A stretch of DNA of 64,000 bases from Nitrospirota bacterium. Lineage in GTDB: Bacteria > Nitrospirota > Thermodesulfovibrionia > Thermodesulfovibrionales > Dissulfurispiraceae. The stretch is from the NCBI GenBank assembly GCA_021792185.1, contig JAJYVD010000005.1:1-64000 (forward strand). The letters are read 5' to 3'. Positions 1 through 64,000 of the stretch are shown here, in pieces (the stretch's first letter is position 1; every line of letters begins with the position of its first letter). A model generated the notes under the pieces. It worked only from the letters and a program-made list of their open reading frames with translations. It ran no database searches and had not been told where the DNA came from. Position numbers and translations under genes: made by a program.

Positions 1-125
1 CATCCGTGGAGAAAGACATATAGAAAAACGGCGGCAATGATAAATAATCCTCCTTTGGAGGCAGCAGCATAAAACCGGACATTTCTATTTTGGTAAAAAT
101 AGGACATTTCTAAATTGGCTTGACA
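1..125 (+). mobile_element. possible insertion-sequence 3' end: transposase tail plus terminal repeats
   Basis: An open frame from base 1 to a TAA at 70-72 encodes a basic tail beginning HPWRKTYRK, similar in style to transposase C-termini. It is followed by two near-identical direct repeats, GGACATTTCTATTTTGG at 77-93 and GGACATTTCTAAATTGG at 102-118, 25 bp apart, ending in CTTGACA. Multiple short terminal repeats of this kind are typical of IS21-like elements. The rest of any element would lie before the window, so this is an inference from a fragment. Confidence 0.35.
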
Positions 126-224
126 ATTAAGACGGAGAAGATTGAATTTCCGGCTTTGAAATGATAATATAACAGGTCTCGATAATAACCGCTGTTTTTG
201 GAACTTTATAGCAGACAGATTAAT

Positions 225-2467
<2,243 letters not shown>

Positions 2468-2479
2468 AAGGAGCTGAAC

Positions 2480-3709
2480 ATGGCAAGGAAAAATAATATA
2501 TCCGTTGAGATAAAGGATATACTCGGCAAACTCACCATCGAAGACCTGCAGATAAAAGGCAAAAGGGTTTTTATACGGGCTGACTTGAACGTCCCTTTCG
2601 ACGACAACATGGTCATAACAGACGACCGGAGGATACGCTCGACGCTTCCTACCGTCAACTACGCCATAGACGAAGGGGCAAAGGTGATAATCGGATCACA
2701 CCTCGGAAGGCCTAAGGGAAGAGTAGAGCCTCGATTCAGCCTTGCGCCCGTAGCCAAGAGGCTGCAGCGCCTCCTGAACAAAGAGGTGATATTCGCAACC
2801 GACTGTATAGGCCCCCATGTTGAAGGCATCGTATCCAAGATGAAAAACGGCGACGTGCTTTTGCTCGAAAACCTCAGGTTTCACCCCGGCGAAGAAAAAA
2901 ACGACGAGTCTTTCTCAAAATCACTATCAAAGCTTGCGGACTTTTATGTAAACGACGCATTCGGCGCAGCGCACAGGTCTCATGCGTCAACAGCGGGAAT
3001 CACAAAATTCCTTCCATCAGCGGCAGGATTTCTCTTAAAAAAGGAGATAGAATATCTAAAAGGCGTTGTCGATAATCCGGTAAGGCCGTTTGTTGCGGTT
3101 CTCGGCGGAGCTAAAGTGTCAGGCAAGATAGGGGTTTTAGAAAATCTCGCCAATAAAGTCGATAAGGTCATAGTAGGCGGAGGAATGGCGTATACATTTA
3201 TTAAGGCTATGGGATATGAAATCGGCGATTCCCTTGTGGAATCCGATATGCTGGACATGGCGGTGAACATAATAGACAGGCTCAAAAGGAACAATGTTAA
3301 ATTTTATCTTCCCGTTGACAGCGTTATCGCCCAGAGCCTCGAGCCAGGCGCCGAAACAAAAATAGTCACAACTCAGGAAATCCCTAAGGGCTGGAGGGCG
3401 CTCGACATAGGCCCTGCCTCGGTAAAACTCTTTTCAGAGGCTCTTCAGAACGCAAAAACAATTATATGGAACGGCCCTATGGGAGTGTTCGAGATAGACG
3501 CGTTTTCAAGAGGAACGTTTTCAATAGCCCATGCCGTGGCCGATGCATACGCATTGACAATCGTTGGAGGCGGAGACACGGACTATGCCGTGCACAGGGC
3601 AGGCGTAAGCGACGCCATCACCTTTATATCCACAGGAGGCGGTGCATCGCTTCAATTATTGGAAGGAAAGGACTTGCCGGGAATTTCGGCATTAACGGAT
3701 AAGAAATAA
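2480..3709 (+). CDS. pgk: phosphoglycerate kinase
   Basis: This cytoplasmic enzyme transfers phosphate between 1,3-bisphosphoglycerate and ADP. The substrate-binding stretch RADLNVPFDD, the motif GSHLGRPKG and the C-terminal glycine-rich GGGDTDYAV are visible. At 409 residues it is slightly longer than usual because of an extra N-terminal segment of about 18 residues before TIEDLQIKGKRV. An AAGGAG site lies just before the ATG. A bidirectional terminator follows 16 bp after the stop. Confidence 0.97.
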   Translation: MARKNNISVEIKDILGKLTIEDLQIKGKRVFIRADLNVPFDDNMVITDDRRIRSTLPTVNYAIDEGAKVIIGSHLGRPKGRVEPRFSLAPVAKRLQRLLNKEVIFATDCIGPHVEGIVSKMKNGDVLLLENLRFHPGEEKNDESFSKSLSKLADFYVNDAFGAAHRSHASTAGITKFLPSAAGFLLKKEIEYLKGVVDNPVRPFVAVLGGAKVSGKIGVLENLANKVDKVIVGGGMAYTFIKAMGYEIGDSLVESDMLDMAVNIIDRLKRNNVKFYLPVDSVIAQSLEPGAETKIVTTQEIPKGWRALDIGPASVKLFSEALQNAKTIIWNGPMGVFEIDAFSRGTFSIAHAVADAYALTIVGGGDTDYAVHRAGVSDAITFISTGGGASLQLLEGKDLPGISALTDKK

Positions 3710-3725
3710 ATCGGAATATCAAGAC

Positions 3726-3767
3726 AAAAAAAGGGAGGAGTCGTCGATAACACGCTCCTCCCTTTTT
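3726..3767. terminator. bidirectional intrinsic terminator between pgk and speD
   Basis: GGGAGGAG (3733-3740) pairs perfectly with CTCCTCCC (3755-3762), with a run of A before and T after. The structure can therefore end transcripts arriving from pgk on the plus strand and from speD on the minus strand. Confidence 0.85.
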
Positions 3768-3779
3768 ATTGCTATCTCA

Positions 3780-4187
3780 TCAGGAAACCATCTGGAGTTC
3801 GGCGTCGCATACCTTATGTGGAAATTTCTCGTTCGCGCATGAAAGAATACCGCGCTTCATCTCTACGATAGAAGGCGTCTTGCTTTCAAACTGCCCGATA
3901 AGATAATGCGCTGCAACCTCCGGTTTAATGATGTCTCCGCAGGTGAAGATGTCCACCGCTGCGTAACCGTATTCGGGCCATGTGTGTATGGAGAGATGGG
4001 ATTCGGCTATGACAACCATGCCGCTGATACCGAACGGGTTAAACTCGTGGAAGGAAACATCGACTATCGTGGCCTTGGCCTCCTTTGCCGCGGAAACCAA
4101 CGCCTCTTTTACTCTACTCAGGTCTTTCAGAATCTCAGGATTACAGTCCCTCAATTCAACCAAAAGATGGGTACCTAAAGCATGCAA
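3780..4187 (-). CDS. speD: S-adenosylmethionine decarboxylase proenzyme
   Basis: This enzyme decarboxylates SAM to supply the aminopropyl donor for spermidine synthesis. It is a pyruvoyl enzyme that self-cleaves at the Glu-Ser bond of ESHLSIHTWPE near residue 62; the following YGYAAVDIFTCG is also conserved. I chose a TTG start at 4187, preceded by a GGGGGT site, because it gives the family's usual opening (MHALGTHLLVEL) and a length of 135 residues. Another in-frame TTG at 4223 has an AAGGAG site but would add 12 non-conserved residues. A perfect inverted repeat at about 4215-4232 (AAGGAGCA/TGCTCCTT) covers that upstream site. Confidence 0.93.
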   Translation of the reverse strand: MHALGTHLLVELRDCNPEILKDLSRVKEALVSAAKEAKATIVDVSFHEFNPFGISGMVVIAESHLSIHTWPEYGYAAVDIFTCGDIIKPEVAAHYLIGQFESKTPSIVEMKRGILSCANEKFPHKVCDAELQMVS

Positions 4188-4338
4188 TTCTCTACCCCCT
4201 TCAGTTAAAAATCGAAGGAGCAACTGCTCCTTTTAAGCTAAAAATATTACAGCAATCTGCCGGTTTTTGTCAACATAAAAATATCTCCTTATTGCCAGAA
4301 AAAGTTTAGGTCTGATATAATACTTTTCGTTTTTAAAA

Positions 4339-4412
4339 GGCGGTGTAGCTCAGTTGGTCAGAGCATGCGGCTCATATCCGCAGTGTCCGGGGTTCAAATC
4401 CCTGCACCGCCA
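4339..4412 (+). tRNA. tRNA-Met (CAT anticodon)
   Basis: The acceptor arms GGCGGTG (4339-4345) and CACCGCC (4405-4411) pair fully. The anticodon stem TGCGG/CCGCA holds the loop CTCATAT with anticodon CAT, and the T-arm GGTTCAAATCC is present. The discriminator base is A and no CCA is encoded. The first acceptor pair fits an elongator rather than an initiator tRNA. A CAT-anticodon isoleucine tRNA (modified by TilS) cannot be excluded by eye. Confidence 0.93.
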
Positions 4413-4655
4413 TTAATTTTTACAATTAGCTATGTTTCCCCCTCGCCTGAAACACCCTCTACCGTGCTAAAGTTCGTGCTAATGTCATCAATGTAATGAA
4501 CACCTAATAGCCCTCCGAAAAGTGCTACAGATTTTATTCATTGATTTTTAACGGGTTAATCTTTGCATCGTACAAAAAATATGTTATAGTGAAAATGAAA
4601 TCAGGGGGGAGTAGGAAGCTTGGATATTATATGTTGGGTGAATAAATAACGACAT
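4413..4655 (+). other. gene-free stretch downstream of tRNA-Met
   Basis: No coding sequence is evident. It contains a direct repeat, CGTGCTAA at 4463-4470 and again at 4475-4482. Its position at a tRNA 3' end, before a run of accessory genes, suggests an old integration junction, but no integrase and no second copy of the tRNA 3' end were found. Confidence 0.3.
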
Positions 4656-5477
4656 ATGAATAACTCAAATATTCTGACAATAACGGTTGGACTTTCGATA
4701 GCCATCTTATTTGTGGTTGAAGCATTACCAGCCGTATCCTCCAATCATATAAGCTCCCAAACAGAGAAAAAAATAACTGCCCAAAATAAAAACGGGGACA
4801 GTCGCAACCTTAAACCTGTAAGTGGTCTCATCGAGAATGTACGAAGCATATCCACAGCTGAGAGGAAAACCAACGAAGAAACAAAGACCAACGGTGATGA
4901 CAACCCATACCGGTGGCCGCCGACGAGTGGGTGGGCGATTGTCTTTATCACAATTGCGTATGTAATCGTCTCCTTTCTCCAATTGTGCGCTATTCGTCGT
5001 CAGGCGACTATTGCCCAACAAGCCCTTACCACTGCCGAACGGGCTTGGGTTGGTGTTGGCTTTGAACGCTCTTATATTTTGGGTGATGGTTCTATTGATC
5101 TGTGCATTTTTAATACTGGAAAATCTGTCGGTCATATTAAAGACATACAACTCTTCGGCTTTGATGTTGTCGATAAAGGCACGCCCATTCCTGATAATCC
5201 TACGAGTGTGCAACCTCCAGGCTTGGGTACATGGTCCATCTTTCCGGGCGAAAACACTATTCAAAGATGGAATGTGAGGCTTGACCCGACAAGTATCCCC
5301 TATATCATAGCGGAAACTAAACTGTTGCGTATTCACGGATTTGTTCAGTACACCGATATTTTTGGAAAGGGACATGCTACTAAATTTTATCGCGTCTGGA
5401 TGGAAGATGTCGGGCAAAATAATGGCAAATTTATGATCCCGCCTGACGCTGCGCCCGGTCAAAATGAAGCAACATAG
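4656..5477 (+). CDS. hypothetical single-spanning membrane protein
   Basis: This 273-residue protein has an N-terminal hydrophobic segment (about residues 7-28) that may be a signal or anchor, and a polar linker. A second strong membrane helix follows near residues 93-112, starting at GWAIVFITIAYVIVS. After a short amphipathic region with RRQATIAQQAL comes a soluble domain of about 150 residues that looks beta-rich. Proteins with this helix/IRRQA/beta-domain arrangement are common in accessory regions, but I know of no assigned function. There is no strong ribosome site before the ATG. A long open frame on the opposite strand is treated as a shadow. Confidence 0.6.
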   Translation: MNNSNILTITVGLSIAILFVVEALPAVSSNHISSQTEKKITAQNKNGDSRNLKPVSGLIENVRSISTAERKTNEETKTNGDDNPYRWPPTSGWAIVFITIAYVIVSFLQLCAIRRQATIAQQALTTAERAWVGVGFERSYILGDGSIDLCIFNTGKSVGHIKDIQLFGFDVVDKGTPIPDNPTSVQPPGLGTWSIFPGENTIQRWNVRLDPTSIPYIIAETKLLRIHGFVQYTDIFGKGHATKFYRVWMEDVGQNNGKFMIPPDAAPGQNEAT

Positions 5478-5557
5478 CACGGAGATAATAAAACAACGGC
5501 CAATAGGAAGAATGAATAGGGACGGTTCTATTTAAACGGAAAAGCGGGCGACAAACA

Positions 5558-5722
5558 TTATTTATCTGCCTCCTCGCTCTTTGTCAGTGTGGATACTATA
5601 GACTCTACAGATGCTCCGGTCTCTATAGCTGTTGAACTGGCAACATTGGCAATCAGAGCTTGACGGTATTTCTCCGGCACTTTCAGGTAAGGATTTGTTT
5701 CAAATAATGACTTTTTCGACAT
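5558..5722 (-). CDS. small conserved-looking protein, 54 residues
   Basis: Reading the minus strand from the ATG at 5722 gives a 54-residue protein starting MSKKSLFETNPYLKVPEKYR and ending in TKSEEADK before TAA. The segment SSTAIETGASVESI near the middle is typical of a family of short uncharacterised proteins I associate with Nitrospirota and deltaproteobacteria; this recollection is not verified. The ribosome site is weak. The gene lies in an otherwise empty 450-bp gap and points away from the HEPN/MNT operon. Confidence 0.55.
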   Translation of the reverse strand: MSKKSLFETNPYLKVPEKYRQALIANVASSTAIETGASVESIVSTLTKSEEADK

Positions 5723-5849
5723 AGCTTATTTTATCATAAACTCAGCAATTATGGAGCCTTAAATGACAAACGGTTCGGCAATAATTGTCCAAAAACTCTG
5801 GGATTACCGTCACATCCTTCGCAGTTTTATACATGGCCTCAAATTAATA

Positions 5850-5917
5850 TTGACAAAAGTCAAAGCAGTTCATAAAATATGAACAAATAGTTTATGAATT
5901 GTGAACTTATTGTTCAC
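5850..5917 (+). promoter_or_regulatory. sigma70-type promoter overlapped by phased operator half-sites
   Basis: TTGACA (5850-5855) and TAAAAT (5873-5878) are separated by 17 bp. Five half-sites begin at 5868, 5879, 5890, 5901 and 5912, exactly 11 bp apart and alternating in orientation: GTTCAT, ATGAAC, GTTTAT, GTGAAC, GTTCAC. The first two flank the -10 box and the last lies 11 bp before the start codon of the next gene. The likely ligand is the helix-turn-helix protein encoded immediately downstream, giving autorepression. Confidence 0.8.
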
Positions 5918-5928
5918 GAATTGGAGAC

Positions 5929-6468
5929 ATGGAAAATTTATTTTCAACGAGCGAGCGGATAAAAATATTAGAGGCTGTCATTTTCAGGACTGGCAGCGTC
6001 AGCGTGAACAATATTGCCTCCCAGCTCGGGTTAAGCAAGGGGTTGGTCTCCAAGTATTTCCAGATACTTCTTAAGGAGCAGATACTAAAAAAAGAAAAAG
6101 GCAAATTAGTTGTAGCTGATAGCACGTCGGTTAAAGCAGTCAAAATACTGCTTACCGTGAAAAGAATAGATACGAGAATATTCGATAAATATCCCTTTGT
6201 TACCGCAGTTGGGTTATACGGGAGTTGTGCAAGAGGCGAGAATACAGAGGATTCGGATGTGGATTTATGGGTGAAGATTAAGGATGTTGAAGAAACAAAA
6301 ATTGCCTCTTTGACATCGGAAATGAACAAAAAAATAAAGAACGCAAAACTGCTTTTTTTGAGCGACAAAAAAATAGAGAAACTCAGGAAAGAAGACATTA
6401 TGTTTTATCACTCTCTGTCTTTCGGGTCAATAATTTTATATGGTGATAAGGATGCCGCTTCTGTTTAA
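5929..6468 (+). CDS. HTH-nucleotidyltransferase (MNT) antitoxin-like protein
   Basis: This 179-residue protein has an N-terminal winged helix-turn-helix (about residues 8-60, including VNNIASQLGLSKGLVSKYF). A minimal nucleotidyltransferase domain follows with the motif GSCARGENTEDSDVDLWV near residues 99-116. MNT proteins of HEPN/MNT systems can neutralise the HEPN partner by transferring AMP to it. Here the fused DNA-binding domain suggests a second role as transcriptional autoregulator. It overlaps the HEPN gene by 29 bp, so the two are translationally coupled. Confidence 0.85.
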   Translation: MENLFSTSERIKILEAVIFRTGSVSVNNIASQLGLSKGLVSKYFQILLKEQILKKEKGKLVVADSTSVKAVKILLTVKRIDTRIFDKYPFVTAVGLYGSCARGENTEDSDVDLWVKIKDVEETKIASLTSEMNKKIKNAKLLFLSDKKIEKLRKEDIMFYHSLSFGSIILYGDKDAASV

Positions 6469-6901
6469 AAACTGCATAGAAAAAGGACTTCTGAGGAAGA
6501 TACCGGCTTCGGAAGACAATGCAATGCGATCGATAAATAAAGCCGAAAGCTGGCTCAAGGAAGCTGAAAAGTCATTCCAAGGTGAGGCGTATGATTCATC
6601 AGTCCTTTCTTCATATCTTGCCATGTTCCACTCTGCAAGGGCGATTCTATTCTTTGATGGATACAGGGAGAAAAGCCATGCATGCGTTGCAAGATATCTG
6701 GAAGATCAATATGTAAGTAAAAAGAAGCTTGAGAAAAAATGGGTTGAGTTATTAGACCATCACAGAGAAATCAGGCACGATGATCAGTACGATTTGAGTT
6801 TTTATTCTTCGGATGAGGAAGCAAGAAAAGCGCTTGGATCAGCAGGACAGTTTTTACAGCGAATGAAATATTTGTTAGATTCTCTTAATAAATCTAAATA
6901 A
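6440..6901 (+). CDS. HEPN domain protein (probable toxin of the HEPN/MNT pair)
   Basis: This is a 153-residue all-helical protein of the HEPN superfamily. Its middle region SYLAMFHSARAILFFDG matches the core helix of the family, and REIRHDDQYD near residue 112 occupies the place of the conserved R-rich/H active motif. HEPN proteins are typically RNases restrained by MNT partners. The start at 6440 overlaps the end of the MNT gene; an internal ATG at 6452 is an alternative. A hairpin follows the stop. Confidence 0.82.
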   Translation: MVIRMPLLFKNCIEKGLLRKIPASEDNAMRSINKAESWLKEAEKSFQGEAYDSSVLSSYLAMFHSARAILFFDGYREKSHACVARYLEDQYVSKKKLEKKWVELLDHHREIRHDDQYDLSFYSSDEEARKALGSAGQFLQRMKYLLDSLNKSK

Positions 6902-6939
6902 ACGCGATTCCGCAACCCTAATACCCTTCCATCAACGAA

Positions 6940-6971
6940 AATGTAAAAGGGATAGTTGTCCCTTTTACATT
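6940..6971. terminator. 13-bp perfect hairpin, probable terminator
   Basis: AATGTAAAAGGGA (6940-6952) pairs with TCCCTTTTACATT (6959-6971) around the six-base loop TAGTTG. It sits between the convergent HEPN gene and the metallo-hydrolase gene. There is no clear T run beyond the stem, so termination is inferred from its position and strength. Confidence 0.6.
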
Positions 6972-7007
6972 CTTTGAGCCGTTTCTATCAAAATTATAGT
7001 TCAAAAA

Positions 7008-7841
7008 TTATAGTTCTATGGTCTCTCCAACAGCAAGCTTTTTTATTTCGGTCTTAAGCCCGAGTGCTTTTATCTCCTTCTCAAATGCCGTTGCCATGCC
7101 ATGTGCTTGAGAAGCGCTATAATGCATAGGCACTACCATCATGGGGTCTACGAACTGCACTGCTTTTGCCGCGCGTTTGGGACCCATCGTGAACTTGTCC
7201 CCGATGCATGCAAGCATCACGTCAATTTTGCCTGAGATATTTATCAAAGTCATATCGCTAAAAACATCCGTATCGCCTGTGTGATAAATGGTCGGGCCGT
7301 CTTTTACGTATATAACAAACCCGCCCGGATTGCCGCCGTATGCATTTAAGTTCGGAAGCCTGCTGTCCGCAGCGCCCTCAAGCCCGGAGCCATGCACTGC
7401 CGGAACAAAAAGCACGCGCACTTCTCCGTTGAGAAGCGATATCTCACCGCCAAAATGTCCCATATTCTCTCTCGGATAATATTTTCCAGGCAGACCGCCA
7501 AAATGAACCATTGCGCGGCCAAGATCTGCCGTAGCAACAAGCGTAGCGCCGGTTTTTTTTATAATGTCTATAGTGTTCCCGACATGATCTCTATGACCAT
7601 GCGTAAGCAGGACAAGATCAACCTTGTCGATAGAATCGTAATGCTCCTTGCCCTTGGGATTCGCCGGATTTGTTATCCATGGATCAATAAGCAAAACCTT
7701 GCCCGAACCTGTTGTTATTTTAAAGGCAGACTGTCCAAACCATGTAATACTGGTTTTATCAGCGGCATAAACTGCCGTGACAGAGATTAACAGACAAAAA
7801 ACAAAGAAAAAAACAACTATTAATCTTTTTTTGTATAACAT
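7008..7841 (-). CDS. exported UPF0173-like metallo-beta-lactamase-fold hydrolase
   Basis: This 277-residue protein begins with a signal peptide (about residues 1-26, ending VYAA). A metallo-beta-lactamase fold follows with the metal motif HGHRDH at residues 81-86, further histidines in FVPAVHGSG and VPMHYS, and an aspartate in YHTGDTD. It resembles UPF0173 cytoplasmic hydrolases but is directed to the periplasm. The substrate is unknown. It lies 38 bp downstream of the ferredoxin gene stop and may be cotranscribed. A 19-bp near repeat brackets the gene. Confidence 0.85.
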   Translation of the reverse strand: MLYKKRLIVVFFFVFCLLISVTAVYAADKTSITWFGQSAFKITTGSGKVLLIDPWITNPANPKGKEHYDSIDKVDLVLLTHGHRDHVGNTIDIIKKTGATLVATADLGRAMVHFGGLPGKYYPRENMGHFGGEISLLNGEVRVLFVPAVHGSGLEGAADSRLPNLNAYGGNPGGFVIYVKDGPTIYHTGDTDVFSDMTLINISGKIDVMLACIGDKFTMGPKRAAKAVQFVDPMMVVPMHYSASQAHGMATAFEKEIKALGLKTEIKKLAVGETIEL

Positions 7842-7879
7842 CGTCGCCTCCAGAAAATTATTTACCTGCGCTGCAAGCG

Positions 7880-9430
7880 CTAATATCCTTCCATCAACAA
7901 TTTATTCTCTTTTGACCTTGATTCGCCTATGCTCGTCACATAGATCGCGGGCCTGTCAACAACAGGGCATTTTGCCTCGCATATTCCGCATCCTATGCAG
8001 AGTTCGAGGTCAACGCGCGGCTGCTGCACAATAAATTCTTTACCGTTTCTGTCTTTTACTTTAGCCTTTTCAAACCATATCGCCTTTTTCGGCGTTGGGC
8101 ATACCTCCTCGCATACGATGCATGGCCGCGCATGCGCGTAAGGCAGACATCTGTTTTTATCAATCATTGCGAGCCCGATCTTTACCTTTGCCTTTTCTTC
8201 GAGTTTAAGTTTTTTTATTGCTCCTGTAGGGCATACCTGCCCGCACAAGGTGCATCTGAATTCGCAGTATCCGAGCTTTGGGATCAGCAGCGGAGACCAT
8301 ATGCCTTCAATGCCTGCCTCAAGGAGCGTAGGCTGTAATCCGTTCGTAATGCAGACCTTCATGCACTCCCCGCATTTTACGCACCTTTTAAGAAATTCTT
8401 TTTCCTCAAGCGAGCCCGGCGGCCTTATTAATCTTTGATTTATAAATTCGGTTTTTGAGATAGGCGTTGCCCTTAACAATGGAACCGCAATCATTCCGGA
8501 TGCCATCGAGGTAATGACCCTCCTTCTACCCAAGTCCATTGCTGCCGCGTTTTTCTTGCCTGAAAATCCGAAGCTCACCGCGTTCTGGGGACATATGTCA
8601 TCGCAATTCCAGCAATAGTAACATTCGGTGTCTCTCCATTCCTCTTTTTTATCAGGGGATGCATTGCCCTGACATACATTCGCGCATGCTCCGCATGAGG
8701 TGCATCCTTCGCTTACTGAGCGTTTAAGGATCGAAAATTTCGAAAGCAGTCCAAGCATTGCACCGAGAGGGCATAGGTATCTGCACCAGAATCTTTTTTC
8801 AACCAAGTTCAAACCGAGTATCAGAAAAAACAGAGCGCCGATAAATAGGCTCTGATTGTAAAACGGCTGCTGAAAAGAGAGGACGCTTTTTTTGAGACCC
8901 GAATATACGAATTCCGATACAGCGGTGATGCCTTTAATATCCGTGCTGTATACCGCATCGAATATAGCCCTCGTTCCGTAACTGAATAACGGATATACGC
9001 TGACCGAAAACGAGCGTATGAGGAGAGATAACGGATCAACGATGCCGACGAGTTGCAGTGAAAAAAGAGAGGATATTATGAGAAATATCAGGACATAGTA
9101 TTTTACCCTGTACCAATTCCTCTCATCTGTTTTCGGACGCCCCTTTCTCATTGCTCCGACGATATTGTTCAGGGTTCCCAAAGGGCATATCCATCCGCAG
9201 AAGACCCTGCCGAATACGAGCGTAACGATTATGGTGATTACCGAAAGATAAAACGCCTTTGCTGCAGCGTGAGCGGAGAGAATCGTAGTGGTTAAAATAA
9301 GCGGGTCGAAATCGAGAAATATCTTTACAGGATAGCCGAGTTCATCCATGCCTTTTGATTCTGTCTGGATAAAGAGAAATAAAAATATTAGTAAAAATAT
9401 TCCCTGCGAGAATCTTCTGACATTCCGCAT
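7880..9430 (-). CDS. NapH-NapG-like membrane polyferredoxin fusion
   Basis: This 516-residue protein has two parts. The first is NapH-like, with about five membrane helices, FCGWICPLG at residues 77-85, a second CPLGA and paired 4Fe-4S motifs such as CTSCGACANVC. The second, starting at LGRRRVITSMASG, is MauM/NapG-like with several further clusters (CVKCGECMKVC, CTLCGQVCPTGA, CIGCGICEAKCP). Such proteins pass electrons from the quinone pool to periplasmic reductases, yet no reductase gene is adjacent. The Tat-type signal normally starting NapG is retained internally as a helix, so the second half probably faces the periplasm. Confidence 0.87.
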   Translation of the reverse strand: MRNVRRFSQGIFLLIFLFLFIQTESKGMDELGYPVKIFLDFDPLILTTTILSAHAAAKAFYLSVITIIVTLVFGRVFCGWICPLGTLNNIVGAMRKGRPKTDERNWYRVKYYVLIFLIISSLFSLQLVGIVDPLSLLIRSFSVSVYPLFSYGTRAIFDAVYSTDIKGITAVSEFVYSGLKKSVLSFQQPFYNQSLFIGALFFLILGLNLVEKRFWCRYLCPLGAMLGLLSKFSILKRSVSEGCTSCGACANVCQGNASPDKKEEWRDTECYYCWNCDDICPQNAVSFGFSGKKNAAAMDLGRRRVITSMASGMIAVPLLRATPISKTEFINQRLIRPPGSLEEKEFLKRCVKCGECMKVCITNGLQPTLLEAGIEGIWSPLLIPKLGYCEFRCTLCGQVCPTGAIKKLKLEEKAKVKIGLAMIDKNRCLPYAHARPCIVCEEVCPTPKKAIWFEKAKVKDRNGKEFIVQQPRVDLELCIGCGICEAKCPVVDRPAIYVTSIGESRSKENKLLMEGY

Positions 9431-9449
9431 CAGTCAGCCTGCATTAGGG

Positions 9450-9572
9450 CAGGGCATGGTATTGGAGCGACTTCGGCAGCCCAAGCGTGCCACGGATGGC
9501 TAAGCGGGCTGGCGCAGCTTCGCAGAAAGGCCCGGATGCCTTTCGAGAATGAAGCGGAAATACTATGCCCTG
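9450..9572. repeat. palindromic element, family 1, copy A (123 bp)
   Basis: The ends CAGGGCATGGTATT (9450-9463) and AATACTATGCCCTG (9559-9572) are inverted repeats with one mismatch. Inside are the hairpins GCC-ACGGAT-GGC (9488-9499), within the wider CAGCCC/GGGCTG stem, and GAAAGGC-CCGGAT-GCCTTTC (9525-9544). It is closely related to copy B when B is read on the other strand. It lies 5 bp from the stop codon of the DUF362 gene. Confidence 0.85.
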
Positions 9573-9577
9573 ACAAA

Positions 9578-10489
9578 TCAAACATTTATTTTCCTTATCT
9601 TTACTTTCGATAGACCCATCGTGCCGAGCCCTCTCTTATCCGCCATCCTCACATACCCCAAATCGCTTCCCTTCATCCCGAAAAGCGTAGCGCCTAAAGA
9701 ATCAACCGCAACCTGATCAACGCCTGCTATCACTGTATCGAGCTTTTTAACATCAGCCAAATTTCCGCCCTGCGGGCCGTTGGCCGTAAGTATTCTTACC
9801 GCGTCGAGTATAGTGAGGGTAGGCTTAATAAATCCGGAAAGATCAACAAGGCTTTCATCGAGCCTCTGGTGTATCTGCCTCCTCGACCCTCCCATCACGC
9901 CCATCCAGTTTTTCATGGACATGGTGAGAGTCGCAAGGCTGTGGTGTTTTGCTATAGGGATGTTTATGATCTTGTCCGCCTCGAAGAGTTCGGTGTAGAG
10001 AGGCCACGTCTTCATCGCCTCTCCCTTTACATCCATATCCTTGAACTTTCTTTCGTCCACATAGCTCACATCCGCGCCCAGCGCCTTTACCGCATCGGAA
10101 ATGCCGCTCTGCACATAACATCTTCTCGGATCGTTAACTGTCCTGTCAAAGACATTAACTTTCTTAGCTCCGGCCTCAAAACACATCTTTACCACTTCCG
10201 CAACAACCTCGGGATTAGTATTTGCCGCCTGCTCCGGAGTCCTGTCCCAAGCCATATTAGGCTTTACGACCACTATGTCCCCGCGCGAAACAAATTTTTT
10301 CATACCTCCCATCGCCTCTATGGCTGCCCTTGTGATTTTCGATGGAGACGCGCCGCGAGCAACGGCAAGGTCAATGTTATTTGCCGCGACAACCTCTGTA
10401 ACAAGGCTGTCGATAAAATTAGGAATGGAAAGTCCGGCAACTGTAATCGCCGCCGATTTGATAAATTTCCTGCGGTTCATGCAATGCAT
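9578..10489 (-). CDS. DUF362 domain protein with Tat-type signal
   Basis: This 303-residue protein opens with a twin-arginine-like signal (MNRRKFIKSAAITVAG), so it is probably exported folded. The DUF362 core is recognised by VVVKPNMAWDRTPEQAANTNP, shortened here to NPNM-type surroundings, and by NIPIAKHHSLATLTMSMKN. Family members are often fused to or next to ferredoxins, matching the neighbouring polyferredoxin, but their reaction is unknown. An AAGGAG site six bases before the ATG at 10489 supports that start. A second ATG nine bases on begins the signal peptide proper. Confidence 0.85.
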   Translation of the reverse strand: MHCMNRRKFIKSAAITVAGLSIPNFIDSLVTEVVAANNIDLAVARGASPSKITRAAIEAMGGMKKFVSRGDIVVVKPNMAWDRTPEQAANTNPEVVAEVVKMCFEAGAKKVNVFDRTVNDPRRCYVQSGISDAVKALGADVSYVDERKFKDMDVKGEAMKTWPLYTELFEADKIINIPIAKHHSLATLTMSMKNWMGVMGGSRRQIHQRLDESLVDLSGFIKPTLTILDAVRILTANGPQGGNLADVKKLDTVIAGVDQVAVDSLGATLFGMKGSDLGYVRMADKRGLGTMGLSKVKIRKINV

Positions 10490-10501
10490 AATCGACTCCT
10501 T

Positions 10502-11188
10502 TCAGCCAGATTTATATTCCACTCTACCAATTTTCGCCGGTCTTTGCAATAAATTATTCACCGGGCATTTCTCACACAGGGGTTTCGGCTTGCAGTAATC
10601 CTTGCCGACCATTACGAACAGGGCATGAAATTCATTGAACAACTGCAAATCCTCGTCCAATTCCTTATGAAAAAGATTCTGATATTCATCGTAAGAGGCA
10701 TTGTAATCAAGGATCTTATGCCGGGAGAGAACCCGTTTTGTATACGCGTCAATCACAAAAACAGGCTTATCCAGCGCGTAAAGCAGAATGGAATCCGCTG
10801 TCTCAGGCCCGATGCCGTGAACATCGAGGAGTTTCTTTCTGAGAGGCTCCATCTCCTCTTTTTTCATCCTTTTCATGCTGCCGTTGTAATTATCCATAAG
10901 GAAATCTATGAACGACTTCAGCCTTTTTGCCTTTATGTTGAAATAACCGGCAGGCCTTATGAAAGAGGCGAGCTTTTGATGCGGCATTTCGTGAATTGCC
11001 TTTGCGCTTAATGTCTTTGCGTCTTTGAGATTCTTTATCGCCTTTTCGACGTTGCCCCAGTTCGTGTTCTGCGTAAGTATCGCTCCGACTGCAATCTCAA
11101 AAGGCGTGTCCCCCGGCCACCAGTGCTGAGGGCCATAGAAAGAATAAAGCTTGTTATAAATGTCTATGAGATTTAAATTTTTCTTCAT
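10502..11188 (-). CDS. endonuclease III-like HhH-GPD base-excision protein
   Basis: This 228-residue DNA glycosylase-like protein has the helix-hairpin-helix LLDVHGIGPETADSILLYA and the catalytic-loop aspartate in VFVIDAYTKRV, with a lysine upstream in the HhH domain region. It would remove damaged or mismatched bases. The C-terminal cluster region has only three closely spaced cysteines (CKPKPLCEKC), and the expected fourth is missing, so a 4Fe-4S cluster may be lost or altered. It lies 12 bp upstream of the DUF362 gene on the same strand. Confidence 0.85.
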   Translation of the reverse strand: MKKNLNLIDIYNKLYSFYGPQHWWPGDTPFEIAVGAILTQNTNWGNVEKAIKNLKDAKTLSAKAIHEMPHQKLASFIRPAGYFNIKAKRLKSFIDFLMDNYNGSMKRMKKEEMEPLRKKLLDVHGIGPETADSILLYALDKPVFVIDAYTKRVLSRHKILDYNASYDEYQNLFHKELDEDLQLFNEFHALFVMVGKDYCKPKPLCEKCPVNNLLQRPAKIGRVEYKSG

Positions 11189-11214
11189 GAATCCATCCTA
11201 ATGATACAACTTAA

Positions 11215-11377
11215 GGTTAGGCAAATGTGCTGAAAAGCCTTTAGTAGCGATACCCTAAAGGCGAACCCTCCAGCCATTTAAAGGCAATTTCAGTATCACA
11301 AATACATTCAACAAAATAAACAGCCATTTAATAAATATTATCGCATTACTAAAGCTTTGAGGCATGTTTGCCTAACC
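11215..11377. repeat. palindromic element, family 2, copy G (163 bp)
   Basis: The left end GGTTAGGCAAATGTGC and the reverse complement of the right end, GGTTAGGCAAACATGC, are inverted repeats. Both continue inward into the shared core (CTGAAAAGCCTTTAGTA on the left, CTCAAAGCTTTAGTA on the right). The interior is AT-rich and holds no gene. The element ends exactly where family-1 copy B begins. Confidence 0.8.
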
Positions 11378-11503
11378 GACAGGATATAGCATTTTCGCTC
11401 ATTCTCGAAAGGCATCCCGCCTTTCTCCGAGGCTACGCCAGCCCGCTTAGCCATCCGTAGCACGCTTGGGCTGCCGAAGTCCGCTCAAATACCATATCCT
11501 GTC
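11378..11503. repeat. palindromic element, family 1, copy B (126 bp)
   Basis: The ends GACAGGATATAGCATTT and AAATACCATATCCTGTC are inverted repeats. Its reverse complement aligns along its full length with copy A (shared blocks include GACTTCGGCAGCCCAAGCGTG and GGATGGCTAAGCGGGCTGGCG, quoted separately). The outer arm differs from that of copy A but pairs with itself. The hairpin GAAAGGC-GGGAT-GCCTTTC is conserved. It lies 13 bp from the stop of the FlhB-like gene. Confidence 0.85.
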
Positions 11504-11516
11504 TTATGTATTAACT

Positions 11517-11783
11517 TTATTGCACTTTTCTGGTCATTCTATATACAAATGCCAGTATCTCCGCCACCGCCCTGTAAAGCTCCGGCGGAATCTCCTGATA
11601 CAAATCGAGCGTAGAGAGAATTTCAACGAGATGGGGATCGTCTTTTATCGGAACTTTATGCTCCTTTGCTATCTGGAGTATCTTTTCCGCTGTCTTACCC
11701 TTACCCTTTGCCACCACCCTCGGCGCCGACTCCTTCTTGGTATCGTATCTGAGCGCCGCTGCTTTTTTACGTGTATCCGTCAT
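11517..11783 (-). CDS. FlhB C-terminal-domain-like protein
   Basis: This 88-residue protein corresponds to the cytoplasmic tail of the FlhB/YscU export switch alone, without the membrane part. The alignment runs from RKKAAALRYD through APRVVAKGKGKTAEKIL to the closing helix. The NPTH self-cleavage motif is absent: the equivalent region is reduced to ALRYD. Stand-alone tails of this kind accompany FliK-like genes in many flagellated bacteria and may tune export specificity. It is separated from the upstream FliK-like gene by 2 bp. Confidence 0.8.
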   Translation of the reverse strand: MTDTRKKAAALRYDTKKESAPRVVAKGKGKTAEKILQIAKEHKVPIKDDPHLVEILSTLDLYQEIPPELYRAVAEILAFVYRMTRKVQ

Positions 11784-11785
11784 AT

Positions 11786-13180
11786 CTATGCCTTAATGCT
11801 TATAGCCTTTTCAGAATTTCCCATGTTCTCGAACTGATCGAGAGAGGTATCGTTTTTATCCAAAAAATTTACTGCCTTGAGATTCATTCCCCTCGTCTTG
11901 AAAGAATCATCGAGTTCATTCGCGTTATTGTTGAGAACCGCCTGAAACGCCGCGTTTTCGGCCCTGAACGAAACAAAGAATTCCCTGTTATACATCATGA
12001 GCATTATATCGAGCTTGCCGAATCTCTCAAGGTCTAAACTTACCTTGCATGAATAAGACATGCCTTTGGAATCGCTGCGTCCCCTTTTGAAAGATATTTC
12101 GCCGTCCTTCAACTCTCTCCAACTGACAGGCAGGAATGTATAAAAGGAATCCGTCGTCTTAGAGAGAACCTGAAAGGTCTCTATGTCTTTGAGCAGGCCG
12201 TCAATTACCCTGACCGCTCCTTCCCTCTGGGCCGGAGTCAGATCCTGGGTTAAAACATTTTTCACAGCTTCTTTGCCTTCCCCGGTAAGAAGCTCCTTCA
12301 TCTGGAGAAGCCCTGCCTTCAAGTCCTTTTTAATAGAGGCTGAAAACTCGGAAGCTCGGAAGCTCGGAGGTTCGGAAGTTTTTGCTTCTGTTCTTCCGGT
12401 CTTCTGGGCTTCCGCGCTATATTCTTCAGGCTGTTCCATCTGCTGCAACAGCGCCGCTATAGCCTTAAGCTTTGCCTCAAGCGCAACTCCCGTATCCTGC
12501 AAGACGCTTTTAATCGGCGTCTGCAATAATTTCTCTATGCTGACCATTAATTCTTTTCTTATATTCTCGACAATAGGGTGACTTTTTATCCCTTCAGGAA
12601 GCCGGTTTATAAAATTATCGAGCCTTGTCTGGATGCTTTCCCCTGTTATCTTCAGGCTTGTCTGCAAAAGGGTTTGAAGCTGCATCCGCATCTCTTTCGG
12701 AAGTGAATTAATATCCAAAGGCAATGCCTTTAATATCTGTGAATTCAAATCCTGCAATTTTGCCGTATGCGTATCCGCCTTTTCACCCAATGCAATAAAC
12801 CTTTTAAGCTCAGAAAGGTTATTGGTCAAATCATGAATAAGTTTGGGAAGGGCGCTTTCCTTGAGGTTGAAGGAAGGAAGCTGCGGTTCCTCGCCCTTGA
12901 TGGCCTCATCCATATAGCCCATAAACTGAAGCTTCAATTCCTTGCCGTCAAGCGGAAGCGACGTTACCTTAAAAAATGCTTCCGCGCCTTTTTCGAGCGG
13001 CACTGTTGTCTGGGCTGTAATAAAATTGCCTTTTATCTTAAGAGTTACGCCGCCTGTGGGAAGCAGATCCATCACCTCGGCCTTTACGAGTTCTCCGAGC
13101 TTTAGGGGTATGGATTTTCCCGCTGACTTTTCGATGGTAAGGAAATTGTTGTCGAGGCCTGTAATCTTGAAATTAATCAT
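11786..13180 (-). CDS. FliK-like flagellar hook-length control protein
   Basis: This is a 464-residue acidic and helical protein with a FliK-type C-terminal domain at about residues 340-440 (LPVSWRELKDGEISF, then a beta-rich stretch and the helical end). The N-terminal part has an OB-like beta region and long helices typical of molecular-ruler proteins. It is paired with the FlhB-tail gene downstream, but no other flagellar genes are in the window. An octamer tandem repeat at 12345-12376 encodes a variable linker around EPPSFRASEFSAS. Confidence 0.8.
   Translation of the reverse strand: MINFKITGLDNNFLTIEKSAGKSIPLKLGELVKAEVMDLLPTGGVTLKIKGNFITAQTTVPLEKGAEAFFKVTSLPLDGKELKLQFMGYMDEAIKGEEPQLPSFNLKESALPKLIHDLTNNLSELKRFIALGEKADTHTAKLQDLNSQILKALPLDINSLPKEMRMQLQTLLQTSLKITGESIQTRLDNFINRLPEGIKSHPIVENIRKELMVSIEKLLQTPIKSVLQDTGVALEAKLKAIAALLQQMEQPEEYSAEAQKTGRTEAKTSEPPSFRASEFSASIKKDLKAGLLQMKELLTGEGKEAVKNVLTQDLTPAQREGAVRVIDGLLKDIETFQVLSKTTDSFYTFLPVSWRELKDGEISFKRGRSDSKGMSYSCKVSLDLERFGKLDIMLMMYNREFFVSFRAENAAFQAVLNNNANELDDSFKTRGMNLKAVNFLDKNDTSLDQFENMGNSEKAISIKA
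12345..12376. repeat. octamer tandem repeat inside the FliK-like gene
   Basis: Four 8-bp units run in series: AACTCGGA, AGCTCGGA, AGCTCGGA and GGTTCGGA. They encode part of a low-complexity linker, so changes in copy number other than by three units would shift the frame. Confidence 0.8.
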
Positions 13181-13186
13181 AGCTAA

Positions 13187-14509
<1,323 letters not shown>

Positions 14510-14530
14510 GATAAATCTCGTTTTAATGAA

Positions 14531-14770
14531 CTATTGAATAAGCTTAACTAATGCAGCGATGACTGCTGCCTGAGCAACCAACATGGCAGCAACCCATTTG
14601 ATAATGTCTACCTTAACTTCAGCAAGACGAATATCAAGGTATTCCTTTGTAACAAGGCGCTCATCAACCGTATCTTTAATGACCTCTGCAATTTCTTTTG
14701 CAGCCTTTTCAGGCAGGTCTGCTGCTTTAAGTCTTTCGTATAATTTAAGTGTATCTACTGCTGTCGTCAT
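14531..14770 (-). CDS. small coiled-coil membrane protein (DUF1640-like)
   Basis: This 79-residue protein has an amphipathic/coiled-coil N-terminal part (residues 1-50, with KLYERLKAADLPEKAAKEI) and one C-terminal membrane helix (about residues 57-77). This layout matches DUF1640 proteins related to mitochondrial CCDC90. Its function in bacteria is unknown. It ends 22 bp from serS in convergent orientation. Confidence 0.7.
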   Translation of the reverse strand: MTTAVDTLKLYERLKAADLPEKAAKEIAEVIKDTVDERLVTKEYLDIRLAEVKVDIIKWVAAMLVAQAAVIAALVKLIQ

Positions 14771-14903
14771 GCTGTTAGTTTAACAATGCCTTTTGGAGTT
14801 GTCAAGCCGACGAATCGGCGCTGACGAATCGGCTCACGCGACCTAATCTCTACTTTTATATGATTTGATCTTTAAAAATTTTTTAGGGCGTGCTATATTT
14901 CAA
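14771..14903. other. intergenic stretch with short repeats
   Basis: The unit GACGAATCGGC occurs twice (14810-14838 region), and the first copy forms the inverted repeat GCCGA-CGAA-TCGGC. I see no gene or clear promoter here. Confidence 0.35.
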
Positions 14904-15206
14904 TCATTTCCCCTCTTCTTTCCTCACCAACCTCAGGGTCTCCTCATAAATACCCTCTCTCGGCCCGATGGCGACGATCTCTATAATTGAATCGCTTGCG
15001 ATTTTATACACAACCCTGAAACGGCTGACACGGAAGCTTCTTAATCCCTCAAGCTCGTCCCTCAATGCCTTTCCAGCCGGAGGGTCGGAAATGATCGCCT
15101 GCAATGCGGCTTTGATTTTTTTCTTAATATGCGGATGTAGAGCGCGGACAAGTTCCGCTGTTTCGTCTGGAACTCTGAGCCTGCGGCGTTGCGGCATCAC
15201 CGGCAC
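14904..15206 (-). CDS. RelE/ParE-family toxin
   Basis: This 100-residue protein has the RelE fold signature: a helical N-terminal half followed by LRDELEGLRSFRVSRFRVVYKI and IEIVAIGPREGIY. RelE toxins cleave mRNA on the ribosome, while ParE relatives target gyrase; the sequence alone does not decide between them. It starts 3 bp after the antitoxin gene and is presumably coexpressed and held inactive by it. Confidence 0.85.
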   Translation of the reverse strand: MPVMPQRRRLRVPDETAELVRALHPHIKKKIKAALQAIISDPPAGKALRDELEGLRSFRVSRFRVVYKIASDSIIEIVAIGPREGIYEETLRLVRKEEGK

Positions 15207-15209
15207 ATC

Positions 15210-15470
15210 CTATTTGAAAAGCTCTTCAAGGGTGGAAAGCCGTGCCTTTTTGGATTTTAAATCCTTCAGCCCTTTTCTAATCTCAGCCATAAGAGCGGCA
15301 TCCGCGCGGATGGCGACAGTCTCTTTCCAGCCCTCGAACTCGTCAGGGCTGACGAGCACAGCGGCAGGAGCACCGTTTTTGGTAATAACCACCTCTTCGT
15401 CTGTTTTATAAACCGCATCCACAAGGCTGCTAAGCTTCATCTTTGCCTCGGACAGAGACAGCGTCTTCAT
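15210..15470 (-). CDS. Phd/YefM-family antitoxin
   Basis: This 86-residue protein begins MKTLSLSEAKMKLSSLVDAV and has the beta-hairpin EVVITKNGAPAAVLVSPDEFE characteristic of Phd/YefM DNA-binding antitoxins. A charged, probably disordered tail follows that should wrap the toxin. The ATG at 15470 is preferred because GGAGG lies eight bases before it, whereas an ATG at 15485 overlaps that ribosome site. Autoregulation by the pair is expected from the family. Confidence 0.87.
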   Translation of the reverse strand: MKTLSLSEAKMKLSSLVDAVYKTDEEVVITKNGAPAAVLVSPDEFEGWKETVAIRADAALMAEIRKGLKDLKSKKARLSTLEELFK

Positions 15471-15543
15471 AATTTCGACCTCCATTCAGGTTGACCAGAA
15501 TTAAGACTATAATAACTGCCGCTCATAGAAACTGTCAAGATGA

Positions 15544-16731
15544 TTACAAGATAAAATATACCGTCAGCGCGCCTGCCATGATTATCGCGCAGCCGGGGAT
15601 CGTCTTTTTATAAATTCCCGCGACATCTGCCTTGAAATACTCGCGCGTAAGAACAAAGCACAGATGGACAGGCGAAAGCAGAACCCCCACAAATCCGGAT
15701 GCGAATGCGAATGTTATCTGATTGAGATGAGCGCCGCCTGCAAGGCTTAATATCAATGGGAAAGTGCCTCCTACAAAGCCTACGGTCAGTCCGGTAAGAA
15801 GGCCGCTGATAAAAGGCAGTATAAAAAGTATCGGAAGCAGGGGTATACCTTTCTCCGTGAAATAACGGCTCAACTGAACAACAGCCCCGGAATTTTCCAT
15901 GGTGAATTTAAAGAGCATGGCGCCGAATATAAGAATGATAACATCTAAAGTAAAGCCGTATTTAAATGTCCTTAATATGTCTTTCAGGCTGAACTTATAA
16001 AACAGGAAAAGCATGAATATGGTCATTCCGAGGGCGTAATGGAGTTCTATGCCGAAGGCCATAACCATTATCAGTATCAGCGAGACCGGGAGAAAACTCC
16101 ACAACTCCTTTTTTTCGATCTTTACGTTTTTGACAAACTTCCCCCTTATGCCTCTCATGCTGAAAATAAAACCTGTCGCGAAAATAATAACCGCGTAAGT
16201 CATATTCGCCAGCATCAGATTTCTCAACTCTATTGTTGTTAGGGCGGAGGCGAGGAGTATTCCGGGATAGAGGGGAGAGACGTATTCCCACGGATGTCTG
16301 AACCAGTAATTGATGAAGCCTTTTTCTTCAGCGGACATCTTAAGCCCTTTTGTGGATTCATCGACCATAGGCGCGGAAAAATAAGCTCCGCCCAACGACG
16401 GAAGGAGCCCTATCAGCATGGGCATGGAGATAATGACCGCCTTTTTCCTTTTTAAAAGATTGCGCGACGCCTCCATCATCATGGCCATCACTTCTTTTTC
16501 CCTTAAAATCATCTCCAGAGACCTGATAAGCGTAAGGGCGAAGAAAAGCTTTATCGTTACGATGTCCGTGACAGTTGATTTTAATGTTGATGCTATTGCA
16601 GGAAAAGACATCAGATAAAGGATTGCGAGCAGCCCTGAAGCGATGAGAAGGACGTATCCGATGTTCCATTTCAGCCTGAGCAATACGAGTATTGCGGTAA
16701 ATACGGCGGCGATTTTCAATATATCGAGCAT
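15544..16731 (-). CDS. DUF401 family polytopic membrane protein
   Basis: This 395-residue protein has about ten membrane helices and the DUF401-type loop GLLPSLGGAYFSAPMVDE, followed by NYWFRHPWEYVSPLYPGI. The architecture resembles ion or carboxylate permeases such as the GntP/CitMHS types. The substrate is unknown. It is divergent from the DUF3842 gene with 56 bp between the starts. Confidence 0.82.
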   Translation of the reverse strand: MLDILKIAAVFTAILVLLRLKWNIGYVLLIASGLLAILYLMSFPAIASTLKSTVTDIVTIKLFFALTLIRSLEMILREKEVMAMMMEASRNLLKRKKAVIISMPMLIGLLPSLGGAYFSAPMVDESTKGLKMSAEEKGFINYWFRHPWEYVSPLYPGILLASALTTIELRNLMLANMTYAVIIFATGFIFSMRGIRGKFVKNVKIEKKELWSFLPVSLILIMVMAFGIELHYALGMTIFMLFLFYKFSLKDILRTFKYGFTLDVIILIFGAMLFKFTMENSGAVVQLSRYFTEKGIPLLPILFILPFISGLLTGLTVGFVGGTFPLILSLAGGAHLNQITFAFASGFVGVLLSPVHLCFVLTREYFKADVAGIYKKTIPGCAIIMAGALTVYFIL

Positions 16732-16787
16732 TTGAAATTATAACATGCGTTTTGTTTTTTAACGTATCTTTTGAGTATACTTAAAAC

Positions 16788-17207
16788 ATGAAGAAAATCG
16801 GTGTAATAGACGGTCAGGGCGGTGGTATCGGCAGCCTTATCGTCAAACTTTTGAGGGAGGAATTCGGAAATAAAATAGAGATTATAGCCCTCGGAACCAA
16901 TTCCACCGCCACAACGGCCATGATGAAGACGCGGGCGAATAAGGGCGCAACAGGAGAAAACGCGATAGTATGGAACGCAAGCAGGGTCGATATCATCACA
17001 GGCCCTTTGAGCATCGCCCTTCCGAACGCCATGCTCGGAGAGCTGACACCCAAAATGGCGGAGGCCATAACATCATCGCCAGCTAAAAAATTCCTGATTC
17101 CGCTGAATCAGGAATATGTCGAGGTAATCGGCGCCGTGAAAGAGCCGTTACCCCACCTTGTGGAAAAACTTATTGCGAGAATATACGAAGATTTAAAGGA
17201 GGAATAA
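16788..17207 (+). CDS. DUF3842 family protein
   Basis: This 139-residue protein has a nucleotide-binding-like start, IGVIDGQGGGIGSLIVK, and the conserved NSTATTAMMKTRANKGATGENA and IPLNQEYVEV segments of DUF3842. The family is found mostly in anaerobes and its function is unknown. The next gene, encoding a CooT-like protein, follows after 1 bp, so the two are cotranscribed and may act together. Confidence 0.82.
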   Translation: MKKIGVIDGQGGGIGSLIVKLLREEFGNKIEIIALGTNSTATTAMMKTRANKGATGENAIVWNASRVDIITGPLSIALPNAMLGELTPKMAEAITSSPAKKFLIPLNQEYVEVIGAVKEPLPHLVEKLIARIYEDLKEE

Positions 17208-17208
17208 G

Positions 17209-17403
17209 ATGTGTGAGGCGAACGCGTATATTGTAAAAGAAGGAAAGGAAGAGCTTTATCTTGAAAACGTGGATGTGCTTGTTCCAGAAGGCGGCAAGAT
17301 ATATCTTAAAAATCTATTCGGAGAGCAAAAGACATTCGAAGGACACGTAAAGGAAATATCTCTTATCAGGCATAAAATACTGCTTGAAGCTGCAAAGGAG
17401 TAA
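17209..17403 (+). CDS. CooT-like nickel-binding protein
   Basis: This 64-residue protein starts MCEANAYIV and shows the beta-rich pattern ending in IRHKILLEA typical of CooT proteins. In the family a cysteine at position 2 binds Ni(II) as a dimer and helps activate carbon monoxide dehydrogenase. No CODH gene lies nearby, so the client here is unknown. GGAGGAA precedes the start and overlaps the DUF3842 stop. Confidence 0.82.
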   Translation: MCEANAYIVKEGKEELYLENVDVLVPEGGKIYLKNLFGEQKTFEGHVKEISLIRHKILLEAAKE

Positions 17404-17434
17404 CATCTATAACAAATGACCCCAGAAATTGGCA

Positions 17435-17474
17435 GGGCATTGTATTGGAGCGGCAAAAAAATAGAAAAATGCCC
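17435..17474. repeat. internally deleted family-1 palindrome (40 bp)
   Basis: The sequence from 17433 (CAGGGCATTGTATTGGAGCG) matches the left end of copy A with one mismatch. It closes after only 40 bp with AATGCCC, complementary to GGGCATT at 17435-17441. It looks like a copy that lost its centre but kept paired ends. Confidence 0.55.
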
Positions 17475-17478
17475 ATAG

Positions 17479-17613
17479 AGGCAGGCAGCGCACAGTATTT
17501 CCGCTCATTCTCGACGGACATCCGTGTCCGTCTCCGAGGCACCATCTCGGTTTCGCCATCACGGCGAAACTTCGAGCTGCTGAAACCGCTTCAATACAAT
17601 ACGCTGTCTGCCT
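17479..17613. repeat. palindromic element, family 1, copy C (135 bp)
   Basis: The left end AGGCAGGCAGCGCA and the reverse complement of the right end, AGGCAGACAGCGTA, are inverted repeats. Inner blocks CGCTCATTCTCGA and GTATTGAAGCGG are shared with copies A and B. Two internal hairpins differ in sequence but keep pairing: GACGGAC/GTCCGTC around a GGAT-type loop, and GTTTCGCC/GGCGAAAC. The element fills the gap between the CooT-like and LipM-like genes. Confidence 0.8.
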
Positions 17614-17632
17614 ATCCCAATAAAAATTCCGA

Positions 17633-18454
17633 ATGACTATTTGGAGACTTATAGATTCGGGCCCATGCGATGCGGCATATAACATGGCCCTCGATGAGGC
17701 CATCGCGATCTCTGTACGAAATGGAGATGCTCCTCAGACGCTGAGGTTATACGGCTGGGAAGTTCCATCTGTAAGCCTCGGCTCATTCCAAAAAATAACA
17801 GACATAGATTGCAACTATTGCGAGAGAAATAACATTCCTGTTGTCAGGAGGCCGACCGGCGGCAGGGGCATTCTGCACGGCGACGAGCTAACCTATAGTT
17901 TTTCCGCTAAGAACGAAGGGCATTTTTCTAACGGCCTTCTAAAGACATACCGTAAGTTAAGCGTCGCATTTTACGATGCCCTGCAGAATATGGGCTTGCC
18001 TGTTACCATAAAAATGGAGCGCGAAGCCGGAAGAAACCTTACGAGAAGCCCCCTCTGTTTTAAATCCACTTCTTACGGAGAACTTAGCTTTAACGGTAAA
18101 AAAATAATCGGCTCCGCTCAAAAACGATGGCCTGACGGATTTTTACAACAGGGGTCGATACCGTATTCAATTGATTACGGGAAAATAAGCATGGTATTTA
18201 AGAATGAGAGCAAGGGAATATCCGGTTTAAAGGAATTGCTTCCGGATTTCGATCGCGAAATGTTTAAGAAGCGCGTAAAATCAGCCTTTGAAGAACTCTT
18301 CGATATTACTCTTGCCGTGTCGTATCCGTCTCCACGGGAAGAGGAGCTTGCTCGCTTTCTATCTTCGGAGAAGCATCTGAAGCAAGACTGGATTGAGGGG
18401 TTGTCGAAACATGCCTCGTTTTATAATAAAAATGAAATACCGAAGAGAGCATAA
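17633..18454 (+). CDS. lipoate/octanoate protein ligase family (LipM-like)
   Basis: This 273-residue protein of the biotin/lipoyl A/B ligase fold has RRPTGGRGILH near residue 77, the lysine-containing NGKKIIGSAQKR and a cysteine in SPLCFKSTSYGEL. A cysteine there is characteristic of LipM octanoyltransferases, which move octanoyl from acyl carrier protein to a lipoyl-domain protein. A salvage-type ligase is the alternative. Its last 149 bp overlap the convergent membrane-protein gene. Confidence 0.82.
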   Translation: MTIWRLIDSGPCDAAYNMALDEAIAISVRNGDAPQTLRLYGWEVPSVSLGSFQKITDIDCNYCERNNIPVVRRPTGGRGILHGDELTYSFSAKNEGHFSNGLLKTYRKLSVAFYDALQNMGLPVTIKMEREAGRNLTRSPLCFKSTSYGELSFNGKKIIGSAQKRWPDGFLQQGSIPYSIDYGKISMVFKNESKGISGLKELLPDFDREMFKKRVKSAFEELFDITLAVSYPSPREEELARFLSSEKHLKQDWIEGLSKHASFYNKNEIPKRA

Positions 18455-19313
18455 CAAGGCTTACATATCCCTGAACGGCATATGTAATTATCTGGTATGG
18501 CAGTGACAGTATCGGCCCGATTATCGGTATCAGCGAAAAAGGCGTGCCTATCAGGACTACAATAAAACCCGCGATCATATACCCTATTAACAAAACAACG
18601 TAAAATCCTACCGCAGAAGGCGTGGAATAAAGGTATTTCACGGTTTCCTTTAAGGCGTTAAACGGCTTTGTCCCGTTAAATGCCACATTTGCGATCCCGT
18701 AAACGGTTATGGACAGGGTCACTGTTATCAGAAAAACGCCTGCAGAGATAAGCACCAGAGAAAAAAAGACGCCGAGGAAAAGGGCGAGCGTAGCCTCCTG
18801 AGTTTTCGCCATTTCTATTACGGCGGATGCGGTTCCTCCGAGGATGCCGAGGATAAAGGCGAGCGTTACGAATATAATACTTACAAGAGAGGAAAACAGA
18901 AAGACAGAAAAAAACAACCTCCTGCCTTCGGCAAAAAATGATTTAACGGCAAATCTATGGTCTTCATTCAGCATAGACTTGCTCAATATCCCGATGGTGC
19001 CGCTGATGGTAAATATCCATAAGAGAACGATAAATGCGATATATACTATAAGGCTCAGGATCACTACCAGCGCCATGCCGAAGTATTTGCCGAGGAATTC
19101 CGCGGATCCCTTAAAGGCGCTTACTACATCCGTAAATCTCAGTATTTCGGTGAGGTCGAGCCCGAACATAATAAAGGCAACGGCTATGGGTATTCCCACG
19201 ATGAGGAAAAAACTGATACAGCTCAAGAGCATTGATGAAAACTGGATGATGACCAACTGCCAGTTTTTATGGACGGTATGCACGCCTTCTTTTATGACTG
19301 CAATGTATGACAT
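18306..19313 (-). CDS. hypothetical polytopic membrane protein
   Basis: This 335-residue protein has about six long hydrophobic helices in three pairs, with amphipathic stretches between, and a soluble tail of about 40 residues (from KTRHVSTTPQ) rich in S, T, P and E. It resembles membrane domains of the glycerophosphodiester-phosphodiesterase-anchor type, but I do not assign a function. It starts 4 bp after lpxI on the same strand. Its tail coding region overlaps the LipM-like gene on the other strand. Confidence 0.7.
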   Translation of the reverse strand: MSYIAVIKEGVHTVHKNWQLVIIQFSSMLLSCISFFLIVGIPIAVAFIMFGLDLTEILRFTDVVSAFKGSAEFLGKYFGMALVVILSLIVYIAFIVLLWIFTISGTIGILSKSMLNEDHRFAVKSFFAEGRRLFFSVFLFSSLVSIIFVTLAFILGILGGTASAVIEMAKTQEATLALFLGVFFSLVLISAGVFLITVTLSITVYGIANVAFNGTKPFNALKETVKYLYSTPSAVGFYVVLLIGYMIAGFIVVLIGTPFSLIPIIGPILSLPYQIITYAVQGYVSLVMLSSVFHFYYKTRHVSTTPQSSLASDASPKIESEQAPLPVETDTTRQE

Positions 19314-19317
19314 TATG

Positions 19318-20136
19318 TTAAAATTTCGCTCCGTTTACGCCTACTATGGAAATCCCGGCTTCTTCGGCATCCTTCACTATGCCTGCCCTGTTTATTATTA
19401 TACTCCTTTTCGCTTCCACGGCAAGGATGCGCGCATTGACCGCAACCATGGATTTAAGAGTATCGCTTCCTATAACGGGAACGTCGAGCCTCATGTCCTG
19501 ATGCGGCTTTGAGACTTTAACGACCACTGCGCTTTCTCCCGCCCATTTGCCGCCCCTCAGTATGGCCTCATCCGTGCCCTCTATAGCCTCGACCGCCATA
19601 ACTGCCCTGCCTTTTACCACCACGGTCTGCCCGATGTCGAGTTTCCCTATCTCCTTCGCTATCTTCCAGCCGAATTCTATGTCCTTCCACTCGTCATCGG
19701 TAGGCCGTATCTTCGTCAATACGCCTTCCGGCGTAAGGAGATGAGGGCTGAAGGATGCGGTGTCTATTATATCGATGCCTTCCTTTTCCATCTCTCTGGT
19801 AATGGCATTTAAGATTGAGTCGTCGGTTTTGTCTTTCAGAGAAAACAGCAGCTTCACCGCCCTCCAATCCGGAGTTATCCCTGATTTATAAAGCAGGGAT
19901 TTAGGAACCTTTCCCGCCATTATCGCCTTTTTTACCTCAAACTCCTTCAAGGTATCGATCATATCTCCCAGTTTTCCGACGTTAATCCATTTTATCTCAT
20001 CCGACGCTTCATTCAACTCAGCGGACGCAAGGTTTTCGAGGGCTACCGTAACAACCGTAAAGCCGCGCTCCTTTGCGTCCAGCGCTATTATTTTAGGTAG
20101 TTCGCCTCTTCCGGCTATTATTCCTATAGATTCCAT
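19318..20136 (-). CDS. lpxI: UDP-2,3-diacylglucosamine diphosphatase, LpxI type
   Basis: This 272-residue enzyme splits UDP-2,3-diacylglucosamine to lipid X in lipid A synthesis. The family start GIIAGRGELPKIIA, the central AGKVPK and the C-terminal KPHQDMRLDVPVIG are visible. Using LpxI instead of LpxH is usual outside the gammaproteobacteria. It lies downstream of lpxA in the envelope cluster, separated from it by a family-2 palindrome. Confidence 0.93.
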   Translation of the reverse strand: MESIGIIAGRGELPKIIALDAKERGFTVVTVALENLASAELNEASDEIKWINVGKLGDMIDTLKEFEVKKAIMAGKVPKSLLYKSGITPDWRAVKLLFSLKDKTDDSILNAITREMEKEGIDIIDTASFSPHLLTPEGVLTKIRPTDDEWKDIEFGWKIAKEIGKLDIGQTVVVKGRAVMAVEAIEGTDEAILRGGKWAGESAVVVKVSKPHQDMRLDVPVIGSDTLKSMVAVNARILAVEAKRSIIINRAGIVKDAEEAGISIVGVNGAKF

Positions 20137-20169
20137 AAATTTTACGTTTATTCTTAATATTAAAATTAT

Positions 20170-20315
20170 GGAGGCATGAACTGATAAAAAGCTTTACCTC
20201 GCCACCTTATTGAAGACGACTGCTACAACTTATCCAATAAAAAATCCCACGATGGATATACTGGATTGTTTCAAAAAATTGCGAATTGTAAAGATTTTTA
20301 GCAGTTCATGCCTCC
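20170..20315. repeat. palindromic element, family 2, copy D (146 bp)
   Basis: Arms of 28 bp match at 26 positions: both ends begin GGAGGCATGAACTG and continue into a TAAAAA-CTTTAC core. The interior has no gene. The element occupies the lpxA-lpxI gap. Confidence 0.85.
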
Positions 20316-20335
20316 GTGTAAATGCAACTTCATTA

Positions 20336-21115
20336 TTACCTGCATATTCCTCTTTTATTTTTTTCTATGAACTCCACGAGATGTTTCAGTTCTTTTGTTT
20401 CCGGAAGCTCGGATTTTATTTTTTTCAGAGCATCTTTTAATGTCTTCTTTTCCCTGAAAAGGATCTTATATGCCTTTTTCAGATTGTTTATGGCATCATC
20501 CGAAAAACCCTGCCTCTTAAGGCCGATGACATTAAGCCCGTATAATTTCGCGCGGGCGCCTGACGCCATCGTATACGGAGGTATGTCCTGCCCTATGCCG
20601 CTGAAACCGCCGACCATCGCATAAGCGCCGATTCGAGTAAACTGATGGACAACTACGAGGCCGCCGAATACCGCGAAATCCTCGACTACCACATGCCCGG
20701 CGAGCATTGCGGCATTGGCCATTATTACGGAATTGCCGATCTTACAGTCATGGGCTATATGGACATAGGCCATAAGGAAATTCGAATCGCCGATTTCCGT
20801 TAATCCGCCTTCTCCGGCCGTCGCTCTGTGGATAGAGGTATATTCTCTTATGATATTCTTTTTGCCGATCTTCACGCCGGTCTTTTCATTTTTGTATTTA
20901 ATATCCTGCGGCGGCAACCCTATGGTCGCAAAAGGATGAACGATGCACTCCTCGCCTATCTCCGTATCGCCTTCTACAATCACGTTGGATATAAGCCTTG
21001 CGCCTTTCTTTATAACAACGCCTTCGCCGATAATGCAAAAAGGCCCTATTGAAACATTATCCCCGATATCGGCCTTCGGGCTTACAATCGCTGTTTTGTG
21101 TATATTCTTTGACAT
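20336..21115 (-). CDS. lpxA: UDP-N-acetylglucosamine acyltransferase
   Basis: This enzyme adds the first 3-hydroxyacyl chain to UDP-GlcNAc, the first step of lipid A synthesis. The left-handed beta-helix hexapeptide repeats run through the N-terminal two thirds, with the catalytic histidine in MAYVHIAHDCKIG. The C-terminal helical part starts at GLNVIGLKRQGFS. I chose the ATG at 21115, giving 259 residues, because it yields the usual start MSKNIHKTAIV; the upstream ATG at 21142 overlaps the fabZ stop. Confidence 0.95.
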   Translation of the reverse strand: MSKNIHKTAIVSPKADIGDNVSIGPFCIIGEGVVIKKGARLISNVIVEGDTEIGEECIVHPFATIGLPPQDIKYKNEKTGVKIGKKNIIREYTSIHRATAGEGGLTEIGDSNFLMAYVHIAHDCKIGNSVIMANAAMLAGHVVVEDFAVFGGLVVVHQFTRIGAYAMVGGFSGIGQDIPPYTMASGARAKLYGLNVIGLKRQGFSDDAINNLKKAYKILFREKKTLKDALKKIKSELPETKELKHLVEFIEKNKRGICR

Positions 21116-21131
21116 CAATCCCCCTGTCTCT

Positions 21132-21554
21132 TTAAGCGGCAACCATAGCGGTAAACTCTGCCTCGGATTTTAACTGGTCACCGGCGAACGCATTGCCGGA
21201 AAATTTCCATACATTCCCTCGCTTGTGCATCACCTGAATCTCGAGCCTGAGCTGGTCTCCGGGCAATACAGGCTTCCTGAACTTCACCTTTTCAATGCTC
21301 ATAAAATAAACGTTTTTACCGCCCACTCCGGATTTAAATGCCAGAATGCCTGCCACCTGCGCCATGGCCTCTACGATCAGCACGCCCGGCATTACCGGAT
21401 TATTAGGGAAATGTCCCTGAAAAAAAGGCTCGTTAATGGTAACATTCTTTATCCCTACGGCCTTTATTTCGGGTTCGAGTTCTATCACCTTATCAACCAG
21501 CAGAAAAGGATACCTGTGGGGAAGCGTCGATAAGATTTCTTTAATATCTATCAT
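21132..21554 (-). CDS. fabZ: 3-hydroxyacyl-[acyl-carrier-protein] dehydratase
   Basis: This 140-residue hot-dog-fold enzyme dehydrates 3-hydroxyacyl-ACP in fatty acid elongation. The catalytic histidine is in [20 protein letters not shown], with the glutamate near its end. It overlaps lpxD by 4 bp (ATGA) and competes with LpxA and LpxD for 3-hydroxyacyl-ACP, which explains the shared operon. Confidence 0.97.
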
Positions 21555-22561
21555 CTCTCCTCCTTTTTGGTTCTTTCTTCGAGTTCTTTTATTTTTTTGT
21601 TAAGTTCAGGCAGTTTTGCGAAAACCGCCATAGCCCTGAGCCAATCCTTATGGGGCATCGGCAGTATGCCCGAATATACGCCCCTTTTCATTTCCCCCAG
21701 TGCGCCGCCTTTCGCGCCTACCATCGTGCCGGCTTCCAGCTTCGCATGATCGGCTACTCCGACCTGACCTCCGAGTATTACCCCATCGCCTATTTCAGAG
21801 CTCCCGGCTATGCCGACCTGTGAAACCAAAATAACATTATTTCCGATGCGCACATTATGCCCGATCTGGACAAGGTTATCTATTTTAGCGCCTTTGCCGA
21901 CAATCGTGTTTCCGGTAGTCGCCCTGTCGATAGTAACATTTGCGCCGATCTCTACATCGTCTTCTATGATTACGCCGCCTACCTGAGGTATTTTCCGGTG
22001 CATGCCGTCTTCAAACACATATCCGAAACCGTCGGAACCTATAACAGCGCCTGCATGGACTATAACCCTGCTGCCTATTTTTACTCCTTCCCTGACGGTA
22101 ACATTCGGATGTATCACCGAATCATTTCCTACAATACTGCCTTCGCCGATAAATACCCCTGAATAAATTACCGTTCCCGAGCCTATGGTCGCGTTGTCGG
22201 ATATATGAGCAAAAGGATAAATGGTAACGTTCTCCTTTACTACGGCCTTTCCCGAAACGAATGCCTTTTCATTGATGCCCTTGTACTGATGTGGCTTCAC
22301 ATAAAAATGCGCCAAGAGACGCGCAAAGGCATAGAGGGGATTTGAAACGATTATCTGAGGTTTGCCTATATCGTTAATCGGTCTATTAACAATAACTGCC
22401 GCTGCCCTGCTGCCTTTAAGCTCTTTCAGCAACTTTGTACCGGATAAAAATGTAATGTCTCCCTCTTTTGCCTCTGAAATGCCTGAAACGCCGTGTATCT
22501 CAACTTCGCCGTCACCAACAACCTCTCCGCTTATTAACGCGGCAATATCTCTAAGCTTCAT
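21551..22561 (-). CDS. lpxD: UDP-3-O-(3-hydroxyacyl)glucosamine N-acyltransferase
   Basis: This 336-residue enzyme adds the N-linked acyl chain in lipid A synthesis. It has the N-terminal uridine-binding domain (residues 1-100), then a long hexapeptide beta-helix with the catalytic histidine in [12 protein letters not shown], and a short helical C-terminus. It lies 10 bp after ompH. Confidence 0.96.
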
Positions 22562-22571
22562 AGTTAGGGTC

Positions 22572-23108
22572 TTATTTCTTGCCGGTCTTTGGCTCGTTAT
22601 GTTTCTTTATAACCCTATCGGTAATGTCGAGCGGCTTTGCAGCGTAAAGAACAAGGCCTTCTGCCCGCTCCAGTATTAAGGAATATCCTTCTTCCTGTGC
22701 AATCTTATTAATCACATCCCTTAAATCCTTAATTATTCCACCTGTAAGTTCGCCTTCCTTTTTCTTCACCTCGGCCTGCGAGTCGGTCACGATTCTCTGG
22801 AAATCCCTTGCGAGCCGTTCAAGCTCCTCTTCCTTTGCCTTTCTCGCCTCTGCAGAAATTATGGCTGTCTGTTTTTCGAGTTCTCCCTTTAAAGCCTCGA
22901 GCTTTTTACCCTTTTCATCTATGACTGTCTGCTTGGATTTAATCAGGGATTCCAAATCGGTCTTTGCCTTTTTCCCGGCCTCCGATTCATTAAGCGCCAT
23001 AAAAAGATCTACGATCCCGACCTTAAGCGCTTCTGCGGCTGTCGCCTTTGAAACCGTACCCCCTGCTATGCACAACATTATACTTACCGCCACTAAAATT
23101 TTTTTCAT
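22572..23108 (-). CDS. OmpH/Skp-like periplasmic chaperone
   Basis: This 178-residue protein has a signal peptide (about residues 1-24, ending ATAAEA). The Skp/OmpH pattern follows: a short beta start ([14 protein letters not shown]), a long charged coiled coil (residues 45-125) and a return strand ([11 protein letters not shown]). Skp holds unfolded outer-membrane proteins for the Bam complex. It lies directly downstream of bamA, as in most diderms. Confidence 0.92.
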
Positions 23109-23130
23109 TTCTATCCTCCAATTTTAATTT

Positions 23131-25383
23131 TTAAAAGAAAGAGCCGAATGTAAACTCTATCTTGCTTGCCGATTCTCCTGCTCTCTTGTCGAGATTATAG
23201 CCCCATTCTATTCTTATCGGGCCCATTGGCGACACCCATCGTATACCTGTCCCTGTCGTATATCTCAAATCGCTTCCAAGGGCTTCTCCGGTACCGTATG
23301 CCCTGCCGGCATCAAAAAACACAAGCCCCTTAAATTTAAACTCCGCTATAATAGGAAAAATATATTCGGCGTTTAAAACGAGTTCTTTTTCGCCGCCAAT
23401 CGCCACTCCATTAGGGTCCTTCGGCCCCGCAGCGCCGTAGCCAAGACCGCGCACTGTGTGTATTCCTCCGACGTAATACCTCTCATAGAGCGGAAGCTTT
23501 TTATCGAATAAGCCTGTCGCATATCCGACCCGGCCGCGGAGATGCACGGTAGTAACATCAAACACCGGATAAAACCACGCCGAGTCAAGAATCCCTTTAA
23601 GAAAAGCGTTTGTGCCGCCCAGTCCGGCAAATGTCACGGCTGCGGTGTTCTTAGAGCCTTTCGACGGGGCGAGGAGATTATTTCTCGTATCCCTTCCGAG
23701 CGACGTTGTAATGCTGCTTGTTGTCCTTGTTCCCGCCTGATCTTTTACCAATGATGACGCATCCGATCTTATATTGCTTATCGTTGTGTTTTCAAAATTA
23801 TATCCTATCGATGCCCCCCAGTATTCCCAGAAGCTCTTTCCTAAAGACACATCGAACCCGGTAGATTTTCTGTTAAAACTTCCGTACTTCCTGTTTGTCT
23901 TATAAGCAGCGGCCCCAAACGACAGCGGTTTGTCCATAAACCATGGATCCCTGTATGATAACTCATAAAATGACATCCTGCCGCCGAGCTCTCCGCGCAA
24001 TTTTATGTATTGCCCTGACCCGAACAAGTTACCCTGGGTAATATCCACCATCCCGATAAGCTGATCTACAGAACTATAACCGCCGCCGACACTCAAAAAT
24101 CCCGTAGGCTTGTCTTTTACCTTTACATCGATGTCAACGAGCTTTTGCTCCGGCTTAGGTTTAGGCGCAATATCCACCGTCTCGAAAAACTGGAGATTAT
24201 TAAGCCTTTCATAGCTTCTTTTCAGGGCAGAGGCATTAAACACGTCTCCCTCATCGAGCCTTATTTCCCTGCGTATGACCTTATCCCTCGTCTTTGTGTT
24301 TCCGGATATGTCTATCCTCCCTATCCGGTATTTATCCCCTTCGCTGATCCTGTAAACCACCTTTACTTCTTTTTTATCCTCATCCGGAACAAGGTCCGGG
24401 AAAACATTGACAAGAGCATATCCGTTGTTGGAATACTTATCCGATATTTCGACGACATCCTTGCGCAAAGTTTCTTTATTGAAAATCTTATTGGGAGAAA
24501 GTTTTATGAGCTTTCTCAGCTCTTCTTCAGAAAATGCCTTGTTGCCGGCTATATTCACAGAGGTAACTTTGAACTGCTCTCCTTCCGATACCTGAATGGA
24601 AATCCTCATCCCATCTTTTACATCGGTTAATTGTATGGCCGGTTCTCCAACCACAACATTCAGGTATCCGTTATTGTAATAAAGGTCTTTTATCCTTTCC
24701 ATGTCGGCTCTCATTTCGTCTTTCTTATAATATCCGCCGCCCAGAACAAATGAGAACATCCCCCTCTCGGATATCTTCATGGCCTTTTTGATCTTACCGG
24801 CAGAGAGAGCCTTATTCCCTTCTATCTTTATCTCCTTTATCTTTACCTTCTCTCCTTCTTCTATCTGATAGGTGACATAAACTTCTTCGTCTTCCACCTT
24901 TCTTGTAACCGGCACAATTTTGGCGAGGTAATACCCTTCGTCCTCATAAAACGCCCTCAGCTTTCCTGCGTTATCGTTAATAAGGGTGATATCCGATATA
25001 GCGCCTGCAGTCAAACCGATCTTCTCTTTTAAGTCGTCGTCCTTGAATTTTTTGTTGCCCTGAAACTCGACCCTTACAACGGTCGACTTTTCCTTGACCA
25101 CATAAGAAATCCTTATTCCGCCTTCAAAAGGTTCGGCCTCCACCTTTACATCGTCAAAATAACCCATTTTGTATATGGCCTTTATATCTTCCGCGGTCTT
25201 CTCTTGCGAAAAGGATTCGCCGATTTTCTGCGACAATTTCGCCCTGATGGAGCCCTCTTCTATCCTCTTTAATCCTTTCACCTCGATAGCGGTTACGGTG
25301 GGAAGTTCCTGAGCAGGGACCGTACTGATAATCACTGCGGTCAGCAACAACACTAAAAGCGTAATAATTACATTTCTATTCAT
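23131..25383 (-). CDS. bamA: outer membrane protein assembly factor BamA
   Basis: This 750-residue protein has a signal peptide, five POTRA domains (about residues 25-345) and a C-terminal 16-stranded barrel ending in aromatic FTFGSFF. The barrel loop motif VRGLGYGAAGP matches the conserved VRGF/Y of loop 6. It folds and inserts outer-membrane barrels. The start at 25383 is preferred because GGAGG lies eight bases before it. Confidence 0.97.
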   Translation of the reverse strand: MNRNVIITLLVLLLTAVIISTVPAQELPTVTAIEVKGLKRIEEGSIRAKLSQKIGESFSQEKTAEDIKAIYKMGYFDDVKVEAEPFEGGIRISYVVKEKSTVVRVEFQGNKKFKDDDLKEKIGLTAGAISDITLINDNAGKLRAFYEDEGYYLAKIVPVTRKVEDEEVYVTYQIEEGEKVKIKEIKIEGNKALSAGKIKKAMKISERGMFSFVLGGGYYKKDEMRADMERIKDLYYNNGYLNVVVGEPAIQLTDVKDGMRISIQVSEGEQFKVTSVNIAGNKAFSEEELRKLIKLSPNKIFNKETLRKDVVEISDKYSNNGYALVNVFPDLVPDEDKKEVKVVYRISEGDKYRIGRIDISGNTKTRDKVIRREIRLDEGDVFNASALKRSYERLNNLQFFETVDIAPKPKPEQKLVDIDVKVKDKPTGFLSVGGGYSSVDQLIGMVDITQGNLFGSGQYIKLRGELGGRMSFYELSYRDPWFMDKPLSFGAAAYKTNRKYGSFNRKSTGFDVSLGKSFWEYWGASIGYNFENTTISNIRSDASSLVKDQAGTRTTSSITTSLGRDTRNNLLAPSKGSKNTAAVTFAGLGGTNAFLKGILDSAWFYPVFDVTTVHLRGRVGYATGLFDKKLPLYERYYVGGIHTVRGLGYGAAGPKDPNGVAIGGEKELVLNAEYIFPIIAEFKFKGLVFFDAGRAYGTGEALGSDLRYTTGTGIRWVSPMGPIRIEWGYNLDKRAGESASKIEFTFGSFF

Positions 25384-25398
25384 AAGTCTTTCCTCCAC

Positions 25399-25526
25399 AG
25401 GCCCCCTTTAACCGATGGTTAGTATACCACAATTTAATTTGAAAATAACAAAAGAATGCTCTTTAGGTTATAATAAACAGATTCGGAAAACTTCATGGGA
25501 TTTTTATTCATTCATAAGGAGAGGGT
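25399..25526. promoter_or_regulatory. divergent promoter region between bamA and the ROK kinase gene
   Basis: This 128-bp gap must drive both directions. TATAAT at 25469-25474 is a good plus-strand -10 box but has only a weak -35 (TAACAA) at 17 bp. On the minus strand TATACT (about 25422-25427) could serve the bamA operon. The boxes were assigned by eye only. Confidence 0.45.
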
Positions 25527-26471
25527 ATGTCGCAAAATGTTGCCATAGGCGTGGATATAGGCGGTACTAATATAAGGGCGGCGGTTATTAACAGCAGCGG
25601 CGATGTTGAACTGAAAATGAAGGAAGCTACCGGCGCCGCCCCTATCGAAACGGTCAATAAGATCGTAGATTCCCTGTATTCCCGGTATTCTCAAAGGATA
25701 TGCGGTATCGGCATTGCCGTTGCAGGCATCATCGACAGGGATGAAGGTGTTGTTGTAATGTCGCCGAACATCCAGGGGATCGCAGGCAAGGGCTTGAAAT
25801 CCGAGATCGGAAGCCGTCATAAAACATGTATAGTCGTAGAAAATGACGCTAACGCCGCTGCTTATGGAGAAAAGTTCGCGGGAGCTGGAAGGGATTTTAA
25901 AAATTTCGTAATCCTTACGTTAGGCACAGGCATAGGCAGCGGAATAGTGATAAATAACAGGCTATTGCCGGTCGCGGCAGAGGCCGGCCACATCAGCATA
26001 AATGCCAACGGCAAGCCCTGCGTCTGTGGAAATGTCGGATGCCTTGAATCGTACGCATCGGCAACCGCTATCATAGGCAATGCCGTGCTGGAAATCGAAA
26101 AGGGATGCAGCAGCATTTTAAGGGATTACCACAACGGAAACTTTTATAAGATCGACGCGGAGGATATTTACAAGGCCGCCCTCGATGGAGACCCCCTATC
26201 AAGGACCGTTGTAAGGGAGGCCGGTAAAAACCTCGGCATCGGCATTGCCGGCTTAATAAACCTCTTAAGCCCTGACGCGGTTATTCTTACCGGCGGGCTT
26301 TTGGGGGCATGGAATATCTATGTCGAGGCTGCGATTCAAGAGGCCTCGAAGAGGGCCATCAAAGAGCTCTATGGCAAAGTAAAAATCATTCCATCCTCTT
26401 TAGGGGACAACGCGGGTATTATCGGCGCCGCGAAACTTGCGTTCGATGAATGTAAAATGTGCATGGAATGA
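25527..26471 (+). CDS. ROK family sugar kinase (glucokinase-like)
   Basis: This 314-residue protein has the ATP phosphate loop [13 protein letters not shown], the catalytic aspartate in [11 protein letters not shown] and the ROK zinc motif [21 protein letters not shown]. It would phosphorylate glucose or a related hexose or N-acetylhexosamine using ATP. It overlaps lepA by 4 bp, so the pair is translationally coupled. Confidence 0.9.
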
Positions 26472-28273
26472 TGGGAATGCCTTCGACTAAAAATATAAGA
26501 AATTTTTCGATTATCGCTCATATAGACCACGGCAAATCAACCCTCGCGGACAGGCTTCTGGAATTCACCGGGGCATTGAGTTCGCGGGAGATGATGGAGC
26601 AGGTGCTCGATTCCATGGATCTCGAAAGAGAGCGCGGCATTACCATCAAAGCGCATGCTGTCCGGCTTAAATACTCTGCCGACGACGGCAAGGAATATAC
26701 CCTGAACCTCATCGACACGCCCGGACATGTGGACTTTTCTTATGAGGTATCGCGAAGCCTCGCATCGTGCGAAGGAAGCCTTCTGGTCGTAGATGCGACA
26801 CAGGGAGTAGAGGCGCAGACCCTTGCAAACACTTATCTTGCCGTAGAACACAATCACGAAATAATACCCGTCATCAACAAAATAGACCTGCCCGGCGCCG
26901 AACCCGAACGGGTAAAGGCGCAGATAGAAGACGCCGTCGGCATAGACTGCTCCGAAGCCATACTCGCAAGCGCAAAGGAAGGAATAGGCATTAAGGAAAT
27001 ACTGGAGTCTATCGTAAAAAAAATACCGCCCCCTTCGGGCGAAGATGAAGCCAGATTGAAGGCATTGATTTTCGACTCGTGGTTCGACAATTATCAAGGC
27101 GTGATCGTCCTTACAAGGGTCTTCGAGGGGACAATCCGCCCCGGCATGAGAATAAGATTTATGGCGGCCGGCAAGGAGTATGAGGTCTCGAAGGTCGGCG
27201 TTTTCACGCCGAAAATGACGGACATGCCGCAACTATCTGCCGGCGAGGTCGGCTATATTATTGCAGGCATAAAGACTGTAGGTGATACGAAAATAGGAGA
27301 CACTATTACAAACTCCGATAACCCTGCCGACAAGCAATTGTCCGGATATAAAGAAATAAAGCCTATGGTCTTCTGCGGGCTTTATCCCGTAGAAACGCAT
27401 CAATACGAGGACTTAAAGACCGCCCTCGAAAAATTGAGGCTTAACGATTCGTCTTTCAGTTTCGAGCCCGAGACCTCAACCGCCCTCGGATTCGGCTTTA
27501 GATGCGGTTTTTTAGGACTGCTTCACATGGAAATAATCAAAGAAAGGCTCGAAAGGGAATTCGAGCTTTCCCTGATAAGCACCGCGCCTACGGTCATATA
27601 CAGGGTAACGGATATGAAAGGCAACGAAATATCCGTTGATAATCCGAGCAGCCTGCCGGACAGGTATCTCACGATAGAAGAGCCGTACGTGAAAGTGGCG
27701 ATATTTGTGCCTCAACCGTATATCGGCCAGATACTCGAACTCTGCCAGGAAAAGCGAGGCGTCCAAAAGGATTTTTCATACATAAGTCAGGACAGGATTA
27801 TGGTTACCTATGAATTGCCGCTGAACGAGATACTATGGGATTTTTACGACCGGCTCAAATCGGTTTCAAAAGGCTATGCGTCGATGGACTATGAGTTCCT
27901 CGGCTACAAAGAATCGAGTCTTGTCAAACTCGACATCCTGCTTAACGGAGAAACCGTGGATGCGCTTTCCTTGATTGTCCACAAGGACAAGGCGTATTAT
28001 AAGGGCAGGCAGATTGCCGAAAAACTGCGCCAAGTAATACCGAGGCAGTTATTCGAGATAGCGATTCAGGCTGCCATCGGCGGAAAGGTTATTGCGCGGG
28101 AGAGCATAAAAGCCCTCAGAAAAAATGTCCTCGCAAAGTGTTACGGAGGGGATATTACGAGAAAGAGAAAGCTTCTCGAAAAACAGAAAGAAGGCAAGAA
28201 GAGGATGAAGCAGATAGGAAAGCTGGAGATACCGCAGGAGGCGTTCCTGTCGGTATTGCAGGTGAAGGAATAA
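26468..28273 (+). CDS. lepA: elongation factor 4 (LepA)
   Basis: This 601-residue ribosomal translocase-like GTPase acts on stalled or initiating ribosomes. It has G1 [10 protein letters not shown]2/G3 ERGITIK and DTPGHVDF, and G4 NKIDLPGA. The EF4-specific C-terminal domain is seen around [21 protein letters not shown] use the ATG at 26468, which overlaps the ROK stop as ATGA; nearby ATGs at 26471 and 26477 are alternatives. Confidence 0.97.
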
Positions 28274-28294
28274 AACGACCGGAGCGATAGAGTA

Positions 28295-28921
28295 ATGAGA
28301 AAACAAGTGATTAAATGGAAACAAAGCAAGCTGTGGGAATATACCAAGGCGATAGGCATTGCGCTGCTGCTCGCCCTTGTCATCAGGACTTACGTGGTTC
28401 AGGCATTCAAGATCCCCTCGGGATCGATGCTCCAGACCCTTTTGGTCGGAGACCATATCCTTGTAAACAAGTTTATCTACGGGACAAAAATACCGTTTTC
28501 CGACAAGAGAATATTGATATTGACCAAACCCATGAGCGGGGACATCATAGTCTTCAAGTTCCCCGAAGACCCGAGCAGGGATTTCATAAAAAGGGTCATC
28601 GCCGTAGAAGGAGACATGATCGAGTCGAGGGATAAAAAAATCCTTGTCAACGGGAAATCGATAAATGAACCGTACGCGCAGCATACCGACAATTCCACGC
28701 GCATGGGCGGCATGGAGCCGAGGGACAATTTCGGTCCCTATCTTGTGCCGAAAAATAAGGTCTTTGTAATGGGAGACAACCGCGATCAGAGTTACGACAG
28801 CAGATACTGGGGATATGTCGATATGAAAGAGTTGAGGGGCAAGGCGTTTATCATATACTGGTCGTGGGACGGCATAAAAAAAATGCCGAGGCTCGGAAGG
28901 ATGGGAAAGCTGGTGCGCTAA
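28295..28921 (+). CDS. lepB: signal peptidase I
   Basis: This 208-residue membrane protease removes signal peptides from exported proteins. One N-terminal membrane helix (about residues 16-34) is followed by the serine motif PSGSMLQTL, the lysine in KRVIAVEGD and box E GDNRDQSYDSRYWG. It lies 21 bp after lepA, a classic pairing, and overlaps the start of ribE by 1 bp. Confidence 0.96.
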   Translation: MRKQVIKWKQSKLWEYTKAIGIALLLALVIRTYVVQAFKIPSGSMLQTLLVGDHILVNKFIYGTKIPFSDKRILILTKPMSGDIIVFKFPEDPSRDFIKRVIAVEGDMIESRDKKILVNGKSINEPYAQHTDNSTRMGGMEPRDNFGPYLVPKNKVFVMGDNRDQSYDSRYWGYVDMKELRGKAFIIYWSWDGIKKMPRLGRMGKLVR

Positions 28922-29592
28922 TGTTTACCGGACTGATAATTGAACTCGGAGAAGTTGCGGCTGTAGAAAAAGGCGCCGACAGCGCGCGGCTGTCGATCAA
29001 ATGCAAAGAGGTCATAAAAGACGCGGATATAGGAGACAGCATTGCAGTAAACGGCGTCTGCCTTACAATCACTAAACTCTCAATTCCAAACTCCGAACTC
29101 TCCTTCGACATATCTTTTGAGACGCTGAGAAGCACAAACCTGGGCGCTCTCAAAAGAGGCGACAAGGTCAATCTCGAACCCTCATTGAAACCCCATTCGA
29201 AATTAGGAGGACATTTCGTTACCGGACATATCGAAGACATCGGTAAAATAAAAAACAAGACGGCTGTCGGCAATGCGGTCAAGATAGAAATAGAAGCTCC
29301 CGGCAGCGTCCTGAAATTTCTTATCGAGAAAGGCTCGGTTGCCGTGGACGGGATAAGCCTTACGGTAACGGATGTATTAAAGGACTCCTTCAGCGTAGTG
29401 ATCATACCGCATACGGCCGGGATGACAACCATAGGATTTAAAACCATAGGCGACACCGTGAATCTTGAACCCGATATTTTAGGAAAATACGTGGCGAAAT
29501 TTTTGCAGTCGGCGGTCGGCAGTCAGCAGTCAGCAGAAAAAAAGGATTCCGACCTCTTAGCGGCGCTCAAAAAATCAGGCTTTATATCCTGA
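28921..29592 (+). CDS. ribE: riboflavin synthase, alpha subunit
   Basis: This 223-residue enzyme dismutates two molecules of 6,7-dimethyl-8-ribityllumazine to riboflavin. The tandem lumazine-binding repeats start MFTGLIIELGEV and GHFVTGHIEDIG, with NGVCLT and DGISLTV at equivalent places. It starts on the last base of the lepB stop. The extended C-terminal tail (SAVGSQQSAEKK) is encoded by a heptamer tandem repeat and is not part of the conserved enzyme. Confidence 0.95.
   Translation: MFTGLIIELGEVAAVEKGADSARLSIKCKEVIKDADIGDSIAVNGVCLTITKLSIPNSELSFDISFETLRSTNLGALKRGDKVNLEPSLKPHSKLGGHFVTGHIEDIGKIKNKTAVGNAVKIEIEAPGSVLKFLIEKGSVAVDGISLTVTDVLKDSFSVVIIPHTAGMTTIGFKTIGDTVNLEPDILGKYVAKFLQSAVGSQQSAEKKDSDLLAALKKSGFIS
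29507..29534. repeat. heptamer tandem repeat inside ribE
   Basis: Four 7-bp units run in series: AGTCGGC, GGTCGGC, AGTCAGC and AGTCAGC. They lie in the non-conserved tail of the protein, where a change in copy number would alter only the C-terminal reading frame. Confidence 0.85.
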
Positions 29593-30349
29593 TAGTATCT
29601 CCGTCCTTCAATAATCGAAGGTTTTTGATCTTAAGTTTTTCGAGTTCAGCCTTAATAACCTTGAAGTGCTGCGGTTTCGGATGGGTAATGTATATATGCT
29701 CCGGCATCTGTTTTATCTTCATAATTTCTTCTTTCAACAACTGCGGCGTAAGGTGTCCCGTCAATACAGCCAGATCCCGCATTTTATTCGGGAATGACGT
29801 TTCGATTATCAGGCAGTTCAGTTTCCTGTCCCCCATCTTCTCCCAGGTGGAACCGGTAGGCCCTGTATCGCCCGTATAAAAGAATCTTTTTTTATTTCCG
29901 CTCTCCACCAAATACCCTACCGCAGGAACGGAATGATTGACCTTATGGAGGGCGATATTGTAATCGCCTATTCTTATAGAACTTCCGGCCTTCACCGCCC
30001 TATATCTCAGGACGGCATTCTCATAATCGGGGATCATGGTAAAATCCGGCCATAGCGAGTCATTCAGAAGGTTTTTCTTTATGGTCTTAATCACGGACGG
30101 AATGCTGATAATATTCACCCTCTGCTTTCTTTTCGCGACGATAATATTGTCCGCAAGGAAAGAAATGCCTCTTATGTGGTCGAGATGAGCATGGGTAATA
30201 AATATATTCTTCAGTTTTGCCTGCTCCGCCTCGACAAGCGTGCTTGTAAGACTTCCGGCATCGAATACGATATCATCGTCAAGCAGAAAGGCCGGAGGAT
30301 TATGCCCCGGAAATTCCGCCCCCGAACAGCCAAGCACCTTAATTTTCAT
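29582..30349 (-). CDS. MBL-fold hydrolase (class II cyclic-nucleotide phosphodiesterase-like)
   Basis: This 255-residue protein has the metal site THAHLDHIRG, HKVNHSVPAVGY, a GDTGPTGSTWEK aspartate and a C-terminal THPKPQHF. The spacing and THAHLDH motif match class II 3',5'-cyclic-nucleotide phosphodiesterases and RNase Z-like relatives. If it is a cAMP phosphodiesterase, it could oppose the CHASE2 cyclase encoded about 5 kb away; this link is inferred. It overlaps ribE by 11 bp in convergent orientation. Confidence 0.78.
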   Translation of the reverse strand: MKIKVLGCSGAEFPGHNPPAFLLDDDIVFDAGSLTSTLVEAEQAKLKNIFITHAHLDHIRGISFLADNIIVAKRKQRVNIISIPSVIKTIKKNLLNDSLWPDFTMIPDYENAVLRYRAVKAGSSIRIGDYNIALHKVNHSVPAVGYLVESGNKKRFFYTGDTGPTGSTWEKMGDRKLNCLIIETSFPNKMRDLAVLTGHLTPQLLKEEIMKIKQMPEHIYITHPKPQHFKVIKAELEKLKIKNLRLLKDGDTIRI

Positions 30350-30438
30350 AAATATATCGTCTCCATTTCTTAGGGTTGTTTCATTTTAGCATAAATTATG
30401 TTAGAATGAACTAATTTTTTTAGGAGAGGGTATTTCTT

Positions 30439-32007
30439 ATGGATATACGGATGTCAAAAACGGTGTTAATCATATTAGCATTTTTATTTCTGGCTGGGCC
30501 CTCCGTGCTTCTGGCCTCCAGCGACGCGCTCTTTGAAAAAGGGATTGCGGAATTCAAGGCCGAAAATTACGAAGAGGCGCTGGCATTTTTTGAAAAGGCG
30601 CATAAAGAAAAACCGGATGATCCCCGCATTACGTCCTATCTCGGCCTCACGCACCGAGAAATTCAGAATTATGCCGAAGCCGTAAATTTTTTTAAGGAGA
30701 CCCTTAGACTCGATCCGAGGGCGGCGGATATAAAGTTTATGCTTGCCGACGTGCTTTTCGGCATGGGGAGTTATGAGGAGGCATTAATCGTCATAAACAC
30801 GGCCATTGCAGAGAAGGTCAGGGTAGCGCAGTCCAGCTATCTTAAAGGGCTTGTCCTTCTCAAATTGAAAAGAGCCGCAGAGGCAATCGGCGCATTCACG
30901 CAGGCAAAAGAGCTTGACCGGTCTTTAGCGCAGCAGGCTGATTTCCAGATAGCCTCTGCCTACTTACAGGAAAGGGAGTTTAAAAAAGCAGGAACTATTT
31001 TTAAGGGACTTATAACCGTTGATCCTACTTCCGATTGGGCATTGTTTTCAAAGGACTATCTCGAGGCCATAGAAAAAATACCGCCGCCTTACAGGCTTAT
31101 ACTCAAAGCAGGCATTCATTACGATGACAATGTACTTGCAAATCCAATGGATCAGAATCTTGTCGATATAACTAAACAAGAGGATTGGAAGAGAACATAT
31201 TCTCTGCTCGGGGAATACACTGTATATTCGAAGGGACAATGGAACATAAAGGCATCGTATTCCCTCGATATTACCAAACACCACGAAAAAAATTATCTCA
31301 AGAAAGATCCTCCTGAAAAGGTGTTCAGCCAGGATACTGTCGGCCATACCGTTTCTCTTATGCCGTCCTATAATACCGAAACGACTATCACAAGCTTCTT
31401 GTTGTCATATTCTCTTACCGAAGTGGATTACCTAAAATATAAAGACTCGGTTACGGTTAATCCGTCTTTTACCTTCCTGATTAAAGGCAATAATCTGGGG
31501 CAGGTTTATTTCAAATACAGAAGGGACGAATATGCTTGGGACTATAATAAAAGGAAATACGGCTCATACCTCAATAGGGCCGAAGACAGGGATGCAGATA
31601 ACTTTACGTTAGGGGTCGGCTATATATACACGTTTAAAGAAGGGCATGGACTGTTAAATGTCAGGGCTGAAGGGGAGATAAACGATGCAGACGGCTGGAA
31701 CTGGGATTACACCGGCACCAAGCTGTCCGCTGGAGTTTTGTATCCATTCGTCGATAATAAACTTAAGCTCAATGTGTATGGCGAATGGTACCGGCAGAAC
31801 TATCATAATGTGCATTCTGTTTACAGAAGAATTCCGAGGAATACGAGAAAGGATGATAACTACACGGCTCAGACAACATTGACGTATAATATTTTTAAGC
31901 CGCTGGACATAAGCTTGGGGTATTCATACGGGCATACTCTTTCGAATATCGCTGTCTATGAATACAGAAAGAACGTTTATTCCCTGAATTTAGAATACAG
32001 GTTTTAA
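30439..32007 (+). CDS. TPR plus outer-membrane beta-barrel protein (Slam/T11SS translocator-like)
   Basis: This 522-residue protein has a signal peptide (about residues 8-26, ending LLASS). Five or so tetratricopeptide repeats follow (residues 28-215, for example EALAFFEKAHKEKPDDPRI). The last 300 residues are rich in alternating aromatic strands and end NLEYRF, a C-terminal outer-membrane signature. TPR followed by a roughly 14-strand barrel is the layout of Slam/DUF560 translocators of the type 11 secretion system. The next gene, 12 bp on, encodes a probable surface protein, supporting a transporter-cargo pair. The family assignment is not verified. Confidence 0.72.
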   Translation: MDIRMSKTVLIILAFLFLAGPSVLLASSDALFEKGIAEFKAENYEEALAFFEKAHKEKPDDPRITSYLGLTHREIQNYAEAVNFFKETLRLDPRAADIKFMLADVLFGMGSYEEALIVINTAIAEKVRVAQSSYLKGLVLLKLKRAAEAIGAFTQAKELDRSLAQQADFQIASAYLQEREFKKAGTIFKGLITVDPTSDWALFSKDYLEAIEKIPPPYRLILKAGIHYDDNVLANPMDQNLVDITKQEDWKRTYSLLGEYTVYSKGQWNIKASYSLDITKHHEKNYLKKDPPEKVFSQDTVGHTVSLMPSYNTETTITSFLLSYSLTEVDYLKYKDSVTVNPSFTFLIKGNNLGQVYFKYRRDEYAWDYNKRKYGSYLNRAEDRDADNFTLGVGYIYTFKEGHGLLNVRAEGEINDADGWNWDYTGTKLSAGVLYPFVDNKLKLNVYGEWYRQNYHNVHSVYRRIPRNTRKDDNYTAQTTLTYNIFKPLDISLGYSYGHTLSNIAVYEYRKNVYSLNLEYRF

Positions 32008-32019
32008 TGGAGGCAAACC

Positions 32020-33810
32020 ATGATAAGGATACAGAGTAAAAAACTATTTAATAAATCCTATCGCCTTGTTTTTTTTGTGTTTGCCGTATTCTGTTTGTTA
32101 TTTGCCGGACAAGCAGCGGCTCAGGTTGCCGGAAAGATAACGGCCATCGAAGGAAGGGTCGATATCCTGAGGGTAGGCGCTGGGGCTGCATCACCTGTTA
32201 AGACAGGCGATGTCATTAATGTCGGCGATATTTTAAGGACAAAGAGCGATGGTAAGGCAGAGATAGCATTTATTGACAACACCATCATGACTGTGGGACC
32301 GAAATCGAGGCTCGGGATAGATGAGTACCTGTTCAAGCCTGAGGAGCAAAAGAGGACCGCATCTCTGAATCTCTACAGGGGAAGGTCAGGATTTCAAATT
32401 CCAAAGCCTGTTTATGCTGCAGAGGGAAGCAAGTTTGAGATGAAGACAAAGACTGCAGTAGCGGGAGTGAGAGGCACGGAAGGACTGCTTTATACAGACG
32501 GCATAGAAAGGGTGTATGTAAAAGACGGCGTTATAGAATTCAAAAATCCCCTCGGAAGCGTTACAGTCTCAAAGGGCGAGGTCGGAGAGATTTTCCACGG
32601 CAAAGCGCCTGTTGAGAGGCCTTACAGGGAAAAGGAATATAAAAAGCAGGAGGAGGGAACAAAGCCAAAACCTCCTGTAAAGGATGAAAAAGCGCCACCT
32701 CCGGATGCTGGTGATTTTGCGCTTCTGCCACCGCCACCTCCACCTCCACCGCCGCCTCCACCTCCACCTCCACCTCCACCAATTACAGACTTAACACTTA
32801 ACAAGGTATTCAACGCATCAGCAAGCATACTGGATGGAGAGATACACTGGTTCGATGGTAGTAGTACTGAAGACACTGCAGCAGTTATTCGCGGCTCCAT
32901 ATCAGGCTCCTTTAACCAGACAATCATTGAAGGTGGATATTACAAATTAGATATGAGCGGCTCTTATGCGTGGGTAGACGGAAGGTCTGTGGACCCTTCA
33001 ACAGTTGAGGTTTCTTATGCTACCGATGATTGGTCTCATTTCTTTTACTCAGGCAGCACATCCGAGGGGAAGCCATTTTACGGCGTCAGTGTTGCAGAGA
33101 TCGCTGTCTCTAATAAAAGCTGGTCCGGCGGAAATATAGGCTGGATAGAGGACGGCTCAAAGAAATACTGGTATTTAGGAGGGCTTGGCGGCAGTTATAC
33201 AAACATATTCTATAATAATAACTCTGGATCACGGGCAGGTCAGAGCGGCACATTTTCTGCAAATGCAAATGGGCTCTTCTGGGACGGCTCAAGGCCTTTC
33301 TGGGAGGTATTTAGTAAGATAATCCCCACCCTTCCAGGCGCAAGCCCTGATGTCTTTGTGCCCATAACAGAGACCGCCCTCAGAATATTTGATATAAATT
33401 TTAACACAGGTCAGTCATTAACCCTTAAAGATGCAAGCAGCGCAAACATAGGGAGCGTAAGCGTTACGTCAGGGCTGGCAGGCAAAGGCATAGAGCTTAC
33501 GCCGGGAAGCGGTCTATTTGATGTAAATGTTAATGGAAGTTGGAATGTTTCATCAGGAAATATAACAAATGTGAGGGAAATAAATGGGACAATAAACGGT
33601 TCGACATCAATTAGCACAAGCTTTGCAATGAGTGTTGACGGAGGCGTAAAGTCTATCAACAGCAATACTGCTATAGTCGGCGCTTTTGTCGGAAAATCCG
33701 GAGCCACTGACGAGACAGGCGTAATGATAGGCAAGATGACAGGAAGCACTTCAGGGACATTGGATGCCAAGGCAATCGGAGAGATGAAATCGGGATTTAT
33801 ACTGCCGTAA
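32020..33810 (+). CDS. FecR-domain surface protein with polyproline linker
   Basis: This 596-residue protein has a signal peptide (ending AAAQV) and an N-terminal FecR-type domain (about residues 35-180: GDVINVGDILRTKSDGKAEI, MKTKTAVAGVRGTEG). A charged linker with an uninterrupted run of 18 prolines (about residues 237-254) follows. The C-terminal 340 residues are glycine/serine-rich and beta-predicted, ending with GAFVGKSGATDETGVMIG, which recalls the barrel domain of TbpB-like cargo. It probably acts at the cell surface or periplasm with the preceding barrel protein. The domain assignments are by eye. Confidence 0.72.
   Translation: MIRIQSKKLFNKSYRLVFFVFAVFCLLFAGQAAAQVAGKITAIEGRVDILRVGAGAASPVKTGDVINVGDILRTKSDGKAEIAFIDNTIMTVGPKSRLGIDEYLFKPEEQKRTASLNLYRGRSGFQIPKPVYAAEGSKFEMKTKTAVAGVRGTEGLLYTDGIERVYVKDGVIEFKNPLGSVTVSKGEVGEIFHGKAPVERPYREKEYKKQEEGTKPKPPVKDEKAPPPDAGDFALLPPPPPPPPPPPPPPPPPPITDLTLNKVFNASASILDGEIHWFDGSSTEDTAAVIRGSISGSFNQTIIEGGYYKLDMSGSYAWVDGRSVDPSTVEVSYATDDWSHFFYSGSTSEGKPFYGVSVAEIAVSNKSWSGGNIGWIEDGSKKYWYLGGLGGSYTNIFYNNNSGSRAGQSGTFSANANGLFWDGSRPFWEVFSKIIPTLPGASPDVFVPITETALRIFDINFNTGQSLTLKDASSANIGSVSVTSGLAGKGIELTPGSGLFDVNVNGSWNVSSGNITNVREINGTINGSTSISTSFAMSVDGGVKSINSNTAIVGAFVGKSGATDETGVMIGKMTGSTSGTLDAKAIGEMKSGFILP
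32728..32780. repeat. CCN proline-codon repeat in the FecR gene
   Basis: An 18-codon run of CCA, CCG and CCT encodes consecutive prolines. Translation of such a run normally needs EF-P. The near-perfect CCACCT hexamers make it prone to slippage in whole-codon steps. Glycine-rich frames on the opposite strand arise from this repeat and are not genes. Confidence 0.85.
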
Positions 33811-33845
33811 ATCCGGTCAGGGAACGGAGACCCCCTTAAAAGATT

Positions 33846-33875
33846 AGCGGTTAGTTGAAACTAACCGCTTTATTT
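33846..33875. terminator. intrinsic terminator after the FecR gene
   Basis: AGCGGTTAGT (33846-33855) and ACTAACCGCT (33860-33869) form a perfect 10-bp stem with the loop TGAA, followed by TTATTT. It sits between convergent genes and may work in both directions. Confidence 0.85.
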
Positions 33876-33884
33876 CTTTCTCAT

Positions 33885-35015
33885 TCAGTTGGGATTTGTC
33901 TTCTGAACTGTATAGGCTTTATCCAGATTCTTCCGGTAGTTCTCATTATCAGGGTTTATTTTAAGGGCTTTCTTAAAATGAATAACTGCATCATTAGTTT
34001 TTCCCTGCTTCAGATAAACCAAACCGAGATTATTATAGGCATTGTCGTAATCTTGATTAATCTTTAAAGCATTCCGAAACTCCCTTATAGCATCATCATA
34101 TCGCTTCTGATTAAGATACATAATGACGACAAGGGTGATAATAATGCCGAGAATAAGAGCGGATAAAATAACGTCCTGCTCAAACAAAACTGTTCTTACG
34201 GGTATCTCGTAAGCGACTTTAAAATTTACCGGAAGAATGAGCGCTTTCAGATATTTCATAAGCAGCACGGGTGCTGTGTAAATATGCCATATCAACGGCT
34301 CTTTTACTACACCTTTGAATGCATGCTCAAGGAAGGCAAACCTCAGAATAAAATATGGTATTGCCGCTGCACCGTAAATTAGCGGCCAGAGAAGTTTTTT
34401 CTTCAATCCGCTTTCTTCAAAACATATGCTGTAAAGGAAGATAAGTATCGGCAATATTACCGTAATTTCGTGAACAAGAAGAGACAGAAAAAATAAAATC
34501 AGGGAGGTTGAAATATATTTCGCTTTGCGTCTTTCAGAAAAGAGGGCATAAAAATATACCGAAAAAACAATAAGCGCTGCCAACAGCATATTGTTTCTGC
34601 CGGTAATCCATGCCACGGCCTCGACATGGGAAGGATGTACGGCAAAGACAAGCCCTGTAATGAATGCAGCGGCATCGCTTTTCAGTATTTTCAAGGCAAG
34701 CAAATAGACGGCAATAGATGCTATTGCATGGAGGATGATATTGGTTATGTGGTAGCCGAAGGGATTTTCTTTATAGAAGATATGGTCTATTGCAAATGAA
34801 AGGGCGTAAAGGGGCCTGTAATAATCTCCTCTGAAAAAACCTTCAACGCCTGCCCATAGATGAGAGGTAAAGAGTTCGGGGATTTTTTCAATATCCCCTA
34901 TAAATCTGTTCTTTGTTATAAAGGGGATATCGTCCCATACGAATCCCATCGTGAGGGTATTTGCGTATATTGCTATGCTTGCAATGGCAAGAATGAGTAT
35001 ATGCTTACGGCTCAT
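33885..35015 (-). CDS. TMTC-like membrane protein with C-terminal TPRs
   Basis: This 376-residue protein starts like bacterial TMTC/glycosyltransferase-C proteins: LTMGFVWDDIPF, DYYRPLYALS and VFAVHPSHVEAVAWITGRN, with about eight membrane helices up to residue 300. It then passes directly into two TPRs (YDDAIREFRNALKINQDYD and the next unit). Related proteins I know are much longer, with more helices and more TPRs, so this gene appears shortened between the last helix and the TPRs while keeping frame. It may transfer a sugar from a lipid-linked donor, but this is inferred. It is cotranscribed with the CHASE2 cyclase (9-bp gap). Confidence 0.68.
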   Translation of the reverse strand: MSRKHILILAIASIAIYANTLTMGFVWDDIPFITKNRFIGDIEKIPELFTSHLWAGVEGFFRGDYYRPLYALSFAIDHIFYKENPFGYHITNIILHAIASIAVYLLALKILKSDAAAFITGLVFAVHPSHVEAVAWITGRNNMLLAALIVFSVYFYALFSERRKAKYISTSLILFFLSLLVHEITVILPILIFLYSICFEESGLKKKLLWPLIYGAAAIPYFILRFAFLEHAFKGVVKEPLIWHIYTAPVLLMKYLKALILPVNFKVAYEIPVRTVLFEQDVILSALILGIIITLVVIMYLNQKRYDDAIREFRNALKINQDYDNAYNNLGLVYLKQGKTNDAVIHFKKALKINPDNENYRKNLDKAYTVQKTNPN

Positions 35016-35024
35016 TATTCCGAT

Positions 35025-37058
35025 TTATTTCTCTTTCAGCACTACGACCTTATCTTCCGTAATCTCTGTAAACCTTGATTCGGCGCCCTGTTCAAGGCCT
35101 TTAACCTCATAGATCGAAACGGGATGCTCCTTCCCTTTTACCGCGACCTTTTCGATCCCTGTTACCTCGGCGCGCCATAGAGAGCCCATCTCTATCGAAT
35201 CCTTTATTTTATGCATTGTAAACTCCGTCATCAGGATATGCACATTATACTTTCTCGTAAGCCCTTCAACCCTCGATCCAAGATTCACATGGTCGCCTAT
35301 GACGGTGTAATCCATCTTTTTGCCCTCGGCGCCGATATTCCCTACAATAACCTCTCCTGTATTTATGCCTATTCCGCAGTCGAGGGAAGGCTTGCCTGCG
35401 GCCTCCCATTTCGCATGGAGTTCCTTGAGCCGCGTCACCATGTTGAGAGCGCATTTAACAGCAAGCTCCGCGTGATTTTCCTGAGGCATGGGCGCATTCC
35501 AGAAAGCTAAAATCGCATCCCCTATGAATTTATCGAGAGTGCCTTCCCATTTAAATACTATATCGGTCATTTCACCCAGATATTCGTTCAATATGGTAAC
35601 GACCTCTTCAGGAGAGTGCTTTTCTGAAAAAGACGTAAACCCCCTGACATCCGAAAAAAGAACCGTAATCTCCCGCCTTGAGCCTCCGAGTTTAGCCATT
35701 TCGGGATTTTTTATCAATTCATTGACAATCCTTTCTGTCACATAGCTCGAAAACATTGCCTTCATTTTCTTTGCGCGCTTTTCCTCAATCGCATAATTGT
35801 ATGCCGTTATACTTATAAAAATTATCAGCGTGTTCAGCGAAGCGTATGTGACATTCACCCACAGACCCTTATAGGCAAACAGGACATAACCTGCCGCAAG
35901 AATAAACAGAAGAAACAGCCCTGTCACGGCTGACGCGCCGAGCGCTTTATATCCCGGGATTAAGAAAGACAGCAGTATCCCGGATAAGATAAGAACAAGC
36001 AGATTTATAAAAAAGGGGACTGTCTTTACAAACTTATTTTCGAGTATGGAGGTGATAACGCTCGCGTGTTTTTCGACCCCCGGCATTGCCGGAGAAAAAG
36101 GAGTTACTCTCAGGTCGTAAATGCCTACCGCAGACGCTCCGATTAAAACGATCTTGCCCTGCAAAATTTCATTCCCTACATTGCCCTCGATTATATCGGA
36201 TATGGGAATATACTTAAACGTCTGGTTCGAGCCGTAATAATTGATCAGCGCTCTGCCCCACCGGTCGGTCGGTATATACCGTTTGCCTACATGAATACCT
36301 TTCGTTGCTTTTAAAACAACCTTCTCCGGAGGAATTCCAAGATACACGGCCGCAGCCTGAAGCGTTATTGAAGGATAAAGATAACCGCCGTGCTCGATTA
36401 CCAGCGACTCCCAACGCAGTGTGCCGTCGCCGTCGGGGAACATATTTATATGCCCGATGGTCATCGCCTCTTTTATGAGTTCCGGTACCGGTATAAGAAC
36501 ACCCTTAGACATTATCGGGTTGTATTTGTTGAACATATCCGGATCCCTAACGGAGCTGAAGGCCGCTCCGGCAAGCAGCTCATTCTCGGATATTTTCGCT
36601 TCCCTCTCAAAGTCGAAGACTATCGGCAATATTACATTTCCCGCATTCTTTATTGCCGCGCCGAGGAGAATGTCGTTTTTCTCTCTCTCGCTGAAGATAA
36701 CGTCGAAAACAATCAATTCCGCATTGGCGTCTGTCAGTTTTTTAACGAGTGCCGCTATCTTGTCCCTGTCCCACGGCCATCTGCCGAGCCTTTCGATGCT
36801 CTTTTCGTCTATTGCGGCAATAACGATATTGTCCGGTTGTTTTACAGCGCCCCGTATCTTAAACCTGTAATCGTAGAGTTTTTCTTCGAGGGCTTCCAGC
36901 GGTGACAGTTTCAGAAACATTAATCCGGCCAGCAAACTTGTAACGATAAGACCTATGAGAAAAGCCGCCCTGTTTCTTTTAGTCCCTTGAGTGAAAACGG
37001 CTGCAAGACTTCTTATTAAATGATTAAGCGTCCCTTTTCTAAAGGGTGAATTTTCCAT
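35025..37058 (-). CDS. CHASE2-domain adenylate/guanylate cyclase
   Basis: This 677-residue sensor has one N-terminal membrane helix and an extracytoplasmic CHASE2 domain (about residues 50-330, with IAAIDEKSIERLGRWPWDR). Three further helices (about 345-425) lead to a cytoplasmic class III cyclase domain (about 460-640). Metal aspartates are in LFSDVRGF and FIGDAILAF. Substrate lysine (DKFIGD) and aspartate (DYTVIGD) favour ATP. VNLGSR holds the transition-state asparagine and arginine. It probably makes cAMP in response to an envelope signal. It lies 8 bp after the GspE-like gene. Confidence 0.92.
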   Translation of the reverse strand: MENSPFRKGTLNHLIRSLAAVFTQGTKRNRAAFLIGLIVTSLLAGLMFLKLSPLEALEEKLYDYRFKIRGAVKQPDNIVIAAIDEKSIERLGRWPWDRDKIAALVKKLTDANAELIVFDVIFSEREKNDILLGAAIKNAGNVILPIVFDFEREAKISENELLAGAAFSSVRDPDMFNKYNPIMSKGVLIPVPELIKEAMTIGHINMFPDGDGTLRWESLVIEHGGYLYPSITLQAAAVYLGIPPEKVVLKATKGIHVGKRYIPTDRWGRALINYYGSNQTFKYIPISDIIEGNVGNEILQGKIVLIGASAVGIYDLRVTPFSPAMPGVEKHASVITSILENKFVKTVPFFINLLVLILSGILLSFLIPGYKALGASAVTGLFLLFILAAGYVLFAYKGLWVNVTYASLNTLIIFISITAYNYAIEEKRAKKMKAMFSSYVTERIVNELIKNPEMAKLGGSRREITVLFSDVRGFTSFSEKHSPEEVVTILNEYLGEMTDIVFKWEGTLDKFIGDAILAFWNAPMPQENHAELAVKCALNMVTRLKELHAKWEAAGKPSLDCGIGINTGEVIVGNIGAEGKKMDYTVIGDHVNLGSRVEGLTRKYNVHILMTEFTMHKIKDSIEMGSLWRAEVTGIEKVAVKGKEHPVSIYEVKGLEQGAESRFTEITEDKVVVLKEK

Positions 37059-37066
37059 AAGAATGT

Positions 37067-38848
37067 TTACGTGCTCTCGGCTAACGTATTTTCGAGCACC
37101 TGATTGAGGCTGATAATGCCTTTCAATGCCTTGTCTATAGCCTCCTGCCGCAGCGTCATCATGCCTGATTGAATCGCTGCCCGCCTTAATTCGTCCGTCT
37201 GAGCGCCTTTAATGAGCAGGTTCCTGAACTCTTTGCCTATCAAAAGGACTTCGTAAATTCCGGTACGCCCCCTTTCTCCGCTGCCGTCGCATGCCTCGCA
37301 ACCCTTGCCCCTATATAGAGTCGTTCCTGCCTTTATATCTCCCTTAGACAACTCTTCCTCTTCCCGTGTCGCCTCATACGATTCTTTGCATTTTGAACAT
37401 ATTCTCCTCGCAAGCCTCTGGGCGCAGACAAGAACAAGGGAGTCCGCGATCAAATATGTTTCCACGCCCATCTCAATAAGCCTCGTCACTGTTCCGACAG
37501 CGTCATTTGTATGCAATGTGGAGAAAACCATATGGCCTGTAAGCGACGCCTCTACAGCGGCCTTTGCGGTTTCGAGGTCTCTTATCTCGCCGATTAGAAT
37601 AATATCCGGGTCATGCCGCATAAACGCCTTAAGGGCCTTTGCGAACGTATAATTAGTTGCCGGGTTTACGCTGCTCTGTATAATCTGGCCTCCAAGGGTT
37701 GTTTCTACCGGATCTTCGGCGGTAACTATTTTTACATCCGGAGTGTCGAGCGTTTTTAAAGCTGCAAAGAGAGCGGTAGATTTTCCGCTTCCTGTCGGCC
37801 CCACGTGCAGCAATATTCCATAGGGCGACTTTATCGCTTCTTGATAGAGCTTCATGCAGTGATCATTAAATCCGAGCATGTCGAGGGTAAGGACATTGCC
37901 CGATTTGTCGAGAATTCTCATTACCACATCCTCCCCAAACGGAGTAGGCACTGTAGAGACGCGGAGGTCAATTTCGAGTCCCGGATTATACTTTGTAAAA
38001 TCTATTCTTCCGTCCTGCGGCACTCTCTTTTCATCAATTCTGAGGTCTGCCATAATTTTAAATCTCGTTATCATCGCATCCTGAGCGTATTTGGGGACTC
38101 TCATTACCTCCGCAAGGTCGCCGTCAACCCGGTATCTGACTCGCAGATTAAATAGCGAAGGCTCAAGATGTATATCGCTCGCCCTCCTGCTGAACGCCTC
38201 CTCGACTATCCTGTTTGCAAGGAGCACTATCGGAGCGCTATTTTCCGTGGCCTCTTCCTGAGCCAACTCTGCAAGTTCGACCTCTGTCCTCATGGTTTCG
38301 GCAACAGTGTCGAGCAGGCTGCCGAGTCCGAGACTGTCCCTGTCTTTTCCCTTATCTTTTGCAAGTCCGTAAAATTTGTCTATGCCGGCAAACAGCTTTG
38401 CCTGTGTGGTCACGACTACCTTCACTGTTCTTACGGTAAACCGGGCGTCTTTGCAGAAACGGGTTATCTCATCGAGCGCCATCAGATCTCTCGGTTCGAC
38501 CATTGCGACGGTCAGCACCGGCTCCTGGAACTTCAACGGCAGCACCTTCAGGTGTTTTGCGTAAGCGGGTTTGATTATTTTCATCAGGTCCGACTGCATT
38601 GTGGTGGTAGTTACATCCAGAAACTCATATCCGAGCGACTCCGCAAGCGCGGCCGTTACCTTTTCTTCGGGAACGCCCGCCTCTATAAGAAGCTGCTCCA
38701 GGTTTTTCCTTTCCTTTAGAACCTTCTGAATCAGTTCCTGCAATTGTTCAGGCGTTACAAGCCCTTTTTCTACAGCAAGCTCTTCGAGACTCTTTTTAGG
38801 GGCCTTTTTTATATCCTTTGCATCGAGCGGTCTCTTTAAATCCATCAT
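37067..38848 (-). CDS. GspE/PilB-type secretion or pilus assembly ATPase
   Basis: This 593-residue hexameric ATPase has an N-terminal MshEN-like region (about residues 20-160), Walker A GPTGSGKST near residue 351, Walker B IILIGEIRD near 418 and four zinc cysteines (CSKC and CEAC near 484 and 521). It powers type II secretion or type IV pilus extension. No pilins or membrane platform genes are adjacent, so its machine lies elsewhere. MshEN domains can bind c-di-GMP; whether this one does is not clear. It overlaps the GAF-PAS gene by 4 bp. Confidence 0.9.
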   Translation of the reverse strand: MMDLKRPLDAKDIKKAPKKSLEELAVEKGLVTPEQLQELIQKVLKERKNLEQLLIEAGVPEEKVTAALAESLGYEFLDVTTTTMQSDLMKIIKPAYAKHLKVLPLKFQEPVLTVAMVEPRDLMALDEITRFCKDARFTVRTVKVVVTTQAKLFAGIDKFYGLAKDKGKDRDSLGLGSLLDTVAETMRTEVELAELAQEEATENSAPIVLLANRIVEEAFSRRASDIHLEPSLFNLRVRYRVDGDLAEVMRVPKYAQDAMITRFKIMADLRIDEKRVPQDGRIDFTKYNPGLEIDLRVSTVPTPFGEDVVMRILDKSGNVLTLDMLGFNDHCMKLYQEAIKSPYGILLHVGPTGSGKSTALFAALKTLDTPDVKIVTAEDPVETTLGGQIIQSSVNPATNYTFAKALKAFMRHDPDIILIGEIRDLETAKAAVEASLTGHMVFSTLHTNDAVGTVTRLIEMGVETYLIADSLVLVCAQRLARRICSKCKESYEATREEEELSKGDIKAGTTLYRGKGCEACDGSGERGRTGIYEVLLIGKEFRNLLIKGAQTDELRRAAIQSGMMTLRQEAIDKALKGIISLNQVLENTLAEST

Positions 38849-39702
38849 ATCCTCGTAAATATGAGTATTAGTTTTCGCACTTTATTTTTTTCATCGAGAT
38901 AAGGGATAACTTTGACCTCAAGTACCGACAGTTGGGCGATCATCTTATACCCTTTTGTCAGAACCTCATTTATCTTTTGCTCGATTTCCGTGCCCCTGAA
39001 GGTCGGGAACATATCGAGCAGGTCTTCTCCTATCATAGAATCGGCGGAATGCCTCATGCCGCTCATGATTTCGAGAAACTTGCTTGCGGAAAGGATTTTC
39101 TTCTTCGGATCGAGGATGCAGATGCCTTCCTCTATATCGTCGATGATATACCCCCTGAGCCTTTTCTCTTCCTCTATAATTTGATATGAAAGCGCATTGT
39201 TGACGGCAATGCCTAAAAGAAAGGCAAGCTGCTCCATCATGGCCACGTCGGAATCGGAGAAGCCGTCGGGCTTATTAAGGGCTTGAAAGACCCCGACCAC
39301 CTCTCCCTTTGCTTTAACAGGAACCGCCAGCACACTCCTTGTCCTGTATCCGCTTTTTTCATCCCACCTTTTATCGAAACACAACTCCTTGCATATGGAC
39401 GTCAATTCGGCATTGTCATACGCGTCTTTTATGTTCAAGATTTCGCCCGACATCGACGAGTAGCCCGCAAGGCTTCTATTCGTAACCGGGACCCTTATCT
39501 CCACAAGATTGTCCGCCTGCAAGACCTTAGAATAAAGCTCGGTATTATCCTTGTCGACCAAAAAAAGCGTACACCTGTCTGCTCCGAGGAGCGACCTGAT
39601 ATCGCTGACCACTGTTGTCAACACGGAATCGATGTTGAGGGTTGAAAGAATAGTGTCGAGGATATCGAAGAAGCTTTCTGTTTTTAACGCAAGCTGTCCC
39701 AT
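38845..39702 (-). CDS. GAF-PAS sensory protein without output domain
   Basis: This 285-residue soluble protein has an N-terminal GAF domain (about residues 10-165, including CTLFLVDKDNTELYSK and VGVFQALNK). A coiled linker (EEEKRLRGYIIDDIEEGI) and a PAS domain (residues 175-285) follow. It lacks a kinase, cyclase or HTH output and may act on partners such as the downstream ATPase or cyclase. It is the first gene of the four-gene minus-strand run and overlaps the ATPase gene by ATGA. Confidence 0.85.
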   Translation of the reverse strand: MGQLALKTESFFDILDTILSTLNIDSVLTTVVSDIRSLLGADRCTLFLVDKDNTELYSKVLQADNLVEIRVPVTNRSLAGYSSMSGEILNIKDAYDNAELTSICKELCFDKRWDEKSGYRTRSVLAVPVKAKGEVVGVFQALNKPDGFSDSDVAMMEQLAFLLGIAVNNALSYQIIEEEKRLRGYIIDDIEEGICILDPKKKILSASKFLEIMSGMRHSADSMIGEDLLDMFPTFRGTEIEQKINEVLTKGYKMIAQLSVLEVKVIPYLDEKNKVRKLILIFTRI

Positions 39703-39780
39703 AAAGGTCTCCTTTTAAGAACTCGTTACATTATAGCAAAATTTTCAATGTTTTCGACATAATTATAATCCCTAATCATA

Positions 39781-39948
39781 GGGATATGAGGCATACTTCA
39801 AAAGCCTTTACTAAGTGTAATTGCCAGTGCAATCCGAAGATTACCAATGTGTCATTCAATAACAAAGCAATGTTGCAGCTCACGAGAGAGAGAATGTTGT
39901 TATGACATTCTATATGAGTAAAAGCTTTTTCAGCACGCCTCATATCCC
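39781..39948. repeat. palindromic element, family 2, copy E (168 bp)
   Basis: The left arm GGGATATGAGGCATAC and the reverse complement of the right arm, GGGATATGAGGCGTGC, pair. They run into the cores CTTCAAAAGCCTTTACTA and CTGAAAAAGCTTTTACTC. An inner hairpin GAATG/CATTC lies near 39892-39910. No gene is present. Confidence 0.85.
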
Positions 39949-39966
39949 ATAGTAGTCAAACATTAA

Positions 39967-40134
39967 AAGGCATGGAAGGCATGGCGGAAAGACTTTACCG
40001 GCGAAATTTTCAACCGACATACGCCTTCCCGTCATCCGCATCGGTGCTCGTTTATTGGGTGATTCGCCGGATATCTATACCTTAAACATAAATCGGCACT
40101 TGTAAAGGCTTTGAAGCCGTGCCTTTCATGCCTT
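39967..40134. repeat. palindromic element, family 2, copy F (168 bp)
   Basis: The left arm starts AAGGCATGGAAGGCATGGCG and the reverse complement of the right arm starts AAGGCATGAAAGGCACGGC. Both continue into an AAAG-CTTTAC core. Copy F follows copy E after 18 bp, and the two fill the gap between the GAF-PAS gene and ribBA. Confidence 0.8.
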
Positions 40135-40176
40135 GGGTACGGATATAGACATAAATGGAAAGATAGCGGCCGATTT

Positions 40177-40185
40177 TGCTATACT
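40177..40185 (+). promoter_or_regulatory. extended -10 promoter element for ribBA
   Basis: TGCTATACT is an extended -10 box, 34 bp upstream of the ribBA start. A convincing -35 box is not seen. The FMN-riboswitch-like leader often found before riboflavin genes is absent. Confidence 0.55.
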
Positions 40186-40218
40186 TAAACTTTCAGGCAA
40201 TAAAACGGAGGTTTTGCA

Positions 40219-41433
40219 ATGGAAAAGTATAAATTCAATACCATAGAAGAGGCCCTTGAAGATATAACAAAGGGCAAGATGGTCATCCTCGTGGATGACG
40301 AAGACAGGGAAAACGAAGGCGATCTCTGCATGGCCGCGGAAAAAATAACGCCCGAGGCCATTAATTTCATGGCAAAATACGGCAGAGGGCTCATATGCCT
40401 CTCACTTACGCCCCAAAGAGTAACGGAATTAAAGCTCCCGATGATGACCGATGACAACACATCGTCTTTCGGCACGGCATTTACCGTTTCGATCGAAGCT
40501 AAAAAGGGAGTTACCACCGGGATATCCGCCAAAGACAGGGCAGTTACAATACTCACCGCCATAAACCCTCAGACGATAGCGGAAGATATCGCAAGGCCCG
40601 GACATGTCTTTCCTCTCAGGGCAAAGCCCGGAGGAGTACTCCAGAGGGCCGGACAGACAGAAGGCTCGGTAGACCTTTCCCGCCTTGCAGGACTGTATCC
40701 CGCAGGAGTGATATGCGAAATAATGAACGAAGACGGAACAATGTCGAGAGTGCCGGAGCTGATGGAGTTTTCAAAAAAGCATCACATGAAAATCGTGACC
40801 GTAAAAGACCTCATTCAACACAGGATGAGAACCGAGCGGTTTGTCAGGAGGGTCGCAAATGTCCAGATGCCCACGGAATACGGAGGCGATTTTACGGCAA
40901 TAGCATATGCGAATGATGTCGATGCCAATGTTCACATAGCCCTCGTAAAGGGGGAGATTAAACCCGAAGACAGCGTGCTTGTGAGGGTTCACTCCGAATG
41001 CCTTACCGGAGACGTGTTCGGCTCCAAAAGATGCGACTGCGGAGACCAACTGCATAAAGCGATGGAGATGGTGCGAAAAGAAGGCAAAGGCGTGATACTT
41101 TATATGAGGCAGGAAGGCAGGGGCATAGGCATTGCAAACAAGCTGAAGGCTTACGAGCTTCAGGACAAGGGACTCGACACTGTCGAGGCAAACATCAAGC
41201 TCGGGTTTAAGCCGGACTTGCGCGACTACGGAATCGGAGCGCAGATATTGGTTGACCTCGGCGTAAGAAAGATGAAACTCATGACTAATAATCCCAAAAA
41301 GATCATAGGCCTTGAAGGATACGGGCTCAAGGTCGTCGAGAGGGTATCCGCAGAGTCAAAACCGCACGACAAGAATATCGTTTACCTCAAAACCAAGAAA
41401 AAGAAATTGGGACACATGCTCGAAAACGTCTAA
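40219..41433 (+). CDS. ribBA: bifunctional DHBP synthase / GTP cyclohydrolase II
   Basis: This 404-residue enzyme makes both riboflavin precursors. The N-terminal RibB half (residues 1-200, with [17 protein letters not shown]) converts ribulose-5-phosphate to dihydroxybutanone phosphate. The C-terminal RibA half ([20 protein letters not shown] zinc site, [10 protein letters not shown]) opens GTP. A GGAGG site precedes the ATG. Together with ribE it covers part of riboflavin synthesis; ribD and ribH are not in the window. Confidence 0.97.
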
Positions 41434-41440
41434 AGAAAAG

Positions 41441-41514
41441 CGCGCCTGAGAGGATTCGAACCTCCGACCCTCGGCTCCGGAGGCCGATGCTCTGATCCAC
41501 TGAGCTACAGGCGC
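41441..41514 (-). tRNA. tRNA-Arg (CCG)
   Basis: On the minus strand GCGCCTG pairs with CAGGCGC, and the anticodon loop CTCCGGA carries anticodon CCG. The discriminator is G and no CCA is encoded. It ends 8 bp from the ribBA stop in convergent orientation. Confidence 0.95.
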
Positions 41515-41526
41515 ATTCCGGTTTTT

Positions 41527-41602
41527 TGGGGTGGGCGACGGGGATTGAACCCGCAACCACTGGAGCCACAGTCCAGTGCTCTGCCATTGAGCTACGCCCA
41601 CC
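41527..41602 (-). tRNA. tRNA-His (GTG)
   Basis: On the minus strand the acceptor GTGGGCG pairs with CGCCCAC, preceded by the extra G(-1) opposite C73 typical of tRNA-His. The anticodon loop CTGTGGC carries GTG. The bases after C73 read CCA. Confidence 0.95.
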
Positions 41603-41604
41603 GA

Positions 41605-41694
41605 ATCGCGTTATGCGTGAAGCGTTTTAGCGTTTATTGTATTAACTTCTTATACGCTATAACTCTATAACGCACTGCGCTATAAACTCTTATT
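41605..41694. repeat. spacer with short imperfect tandem repeats between tRNA genes
   Basis: Imperfect repeats of GCGTTAT/GCTATAA-type words occur here in both orientations (for example TACGCTATAAC, CTATAACGC and GCGCTATAAAC). They resemble the heptamer repeats found in ribE, miaA and envC. No gene is present. Confidence 0.45.
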
Positions 41695-41771
<77 letters not shown>

Positions 41772-41776
41772 AGTTC

Positions 41777-41854
<78 letters not shown>

Positions 41855-41864
41855 TGAAACATTA

Positions 41865-41894
41865 AGAATACTAAAATGCCTTGCTAAATGTCAA
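41865..41894 (-). promoter_or_regulatory. sigma70-type promoter for the tRNA cluster
   Basis: On the minus strand TTGACA (41894-41889) and TATTCT (41870-41865) are separated by 18 bp, ending 11 bp before the tRNA-Pro gene. A hairpin GCGGTAGCC/GGCTGCCGC lies just beyond, at 41898-41921. Confidence 0.75.
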
Positions 41895-41960
41895 TTTGCG
41901 GTAGCCCTTTTTGGCTGCCGCGTGTTAGAATAAACAAATTGTTTTTTTTGGAGGAGCCCG

Positions 41961-42728
41961 ATGTTAAGCATGAAGCATGTAGAGGAAGTACAACTTTCCT
42001 TAGATTCGAGATTCAAGTTCAGGTGCCATAAAGGAATAGAGTGTTTTACAAAGTGCTGTAACAATATAGATATAATGCTTACGCCTTATGACATTCTCAG
42101 GCTGAAGAACAGGCTGGGAATATCGTCAGAAGAGTTTTTAACCGGGCACGCATATATTGAAATAGACGAAAAAACGTCCCATCCTTTTGTATTCCTAAAG
42201 ATGAATGAAGATGCGGAAAAAAAATGCCCTTTCGTAACTTCGGAAGGCTGCAGCATATATTCCGACAGGCCGGCAAACTGCAGATATTACCCTGTAGGGC
42301 AGGCGTCGCTGAAAAAAATGGATCAGGAAACAAACGCGCCTGTCACCGAGGAATTCTATTTCTTTGTGAAAGAGCCCCACTGCCTCGGCTTTAATGAAGA
42401 TGCTGAATGGACAATAAAAAGCTGGCGGGACGACCAGGGGGTCGATGTCTATGACGACATTAACAGGGGATGGAAAGATATCTTGTTCAGGAGAAACCTG
42501 CCGGGGCATTCGCTCGATGACAAAAAACAAAAGGCGTTTTACATGGCCTGCTACGATATCGACAGGTTCAGGAGATTTGTCTTTGAAAGCGGGTTTATCG
42601 AGAAATTCGATATCGATGAAAAAAGGCTCGAAAAGATAAAGAATGACGAAACCGAACTCATGAAATTAGGCTTTGACTATACCAAATATATACTGATGAT
42701 AGAAGAGACGCTAAAACTTAAGAGATAA
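41961..42728 (+). CDS. YkgJ-family cysteine cluster protein
   Basis: This 255-residue protein has the YkgJ/UPF0153 pattern of cysteines: FRCHKGIECFTKCCNN near residue 20, CPFVTSEGCSIYSDRPANCRYYP near 90 and a further cysteine in EPHCLGF. The cluster probably binds zinc or an Fe-S centre. Its role is unknown. A GGAGG site precedes the ATG. It overlaps rlmN by 11 bp, tail to tail. Confidence 0.85.
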   Translation: MLSMKHVEEVQLSLDSRFKFRCHKGIECFTKCCNNIDIMLTPYDILRLKNRLGISSEEFLTGHAYIEIDEKTSHPFVFLKMNEDAEKKCPFVTSEGCSIYSDRPANCRYYPVGQASLKKMDQETNAPVTEEFYFFVKEPHCLGFNEDAEWTIKSWRDDQGVDVYDDINRGWKDILFRRNLPGHSLDDKKQKAFYMACYDIDRFRRFVFESGFIEKFDIDEKRLEKIKNDETELMKLGFDYTKYILMIEETLKLKR

Positions 42729-43749
42729 CGGAATATTTCGCCTTTAACTGTCCGCAGGCCGCTGAAATATCCTGCCCCTTGCTCTTTCTTATCAGCGCGG
42801 TTAATTGACCTTCTATGAGGATATTCTGGAAGCGAAGCACACTCTCATCGTCGGGCCTTTTAAATTCCGAGCCTTCGTATGGATTAAAGGGTATAAGATT
42901 CACCTTCGAAGGTATGCCCTTTAAAAGCTTAACAAGCCTTTTTGCGTCTTCGGGCGTGTCGTTCATGCCTTTCAGCATTACATATTCAAAGGTGATCCTC
43001 CTTCTCGTGGGCAATGGAAATTTTCTGCACGCTTCCAGCAATACTTTAAGAGGATATGTTTTATTCACCGGCATTATGTAATCCCGCACCTCGTCGGTTG
43101 TCGCGTTCAGGGATATCGCAAGGTTTACCATAGGCGCCTTTTTCGGAAATTCTAAAATTTTAGGCGCTATGCCTGATGTCGAAAGCGTAATCCTCTTCGG
43201 AGAGATATTCATCAACTCCGTTATTCTCCACAATGCATTCGTAACATTGTCGAAGTTTGCCAACGGCTCTCCCATTCCCATAAACACTATATTTGTGATC
43301 TTCCGGGGTTTAATAATCCTGTTGGCCGATATTATTTGATCGACAATTTCATGCGCATCGAGATTTCTTTTAAGCCCCATTTTTCCTGTAAGGCAGAACC
43401 TGCAGCGCATGGCGCAGCCTATCTGAGACGAAATGCAGAGCGTTAAACGGTCTTCGTCGGAGATGAGAACGCTCTCTATGGTTTCTCCATCTTCTAATCC
43501 GAATAGGAATTTCTCTGTGCCGTCCTTTGAAATCTGCCTGTCAAGAAGTCCGAGATTGCTTATATACGCCTTCTCTGAAAGTTTTTCCCTCAGGTCTTTT
43601 GAGAGTTCGGTAATATCCTGAATGGATTGTGCGTATTTCTCGTAGATCCAGTGCAGAATCTGCTTTGCCCTGAACGCGGGCAGGCCGAGTTCCTCGATGA
43701 ATGCCTCTAATTCCTGTTTGGATAAAGATTTAAGATTTGTCTTTTGCAT
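42718..43749 (-). CDS. rlmN: dual-specificity 23S rRNA/tRNA adenine-C2 methyltransferase
   Basis: This radical SAM enzyme methylates A2503 of 23S rRNA and A37 of some tRNAs. The cluster motif CAMRCRFCLTG, the glycine motif NIVFMGMGEPLANFDNV and the mechanistic cysteine near the C-terminus (AACGQLK) are present. The ATG at 43749 gives the usual start MQKTNLKSLSKQELEAF and 343 residues; the upstream ATG at 43767 is less likely. Confidence 0.96.
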   Translation of the reverse strand: MQKTNLKSLSKQELEAFIEELGLPAFRAKQILHWIYEKYAQSIQDITELSKDLREKLSEKAYISNLGLLDRQISKDGTEKFLFGLEDGETIESVLISDEDRLTLCISSQIGCAMRCRFCLTGKMGLKRNLDAHEIVDQIISANRIIKPRKITNIVFMGMGEPLANFDNVTNALWRITELMNISPKRITLSTSGIAPKILEFPKKAPMVNLAISLNATTDEVRDYIMPVNKTYPLKVLLEACRKFPLPTRRRITFEYVMLKGMNDTPEDAKRLVKLLKGIPSKVNLIPFNPYEGSEFKRPDDESVLRFQNILIEGQLTALIRKSKGQDISAACGQLKAKYSVIS

Positions 43750-43831
43750 AAAAATAACCATGAGCATGGAAGATCATTTTGAGTTAGCGCAGTGTAGTTC
43801 GATTTCACTGCAGCGTAGGTTATGTAGCTTC

Positions 43832-44068
43832 TTATAGCTTGTCGTACTCTTCCGGCTCTACATCCGCTACTTTCGCCATAGCTTTCTCAAATTTTTTCCT
43901 GCTTCCTCTTTTGGCTCTTTCTTCGAGATACTCGCCGGTAATTAATGCTGATATCTTCTCTGCAAGCGCCGTAGCAATAAACTGATTGATTGACACGCGA
44001 TCTTTTCTTGCCAGCTCCCGGGCAGTTTCATGCAACGAATCAGGCAATCTAAGGCTAATCGTACTCAT
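43832..44068 (-). CDS. ribbon-helix-helix antitoxin
   Basis: This 78-residue protein starts with a short strand and two helices (MSTISLRLPDSLHETARELARKD split over the RHH fold), then VSINQFIATALAEKIS, typical of CopG/HicB-like DNA-binding antitoxins. The charged C-terminal part should bind the PIN toxin. Its ATG overlaps the toxin stop by 4 bp. Confidence 0.82.
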   Translation of the reverse strand: MSTISLRLPDSLHETARELARKDRVSINQFIATALAEKISALITGEYLEERAKRGSRKKFEKAMAKVADVEPEEYDKL

Positions 44069-44493
44069 TTTATCACCCCTATCAATTTCAAGAATTCCTT
44101 TGGCGTTACTACTCGCAACCCAAAGGTTCCAACATTTTGAAAATCATCTTTATTATATGTAATTATAAAATCGCATTTTGCAGTTACTGCCGCTTCCAAC
44201 ACCATATCATCTTTCGGATCTTTTAAGTATGGTCTCCAAAGGTAAAATATCTTCCACCGTTTGGCTTCAGAGCACATATAATCAAGTATATCGTCTATAT
44301 CTCTTTTATTGAGTTTTGTTTTTCCGATTAATCTCTTTGCCGCGCTCTCGTATTCTAAAATCAAAGGAACCGATACATTTATATCGAATTTATTACTTCC
44401 AAGCTCCATTAACAACCTGTAAGATGCTCCTCTTTGTGACCGCAGTGCCGAAACTATTACATTCGTATCAATAACAATCTCCGGCTTCTTCAT
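44065..44493 (-). CDS. PIN-domain toxin (VapC-like, COG1569 type)
   Basis: This 142-residue PIN nuclease has the first acidic residue in VIDTNVIVSAL, a glutamate in ILEYESAAKRL and aspartates in DPKDDMVLEAA and ITYNKDDF. It would cleave RNA. The toxin gene precedes the antitoxin gene, the reverse of the common order, and the pair shares a 4-bp overlap. Confidence 0.85.
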   Translation of the reverse strand: MKKPEIVIDTNVIVSALRSQRGASYRLLMELGSNKFDINVSVPLILEYESAAKRLIGKTKLNKRDIDDILDYMCSEAKRWKIFYLWRPYLKDPKDDMVLEAAVTAKCDFIITYNKDDFQNVGTFGLRVVTPKEFLKLIGVIK

Positions 44494-44525
44494 TAAGGTA
44501 TTATATATGATACCACAATATCTGT

Positions 44526-44660
44526 CTACCGCTTGTCGCCCTTTTTGACAAAGATGACGACAAACACAATCTCTGCTCGACCATATTCACGCTTGACCAT
44601 AGAGATTTCAGGATTTATAAAACGAAGCTCGGCAAACACTTCCGGCTGCTGCCTGACAGA
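44526..44660 (-). pseudogene. possible remnant of a protein C-terminus
   Basis: A 44-codon open stretch on the minus strand has a protein-like composition (FAELRFINPEISMVKREYG, then EIVFVVIFVKKGDKR) and ends in TAG. It is preceded in frame by a stop and has no proper start. It may be what is left of a gene upstream of the PIN toxin. The parent family was not recognised. Confidence 0.3.
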
Positions 44661-44691
44661 TTATAACTGCATGATTCAATGAGAAACGGAT

Positions 44692-44723
44692 TTAAAAAGG
44701 AGGACTTTGCGTCCCCCTTTTAA
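44692..44723 (-). terminator. intrinsic terminator after ahcY
   Basis: On the minus strand AAAAGGGGGAC and GTCCTCCTTTT form a stem with one mismatch around GCAAA, followed by further T. It ends the leuD-leuB-asd-metK-ahcY transcript. Confidence 0.8.
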
Positions 44724-44731
44724 GCTTAATA

Positions 44732-45991
<1,260 letters not shown>

Positions 45992-45999
45992 CTATCCTC

Positions 46000-47163
46000 C
46001 TATCCCTTCGCCTGTTTTTTAATGGTATCCGCCATATTGGTCTTTTCCCACGTGAATCCGTCTTCGTTCCTTCCGAAATGGCCATAGGCCGCGGTCTGTT
46101 TGTATATAGGCTTTCTTAGATCGAGCTTTTCTATGATGCCTTTCGGGGTCATGTCGAAATTTTTCACTATGAGCTTCGATATTTCCTTCTCATCCATCTT
46201 TCCTGTTCCGAATGTATCGACAAAAACCGATACAGGATCGGGCACGCCGATGGCATACGCAAGCTGTATCTCGCATCTCGCTGCTATGCCCGCCGCTACT
46301 ATATTTTTGGCGATATACCTCGCCATGTATGAAGCGGACCTGTCTACCTTTGAAGGGTCTTTGCCTGAAAAGCATCCGCCGCCGTGGCTTCCGACGCCGC
46401 CGTAAGTATCGACGATAATTTTTCTTCCGGTCAATCCGGTGTCGCCCTGAGGCCCGCCGATAACGAACCTTCCTGTAGGATTTATATGATAAACGATTGT
46501 TTCTTCATCGAGGAGTTCAGGAGGGATTACCGGCTTTATGACCTTTTCTATTATATCTTCCCTCATCTCCTTTAATGTTATGTCCGGGCTGTGCTGAGAA
46601 GATATAACGACTGTGCGGACCTTATGCGGCTTGCCGTCTTTATACTCAATGGACACCTGAGATTTCCCGTCGGGACGGAGATATCCTAGCACGTCTTTCT
46701 TCCTTGCCTCGGTCAGTTTCCTTGTGAGTTTATGCGCGAGCATAATAGTCATCGGCATCAATTCAGGGGTTTCATCACATGCAAAGCCGAACATCAGGCC
46801 CTGATCTCCGGCGCCTCCGACATCGACGCCCATTGATATGTCCATAGACTGTTTATCTATGGATGTAATTACCGCGCATGTCTCGTAATCGAATCCGTAT
46901 TTTGCCCTTGTATAGCCTATCTCCTTTATGGTTTCCCTTACTATGTCCGGGATATGGACGTAACAGCTTGTTGTTATCTCTCCGGCAACAAAAGCCATTC
47001 CTGTTGTAACGAGACATTCGCAGGCAACCCTTGCTACAGGGTCCTGTGCTAAAATCGCGTCCAGCACAGCGTCCGATATCTGGTCCGCTATCTTGTCGGG
47101 ATGCCCTTCAGTAACAGACTCGGAAGTAAATAGAAAATCCTTTCCGTTTGTTATGCTTGCCAT
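46000..47163 (-). CDS. metK: S-adenosylmethionine synthetase
   Basis: This 387-residue enzyme makes SAM from methionine and ATP. The motifs [35 protein letters not shown] and the phosphate loop [16 protein letters not shown] are complete. It lies 14 bp after asd. No SAM riboswitch is seen anywhere in this operon. Confidence 0.98.
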
Positions 47164-47177
47164 AACTCACCTCCAAA

Positions 47178-48191
47178 TTATTTAATCAACTCTTCAGCTA
47201 TTTGAACGGCATTAAGTGCAGCGCCTTTTCTCAGGTTGTCCGACACGACCCACAAGTTTATGCCGTTATCTATCGATTCGTCCTCTCTTATCCTTCCCAC
47301 ATAAACAGGGTCTTTACCCGCGACATCTATCGGAAGGGGATATATACTCTTTTCCGGCGCATCAAATACGACAATGCCGGAAGCTTTTGCAAGAAGAGAG
47401 CGCACCTCATTGGATGTTATCTTCTTTTCGGTCTCTATATTTACGGACTCGGAATGACCCCTGAATACCGGAACTCTCACGGTAGTTGCAGTAACTCTTA
47501 TCGAATCGTCGCCCATTATCTTCCTGGTCTCGTGGACCATCTTCATCTCTTCCTTTGTGTACCCGTTTTCAAGGAATTTATCTATGTGCGGCAGCACATT
47601 GAACGCTATCTGGTGCGGATAAACGTTTTTCTGTATCTCCTTGAAGCTAAGCATATCGGTTGTCTGCTGCAAAAGCTCATCCATAGCCTTTTTGCCTGTT
47701 CCTGATACTGCCTGAAAAGTGGTAACTACAACCCTCTTTATCTTTGCCGCATCATGTATCGGGTTCAACGCCACGACCATCTGGATCGTAGAACAGTTCG
47801 GATTAGCGATAATTCCCTTGTGCCACTTCAGATCATGGGCGTTAACCTCCGGCACAACAAGAGGGACTTCCGGATCCATCCTCCACTGGCTCGAGTTGTC
47901 AACGACAACGCATCCCGATTTTGCCGCGATAGGAGCCCATATCTTCGACCTCTCGGCTCCTGCGGAGAAAAGCGCTATATCTATTCCTTTGAATGAATCT
48001 TCATTAAGAGTTTCGACCGGCATCTCGCTTCCTTTAAACTGGAGGGTCTTGCCCTCCGAACGCTCGGAGGCAAAAAGCCTCAACTTTTCGACCGGAAAGT
48101 TCCTTTCTTCCAGAACAGCTATCATCTCATTGCCGACAGCGCCTGTAGCGCCTACAACAGCGACAATGTATTTCTCTTTTTTCTTTAACAT
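47178..48191 (-). CDS. asd: aspartate-semialdehyde dehydrogenase
   Basis: This 337-residue enzyme reduces aspartyl phosphate to aspartate semialdehyde, the branch point to lysine, threonine and methionine. The nucleotide motif [11 protein letters not shown]-type start ([13 protein letters not shown]), the catalytic cysteine in [10 protein letters not shown] and the substrate histidine in [10 protein letters not shown] are present. It lies 5 bp after leuB, a common leuB-asd arrangement. Confidence 0.96.
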
Positions 48192-48196
48192 CTCTC

Positions 48197-49288
48197 TTAC
48201 TCCTTTATACCAGCAATATATCGGGCTGTCATATCCCCTATTTCCGTTGTCTTATATCCCATCTTGCCTGCAGCCTGGCTCTTCATCTTCTTCATTACCT
48301 CGATCATGGCGGTTTCTATCGCCTGCGAGGCTTTTGTCTCGCCGAGAGTGTCGAGCATCATCATTGCGGCGCCTATGGCAGCCATGGGGTTGATAATATT
48401 CTGTCCCTTGTATTTGGGAGCGCTTCCTCCCATAGGCTCAAACATCGAAACGCCTTCCGGATTTATGTTTCCTCCGGAAGCCACTCCGAGCCCGCCCTGT
48501 ATCATCGCGCCCAGGTCAGTGATAATATCTCCGAAGAGATTTTCCGTAACCGCGACGTCGAACCATTCCGGATTCTTCACGAACCACATATTCGCTGCAT
48601 CAACATGGTTGTAGTCGCGCTTGAGTTCCGGATACTGCTTCGAGCCCATTTCTTCAAATGCGCGGTACCAGAGGTCGCCGGCATGAGTAAGCACATTCCG
48701 CTTGTGAATGAGCGTTATCGGCTTTTCAGCATATTTAGGATTCATGGCGTTGCGCTTTTTTTTCAGCTCAAACGCATACTTCAGGCAGCGATCAACCGTG
48801 CGCCGGTCGTAAATCATAAGTTGTGTAGCTATCTCATCAGGCGTGCCTACGCGTGTCGCACCGCCGTGCCCCGTGTAAATGCCGCCTGTGTTTTCGCGAA
48901 TAACCACGAAATCTATATGCTCCGGCCATTTATCCTTGAGAGGGGTCTCCACATTCGGATATAGTTTTACCGGCCTGAGATTTATATACTGATCCAGCGC
49001 AAAGCGTATCTTAAGGAGAATGCCTGTTTCGAGTATGCCCGGCTTTACATCAGGATGCCCGATGGCTCCGAGATAAATAGTATCAAACTTTCTTAATTCG
49101 TCGATGGCGCTGTCCGGAAGCGTTTCGCCTGTCTTTAAATAGCGCTCGCCTCCGAAGTCAAGGGTCGTATATTCGAGTTTAAACCCGAATTTTGAAGACG
49201 CTGCATTAAGGGCTTTTATTCCCTCGGCTATTACCTCGGGCCCTGTGCCGTCGCCGGGTATAACAGCAATATTATATGTTTTGCTCAT
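48197..49288 (-). CDS. leuB: 3-isopropylmalate dehydrogenase (beta-decarboxylating dehydrogenase family)
   Basis: This 363-residue enzyme oxidises and decarboxylates 3-isopropylmalate in leucine synthesis. It has [15 protein letters not shown] at the start, [16 protein letters not shown], and the metal aspartates and nucleotide loop near [15 protein letters not shown]. The family includes isocitrate and tartrate dehydrogenases; adjacency to leuD supports LeuB. The ATG at 49288 overlaps the leuD stop as ATGA, so it is preferred over the upstream start at 49321. Confidence 0.9.
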
Positions 49289-49788
49289 GCAGCGGCTCCC
49301 TTTATCTTCTTTTTTGTCCATTCGATAAGCCCTCCGGCAGCTATCAGCTCCTGCATGAACGGAGGGATAGGCTTGGCCGCGTATTGCTCACCTGTAGAAA
49401 GATTTTTTATAACTCCGCTGTCTGCGTCTATCTCCACCGTCGCGCCTTCCTTGATCTTTTCTGACGCCTCTTCGGATTCGAATATGGGAAGTCCTATATT
49501 GAAGGAATTGCGATAAAAAATCCTCGCGAAGCTCTTTGCTATGACCGCCTGAATGCCTGCCTCTTTTATTGCAATGGGGGCATGCTCCCTCGATGAGCCG
49601 CAGCCGAAATTTTTGCCCGCGACAATCAGGTCTCCGGCCTTTACTTTATTCGGAAACTCCTTATCCGCATCCTCCATAACATGTTTTGCCAGTTCCTTCG
49701 GATCGGATGTGTTAAGGTATCTCGCGGGTATGATCGCGTCCGTATCTATGTCGTCCCCGAATCTCCAGGCATTGCCTTTAAGCAGCAT
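49285..49788 (-). CDS. leuD: 3-isopropylmalate dehydratase small subunit
   Basis: This 167-residue swivelling subunit of isopropylmalate isomerase has [16 protein letters not shown], the conserved loop [17 protein letters not shown] and [15 protein letters not shown]. It is of the short LeuD/HacB type. The large subunit leuC is not in the window, so the operon lacks its usual first gene here. It is divergent from miaA with a 60-bp gap. Confidence 0.93.
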
Positions 49789-49848
49789 AAGAGACCTCCG
49801 AATTTCTTTTTAAGCGAATATTATAAGCTTTTTATTATAATAATTTCC

Positions 49849-50838
49849 ATGGAAAAAGTAATCATCCTCCTCGGTCCCACAGGGGTCGGAAAGACAGCGG
49901 CATCCATACTTCTCGCTAAGCGCTTAAATACGGAAATCATAAGCTCGGACTCGATGCAGATATATAAACATATGGATATAGGAACGGCAAAGCCGACCAT
50001 TGAGGAAAGGGAAACCGTAAAACACCATATGATAGATATTGTCGAGCCGTGGGAGACATATAGCACAGGGGAATATATAAAAGCTGTCCGGCCGATAATA
50101 GAAAGCCTCCATGAGCAAAAGAAGATTCCGGTAATCGTCGGAGGAACAGGGCTTTACATAAAGGCGATGACAAGGGGCATTTTCAGCGGCCCTTCTGCCG
50201 ACTGGGATTTAAGAAACGAACTCCTCGAAAAAGAGAAAGAGTCTCCCGGATATTTACATGAATACCTGAAATCTCTCGATCCAAAAGCGGCATCAAAGAT
50301 AATGCCTGCCGACACGAGAAGGATTGTAAGGGCATTGGAAGTCTGCCTGAAAAGCGATATGGCGATGTCGGAAATTCATAAGACATTAACAATCCCCCTG
50401 CCCTACGAATTCGTCAAAATAGGAATCACGCGGGACAGAAAAGAGCTTTACAGGATAATCGAACAAAGGGTGGATAAGATGATAGAAGACGGGCTTATTG
50501 ATGAAGTCAAAAATGTAATACAAATGATTAAGGAAAATGGCTATAGGCAAGAGGCTATAGGCCATAAGGAGGACGAGTCTTTACCTATTGCCCATCGCCT
50601 ATCGCCCATCGCCTATTCATCCATGCAGGCAATCGGCTATAAGGAAATAGCTATGCATCTGAACGGTGAGATCAGCCTTGACGAAGCAATCGCGCTTGTG
50701 AAAAAGCGCTCAAGGAATTACGCAAAGAGGCAGTTCACATGGTTTAAAAAAGAAGAAGAAATTCAATGGATTGATGCGACAGGAATTTATGAGCCGGATG
50801 AAATATTCAAGAAGGTGATACAATTTATTCATGCCTGA
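49849..50838 (+). CDS. miaA: tRNA dimethylallyltransferase
   Basis: This enzyme prenylates A37 of tRNAs reading UNN codons. The P-loop LLGPTGVGKTAAS, SSDSMQIYKHMDIGTAKP, VGGTGLYIKAM and RRIVRALEV are intact. At 329 residues it carries an insert of about 27 residues just before SMQAIGYKEI, encoded by heptamer repeats. The start at 49849 matches the conserved P-loop start. It overlaps the DUF72 gene by 8 bp. Confidence 0.95.
   Translation: MEKVIILLGPTGVGKTAASILLAKRLNTEIISSDSMQIYKHMDIGTAKPTIEERETVKHHMIDIVEPWETYSTGEYIKAVRPIIESLHEQKKIPVIVGGTGLYIKAMTRGIFSGPSADWDLRNELLEKEKESPGYLHEYLKSLDPKAASKIMPADTRRIVRALEVCLKSDMAMSEIHKTLTIPLPYEFVKIGITRDRKELYRIIEQRVDKMIEDGLIDEVKNVIQMIKENGYRQEAIGHKEDESLPIAHRLSPIAYSSMQAIGYKEIAMHLNGEISLDEAIALVKKRSRNYAKRQFTWFKKEEEIQWIDATGIYEPDEIFKKVIQFIHA
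50538..50618. repeat. heptamer repeat insert inside miaA (81 bp)
   Basis: Five 7-bp units run from 50584: CCTATTG, CCCATCG, CCTATCG, CCCATCG and CCTATTC. A degenerate set in roughly inverse orientation (AGGCAAG, AGGCTAT, AGGCCAT) lies before it at 50544-50568. Together they add 27 codons and keep the frame. Confidence 0.8.
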
Positions 50839-51556
50839 GTTAAGGATTGGCTGCAGCGGATTTAATTATCGGGATTGGAAGGATAACTTCTATCCTCCCG
50901 ATCTGCCGCAAAGAAAATGGTTTGAATATTATTGCACAGTCTTTAACACAGTCGAATTAAACGTCACATTTTACAGGCTTCCGCTCGCAAAGACCTTCGA
51001 CAAATGGCATAATGAAACACCCGATGACTTCGCGTTTTCGCTAAAGGGAAGCAGATTTATAACGCATATAAAAAGGCTTATCGAACCCGAGAAGCCTTTG
51101 GAATTATTCTTTGAAAGGGCCTTGCGTTTAAAGGAAAAGCTCAAAGTCGTCCTCTGGCAATTCTCTCCCGGATTTAAGGCTGATATCGAGAGATTAACAT
51201 ACTTCCTGAAACTGCTCAAAAAATATCCTGCAAGAAATACCCTCGAATTCAGGCACGAAAGTTGGATAATAAAAGAAGTCGTTGATTTATGCAAAGAACA
51301 CGGCGTGAGCCTCTGCATGGCTGATTGGCCTGAGTTTATTGATGACCTACCTGTAACTTCCGATTTCATCTACATAAGGAGGCACGGCAAAGAAGGGAGC
51401 TATGCCACTTGTTATTCAAAGGCCGAACTTAAGAAAGATGCAAACCGGATAAAAAATTATTTAAAAGATAGAAAGGATGTTTTCATTTATTTCAATAACG
51501 ATTATCACGGTTATGCTCCGAGGAACGCGGGGAAATTGAGAAAGATGGTGCGATGA
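50831..51556 (+). CDS. DUF72 family protein (TIM-barrel)
   Basis: This 241-residue protein has the family start RIGCSGFNYRDWKDNFYP, NTVELNVTFYRLP, LEFRHESW and the C-terminal YFNNDYHGYAPRNA. Conserved acidic and aromatic residues suggest a catalytic barrel, but the reaction is unknown. It overlaps miaA by 8 bp and is probably cotranscribed. Confidence 0.88.
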   Translation: MPELRIGCSGFNYRDWKDNFYPPDLPQRKWFEYYCTVFNTVELNVTFYRLPLAKTFDKWHNETPDDFAFSLKGSRFITHIKRLIEPEKPLELFFERALRLKEKLKVVLWQFSPGFKADIERLTYFLKLLKKYPARNTLEFRHESWIIKEVVDLCKEHGVSLCMADWPEFIDDLPVTSDFIYIRRHGKEGSYATCYSKAELKKDANRIKNYLKDRKDVFIYFNNDYHGYAPRNAGKLRKMVR

Positions 51557-51565
51557 AGAATAAAG

Positions 51566-52888
51566 TTATAAGAAAAATAATTTGTGTTTGGCTGTTCTCC
51601 AAGCACTTCCAACAAATATCGGAAGAGCAGAAATAAAATAGTCACGCCTGCAAAGAATGCCGTTCTTCTTCCCTGTTGCCAACTCCTTTTCATACGGGCA
51701 ACCTCCACCACACATCGGCAAGAAAGCACATCTGCCTTCTATGCATCCTTTCAAATCCCTCACCCGCCGACTAAGAGCTAACGATTGACCGGAATGGTCG
51801 GATCCTCCTCTCACATTTCCGAGTGAAAAAGAATCCATACCAAAGGCGCTGATACAACTCCGTAACGAGCCGTCCGGCTCCAATAAATAACTGGACCCCC
51901 TGAAGGCCATGCACGGTGTATTAAATACGGCCGATAGGTCAACTTCAATATTGCGCTCTTCGGCTAATCGACAGATCAAATCGAAAGATTCTGCAAGACG
52001 CGGATCATTACTGCCGAACTCCTCCTTCAGATTTATCATTTCTACACCGTAAGGTCGATATCTTACAATGGGTTCCGGTTTTATTCTAAAATTCTTTTCT
52101 TTTCGCGCAGAAATACGAGACAAATCATCCATAAACATAGGAATTGACTTAACCGTCTCCGGTGTAAAATTCAATTTAATTGTCAATTCTGAAAGTTCCG
52201 CTAACATGGGTAAGCGTGATAATGTTTCATGGTAAACATCGGTAACTTTATGGCTCTTACGGCGTGCATTAGTAACCGAGGCATCTCCATCAAAGCTAAC
52301 TTGCACCTGAGTCACGCCCAATTTGCATAACTGCTTAAACAAAGAACTATTACCAATTAATGCATTAGTGGTCAACAATATTGCACCTTTGCAAATATCA
52401 TGCTTCTCACGGATATTCGCAAGCCCATTCAATAGGCTCATCAATCGATCAGGAGCAAGGAGAGGTTCTCCGCCGAAAATTATTACGTCCAAATCGGAAA
52501 ATCGTTTTTTTGCAAATTGCTTTTCTAACCAGCGAAGAGAAAGGTCAAGCGTTTCCGCTGACATAATAGACCTTCTTGTTCGATTTTCAAAACAGTAGGA
52601 ACACTTGAGATCGCAACTCGTAGCAACAGTAAATATAAGATACATTCGCCGACTATGCGTGACCAGAGTATTAACAATCGACATGGCTTCGTCCTCATGG
52701 GTGCTGTCGACCAGAAACCCTAATTGTGCAAGCCGACGACGCTGGTCAAAATTAAAGTCCATAACATTAGTTAAGCCGCCTGGGACGCAAACCATATTGC
52801 CTGTAAAGGCATTAAAAAGAACTGATTCACCGCTGACATCGATGCGATGATTAAATAAACTATCACGCTGTTTTTGCTTTCCAGCCAT
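51566..52888 (-). CDS. radical SAM/SPASM peptide maturase
   Basis: This 440-residue protein has an N-terminal segment like that of RiPP maturases (SVLFNAFTGNMVCVPG). The radical SAM cluster motif CDLKCSYC, the glycine motif IIFGGEPLLAP and a C-terminal SPASM region with cysteines in SLRSCIS, CIEGRCAFLPMCGGGCP and LCRRDY follow. SPASM enzymes install cross-links or other changes on peptides using SAM and extra Fe-S clusters. The ATG at 52888 is chosen; a TTG at 52933 overlaps the ribosome site of this region. The small gene directly upstream may encode the substrate. Confidence 0.85.
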   Translation of the reverse strand: MAGKQKQRDSLFNHRIDVSGESVLFNAFTGNMVCVPGGLTNVMDFNFDQRRRLAQLGFLVDSTHEDEAMSIVNTLVTHSRRMYLIFTVATSCDLKCSYCFENRTRRSIMSAETLDLSLRWLEKQFAKKRFSDLDVIIFGGEPLLAPDRLMSLLNGLANIREKHDICKGAILLTTNALIGNSSLFKQLCKLGVTQVQVSFDGDASVTNARRKSHKVTDVYHETLSRLPMLAELSELTIKLNFTPETVKSIPMFMDDLSRISARKEKNFRIKPEPIVRYRPYGVEMINLKEEFGSNDPRLAESFDLICRLAEERNIEVDLSAVFNTPCMAFRGSSYLLEPDGSLRSCISAFGMDSFSLGNVRGGSDHSGQSLALSRRVRDLKGCIEGRCAFLPMCGGGCPYEKELATGKKNGILCRRDYFISALPIFVGSAWRTAKHKLFFL

Positions 52889-52933
52889 CTTGAATGAAGG
52901 CTGCCGGCTATGCCGGCGGCCTTCTCCTCCCAA

Positions 52934-53143
52934 TTATTTCCTCTTAATTATTTCTGCTGCCTTACATGCTTCAAGCCAGCTTGCTTTGACTTTCGGGGCT
53001 GTTCCCCTCAAACTGTGAAGTAAAGTCTGAATAGCAAATGCTTCATCTGCCGTTACCTCAAACACTTCCTTTGTTTTACCTACTTTGTCTTCCATCGTAA
53101 GTGTTACGCGCGGCTTTGGTCTTGACACTTTTTTGACTGCCAT
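52934..53143 (-). CDS. small protein, candidate maturase substrate or partner
   Basis: This 69-residue protein starts MAVKKVSRPKPRVTLTMEDK and ends EACKAAEIIKRK. It has a strand-rich first half, a helix around ADEAFAIQTLLHSLRG, one cysteine near the end and lysine-rich termini. An AAGGAGG site precedes the ATG. It lies 45 bp upstream of the SPASM maturase start on the same strand. I do not recognise the family. It could be a precursor peptide, a recognition protein or unrelated. Confidence 0.65.
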   Translation of the reverse strand: MAVKKVSRPKPRVTLTMEDKVGKTKEVFEVTADEAFAIQTLLHSLRGTAPKVKASWLEACKAAEIIKRK

Positions 53144-53429
53144 TTCTGAACCTCCTTTTTATCCCATATTTTTATAAATTAGACATTACTTGGGATTTGT
53201 AATAATGCCTAACATCCATTATACGAACTTCCAGTTTTCCATTTATGGTTAAACTATAGCACATCTGAAGCAATCTTCAAAGTGGAAATACCATAAAAAT
53301 CAACCGATATCCGTTTGCTCGAAAATAGAGATAAACTTTCCTGTTTTCTCTCTCAATAATTCCCCTCTTATGGAGGGATTAGAGGCGCATTTAAGGGGAC
53401 TAAGATTTCTTGGTATGATATAGTATTTT
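53144..53429. other. intergenic region between the small-peptide gene and uvrC
   Basis: No gene is seen in this 286-bp gap. It holds the minus-strand promoter described at 53253-53280, leaving an untranslated leader of about 100 bases before the small gene. A plus-strand promoter for uvrC must lie near its right end but is not obvious. Confidence 0.5.
53253..53280 (-). promoter_or_regulatory. sigma70-type promoter for the small protein/maturase pair
   Basis: On the minus strand TTGAAG (53280-53275) and TATAGT (53258-53253) are separated by 16 bp. The start codon lies about 110 bp further on. Confidence 0.6.
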
Positions 53430-55193
53430 ATGGCATTGAACATCTCCAATACGCCTAAAAAACCCGGAGTCTACATTTTCAAAGGCCCCAAGGAAAGGGT
53501 TCTTTATGTAGGCAAGGCCAAAAACCTCAGAAACCGCCTGAGGAGCTATTTCCAGGAGTCCGCGAATCTCGACCAGCGCAAGGCCGCGATGGTCAGGCAG
53601 GTCAAGGATTTCTCATTTATCGTTACAGGCAATGAGCTTGAGGCATTGATACTCGAAGCGAATCTCATAAAGCAATACAAGCCCAAATTCAACATCATTT
53701 TACGCGACGACAAGAACTATCCGTATATAAAAATAACGACTGCCGAGGAATGGCCGAGGATAGAGGTTGTGAGAAGGATAAAGAACGACGGTAATCTGTA
53801 TTTCGGGCCTTATGTTCCTTCACAGGCGATGTGGGAGGCCCTCGCGTTCATAAGAAGAAACTTTCTTATAAGGACCTGCGGATACAATCTGGATAAACCG
53901 ATGAGGCCGTGCGTCCAGTATCAGATGAAGCGATGCCCTGCCCCATGCGCCGGGCTTATAAGCAGAAAAGAGTATATGAAGATCATCGCCGAGGTGATAC
54001 TTTTCCTTAAAGGCGAGAAAAGGGAATTAATCGCTAAACTTGAAGAGACCATGCAGAGGCTTTCCGATGAGATGAAGTTTGAGGAGGCCGCAAAAATAAG
54101 GGACAGGATATTCAGGCTCCAACAGGCATTTGAATCACAAAAAATCATCGCCCCTGAGCTTGGAGACATTGATGTTATCGGTTTTTACAGGGAAGACAAT
54201 AATATAGCGTTCAATATCCTTTTTGTACGAAGCGGAGTATTGATAGGCGCAAAGGATTTCTTCCTGGATAAGATCATCGCGTCTGACGAATCGGAGATAA
54301 TGCATAGTTTTATAGAGATATTCTACGCGAAAGAGATAATCCCCCCCGAAATAATTTTGGTGAATGCAATGCCAGAAGACGCAAAGGCATTGAAGAAATG
54401 GCTTAAAGACAGGCGCGGAGCAAGGATTGCTATAGAAACGCCTAAAGACGGGAAAAAATTTGAACTGCTTAATATGGCGAATGAAAACGCGCGGCTTCAT
54501 TTCCATCAGAAAAACAAAACTGCGAAGGACGACAGCTTGCCTTTAATAAAAGACAAGCTGCATTTGAAGAAAATTCCTAAATCCATCGGTGCATTTGATG
54601 TATCCACGATTCAGGGCAGCGAATCAGTTGGCGCGTTTATTTATTGGGAGGCCGATGGCTTTAACAAAGACATGTACAGGCATTTAAAGATAAAGGGCGT
54701 ACAGGGAGTTGATGATTACGCCATGATGCATGAGATTGTAGGCCGGGTGTTGAGCAAAGAGCATCTCGTGCCTGACCTTGTTGTTATTGATGGCGGCAAG
54801 GGACAGCTCGATGTTGCAAAAAAAGTGTTGGATGATTTGGGCATAGATACTGAACTCATAAGCATCGCAAAAAAGCCGGACAGGGCGTTTCTTTTAACTG
54901 ATGCGATTATTGACCTTGAGGACAGGAGCAAAGAATCTCTGCTTTTGAAAAAGATACGGGACGAGGTTCACAGGTTCGCTATTTCATTTCATAGAAAACT
55001 GCGTGACAAGAGACTTATGGAATCTCCTCTTGAAAAAATTCCCGGCATCGGCAAAAAGAGAAGGCTCGAACTCCTGCGCCATTTCGGGAGTATCGAAAAT
55101 ATACGCAAGGCAACGGTTGATGAGATAGCGAAAATTAAGGGGTTTAATAAGAAAGTGGCGGAAAAAATCGTGGAGGGGGTGAGAAAAAGCTAA
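53430..55193 (+). CDS. uvrC: excinuclease ABC subunit C
   Basis: This 587-residue nuclease makes the two incisions in nucleotide excision repair. The GIY-YIG domain (GVYIFKGPKERVLYVGKAKNLRNRL split over the motif) is at the start. A UVR region (about residues 200-235, DEMKFEEAAKIRDRI) follows, then the RNase H-like domain (FDVSTIQGS, VVIDGGKGQL) and tandem HhH (IPGIGKKRRLELLRHFG). No uvrA or uvrB is adjacent. Confidence 0.96.
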   Translation: MALNISNTPKKPGVYIFKGPKERVLYVGKAKNLRNRLRSYFQESANLDQRKAAMVRQVKDFSFIVTGNELEALILEANLIKQYKPKFNIILRDDKNYPYIKITTAEEWPRIEVVRRIKNDGNLYFGPYVPSQAMWEALAFIRRNFLIRTCGYNLDKPMRPCVQYQMKRCPAPCAGLISRKEYMKIIAEVILFLKGEKRELIAKLEETMQRLSDEMKFEEAAKIRDRIFRLQQAFESQKIIAPELGDIDVIGFYREDNNIAFNILFVRSGVLIGAKDFFLDKIIASDESEIMHSFIEIFYAKEIIPPEIILVNAMPEDAKALKKWLKDRRGARIAIETPKDGKKFELLNMANENARLHFHQKNKTAKDDSLPLIKDKLHLKKIPKSIGAFDVSTIQGSESVGAFIYWEADGFNKDMYRHLKIKGVQGVDDYAMMHEIVGRVLSKEHLVPDLVVIDGGKGQLDVAKKVLDDLGIDTELISIAKKPDRAFLLTDAIIDLEDRSKESLLLKKIRDEVHRFAISFHRKLRDKRLMESPLEKIPGIGKKRRLELLRHFGSIENIRKATVDEIAKIKGFNKKVAEKIVEGVRKS

Positions 55194-55203
55194 AATATTC
55201 CGC

Positions 55204-55497
55204 TTACAGAATATTCTCTAATTGCTGTGCTCCGTGAGAGATTGCAACAATCTCAATAATCTCATCCTTAATACGATAGACAATTCTATAATTCTCATAA
55301 ATCTTCTCTCTCAAATTAGCATCACTATATTCCGGAACAATGCGCCCTGCTTTTGGAAAATGAGGAAGGGTTTTAACAATCGAGACAATTTTCTTGGCGA
55401 AGAGAGCAGCGTAATATCTTGAATCTTTTGCTATGTAATCACATATTTCTTCAAAATGCGAAGCAGCCTTTGGAGACCATTTTACGCTGTAAGCCAT
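55204..55497 (-). CDS. RelE/ParE-family toxin
   Basis: This 97-residue protein has the ParE/RelE layout: VKWSPKAASHFEEICDYIAKD, FPKAGRIVPEY and ENYRIVYRIKDEIIEIVAISH. The mode of toxicity (mRNA cleavage or gyrase poisoning) cannot be decided by eye; the N-terminal helix pattern favours ParE. It overlaps the antitoxin gene by 16 bp. It is convergent with uvrC. Confidence 0.87.
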   Translation of the reverse strand: MAYSVKWSPKAASHFEEICDYIAKDSRYYAALFAKKIVSIVKTLPHFPKAGRIVPEYSDANLREKIYENYRIVYRIKDEIIEIVAISHGAQQLENIL

Positions 55498-55670
55498 TTG
55501 GACATCCGCTTTTCAATTTCTTCGTGTGGAATTCCCTTGCCCTCATCTAATTCCTTTAGCCCTGCATCAACTTGCAGCCTGAAATACAACTCAGCCATAA
55601 TATCATCAATCGAGACCTCTTCGGGTAGCGATTGAATCATCTGAATAACCTGTTGTTTTACGCCTGCCAT
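55482..55670 (-). CDS. antitoxin of the second RelE/ParE pair
   Basis: This 62-residue protein starts MAGVKQQVIQMIQSLPEEVS and ends with the toxin-binding helices LQVDAGLKELDEGKGIPHEE. The ATG at 55670 is chosen because AGGAGG lies nine to ten bases before it; an upstream start at 55715 has none. It is of the short addiction-module type without an obvious DNA-binding domain. Confidence 0.8.
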   Translation of the reverse strand: MAGVKQQVIQMIQSLPEEVSIDDIMAELYFRLQVDAGLKELDEGKGIPHEEIEKRMSKWLTA

Positions 55671-55784
55671 CTGAATGTCACCTCCTCTGCATCCTTTTAA
55701 CTCATTATAAAACATTTCTCAATAAAGGGACATAATTTTGTTTACCGCTTTCAGCGCAAGCGGATCCCTCAGTTTGCGGAAGTG

Positions 55785-56234
55785 TTATGCTGATTTTGAT
55801 TTATTTTCGTATAATACATTTAGAGTTTCTTCATTAACTATTGTCTTTTTATTCCACAAGTCATTCCTCATAGAAACGACAGTCTTTATATATGTAGCGT
55901 GACTTGGCGATCGAATAAATTCAACCAATGATTTTATTACCTCATCATCTGCAAATAGAACACTATGCAATATTTCAGTCTTTACCTCTTCTCTGAAGTC
56001 ATCCACTGATTTTAAATCAGGTCTGAATGCTTGTGCCTTTGACAAACCCCGCTCAGGATTAAGGATTGTAAGCATTTGAATCAAGATAGCACCGTATCTC
56101 TGCCGTTTCAGATTGTGAATATCCTCGCTAATCTCTTTTTGGCGTTGAAAACGAGATTGAAAATATGCGCCGAGGATACCGCCAATTCCAATGGCTGTCA
56201 GCAAAGAAATAATAATTTGAAGTGTCGGCGTCAT
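55785..56234 (-). CDS. hypothetical membrane-anchored protein
   Basis: This 149-residue protein has one N-terminal membrane helix (about residues 4-24, IIISLLTAIGIGGILGAYF). A basic stretch and a helical cytoplasmic part follow, with RQRYGAILIQMLTILNPERG near residue 42. Similar short anchors are common next to toxin-antitoxin or island genes, without known function. The ATG at 56234 follows GGGAG by five to six bases. Confidence 0.6.
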   Translation of the reverse strand: MTPTLQIIISLLTAIGIGGILGAYFQSRFQRQKEISEDIHNLKRQRYGAILIQMLTILNPERGLSKAQAFRPDLKSVDDFREEVKTEILHSVLFADDEVIKSLVEFIRSPSHATYIKTVVSMRNDLWNKKTIVNEETLNVLYENKSKSA

Positions 56235-56431
56235 TTTATCTCCCTTCACGACATAGTATTTTCGCCTAACTTATTCGTATCCGCAATTATTACTCCGTCC
56301 CCCGTTTGAACAGAATCTTACCACTTCCTCTTTTTGCTGTCAAATCAGCGCCCTCCCGTATCCCTCCCGCAGCCATAGAAAAATCGGGAGTTTTGAGATA
56401 GAATAAGACAAACAAATATTAAGGAGAAACG

Positions 56432-57364
56432 ATGAACATTTACATTTCCGGTTCGATGGCTTATGACAGGATAATGGACTTTCCGGGTAAGTTCTCCGAC
56501 CACATCCTGCCTGACAAGATCCACATCCTGAATGTCTGCTTTACTGTTAACGGCATGATAGAGAAATTCGGCGGCACTGCCGGAAACATCGCCTATTCCC
56601 TGCGGCTTCTTAATGAAAGGCCTACAATACTCTCGGCCATCGGCAAGGACTATAATGAATATTTCAAGTGGCTTGAGAAGAACGATATCCCGACGAACGG
56701 AATAAAGATCATAGAAAATGAATTCACTGCCGGCGCGTACATAACAACCGACAAGGCAGATAACCAGATAACAGGATTCAATCCAGGAGCAATGAAATAC
56801 CCTTCGGGATATGAGTTCAAAGAGGCGAATCCCGAAAAATCTATCGCCCTTCTTGGGCCCGGAAACCTTCAGGACATGATGGAATACGCGAAGGCATATA
56901 AACAAAAAGGCATCCCATATATCTGCGATCCGGGGCAGTCCCTCACCGCGTGGAAGCCTGAGGATCTGAGAGAATGGATTGACGGCTCGTATATGCTTAT
57001 CACAAATGACTATGAGCTTGAGCTTGTTATGAAGATGACAGGGATAGACAAAAATGGCCTGTTTGGAATGACAAAAACAATTATCACCACTCTCGGAGAA
57101 AAGGGCTCTGTTATAAGCACTCCTAAATGCGATGTTCAAATACCTGTGGCAAAGATTTCAGGGATTCTTGATCCCACAGGCGCGGGAGACGCATACAGGG
57201 CAGGTCTGCTCAAAGGGCTTGTCAACAACAAGAACATGGAGACCTCCGCAAAGATGGGAGCGGTGGCTTCGGCGTATGCGATTGAAAAATACGGCACACA
57301 GGAGCATTGCTTTACTTACAATGAATTCGCGGAAAGGTACAGGAGCAATTTCGGAGATATGTAA
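56432..57364 (+). CDS. PfkB-family kinase, adenosine-kinase-like
   Basis: This 310-residue kinase has the ribokinase-fold N-terminal FGGTAGNIAYSLRLL, the dinucleotide-like GPGNLQ region and the C-terminal signature DPTGAGDAYRAGLLKG with the catalytic aspartate. Bacterial proteins with this N-terminus (MNIYISGSMAYDRIM) are often annotated as adenosine kinases. That would recycle the adenosine produced by AhcY. The substrate is inferred. The next gene starts directly after its stop. Confidence 0.82.
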   Translation: MNIYISGSMAYDRIMDFPGKFSDHILPDKIHILNVCFTVNGMIEKFGGTAGNIAYSLRLLNERPTILSAIGKDYNEYFKWLEKNDIPTNGIKIIENEFTAGAYITTDKADNQITGFNPGAMKYPSGYEFKEANPEKSIALLGPGNLQDMMEYAKAYKQKGIPYICDPGQSLTAWKPEDLREWIDGSYMLITNDYELELVMKMTGIDKNGLFGMTKTIITTLGEKGSVISTPKCDVQIPVAKISGILDPTGAGDAYRAGLLKGLVNNKNMETSAKMGAVASAYAIEKYGTQEHCFTYNEFAERYRSNFGDM

Positions 57365-58411
57365 GTGCTCAATGAAGACGCGATAAAGGCATATCTTTTA
57401 AAAAAATTCAAAGATGCCGTTCGCATCGACATCACAAAGCTCGGCGCGGGTGTTCACGGCGCCGGCTTCCTGATCGAAATACAGACGCCTGAAGGAATTA
57501 AGACCTATGTTATAAAAGGCCTTTTCCCGGAAGGCCTCGGACACGATTATCCTTCTGACAGGGCTCAAGTCTTTTTACTCGACCTCGAAACATATGAAGG
57601 ACTTCCTAAACACGCGAAGGCGGTAGATGTGCTTTCAGAGATGCCTGACGGCTCGATAAAATCAATCGGCGGAGGCAAGGAATATTACCTTTTGATGGAA
57701 AGGGTCGAGGGAAGGGATTATTTCAATGACCTGCGGGAGTTCTCACGCAAAGAAAGGCTCGACAACAAAGACAAAGAAAAGATAAAGGCAATGACATCTT
57801 ATCTCGCGGAAATCCATTCAATAAAAAAAGATTCGCGGGCATTATACTGGAGAAAACTGAGGGACAATATCGGTCACGGCGAGTGCTTGATGGGAGTTTT
57901 TGATACATACCCCGACGGAGTATTGAGCTATGAGCAAATAGCCGAGATAGAAAAGCTCTGCGTTGACTGGAGGGCAAGGCTCAAGCCTAAAACGCATAGG
58001 CTGGCTCAGATACACGGAGACTTTCATCCCGGAAATATATGGTTTAAAGATAATGCGGATTTTGTTCTGCTCGATAGGAGCAGAGGGCCTTTTGGAGAGC
58101 CCGCGGACGACATTACTGCCCTTACGATAAATTATATCTTTTTCTCGATAATGTATCACGGAGAGGTGAAAGGCGCGTATCTTGAAGGATTTAATCTCTT
58201 TTTTGATGAGTATGCCGTCAAAACGAATGACAATGAATTATTAGAGGTGGTCGCTCCATTCTTTGCCTTCAGGGGAGCGGTTGTTGCCAATCCCGTGTTT
58301 TATCCGGAGCTTACGATCGAGGCTCGAAAAAAGATATTCGGGTTTGTTAAAAATGTCCTTTCAGCTGATAAGTTTGAAACAAAAGATATCAGCTGTTATA
58401 CAAAGATTTAG
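57365..58411 (+). CDS. APH-family small-molecule kinase
   Basis: This 348-residue protein has the aminoglycoside-phosphotransferase fold: an N-terminal lysine region (TYVIKGLFPEGLG), the catalytic loop IHGDFHPGNIWF near residue 217 and the metal motif LLDRSRGPFGEPADD. The substrate is unknown; such kinases act on drugs, sugars, nucleosides or lipids. It begins with GTG immediately after the PfkB stop, suggesting consecutive steps of one pathway. It overlaps the exonuclease gene by 23 bp, tail to tail. Confidence 0.82.
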   Translation: MLNEDAIKAYLLKKFKDAVRIDITKLGAGVHGAGFLIEIQTPEGIKTYVIKGLFPEGLGHDYPSDRAQVFLLDLETYEGLPKHAKAVDVLSEMPDGSIKSIGGGKEYYLLMERVEGRDYFNDLREFSRKERLDNKDKEKIKAMTSYLAEIHSIKKDSRALYWRKLRDNIGHGECLMGVFDTYPDGVLSYEQIAEIEKLCVDWRARLKPKTHRLAQIHGDFHPGNIWFKDNADFVLLDRSRGPFGEPADDITALTINYIFFSIMYHGEVKGAYLEGFNLFFDEYAVKTNDNELLEVVAPFFAFRGAVVANPVFYPELTIEARKKIFGFVKNVLSADKFETKDISCYTKI

Positions 58412-59105
58412 GATTGGCCGGGCCTACTTTTATGTAATTCTCCCATACCGAAAATAACTCGCTCGTCGCCTTGATGTCTCCGGCGCAATACCGGGCTATG
58501 TCTACATAGCGTTTTGATTTAAAGAGGTCTTTTACTTCCGAGCCGGTTATTTTTTCTCCTGATTCATTTGCGGCCTTCGGACTCTTTATGCCGAAGGTCT
58601 TGCACCACATGTCGAGGCTGAATCTCCTTTTAGACGCTCCGTAAAAAGAGAGCTGATCCATAAGGTCTATATGCGCGCCGTTGTATCTGTTGGGCATCAA
58701 ATCCCTTGCGGGCTTTATTTTGTTTACTGCCGAGCGTATCATAATGAACGGGCAGTCGAATGTCCTGCCGTTGAATGTAACGAACTGGTCGTAGGTCTTT
58801 ATTGCGTTCCAGAATTTTTCGAGTATCTCTTTTTCAGTCCCGCACTCAAACCTGATGCCTTCCTCTTCGAACGGCAGCAGCAAATCGCCGGGAGTCTGGA
58901 AATAGACAGCGCCTTTGTTGGAATCAGGGTTTAACATGCCTATGGCGACAATCTCGCCGGTAAGAGGATAAAAGGCAAGGCTTTCTTTTACCTGCGTCTT
59001 CTCCTCTTCGGTTTCAGCCCACTTAAGCAAATATTCCTGAGTGGACGGCTCAAGAGAGTCGAAATCCGCGCCCACAGTCTCTATATCGAAGACGACCCGG
59101 CTCAT
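58389..59105 (-). CDS. DEDD-family 3'-5' exonuclease
   Basis: This 238-residue protein has Exo I VVFDIETVG, Exo II FVTFNGRTFDCPFI and Exo III YCAGDIKAT, matching predicted PolB-related 3'-5' exonucleases. It probably trims DNA or RNA ends. Its start overlaps the ctpA stop by 4 bp, so it is translated from the same transcript. Confidence 0.88.
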   Translation of the reverse strand: MSRVVFDIETVGADFDSLEPSTQEYLLKWAETEEEKTQVKESLAFYPLTGEIVAIGMLNPDSNKGAVYFQTPGDLLLPFEEEGIRFECGTEKEILEKFWNAIKTYDQFVTFNGRTFDCPFIMIRSAVNKIKPARDLMPNRYNGAHIDLMDQLSFYGASKRRFSLDMWCKTFGIKSPKAANESGEKITGSEVKDLFKSKRYVDIARYCAGDIKATSELFSVWENYIKVGPANPKSLYNS

Positions 59106-60394
59106 GCGGCCTTTTTCATCTTCTCAAAGACCTTCCATGTCTTAAGCGTGTCTATCGCCCTTTGAAGCTGCAGGTCGTCCTTATCTTCGACTTCCGAGGG
59201 GACTGTTTCTTTTTCTTCAGGGCCCTCTTTCTGCTGCTCGTTTTTCAGATGCCTGTCGAGGTCTTTCTCCCTGACAACGACATGCTCTTTCCCGTTCTTC
59301 GATTCGAGCTTGACCACTATGTCCGGAGTTATGCCAACGCCCTGAATGCTTATGCCTTTGGGAGTGTAATATTTAGCCGTTGTAAGGCGCAGTCCTGATC
59401 CGTCAGCAAGGGGAATAAGACTCTGAACCGAGCCCTTTCCGAAGGTCTGGACGCCGATGATTATCGCCCTGTTCCAATCTTTCAGCGCTCCTGCTACGAT
59501 CTCTGACGCGCTTGCGCTTCCCTGATTGACGAGGACGACCATCGGGATTTCTGCGTAATATTTTGTCTCACCTTCTGTATAATACTCTGTCTTTTCTCCG
59601 TTCCTGCTTTTGATATAGACCACAAGTTTCTTTGGCGGCAAAAATTGCTCTGAAACCTCGACCGCGCTGTTCAGGAGGCCTCCGGGGTTATTCCTCATAT
59701 CGAGGATCAGCGAGGTTATGCCTTCCTTTTTCAGCTTCTCCAACGCGGAAGTGAGGTCATTGGATGTTGATTCCTGGAATTGCGTAAGCCTTATATATCC
59801 GATGCCGTCTCCGAGAGTCTTGGACTTCACGCTCTTTATGCGTATGATATCCCTTACGATAGTAAAATCTTTCGGCTCCTTCCATCCTTCCCTGAAAATG
59901 AGCAATGTAATGGCTGTGCCTTTCGGCCCTCTCATCTTAGAGACGGCATCCGTAAGCGCCATATTCTTTGTGGATTCGCCTGAAATCTTAAGTATTTTAT
60001 CTCCGGCCTTAATCCCTATCCTGTATGCAGGGGTGTCTTCAATGGGCGCGATGACCGTAATCAGGCCGTCCTTTACACCTATCTGTATGCCGAGCCCTCC
60101 GAATTCCCCTTTTGTTTCGACCTGAAGTTCCTTGAACGCATCGGGCGTCATATAACCGGAATGGGGGTCAAGGGATTGCAGCATACCTTTAATGGCGCCG
60201 GTAACGAGGTCTTTTGTCTTGACTTCATCCACATAGCTTTTCTTTATGAAGGTAAGGACTTCGGTGAAAGTCCTGAGTTCTTCGTATCCGTTTTGCGCGC
60301 TTACTGTTTCTACCGCCCACCGCCCTATTACAGCGCCGAATAAGGCAAGGGAAAAGATTACCGTTACAATCAGCCATTTTTTCTTTAAAAACAT
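59102..60394 (-). CDS. ctpA: S41 carboxy-terminal processing protease
   Basis: This 430-residue periplasmic protease has a signal anchor (about residues 7-24) and a PDZ domain (about 85-170, FGGLGIQIGVKDGLITVI). The S41 catalytic core has the serine in NQGSASASEIVAGAL and the lysine in GVQTFGKGSVQ. The charged tail (KEGPEEKETVPSE) is of low complexity. CtpA-type proteases process envelope proteins and hydrolases, which fits its place directly downstream of envC and ftsEX. Confidence 0.94.
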   Translation of the reverse strand: MFLKKKWLIVTVIFSLALFGAVIGRWAVETVSAQNGYEELRTFTEVLTFIKKSYVDEVKTKDLVTGAIKGMLQSLDPHSGYMTPDAFKELQVETKGEFGGLGIQIGVKDGLITVIAPIEDTPAYRIGIKAGDKILKISGESTKNMALTDAVSKMRGPKGTAITLLIFREGWKEPKDFTIVRDIIRIKSVKSKTLGDGIGYIRLTQFQESTSNDLTSALEKLKKEGITSLILDMRNNPGGLLNSAVEVSEQFLPPKKLVVYIKSRNGEKTEYYTEGETKYYAEIPMVVLVNQGSASASEIVAGALKDWNRAIIIGVQTFGKGSVQSLIPLADGSGLRLTTAKYYTPKGISIQGVGITPDIVVKLESKNGKEHVVVREKDLDRHLKNEQQKEGPEEKETVPSEVEDKDDLQLQRAIDTLKTWKVFEKMKKAA

Positions 60395-60408
60395 TTGTTA
60401 TCCTCCGT

Positions 60409-61641
60409 CTATCTCTTCAGCCACTGTTGGGGATCGAGGGGTTTGCCCTTATACCTGAGTTCGAAATACAGGCCGCTCGTTCCGAGCGCGGCTGATTCCC
60501 CCACCTCTCCGATGGCAGTATGTCCTTTTATTATAGCTCCATTTTTCAAAAAAATCCTTGAGAGATTTCCGTAAAGTGTGTGGTAGCTCCCTCCGTGGCT
60601 CACTATAACCAATTGCCCGTAACCTTTAAAGTCATCCGCAAATACGATCTTGCCTTCATGCACCGACTTTACGTCTGCGCCGGCAGAGGCCTTTATATGA
60701 ATGCCGCTTCTGAAAACAGGGAGGTTAAAAAGAGGGTCAACCTGCGTGCCGTAGGGGATAGCTATGCTGCCGCTTACAGGCCAGAAGAGCTTTCCTTTTA
60801 ATTTGCCGAAACCGCTGTCATCATCCGGCCCGTCTTCTTTCGCTCCTGGCTTCGAAGGCGGCCTTTTTTTCCTCAACTCCCTTTCCCGTTTTTCCGACTC
60901 CTGTATTATCCTGAGCAGCCTGTTTGACGCCTCCTGCGTTTCCTTTATCATTTTTTCATAGGTCTTCTTTTCTTTCCTCACGCTGACTAAAAGCGTTTCC
61001 TTCTCGGCCTTTTTTTCTTTGAGAGATCCTTCGAGTTTAGATAATTTCTTCTCCTCGACTTTTAAATCTGCGAATAACTTCTTAAACCTTTTCTCTTTAT
61101 CCGTCAGCAGAAGAAGGCGCTCTTTATACTTTTTTATGAGACCGTAATCATGGTTCGAAATGCTCTTCAGATACTGTATGGTCCTTATCGCATCCGGAAT
61201 GCTTTCGCCGCTTATAAGTATAAGGAGGACATCGTTATTAAGATTCAACTGCTGCATTATCCGCAGCCTTTTTTTGAGATGTTCCCTTTGAGATTGAAGA
61301 AGCGCGCTGTCCGTCTTTATATCTTCCTGCAAAACCGCTATCTCATGCTGTATATTTCTGATCTTCTTCCTCTGGGACGTTAACTGGCTTTCTATTTCAT
61401 TGAGTTCCGCCGCCGTTTTCCTTAATTCGCCGAGGACGGACTTTTCGACCTTCTTGGTTGATTCGAGCTTCTTTTTTTGGGTGCGCAGGTCTTTCTGTAT
61501 TTGCTTATATTCGTCATGCGGGCTCTGGGCGGAAACATCAGTGAACAGTAAGCAGTGAACAGCGAATGCTAAACACAAAAGAATGGAGTAATGGAATAAT
61601 GGAGTGCTGCGAAAGTTATTATATTTCAAAAGTCCAGCCAC
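60409..61641 (-). CDS. envC: EnvC-like murein hydrolase activator
   Basis: This 410-residue periplasmic protein has a signal peptide, two long coiled coils (about residues 45-130 and 170-260) and a degenerate LytM/M23 domain (residues 290-405, GIHIKASAGADVKSVHEG, GTSGLYFELRYKGKPLDP). EnvC proteins activate amidases at the division site under control of FtsEX, encoded immediately upstream. The conserved M23 metal ligands appear incomplete, as expected for an activator. The hydrophobic signal core is encoded by short tandem repeats. Confidence 0.9.
   Translation of the reverse strand: MAGLLKYNNFRSTPLFHYSILLCLAFAVHCLLFTDVSAQSPHDEYKQIQKDLRTQKKKLESTKKVEKSVLGELRKTAAELNEIESQLTSQRKKIRNIQHEIAVLQEDIKTDSALLQSQREHLKKRLRIMQQLNLNNDVLLILISGESIPDAIRTIQYLKSISNHDYGLIKKYKERLLLLTDKEKRFKKLFADLKVEEKKLSKLEGSLKEKKAEKETLLVSVRKEKKTYEKMIKETQEASNRLLRIIQESEKRERELRKKRPPSKPGAKEDGPDDDSGFGKLKGKLFWPVSGSIAIPYGTQVDPLFNLPVFRSGIHIKASAGADVKSVHEGKIVFADDFKGYGQLVIVSHGGSYHTLYGNLSRIFLKNGAIIKGHTAIGEVGESAALGTSGLYFELRYKGKPLDPQQWLKR
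61539..61605. repeat. heptamer and octamer tandem repeats in the envC signal-peptide region
   Basis: Four 7-bp units (CAGTGAA, CAGTAAG, CAGTGAA, CAGCGAA) occupy 61539-61566. Three 8-bp units (AATGGAGT, AATGGAAT, AATGGAGT) occupy 61582-61605. On the coding strand they specify most of the hydrophobic leader around FHYSILLCLAFAVHCLLF. Confidence 0.85.
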
Positions 61642-61678
61642 TTAAAATCTCCGACACTCCGGTTTTCTTTTTCATACA

Positions 61679-62554
61679 TCAGAGCTTCAGCCTCCCGATG
61701 GCTATGAGGGAGCCTATAATGCCGAATATAATTCCGATTAGAGGCAGCACGACTAAAATTTCAAAGGGGAACAATAAGGTCTTAAGCATCGGAATAACCA
61801 TGCTTAACCTGTATGTTACGGCAAAGTAAAAGAGGAGGGCGCCGATTATCCCGATGAGTCCTCCGAAAAAACCGATAGAGCCTCCCTCTATCAGGAACGG
61901 CATCCTCAGGAATCCCTTTGTCGCCCCGAGGAGCTTTATAATCTCTATCTCCTGCTTTCTCCTGTAGAATAGGATTTTCACGGTGCTGTATGTTACAAAG
62001 ACCACGCCGGAAGATATGGTCAAAAAGATTATGACGCTCATGTTTTGCATTGACCTTCTTAAGAGATGTATGGCATCCGCGATTTTTTCTCCGTAATAGA
62101 CCTCATCTATTCCCTCTATCTTCTTTATCTCCCCGGCGACATGTTTTGCCGAGGAGGGTGTTACAAAATCCTTTTTAAGCTTTATTTCGATGGACGATGA
62201 AAGCGGATTTTCTGTAAGGCCTTCGAGTATATAGCCCGTGTCCTTGAGCGTATGCTGCAGTTCCTTAAGGGCGTCTTCCTTTGAAATATATTTCAGCCCC
62301 GCAATGTCGGCACGCCTTTTTATGGTATCGATAATCACCTGCGTGTCCTCGCTTGAGAGGCCGTCTTTCAGATACGACACTATCGAAAACCTTTCCGGAA
62401 GGCTGTTTGCGATAATCTCTACATTGTAAAGGAAAAAGGCGGTGAGGGTTATTATCAAAAGGCTCGAGGCGACTGTGAGAATGGACAGCAGGTTAATCCA
62501 TTTTTCCCTGCAGAGGCTTTTGAACGCCGATTTAAATGAGTAAGAAAATGTCAT
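61679..62554 (-). CDS. ftsX: cell division protein FtsX
   Basis: This 291-residue membrane protein has an N-terminal helix (about 22-44), a periplasmic domain (about 50-165, with ADIAGLKYISKEDAL and the loop PLSSSIEIKLKK) and three C-terminal helices. With FtsE it forms an ABC-type complex that passes a cytoplasmic signal to EnvC in the periplasm. Its start overlaps the ftsE stop by 1 bp. Confidence 0.95.
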   Translation of the reverse strand: MTFSYSFKSAFKSLCREKWINLLSILTVASSLLIITLTAFFLYNVEIIANSLPERFSIVSYLKDGLSSEDTQVIIDTIKRRADIAGLKYISKEDALKELQHTLKDTGYILEGLTENPLSSSIEIKLKKDFVTPSSAKHVAGEIKKIEGIDEVYYGEKIADAIHLLRRSMQNMSVIIFLTISSGVVFVTYSTVKILFYRRKQEIEIIKLLGATKGFLRMPFLIEGGSIGFFGGLIGIIGALLFYFAVTYRLSMVIPMLKTLLFPFEILVVLPLIGIIFGIIGSLIAIGRLKL

Positions 62555-63216
62555 TACCCTGCCTCCTCTCCTGCGATGTTTCCGCCGTCCAGTTTCAGCA
62601 CCCGGTTGCCGCTCCCCTTGAACAACTCCCTGTTATGGGTTGCGATCACTATCGTGGCGCCCTGCGCGTTCAAATCGCGGAACACGCGAATGATGTCTAT
62701 AGATGTGTTCGGATCAAGATTGCCTGTAGGCTCATCCGCGAGTATGACAAGGGGCTCTGCCGCTATTGCCCGCGCAATAACGACCCTTTGCTGTTCTCCT
62801 CCCGAAAGGCTTGTGGGATAACTGTCGCTCAAGTGGCGTATATGGACTTTTTTCAGGGCATTGGAAACGATGTCCCGTATCTCCCTTTCCTTCACCCCGC
62901 GAATCCTTAAAGTTAGGGCGACATTATCGAATACCGTGATGCTGTTGATAAGCTTGAAGTCCTGAAAAACTACTCCGACGCTCCGCCTGAGATAAGGTAT
63001 TTGCGATTCCTTAAGCGAGGCGAGATGAAAGTCTCCTATTACGATATCGCCTTCATCCGGAGATTCGGCTAAATACATGAGCTTGAGAAGCGTGGATTTG
63101 CCCGCGCCGCTCGGCCCTGTGATGAATGTTATCTCTCCCTTTTGAACGGTAAATGTTATATTTTTAAGAACGGTCTGATTGTCGTAGTATTTGGAAACAT
63201 TTTGAAATGTTATCAT
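62554..63216 (-). CDS. ftsE: cell division ATP-binding protein FtsE
   Basis: This 220-residue ABC ATPase has Walker A GPSGAGKSTLLK, Q-loop VGVVFQDFKLI, signature LSGGEQQRV and Walker B VILADEPTGNLD. It partners FtsX. The order ftsE-ftsX-envC-ctpA on one strand forms a complete cell-separation module. Confidence 0.96.
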   Translation of the reverse strand: MITFQNVSKYYDNQTVLKNITFTVQKGEITFITGPSGAGKSTLLKLMYLAESPDEGDIVIGDFHLASLKESQIPYLRRSVGVVFQDFKLINSITVFDNVALTLRIRGVKEREIRDIVSNALKKVHIRHLSDSYPTSLSGGEQQRVVIARAIAAEPLVILADEPTGNLDPNTSIDIIRVFRDLNAQGATIVIATHNRELFKGSGNRVLKLDGGNIAGEEAG

Positions 63217-63225
63217 AATTGTCAG

Positions 63226-64000
63226 CTATCGGCTGAGGGCTGATTTTATTGTTTTTACAATATCATCCGCCGTTAGCCCGTAAAGCTTCAACAGATCGTC
63301 AGGCTTGCCTGAGCCTCCGAAGGTATCCCGCGTGCCTATCCTCTTCACTGCAACCGGATGGTTTTCCGATAAATATTCTGCAACAGCGCCGCCGAGCCCC
63401 CCTATCACTGAATGCTCTTCAGCAGTGACGATAAGCTTCGATGCATTAGCCGCTTTCAGCAATGCTTCAGCATCGAGCGGCTTTACCGTAGACATATTGA
63501 TCACGCCTGCATCTATGCCTTCTTTTAAAAGGGTCTCCCGCGCCTGCAGCGCGGCGGCAACCATTATTCCATCGGCTATAATGTTCGCGTCTTTGCCTAA
63601 ATGGAATGTGTGCGCCTTTCCTATCTGAAACTTATAATCAGGCGGCATGACAGCCGGAACCTTCGCCCTTCCAAGCCTTACATAAACCGGGCCTTCGTAT
63701 TCGGCTATCGCATCTATGACCTGCTGCGTCTCAAACCCGTCTGAAGGCACTATTACGACAAGTTCTGGCAGCACGCGCATTAATGCCACGTCTTCCAGAG
63801 CCTGATGGGATGCTCCGTCTTCTCCGACGGTGAGACCGCTGTGGGTTGCGACCAGCTTTACATTCAGGTGCGAATAACATACGGTCTGGCGTATCTGCTC
63901 CCACGCCCTTCCTGTTTCGAATATCGCGAAAGTGGATGCAAACGGTATCTTCCCGGCAAGGGACAATCCTCCGGCTGTGCCTACCATGTCCTGCTCGGAG
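63226..64000 (-). CDS. transketolase C-terminal subunit, partial
   Basis: The visible 258 codons run to the window edge with no start, so the N-terminus lies outside. The pyrimidine-binding part (GLTVGEDGASHQALEDVALMR) and the C-terminal domain (TAEEHSVIGGLGGAVAEYL, FGGSGKPDDLLKLYG) are typical of split transketolases, in which the second half is a separate gene. It ends 10 bp before ftsE on the same strand. A full-length transketolase cannot be ruled out from this end alone. Confidence 0.88.
   Translation of the reverse strand, partial: SEQDMVGTAGGLSLAGKIPFASTFAIFETGRAWEQIRQTVCYSHLNVKLVATHSGLTVGEDGASHQALEDVALMRVLPELVVIVPSDGFETQQVIDAIAEYEGPVYVRLGRAKVPAVMPPDYKFQIGKAHTFHLGKDANIIADGIMVAAALQARETLLKEGIDAGVINMSTVKPLDAEALLKAANASKLIVTAEEHSVIGGLGGAVAEYLSENHPVAVKRIGTRDTFGGSGKPDDLLKLYGLTADDIVKTIKSALSR

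Follow-up and report, generated by a model that had tools for sequence, protein, structure and literature searches.

A 69-residue ORF and a SPASM radical SAM gene, both called on the minus strand of the 64,000-nucleotide stretch of Nitrospirota DNA analyzed here (the window), form a two-gene unit (Table 1) that introduces a new family of precursors and a new clade of maturases; the pair is real, co-conserved and of a recognizable kind, and is unnamed in the libraries searched. Both ORFs were found as described in the first-pass annotation, the span of which covers the unit, and in the window they are flanked by miaA and a DUF72 gene on one side and by uvrC on the other. Since the two genes are conserved together in two unrelated genomic contexts, the sequence comparison strongly supports an enzyme-substrate relationship, and there is thus a strong case that the small protein would be the substrate of the maturase.

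Table 1. Coordinates of the features of the two-gene unit in the window.
Feature	Position	Strand	Basis and remarks
Small protein gene	52934..53143	-	69-aa ORF call; putative precursor or substrate
SPASM radical SAM maturase gene	51566..52888	-	440 aa; family models, alignments; nearest family TIGR04280
Ribosome-binding site of small gene	53144..53158	-	AAGGAGG, 6-8 nt before ATG, by sequence
Promoter-like site	53253..53280	-	TTGAAG-N16-TATAGT, TG before -10; consensus match 9/12
Strong intergenic hairpin	52896..52924	-	Between GGAGGA ribosome-like site and maturase ATG; MFE; proposed role

The second context was identified by scanning about 85,000 species genomes with the maturase, a method that detects fairly close relatives only, so that more distant pairs may exist undetected; of the four loci returned, one was close, namely a 6.8 kb contig of a Betaproteobacteria MAG (DOVS01000005.1, here L039). 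This contig encodes a maturase of 443 aa with 46% identity to the window maturase over nearly the full length and, 82 bp upstream, a 61-aa ORF that lacks annotation but has a ribosome site (L039:1118-1303) and that matches the window small protein at 47% over 58 aa (pairwise E 2e-18). Co-occurrence of the two genes, which had been suggested as a check, was thus seen in the sole close relative, with the small ORF adjoining the maturase in the same order, and the RiPP hallmark of a small precursor gene conserved beside a modifying enzyme is present at both loci. Apart from the pair, L039 encodes a phosphoesterase fragment, ankyrin repeats, DUF188, an SDR enzyme and GrpB; these share nothing with the scanned neighbors in the window, and no third gene common to the two loci was found, indicating that the two genes alone make up the conserved unit. 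In agreement with the first-pass annotation, no dedicated exporter or protease gene was observed among the scanned nearest neighbors of the pair in the window, nor in L039. S41 and M23 peptidase genes are located 6-8 kb from the window pair in an apparent ftsX cell-envelope cluster. Just beyond uvrC, a ParE-like toxin gene (Pfam PF05016) overlaps a 77-aa upstream ORF (55204-55715, minus strand), and the two are likely to be a parDE-type toxin-antitoxin pair.

At the thresholds used, neither gene was found elsewhere in the order to which the genome belongs (176 genomes), and within the genus the pair is present in one of the three species searched. When 396 genomes of the phylum and 349 of the order of L039 were searched with a profile built from the two small proteins, no further true match was obtained, and the maturase profile had no match among 150 relatives of L039. 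Widespread occurrence of the small protein without the maturase had been named as an observation that would speak against the pairing, and a lone small protein was seen in none of about 745 genomes. In the sister species G017, whose uvrC is 88% identical, uvrC directly follows miaA, and DUF72 as well as the pair are missing. Other genera of the family usually have miaA-DUF72, with neither the pair nor uvrC after it; DUF72 (50831-51556 in the window) follows miaA with an overlap in several of these genera. In viral contigs, neither gene had relatives of useful identity, plasmids gave no convincing match to the small protein and maturases of only about 25% identity, and phages, searched with the L039 small protein, gave noise only. 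The unit is therefore a rare accessory cassette, and its presence is most simply explained by transfer.

The promoter claimed for the unit was partly upheld: a site with an extended -10 lies about 100 nt before the ATG of the small gene and fits the consensus, but it is not statistically distinguished from chance, as eight promoter-like sites occur in the region and 4.8 +/- 2.4 in shuffled sequences. A 13-bp inverted repeat (GTTAGGCATTATTAC / GTAATGTCTAAT, 53177-53213) is also present in the leader of the small gene; it is a possible operator or hairpin, the fold of which is not significant (z -0.85), and no Rfam elements were found in the region. Between the two genes, a strong 29-nt hairpin was predicted; the stretch that was folded has an MFE of -26.4 kcal/mol and a z of -3.3. 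A genomic repeat is ruled out, as the genome has a single copy of the 15-nt core of the hairpin. Looping out of the hairpin would place GGAGGA at a normal spacing of 7-8 nt from the maturase ATG, and the hairpin could hold synthesis of the enzyme below that of the substrate. The corresponding region of L039 has no comparable hairpin (z -0.68), and the ribosome site of its maturase is about 6 nt from the ATG.

The small protein (MAVKKVSRPKPRVTLTMEDKVGKTKEVFEVTADEAFAIQTLLHSLRGTAPKVKASWLEACKAAEIIKRK) has a single cysteine, Cys60, and the good ribosome site reported for its gene was recognized. It had been described as unlike known precursor families, and searches of Pfam, NCBIfam and PHROGs likewise returned no match. 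Weak PDB matches to glutaredoxin (E 0.01) were rejected, a PADLOC match to a 4TM effector (E 0.008) was regarded as noise, and matches at E 0.001-0.01 (L003-L009, L047, L048) were discarded because they corresponded to parts of ORFs of >200 aa, mostly CBS-domain-like by eye. The description as lysine-rich applies to the window copy (11 K, pI 9.9) but not to the family, as the L039 protein has 5 K, a pI of 5.2 and no basic N-terminal extension. A low-confidence fold model (pLDDT 56) consists of a beta-hairpin (residues 12-31), a helix (32-45), a linker and a C-terminal helix, and the latter contains ASWLEACK at residues 54-61. In the one pairwise comparison that the two known members allow, the identical residues number 10 of 22 for the hairpin, 6 of 15 for the helix, 7 of 8 for ASWxEACK and 1 of 7 for the tail; the best-conserved stretch thus holds the sole cysteine, and a conserved motif, as sought in the small protein, is present, whereas conservation does not extend to the tail or to the lysine-rich N-terminus. 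W56, E58 and the single cysteine are invariant in both proteins, and the context of Cys60 is CKAAE (CX3E) in the window versus CKIMN (CX3N) in L039.

For the maturase, a start at ATG 52888 (440 aa) is more likely than one at TTG 52933 (455 aa), which directly follows the stop codon of the small gene, because 440 aa matches the length of the L039 relative. The radical SAM cysteines (CX3CX2C; C92-X3-C96-X2-C99) and all seven SPASM cysteines (326, 345, 382, 387, 393, 397, and 413) are invariant in an alignment of nine sequences, as is general for SPASM maturases. The best family model was that of the geopeptide maturases (TIGR04280), followed by PapB, CefB, TIGR04463 and Clo7bot, all far under their cut-offs, and L039 behaved similarly. 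In a test for a leader-binding (RRE) domain at the enzyme N-terminus, the N-terminal region aligned with TIGR04280 from position 14 and the wider maturase-family profile with 8vpo from residue 9, the predicted model of the enzyme being poor (pLDDT 49). PADLOC matches to viperin covered the radical SAM core only and were dismissed. In the SPASM part, the window and L039 enzymes carry CX4C versus CX2C in 31/31 other aligned maturases, and in a maximum-likelihood tree they form their own clade on a long branch with 100/99 support. The enzyme had been called an orphan with some overstatement, since it is distantly related to geopeptide maturases, of which the phylum has many.

The geopeptide system (maturase TIGR04280, precursor TIGR04229) is the closest enzyme family by score and has the layout of the window pair, with a short precursor encoded directly before the maturase. 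However, the window and L039 enzymes reach 151 and 152 bits against a cut-off of 400, whereas two of the many geopeptide-type maturases carried by genomes of the phylum were tested and scored 567 and 585 bits. The precursors upstream of several geopeptide-type maturases of the phylum are about 28-66 residues long with a CC core (e.g., MKRITVLDKGAKKEEMTMACCKSGPTRG); geopeptide precursors are short and CC-ended, in contrast to the window partner, which has 69 residues, one cysteine, no CC and no NCBIfam (TIGR04229) match, and their maturases have the CX2C spacing and not the CX4C of the separate long branch. Two further observations concern this group. At four loci of the same phylum (L021:1162-1278, L022, L028, and L037), the geopeptide-type precursors have CC near the end and a long leader that is rich in Lys and Ala and resembles histone H1 (e.g., MAAKKGAKAKKKVVKKGGAKKSSVKIACCPGGAGASRR), and one of these was tested and had no NCBIfam match, indicating that the family model misses that one. 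Six other loci (L012, L019, L020, L034, L024, and L033) encode a separate maturase clade with a CGGGCR SPASM motif and no clear CC-ended precursor seen upstream, the L012 enzyme scoring 292 bits to TIGR04280, which is under the cut-off.

Other characterized systems resemble the pair in part. PapB of the PapA/PapB ranthipeptide system (freyrasin) is related to the window maturase over the radical SAM and SPASM parts, but its model (NF047865, cut-off 340) gives 108 bits for the window and 94 bits for L039, and PapA has six cysteines compared to one in the window precursor. The Cys-to-Asp/Glu acceptor logic of PapB might hold for CKAAE of the window protein; CX3D/E is, however, not kept in L039. 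The nearest solved structure to the maturase is CteB (5wgg) of the CteA/CteB SCIFF system (thermocellin), yet SCIFF precursors have six cysteines in about 45 residues versus one, and TIGR03974 scores 61 bits against a cut-off of 425. QhpD is a SPASM enzyme that introduces Cys-Asp/Glu thioethers into a small protein and not into a natural-product peptide (PMC8326336), which is the likeness here, but the window maturase scores 52 to TIGR03906 against a cut-off of 453, and no quinohemoprotein dehydrogenase genes were found among the scanned window neighbors. Furthermore, the SPASM enzyme NxxcA forms a single Cys thioether, from Cys23 to Asn20 (PMC8326336), and PapB acts on minimal, single-motif substrates (PMC9413430).

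We consider it probable that the two genes encode a substrate and its maturase, as a cassette of the RiPP or protein-modification type, in which the Cys60 motif is modified, most likely by one thioether. The N-terminal part of the small protein (beta-hairpin and helix, GKTxExxxxTxDEAFxIxxL) would be a leader or the domain by which the enzyme recognizes it, and the enzyme would generate a 5'-deoxyadenosyl radical and modify the C-terminal ASWxEACK; the SPASM cluster would bind the Cys60 thiol, and the thioether would most likely link Cys60 to a carbon of a nearby residue. The support is moderate for ASWxEACK as the site and weak to moderate for thioether chemistry at Cys60. The families nearest to the maturase are peptide maturases, several of which form thioethers (PapB, SCIFF), and a single Cys60 thioether is our leading guess because the nearest characterized enzymes form Cys thioethers and single-Cys links are documented. 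As L039 has CX3N, conservation does not extend to a CX3D/E link of the PapB type, and since E64 of the window protein is Asn in L039, the conserved acceptor candidates are S55, W56, E58, A59, and K61. The absence of exporter genes at the two loci is compatible with the proposed action of the product inside the cell. More speculatively, and rather improbably, the product may be no secreted peptide but the intact small protein with one radical-made cross-link at ASWxEACK, serving inside the cell as a protein-derived cofactor or switch and spread as a two-gene cassette.

The main alternative as to chemistry is a side-chain cyclophane at W56-E58, or another C-C link within S-W-x-E, with Cys60 being structural or a cluster ligand. 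The invariance of W56 and E58 fits such a link, as does a weak similarity of the maturase to the cyclophane maturases YhhB, FxsB, and GrrM; however, the models of these score far below those of geopeptide, PapB, and CefB, and the cysteine is equally invariant, making this reading unlikely. Epimerization or Cys-free changes are possible as other chemistries. Alternatively, the small protein may be a free-standing recognition or carrier partner, with the true substrate elsewhere in the cell, as could be suggested by its predicted beta-hairpin and helix domain, by its not having the usual short leader-core look, and by the lack of a protease or exporter close by. Against this, the fold was predicted with low confidence, no third gene is common to both loci, and conservation is highest in the C-terminal Cys motif, as would be the case for a modified core; we regard such a role as equally doubtful. 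The restricted distribution, with the unit in one of the three species searched in the genus and nowhere else among the 176 genomes of the order, might indicate that the unit is a relic, or that a transferred SPASM gene came to stand beside a spurious ORF by chance. This is largely refuted by L039, where a homologous small ORF with a ribosome site is found at the same place; moreover, the cluster motifs are intact and conservation is at the protein level, leaving this explanation highly implausible compared to a substrate-maturase cassette.

In conclusion, the precursor family is defined by a single-Cys motif, and its maturase clade has a SPASM cysteine spacing that is absent from the aligned relatives. 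If modified as proposed, the pair would be a minimal two-component system for the radical cross-linking of a small folded protein.
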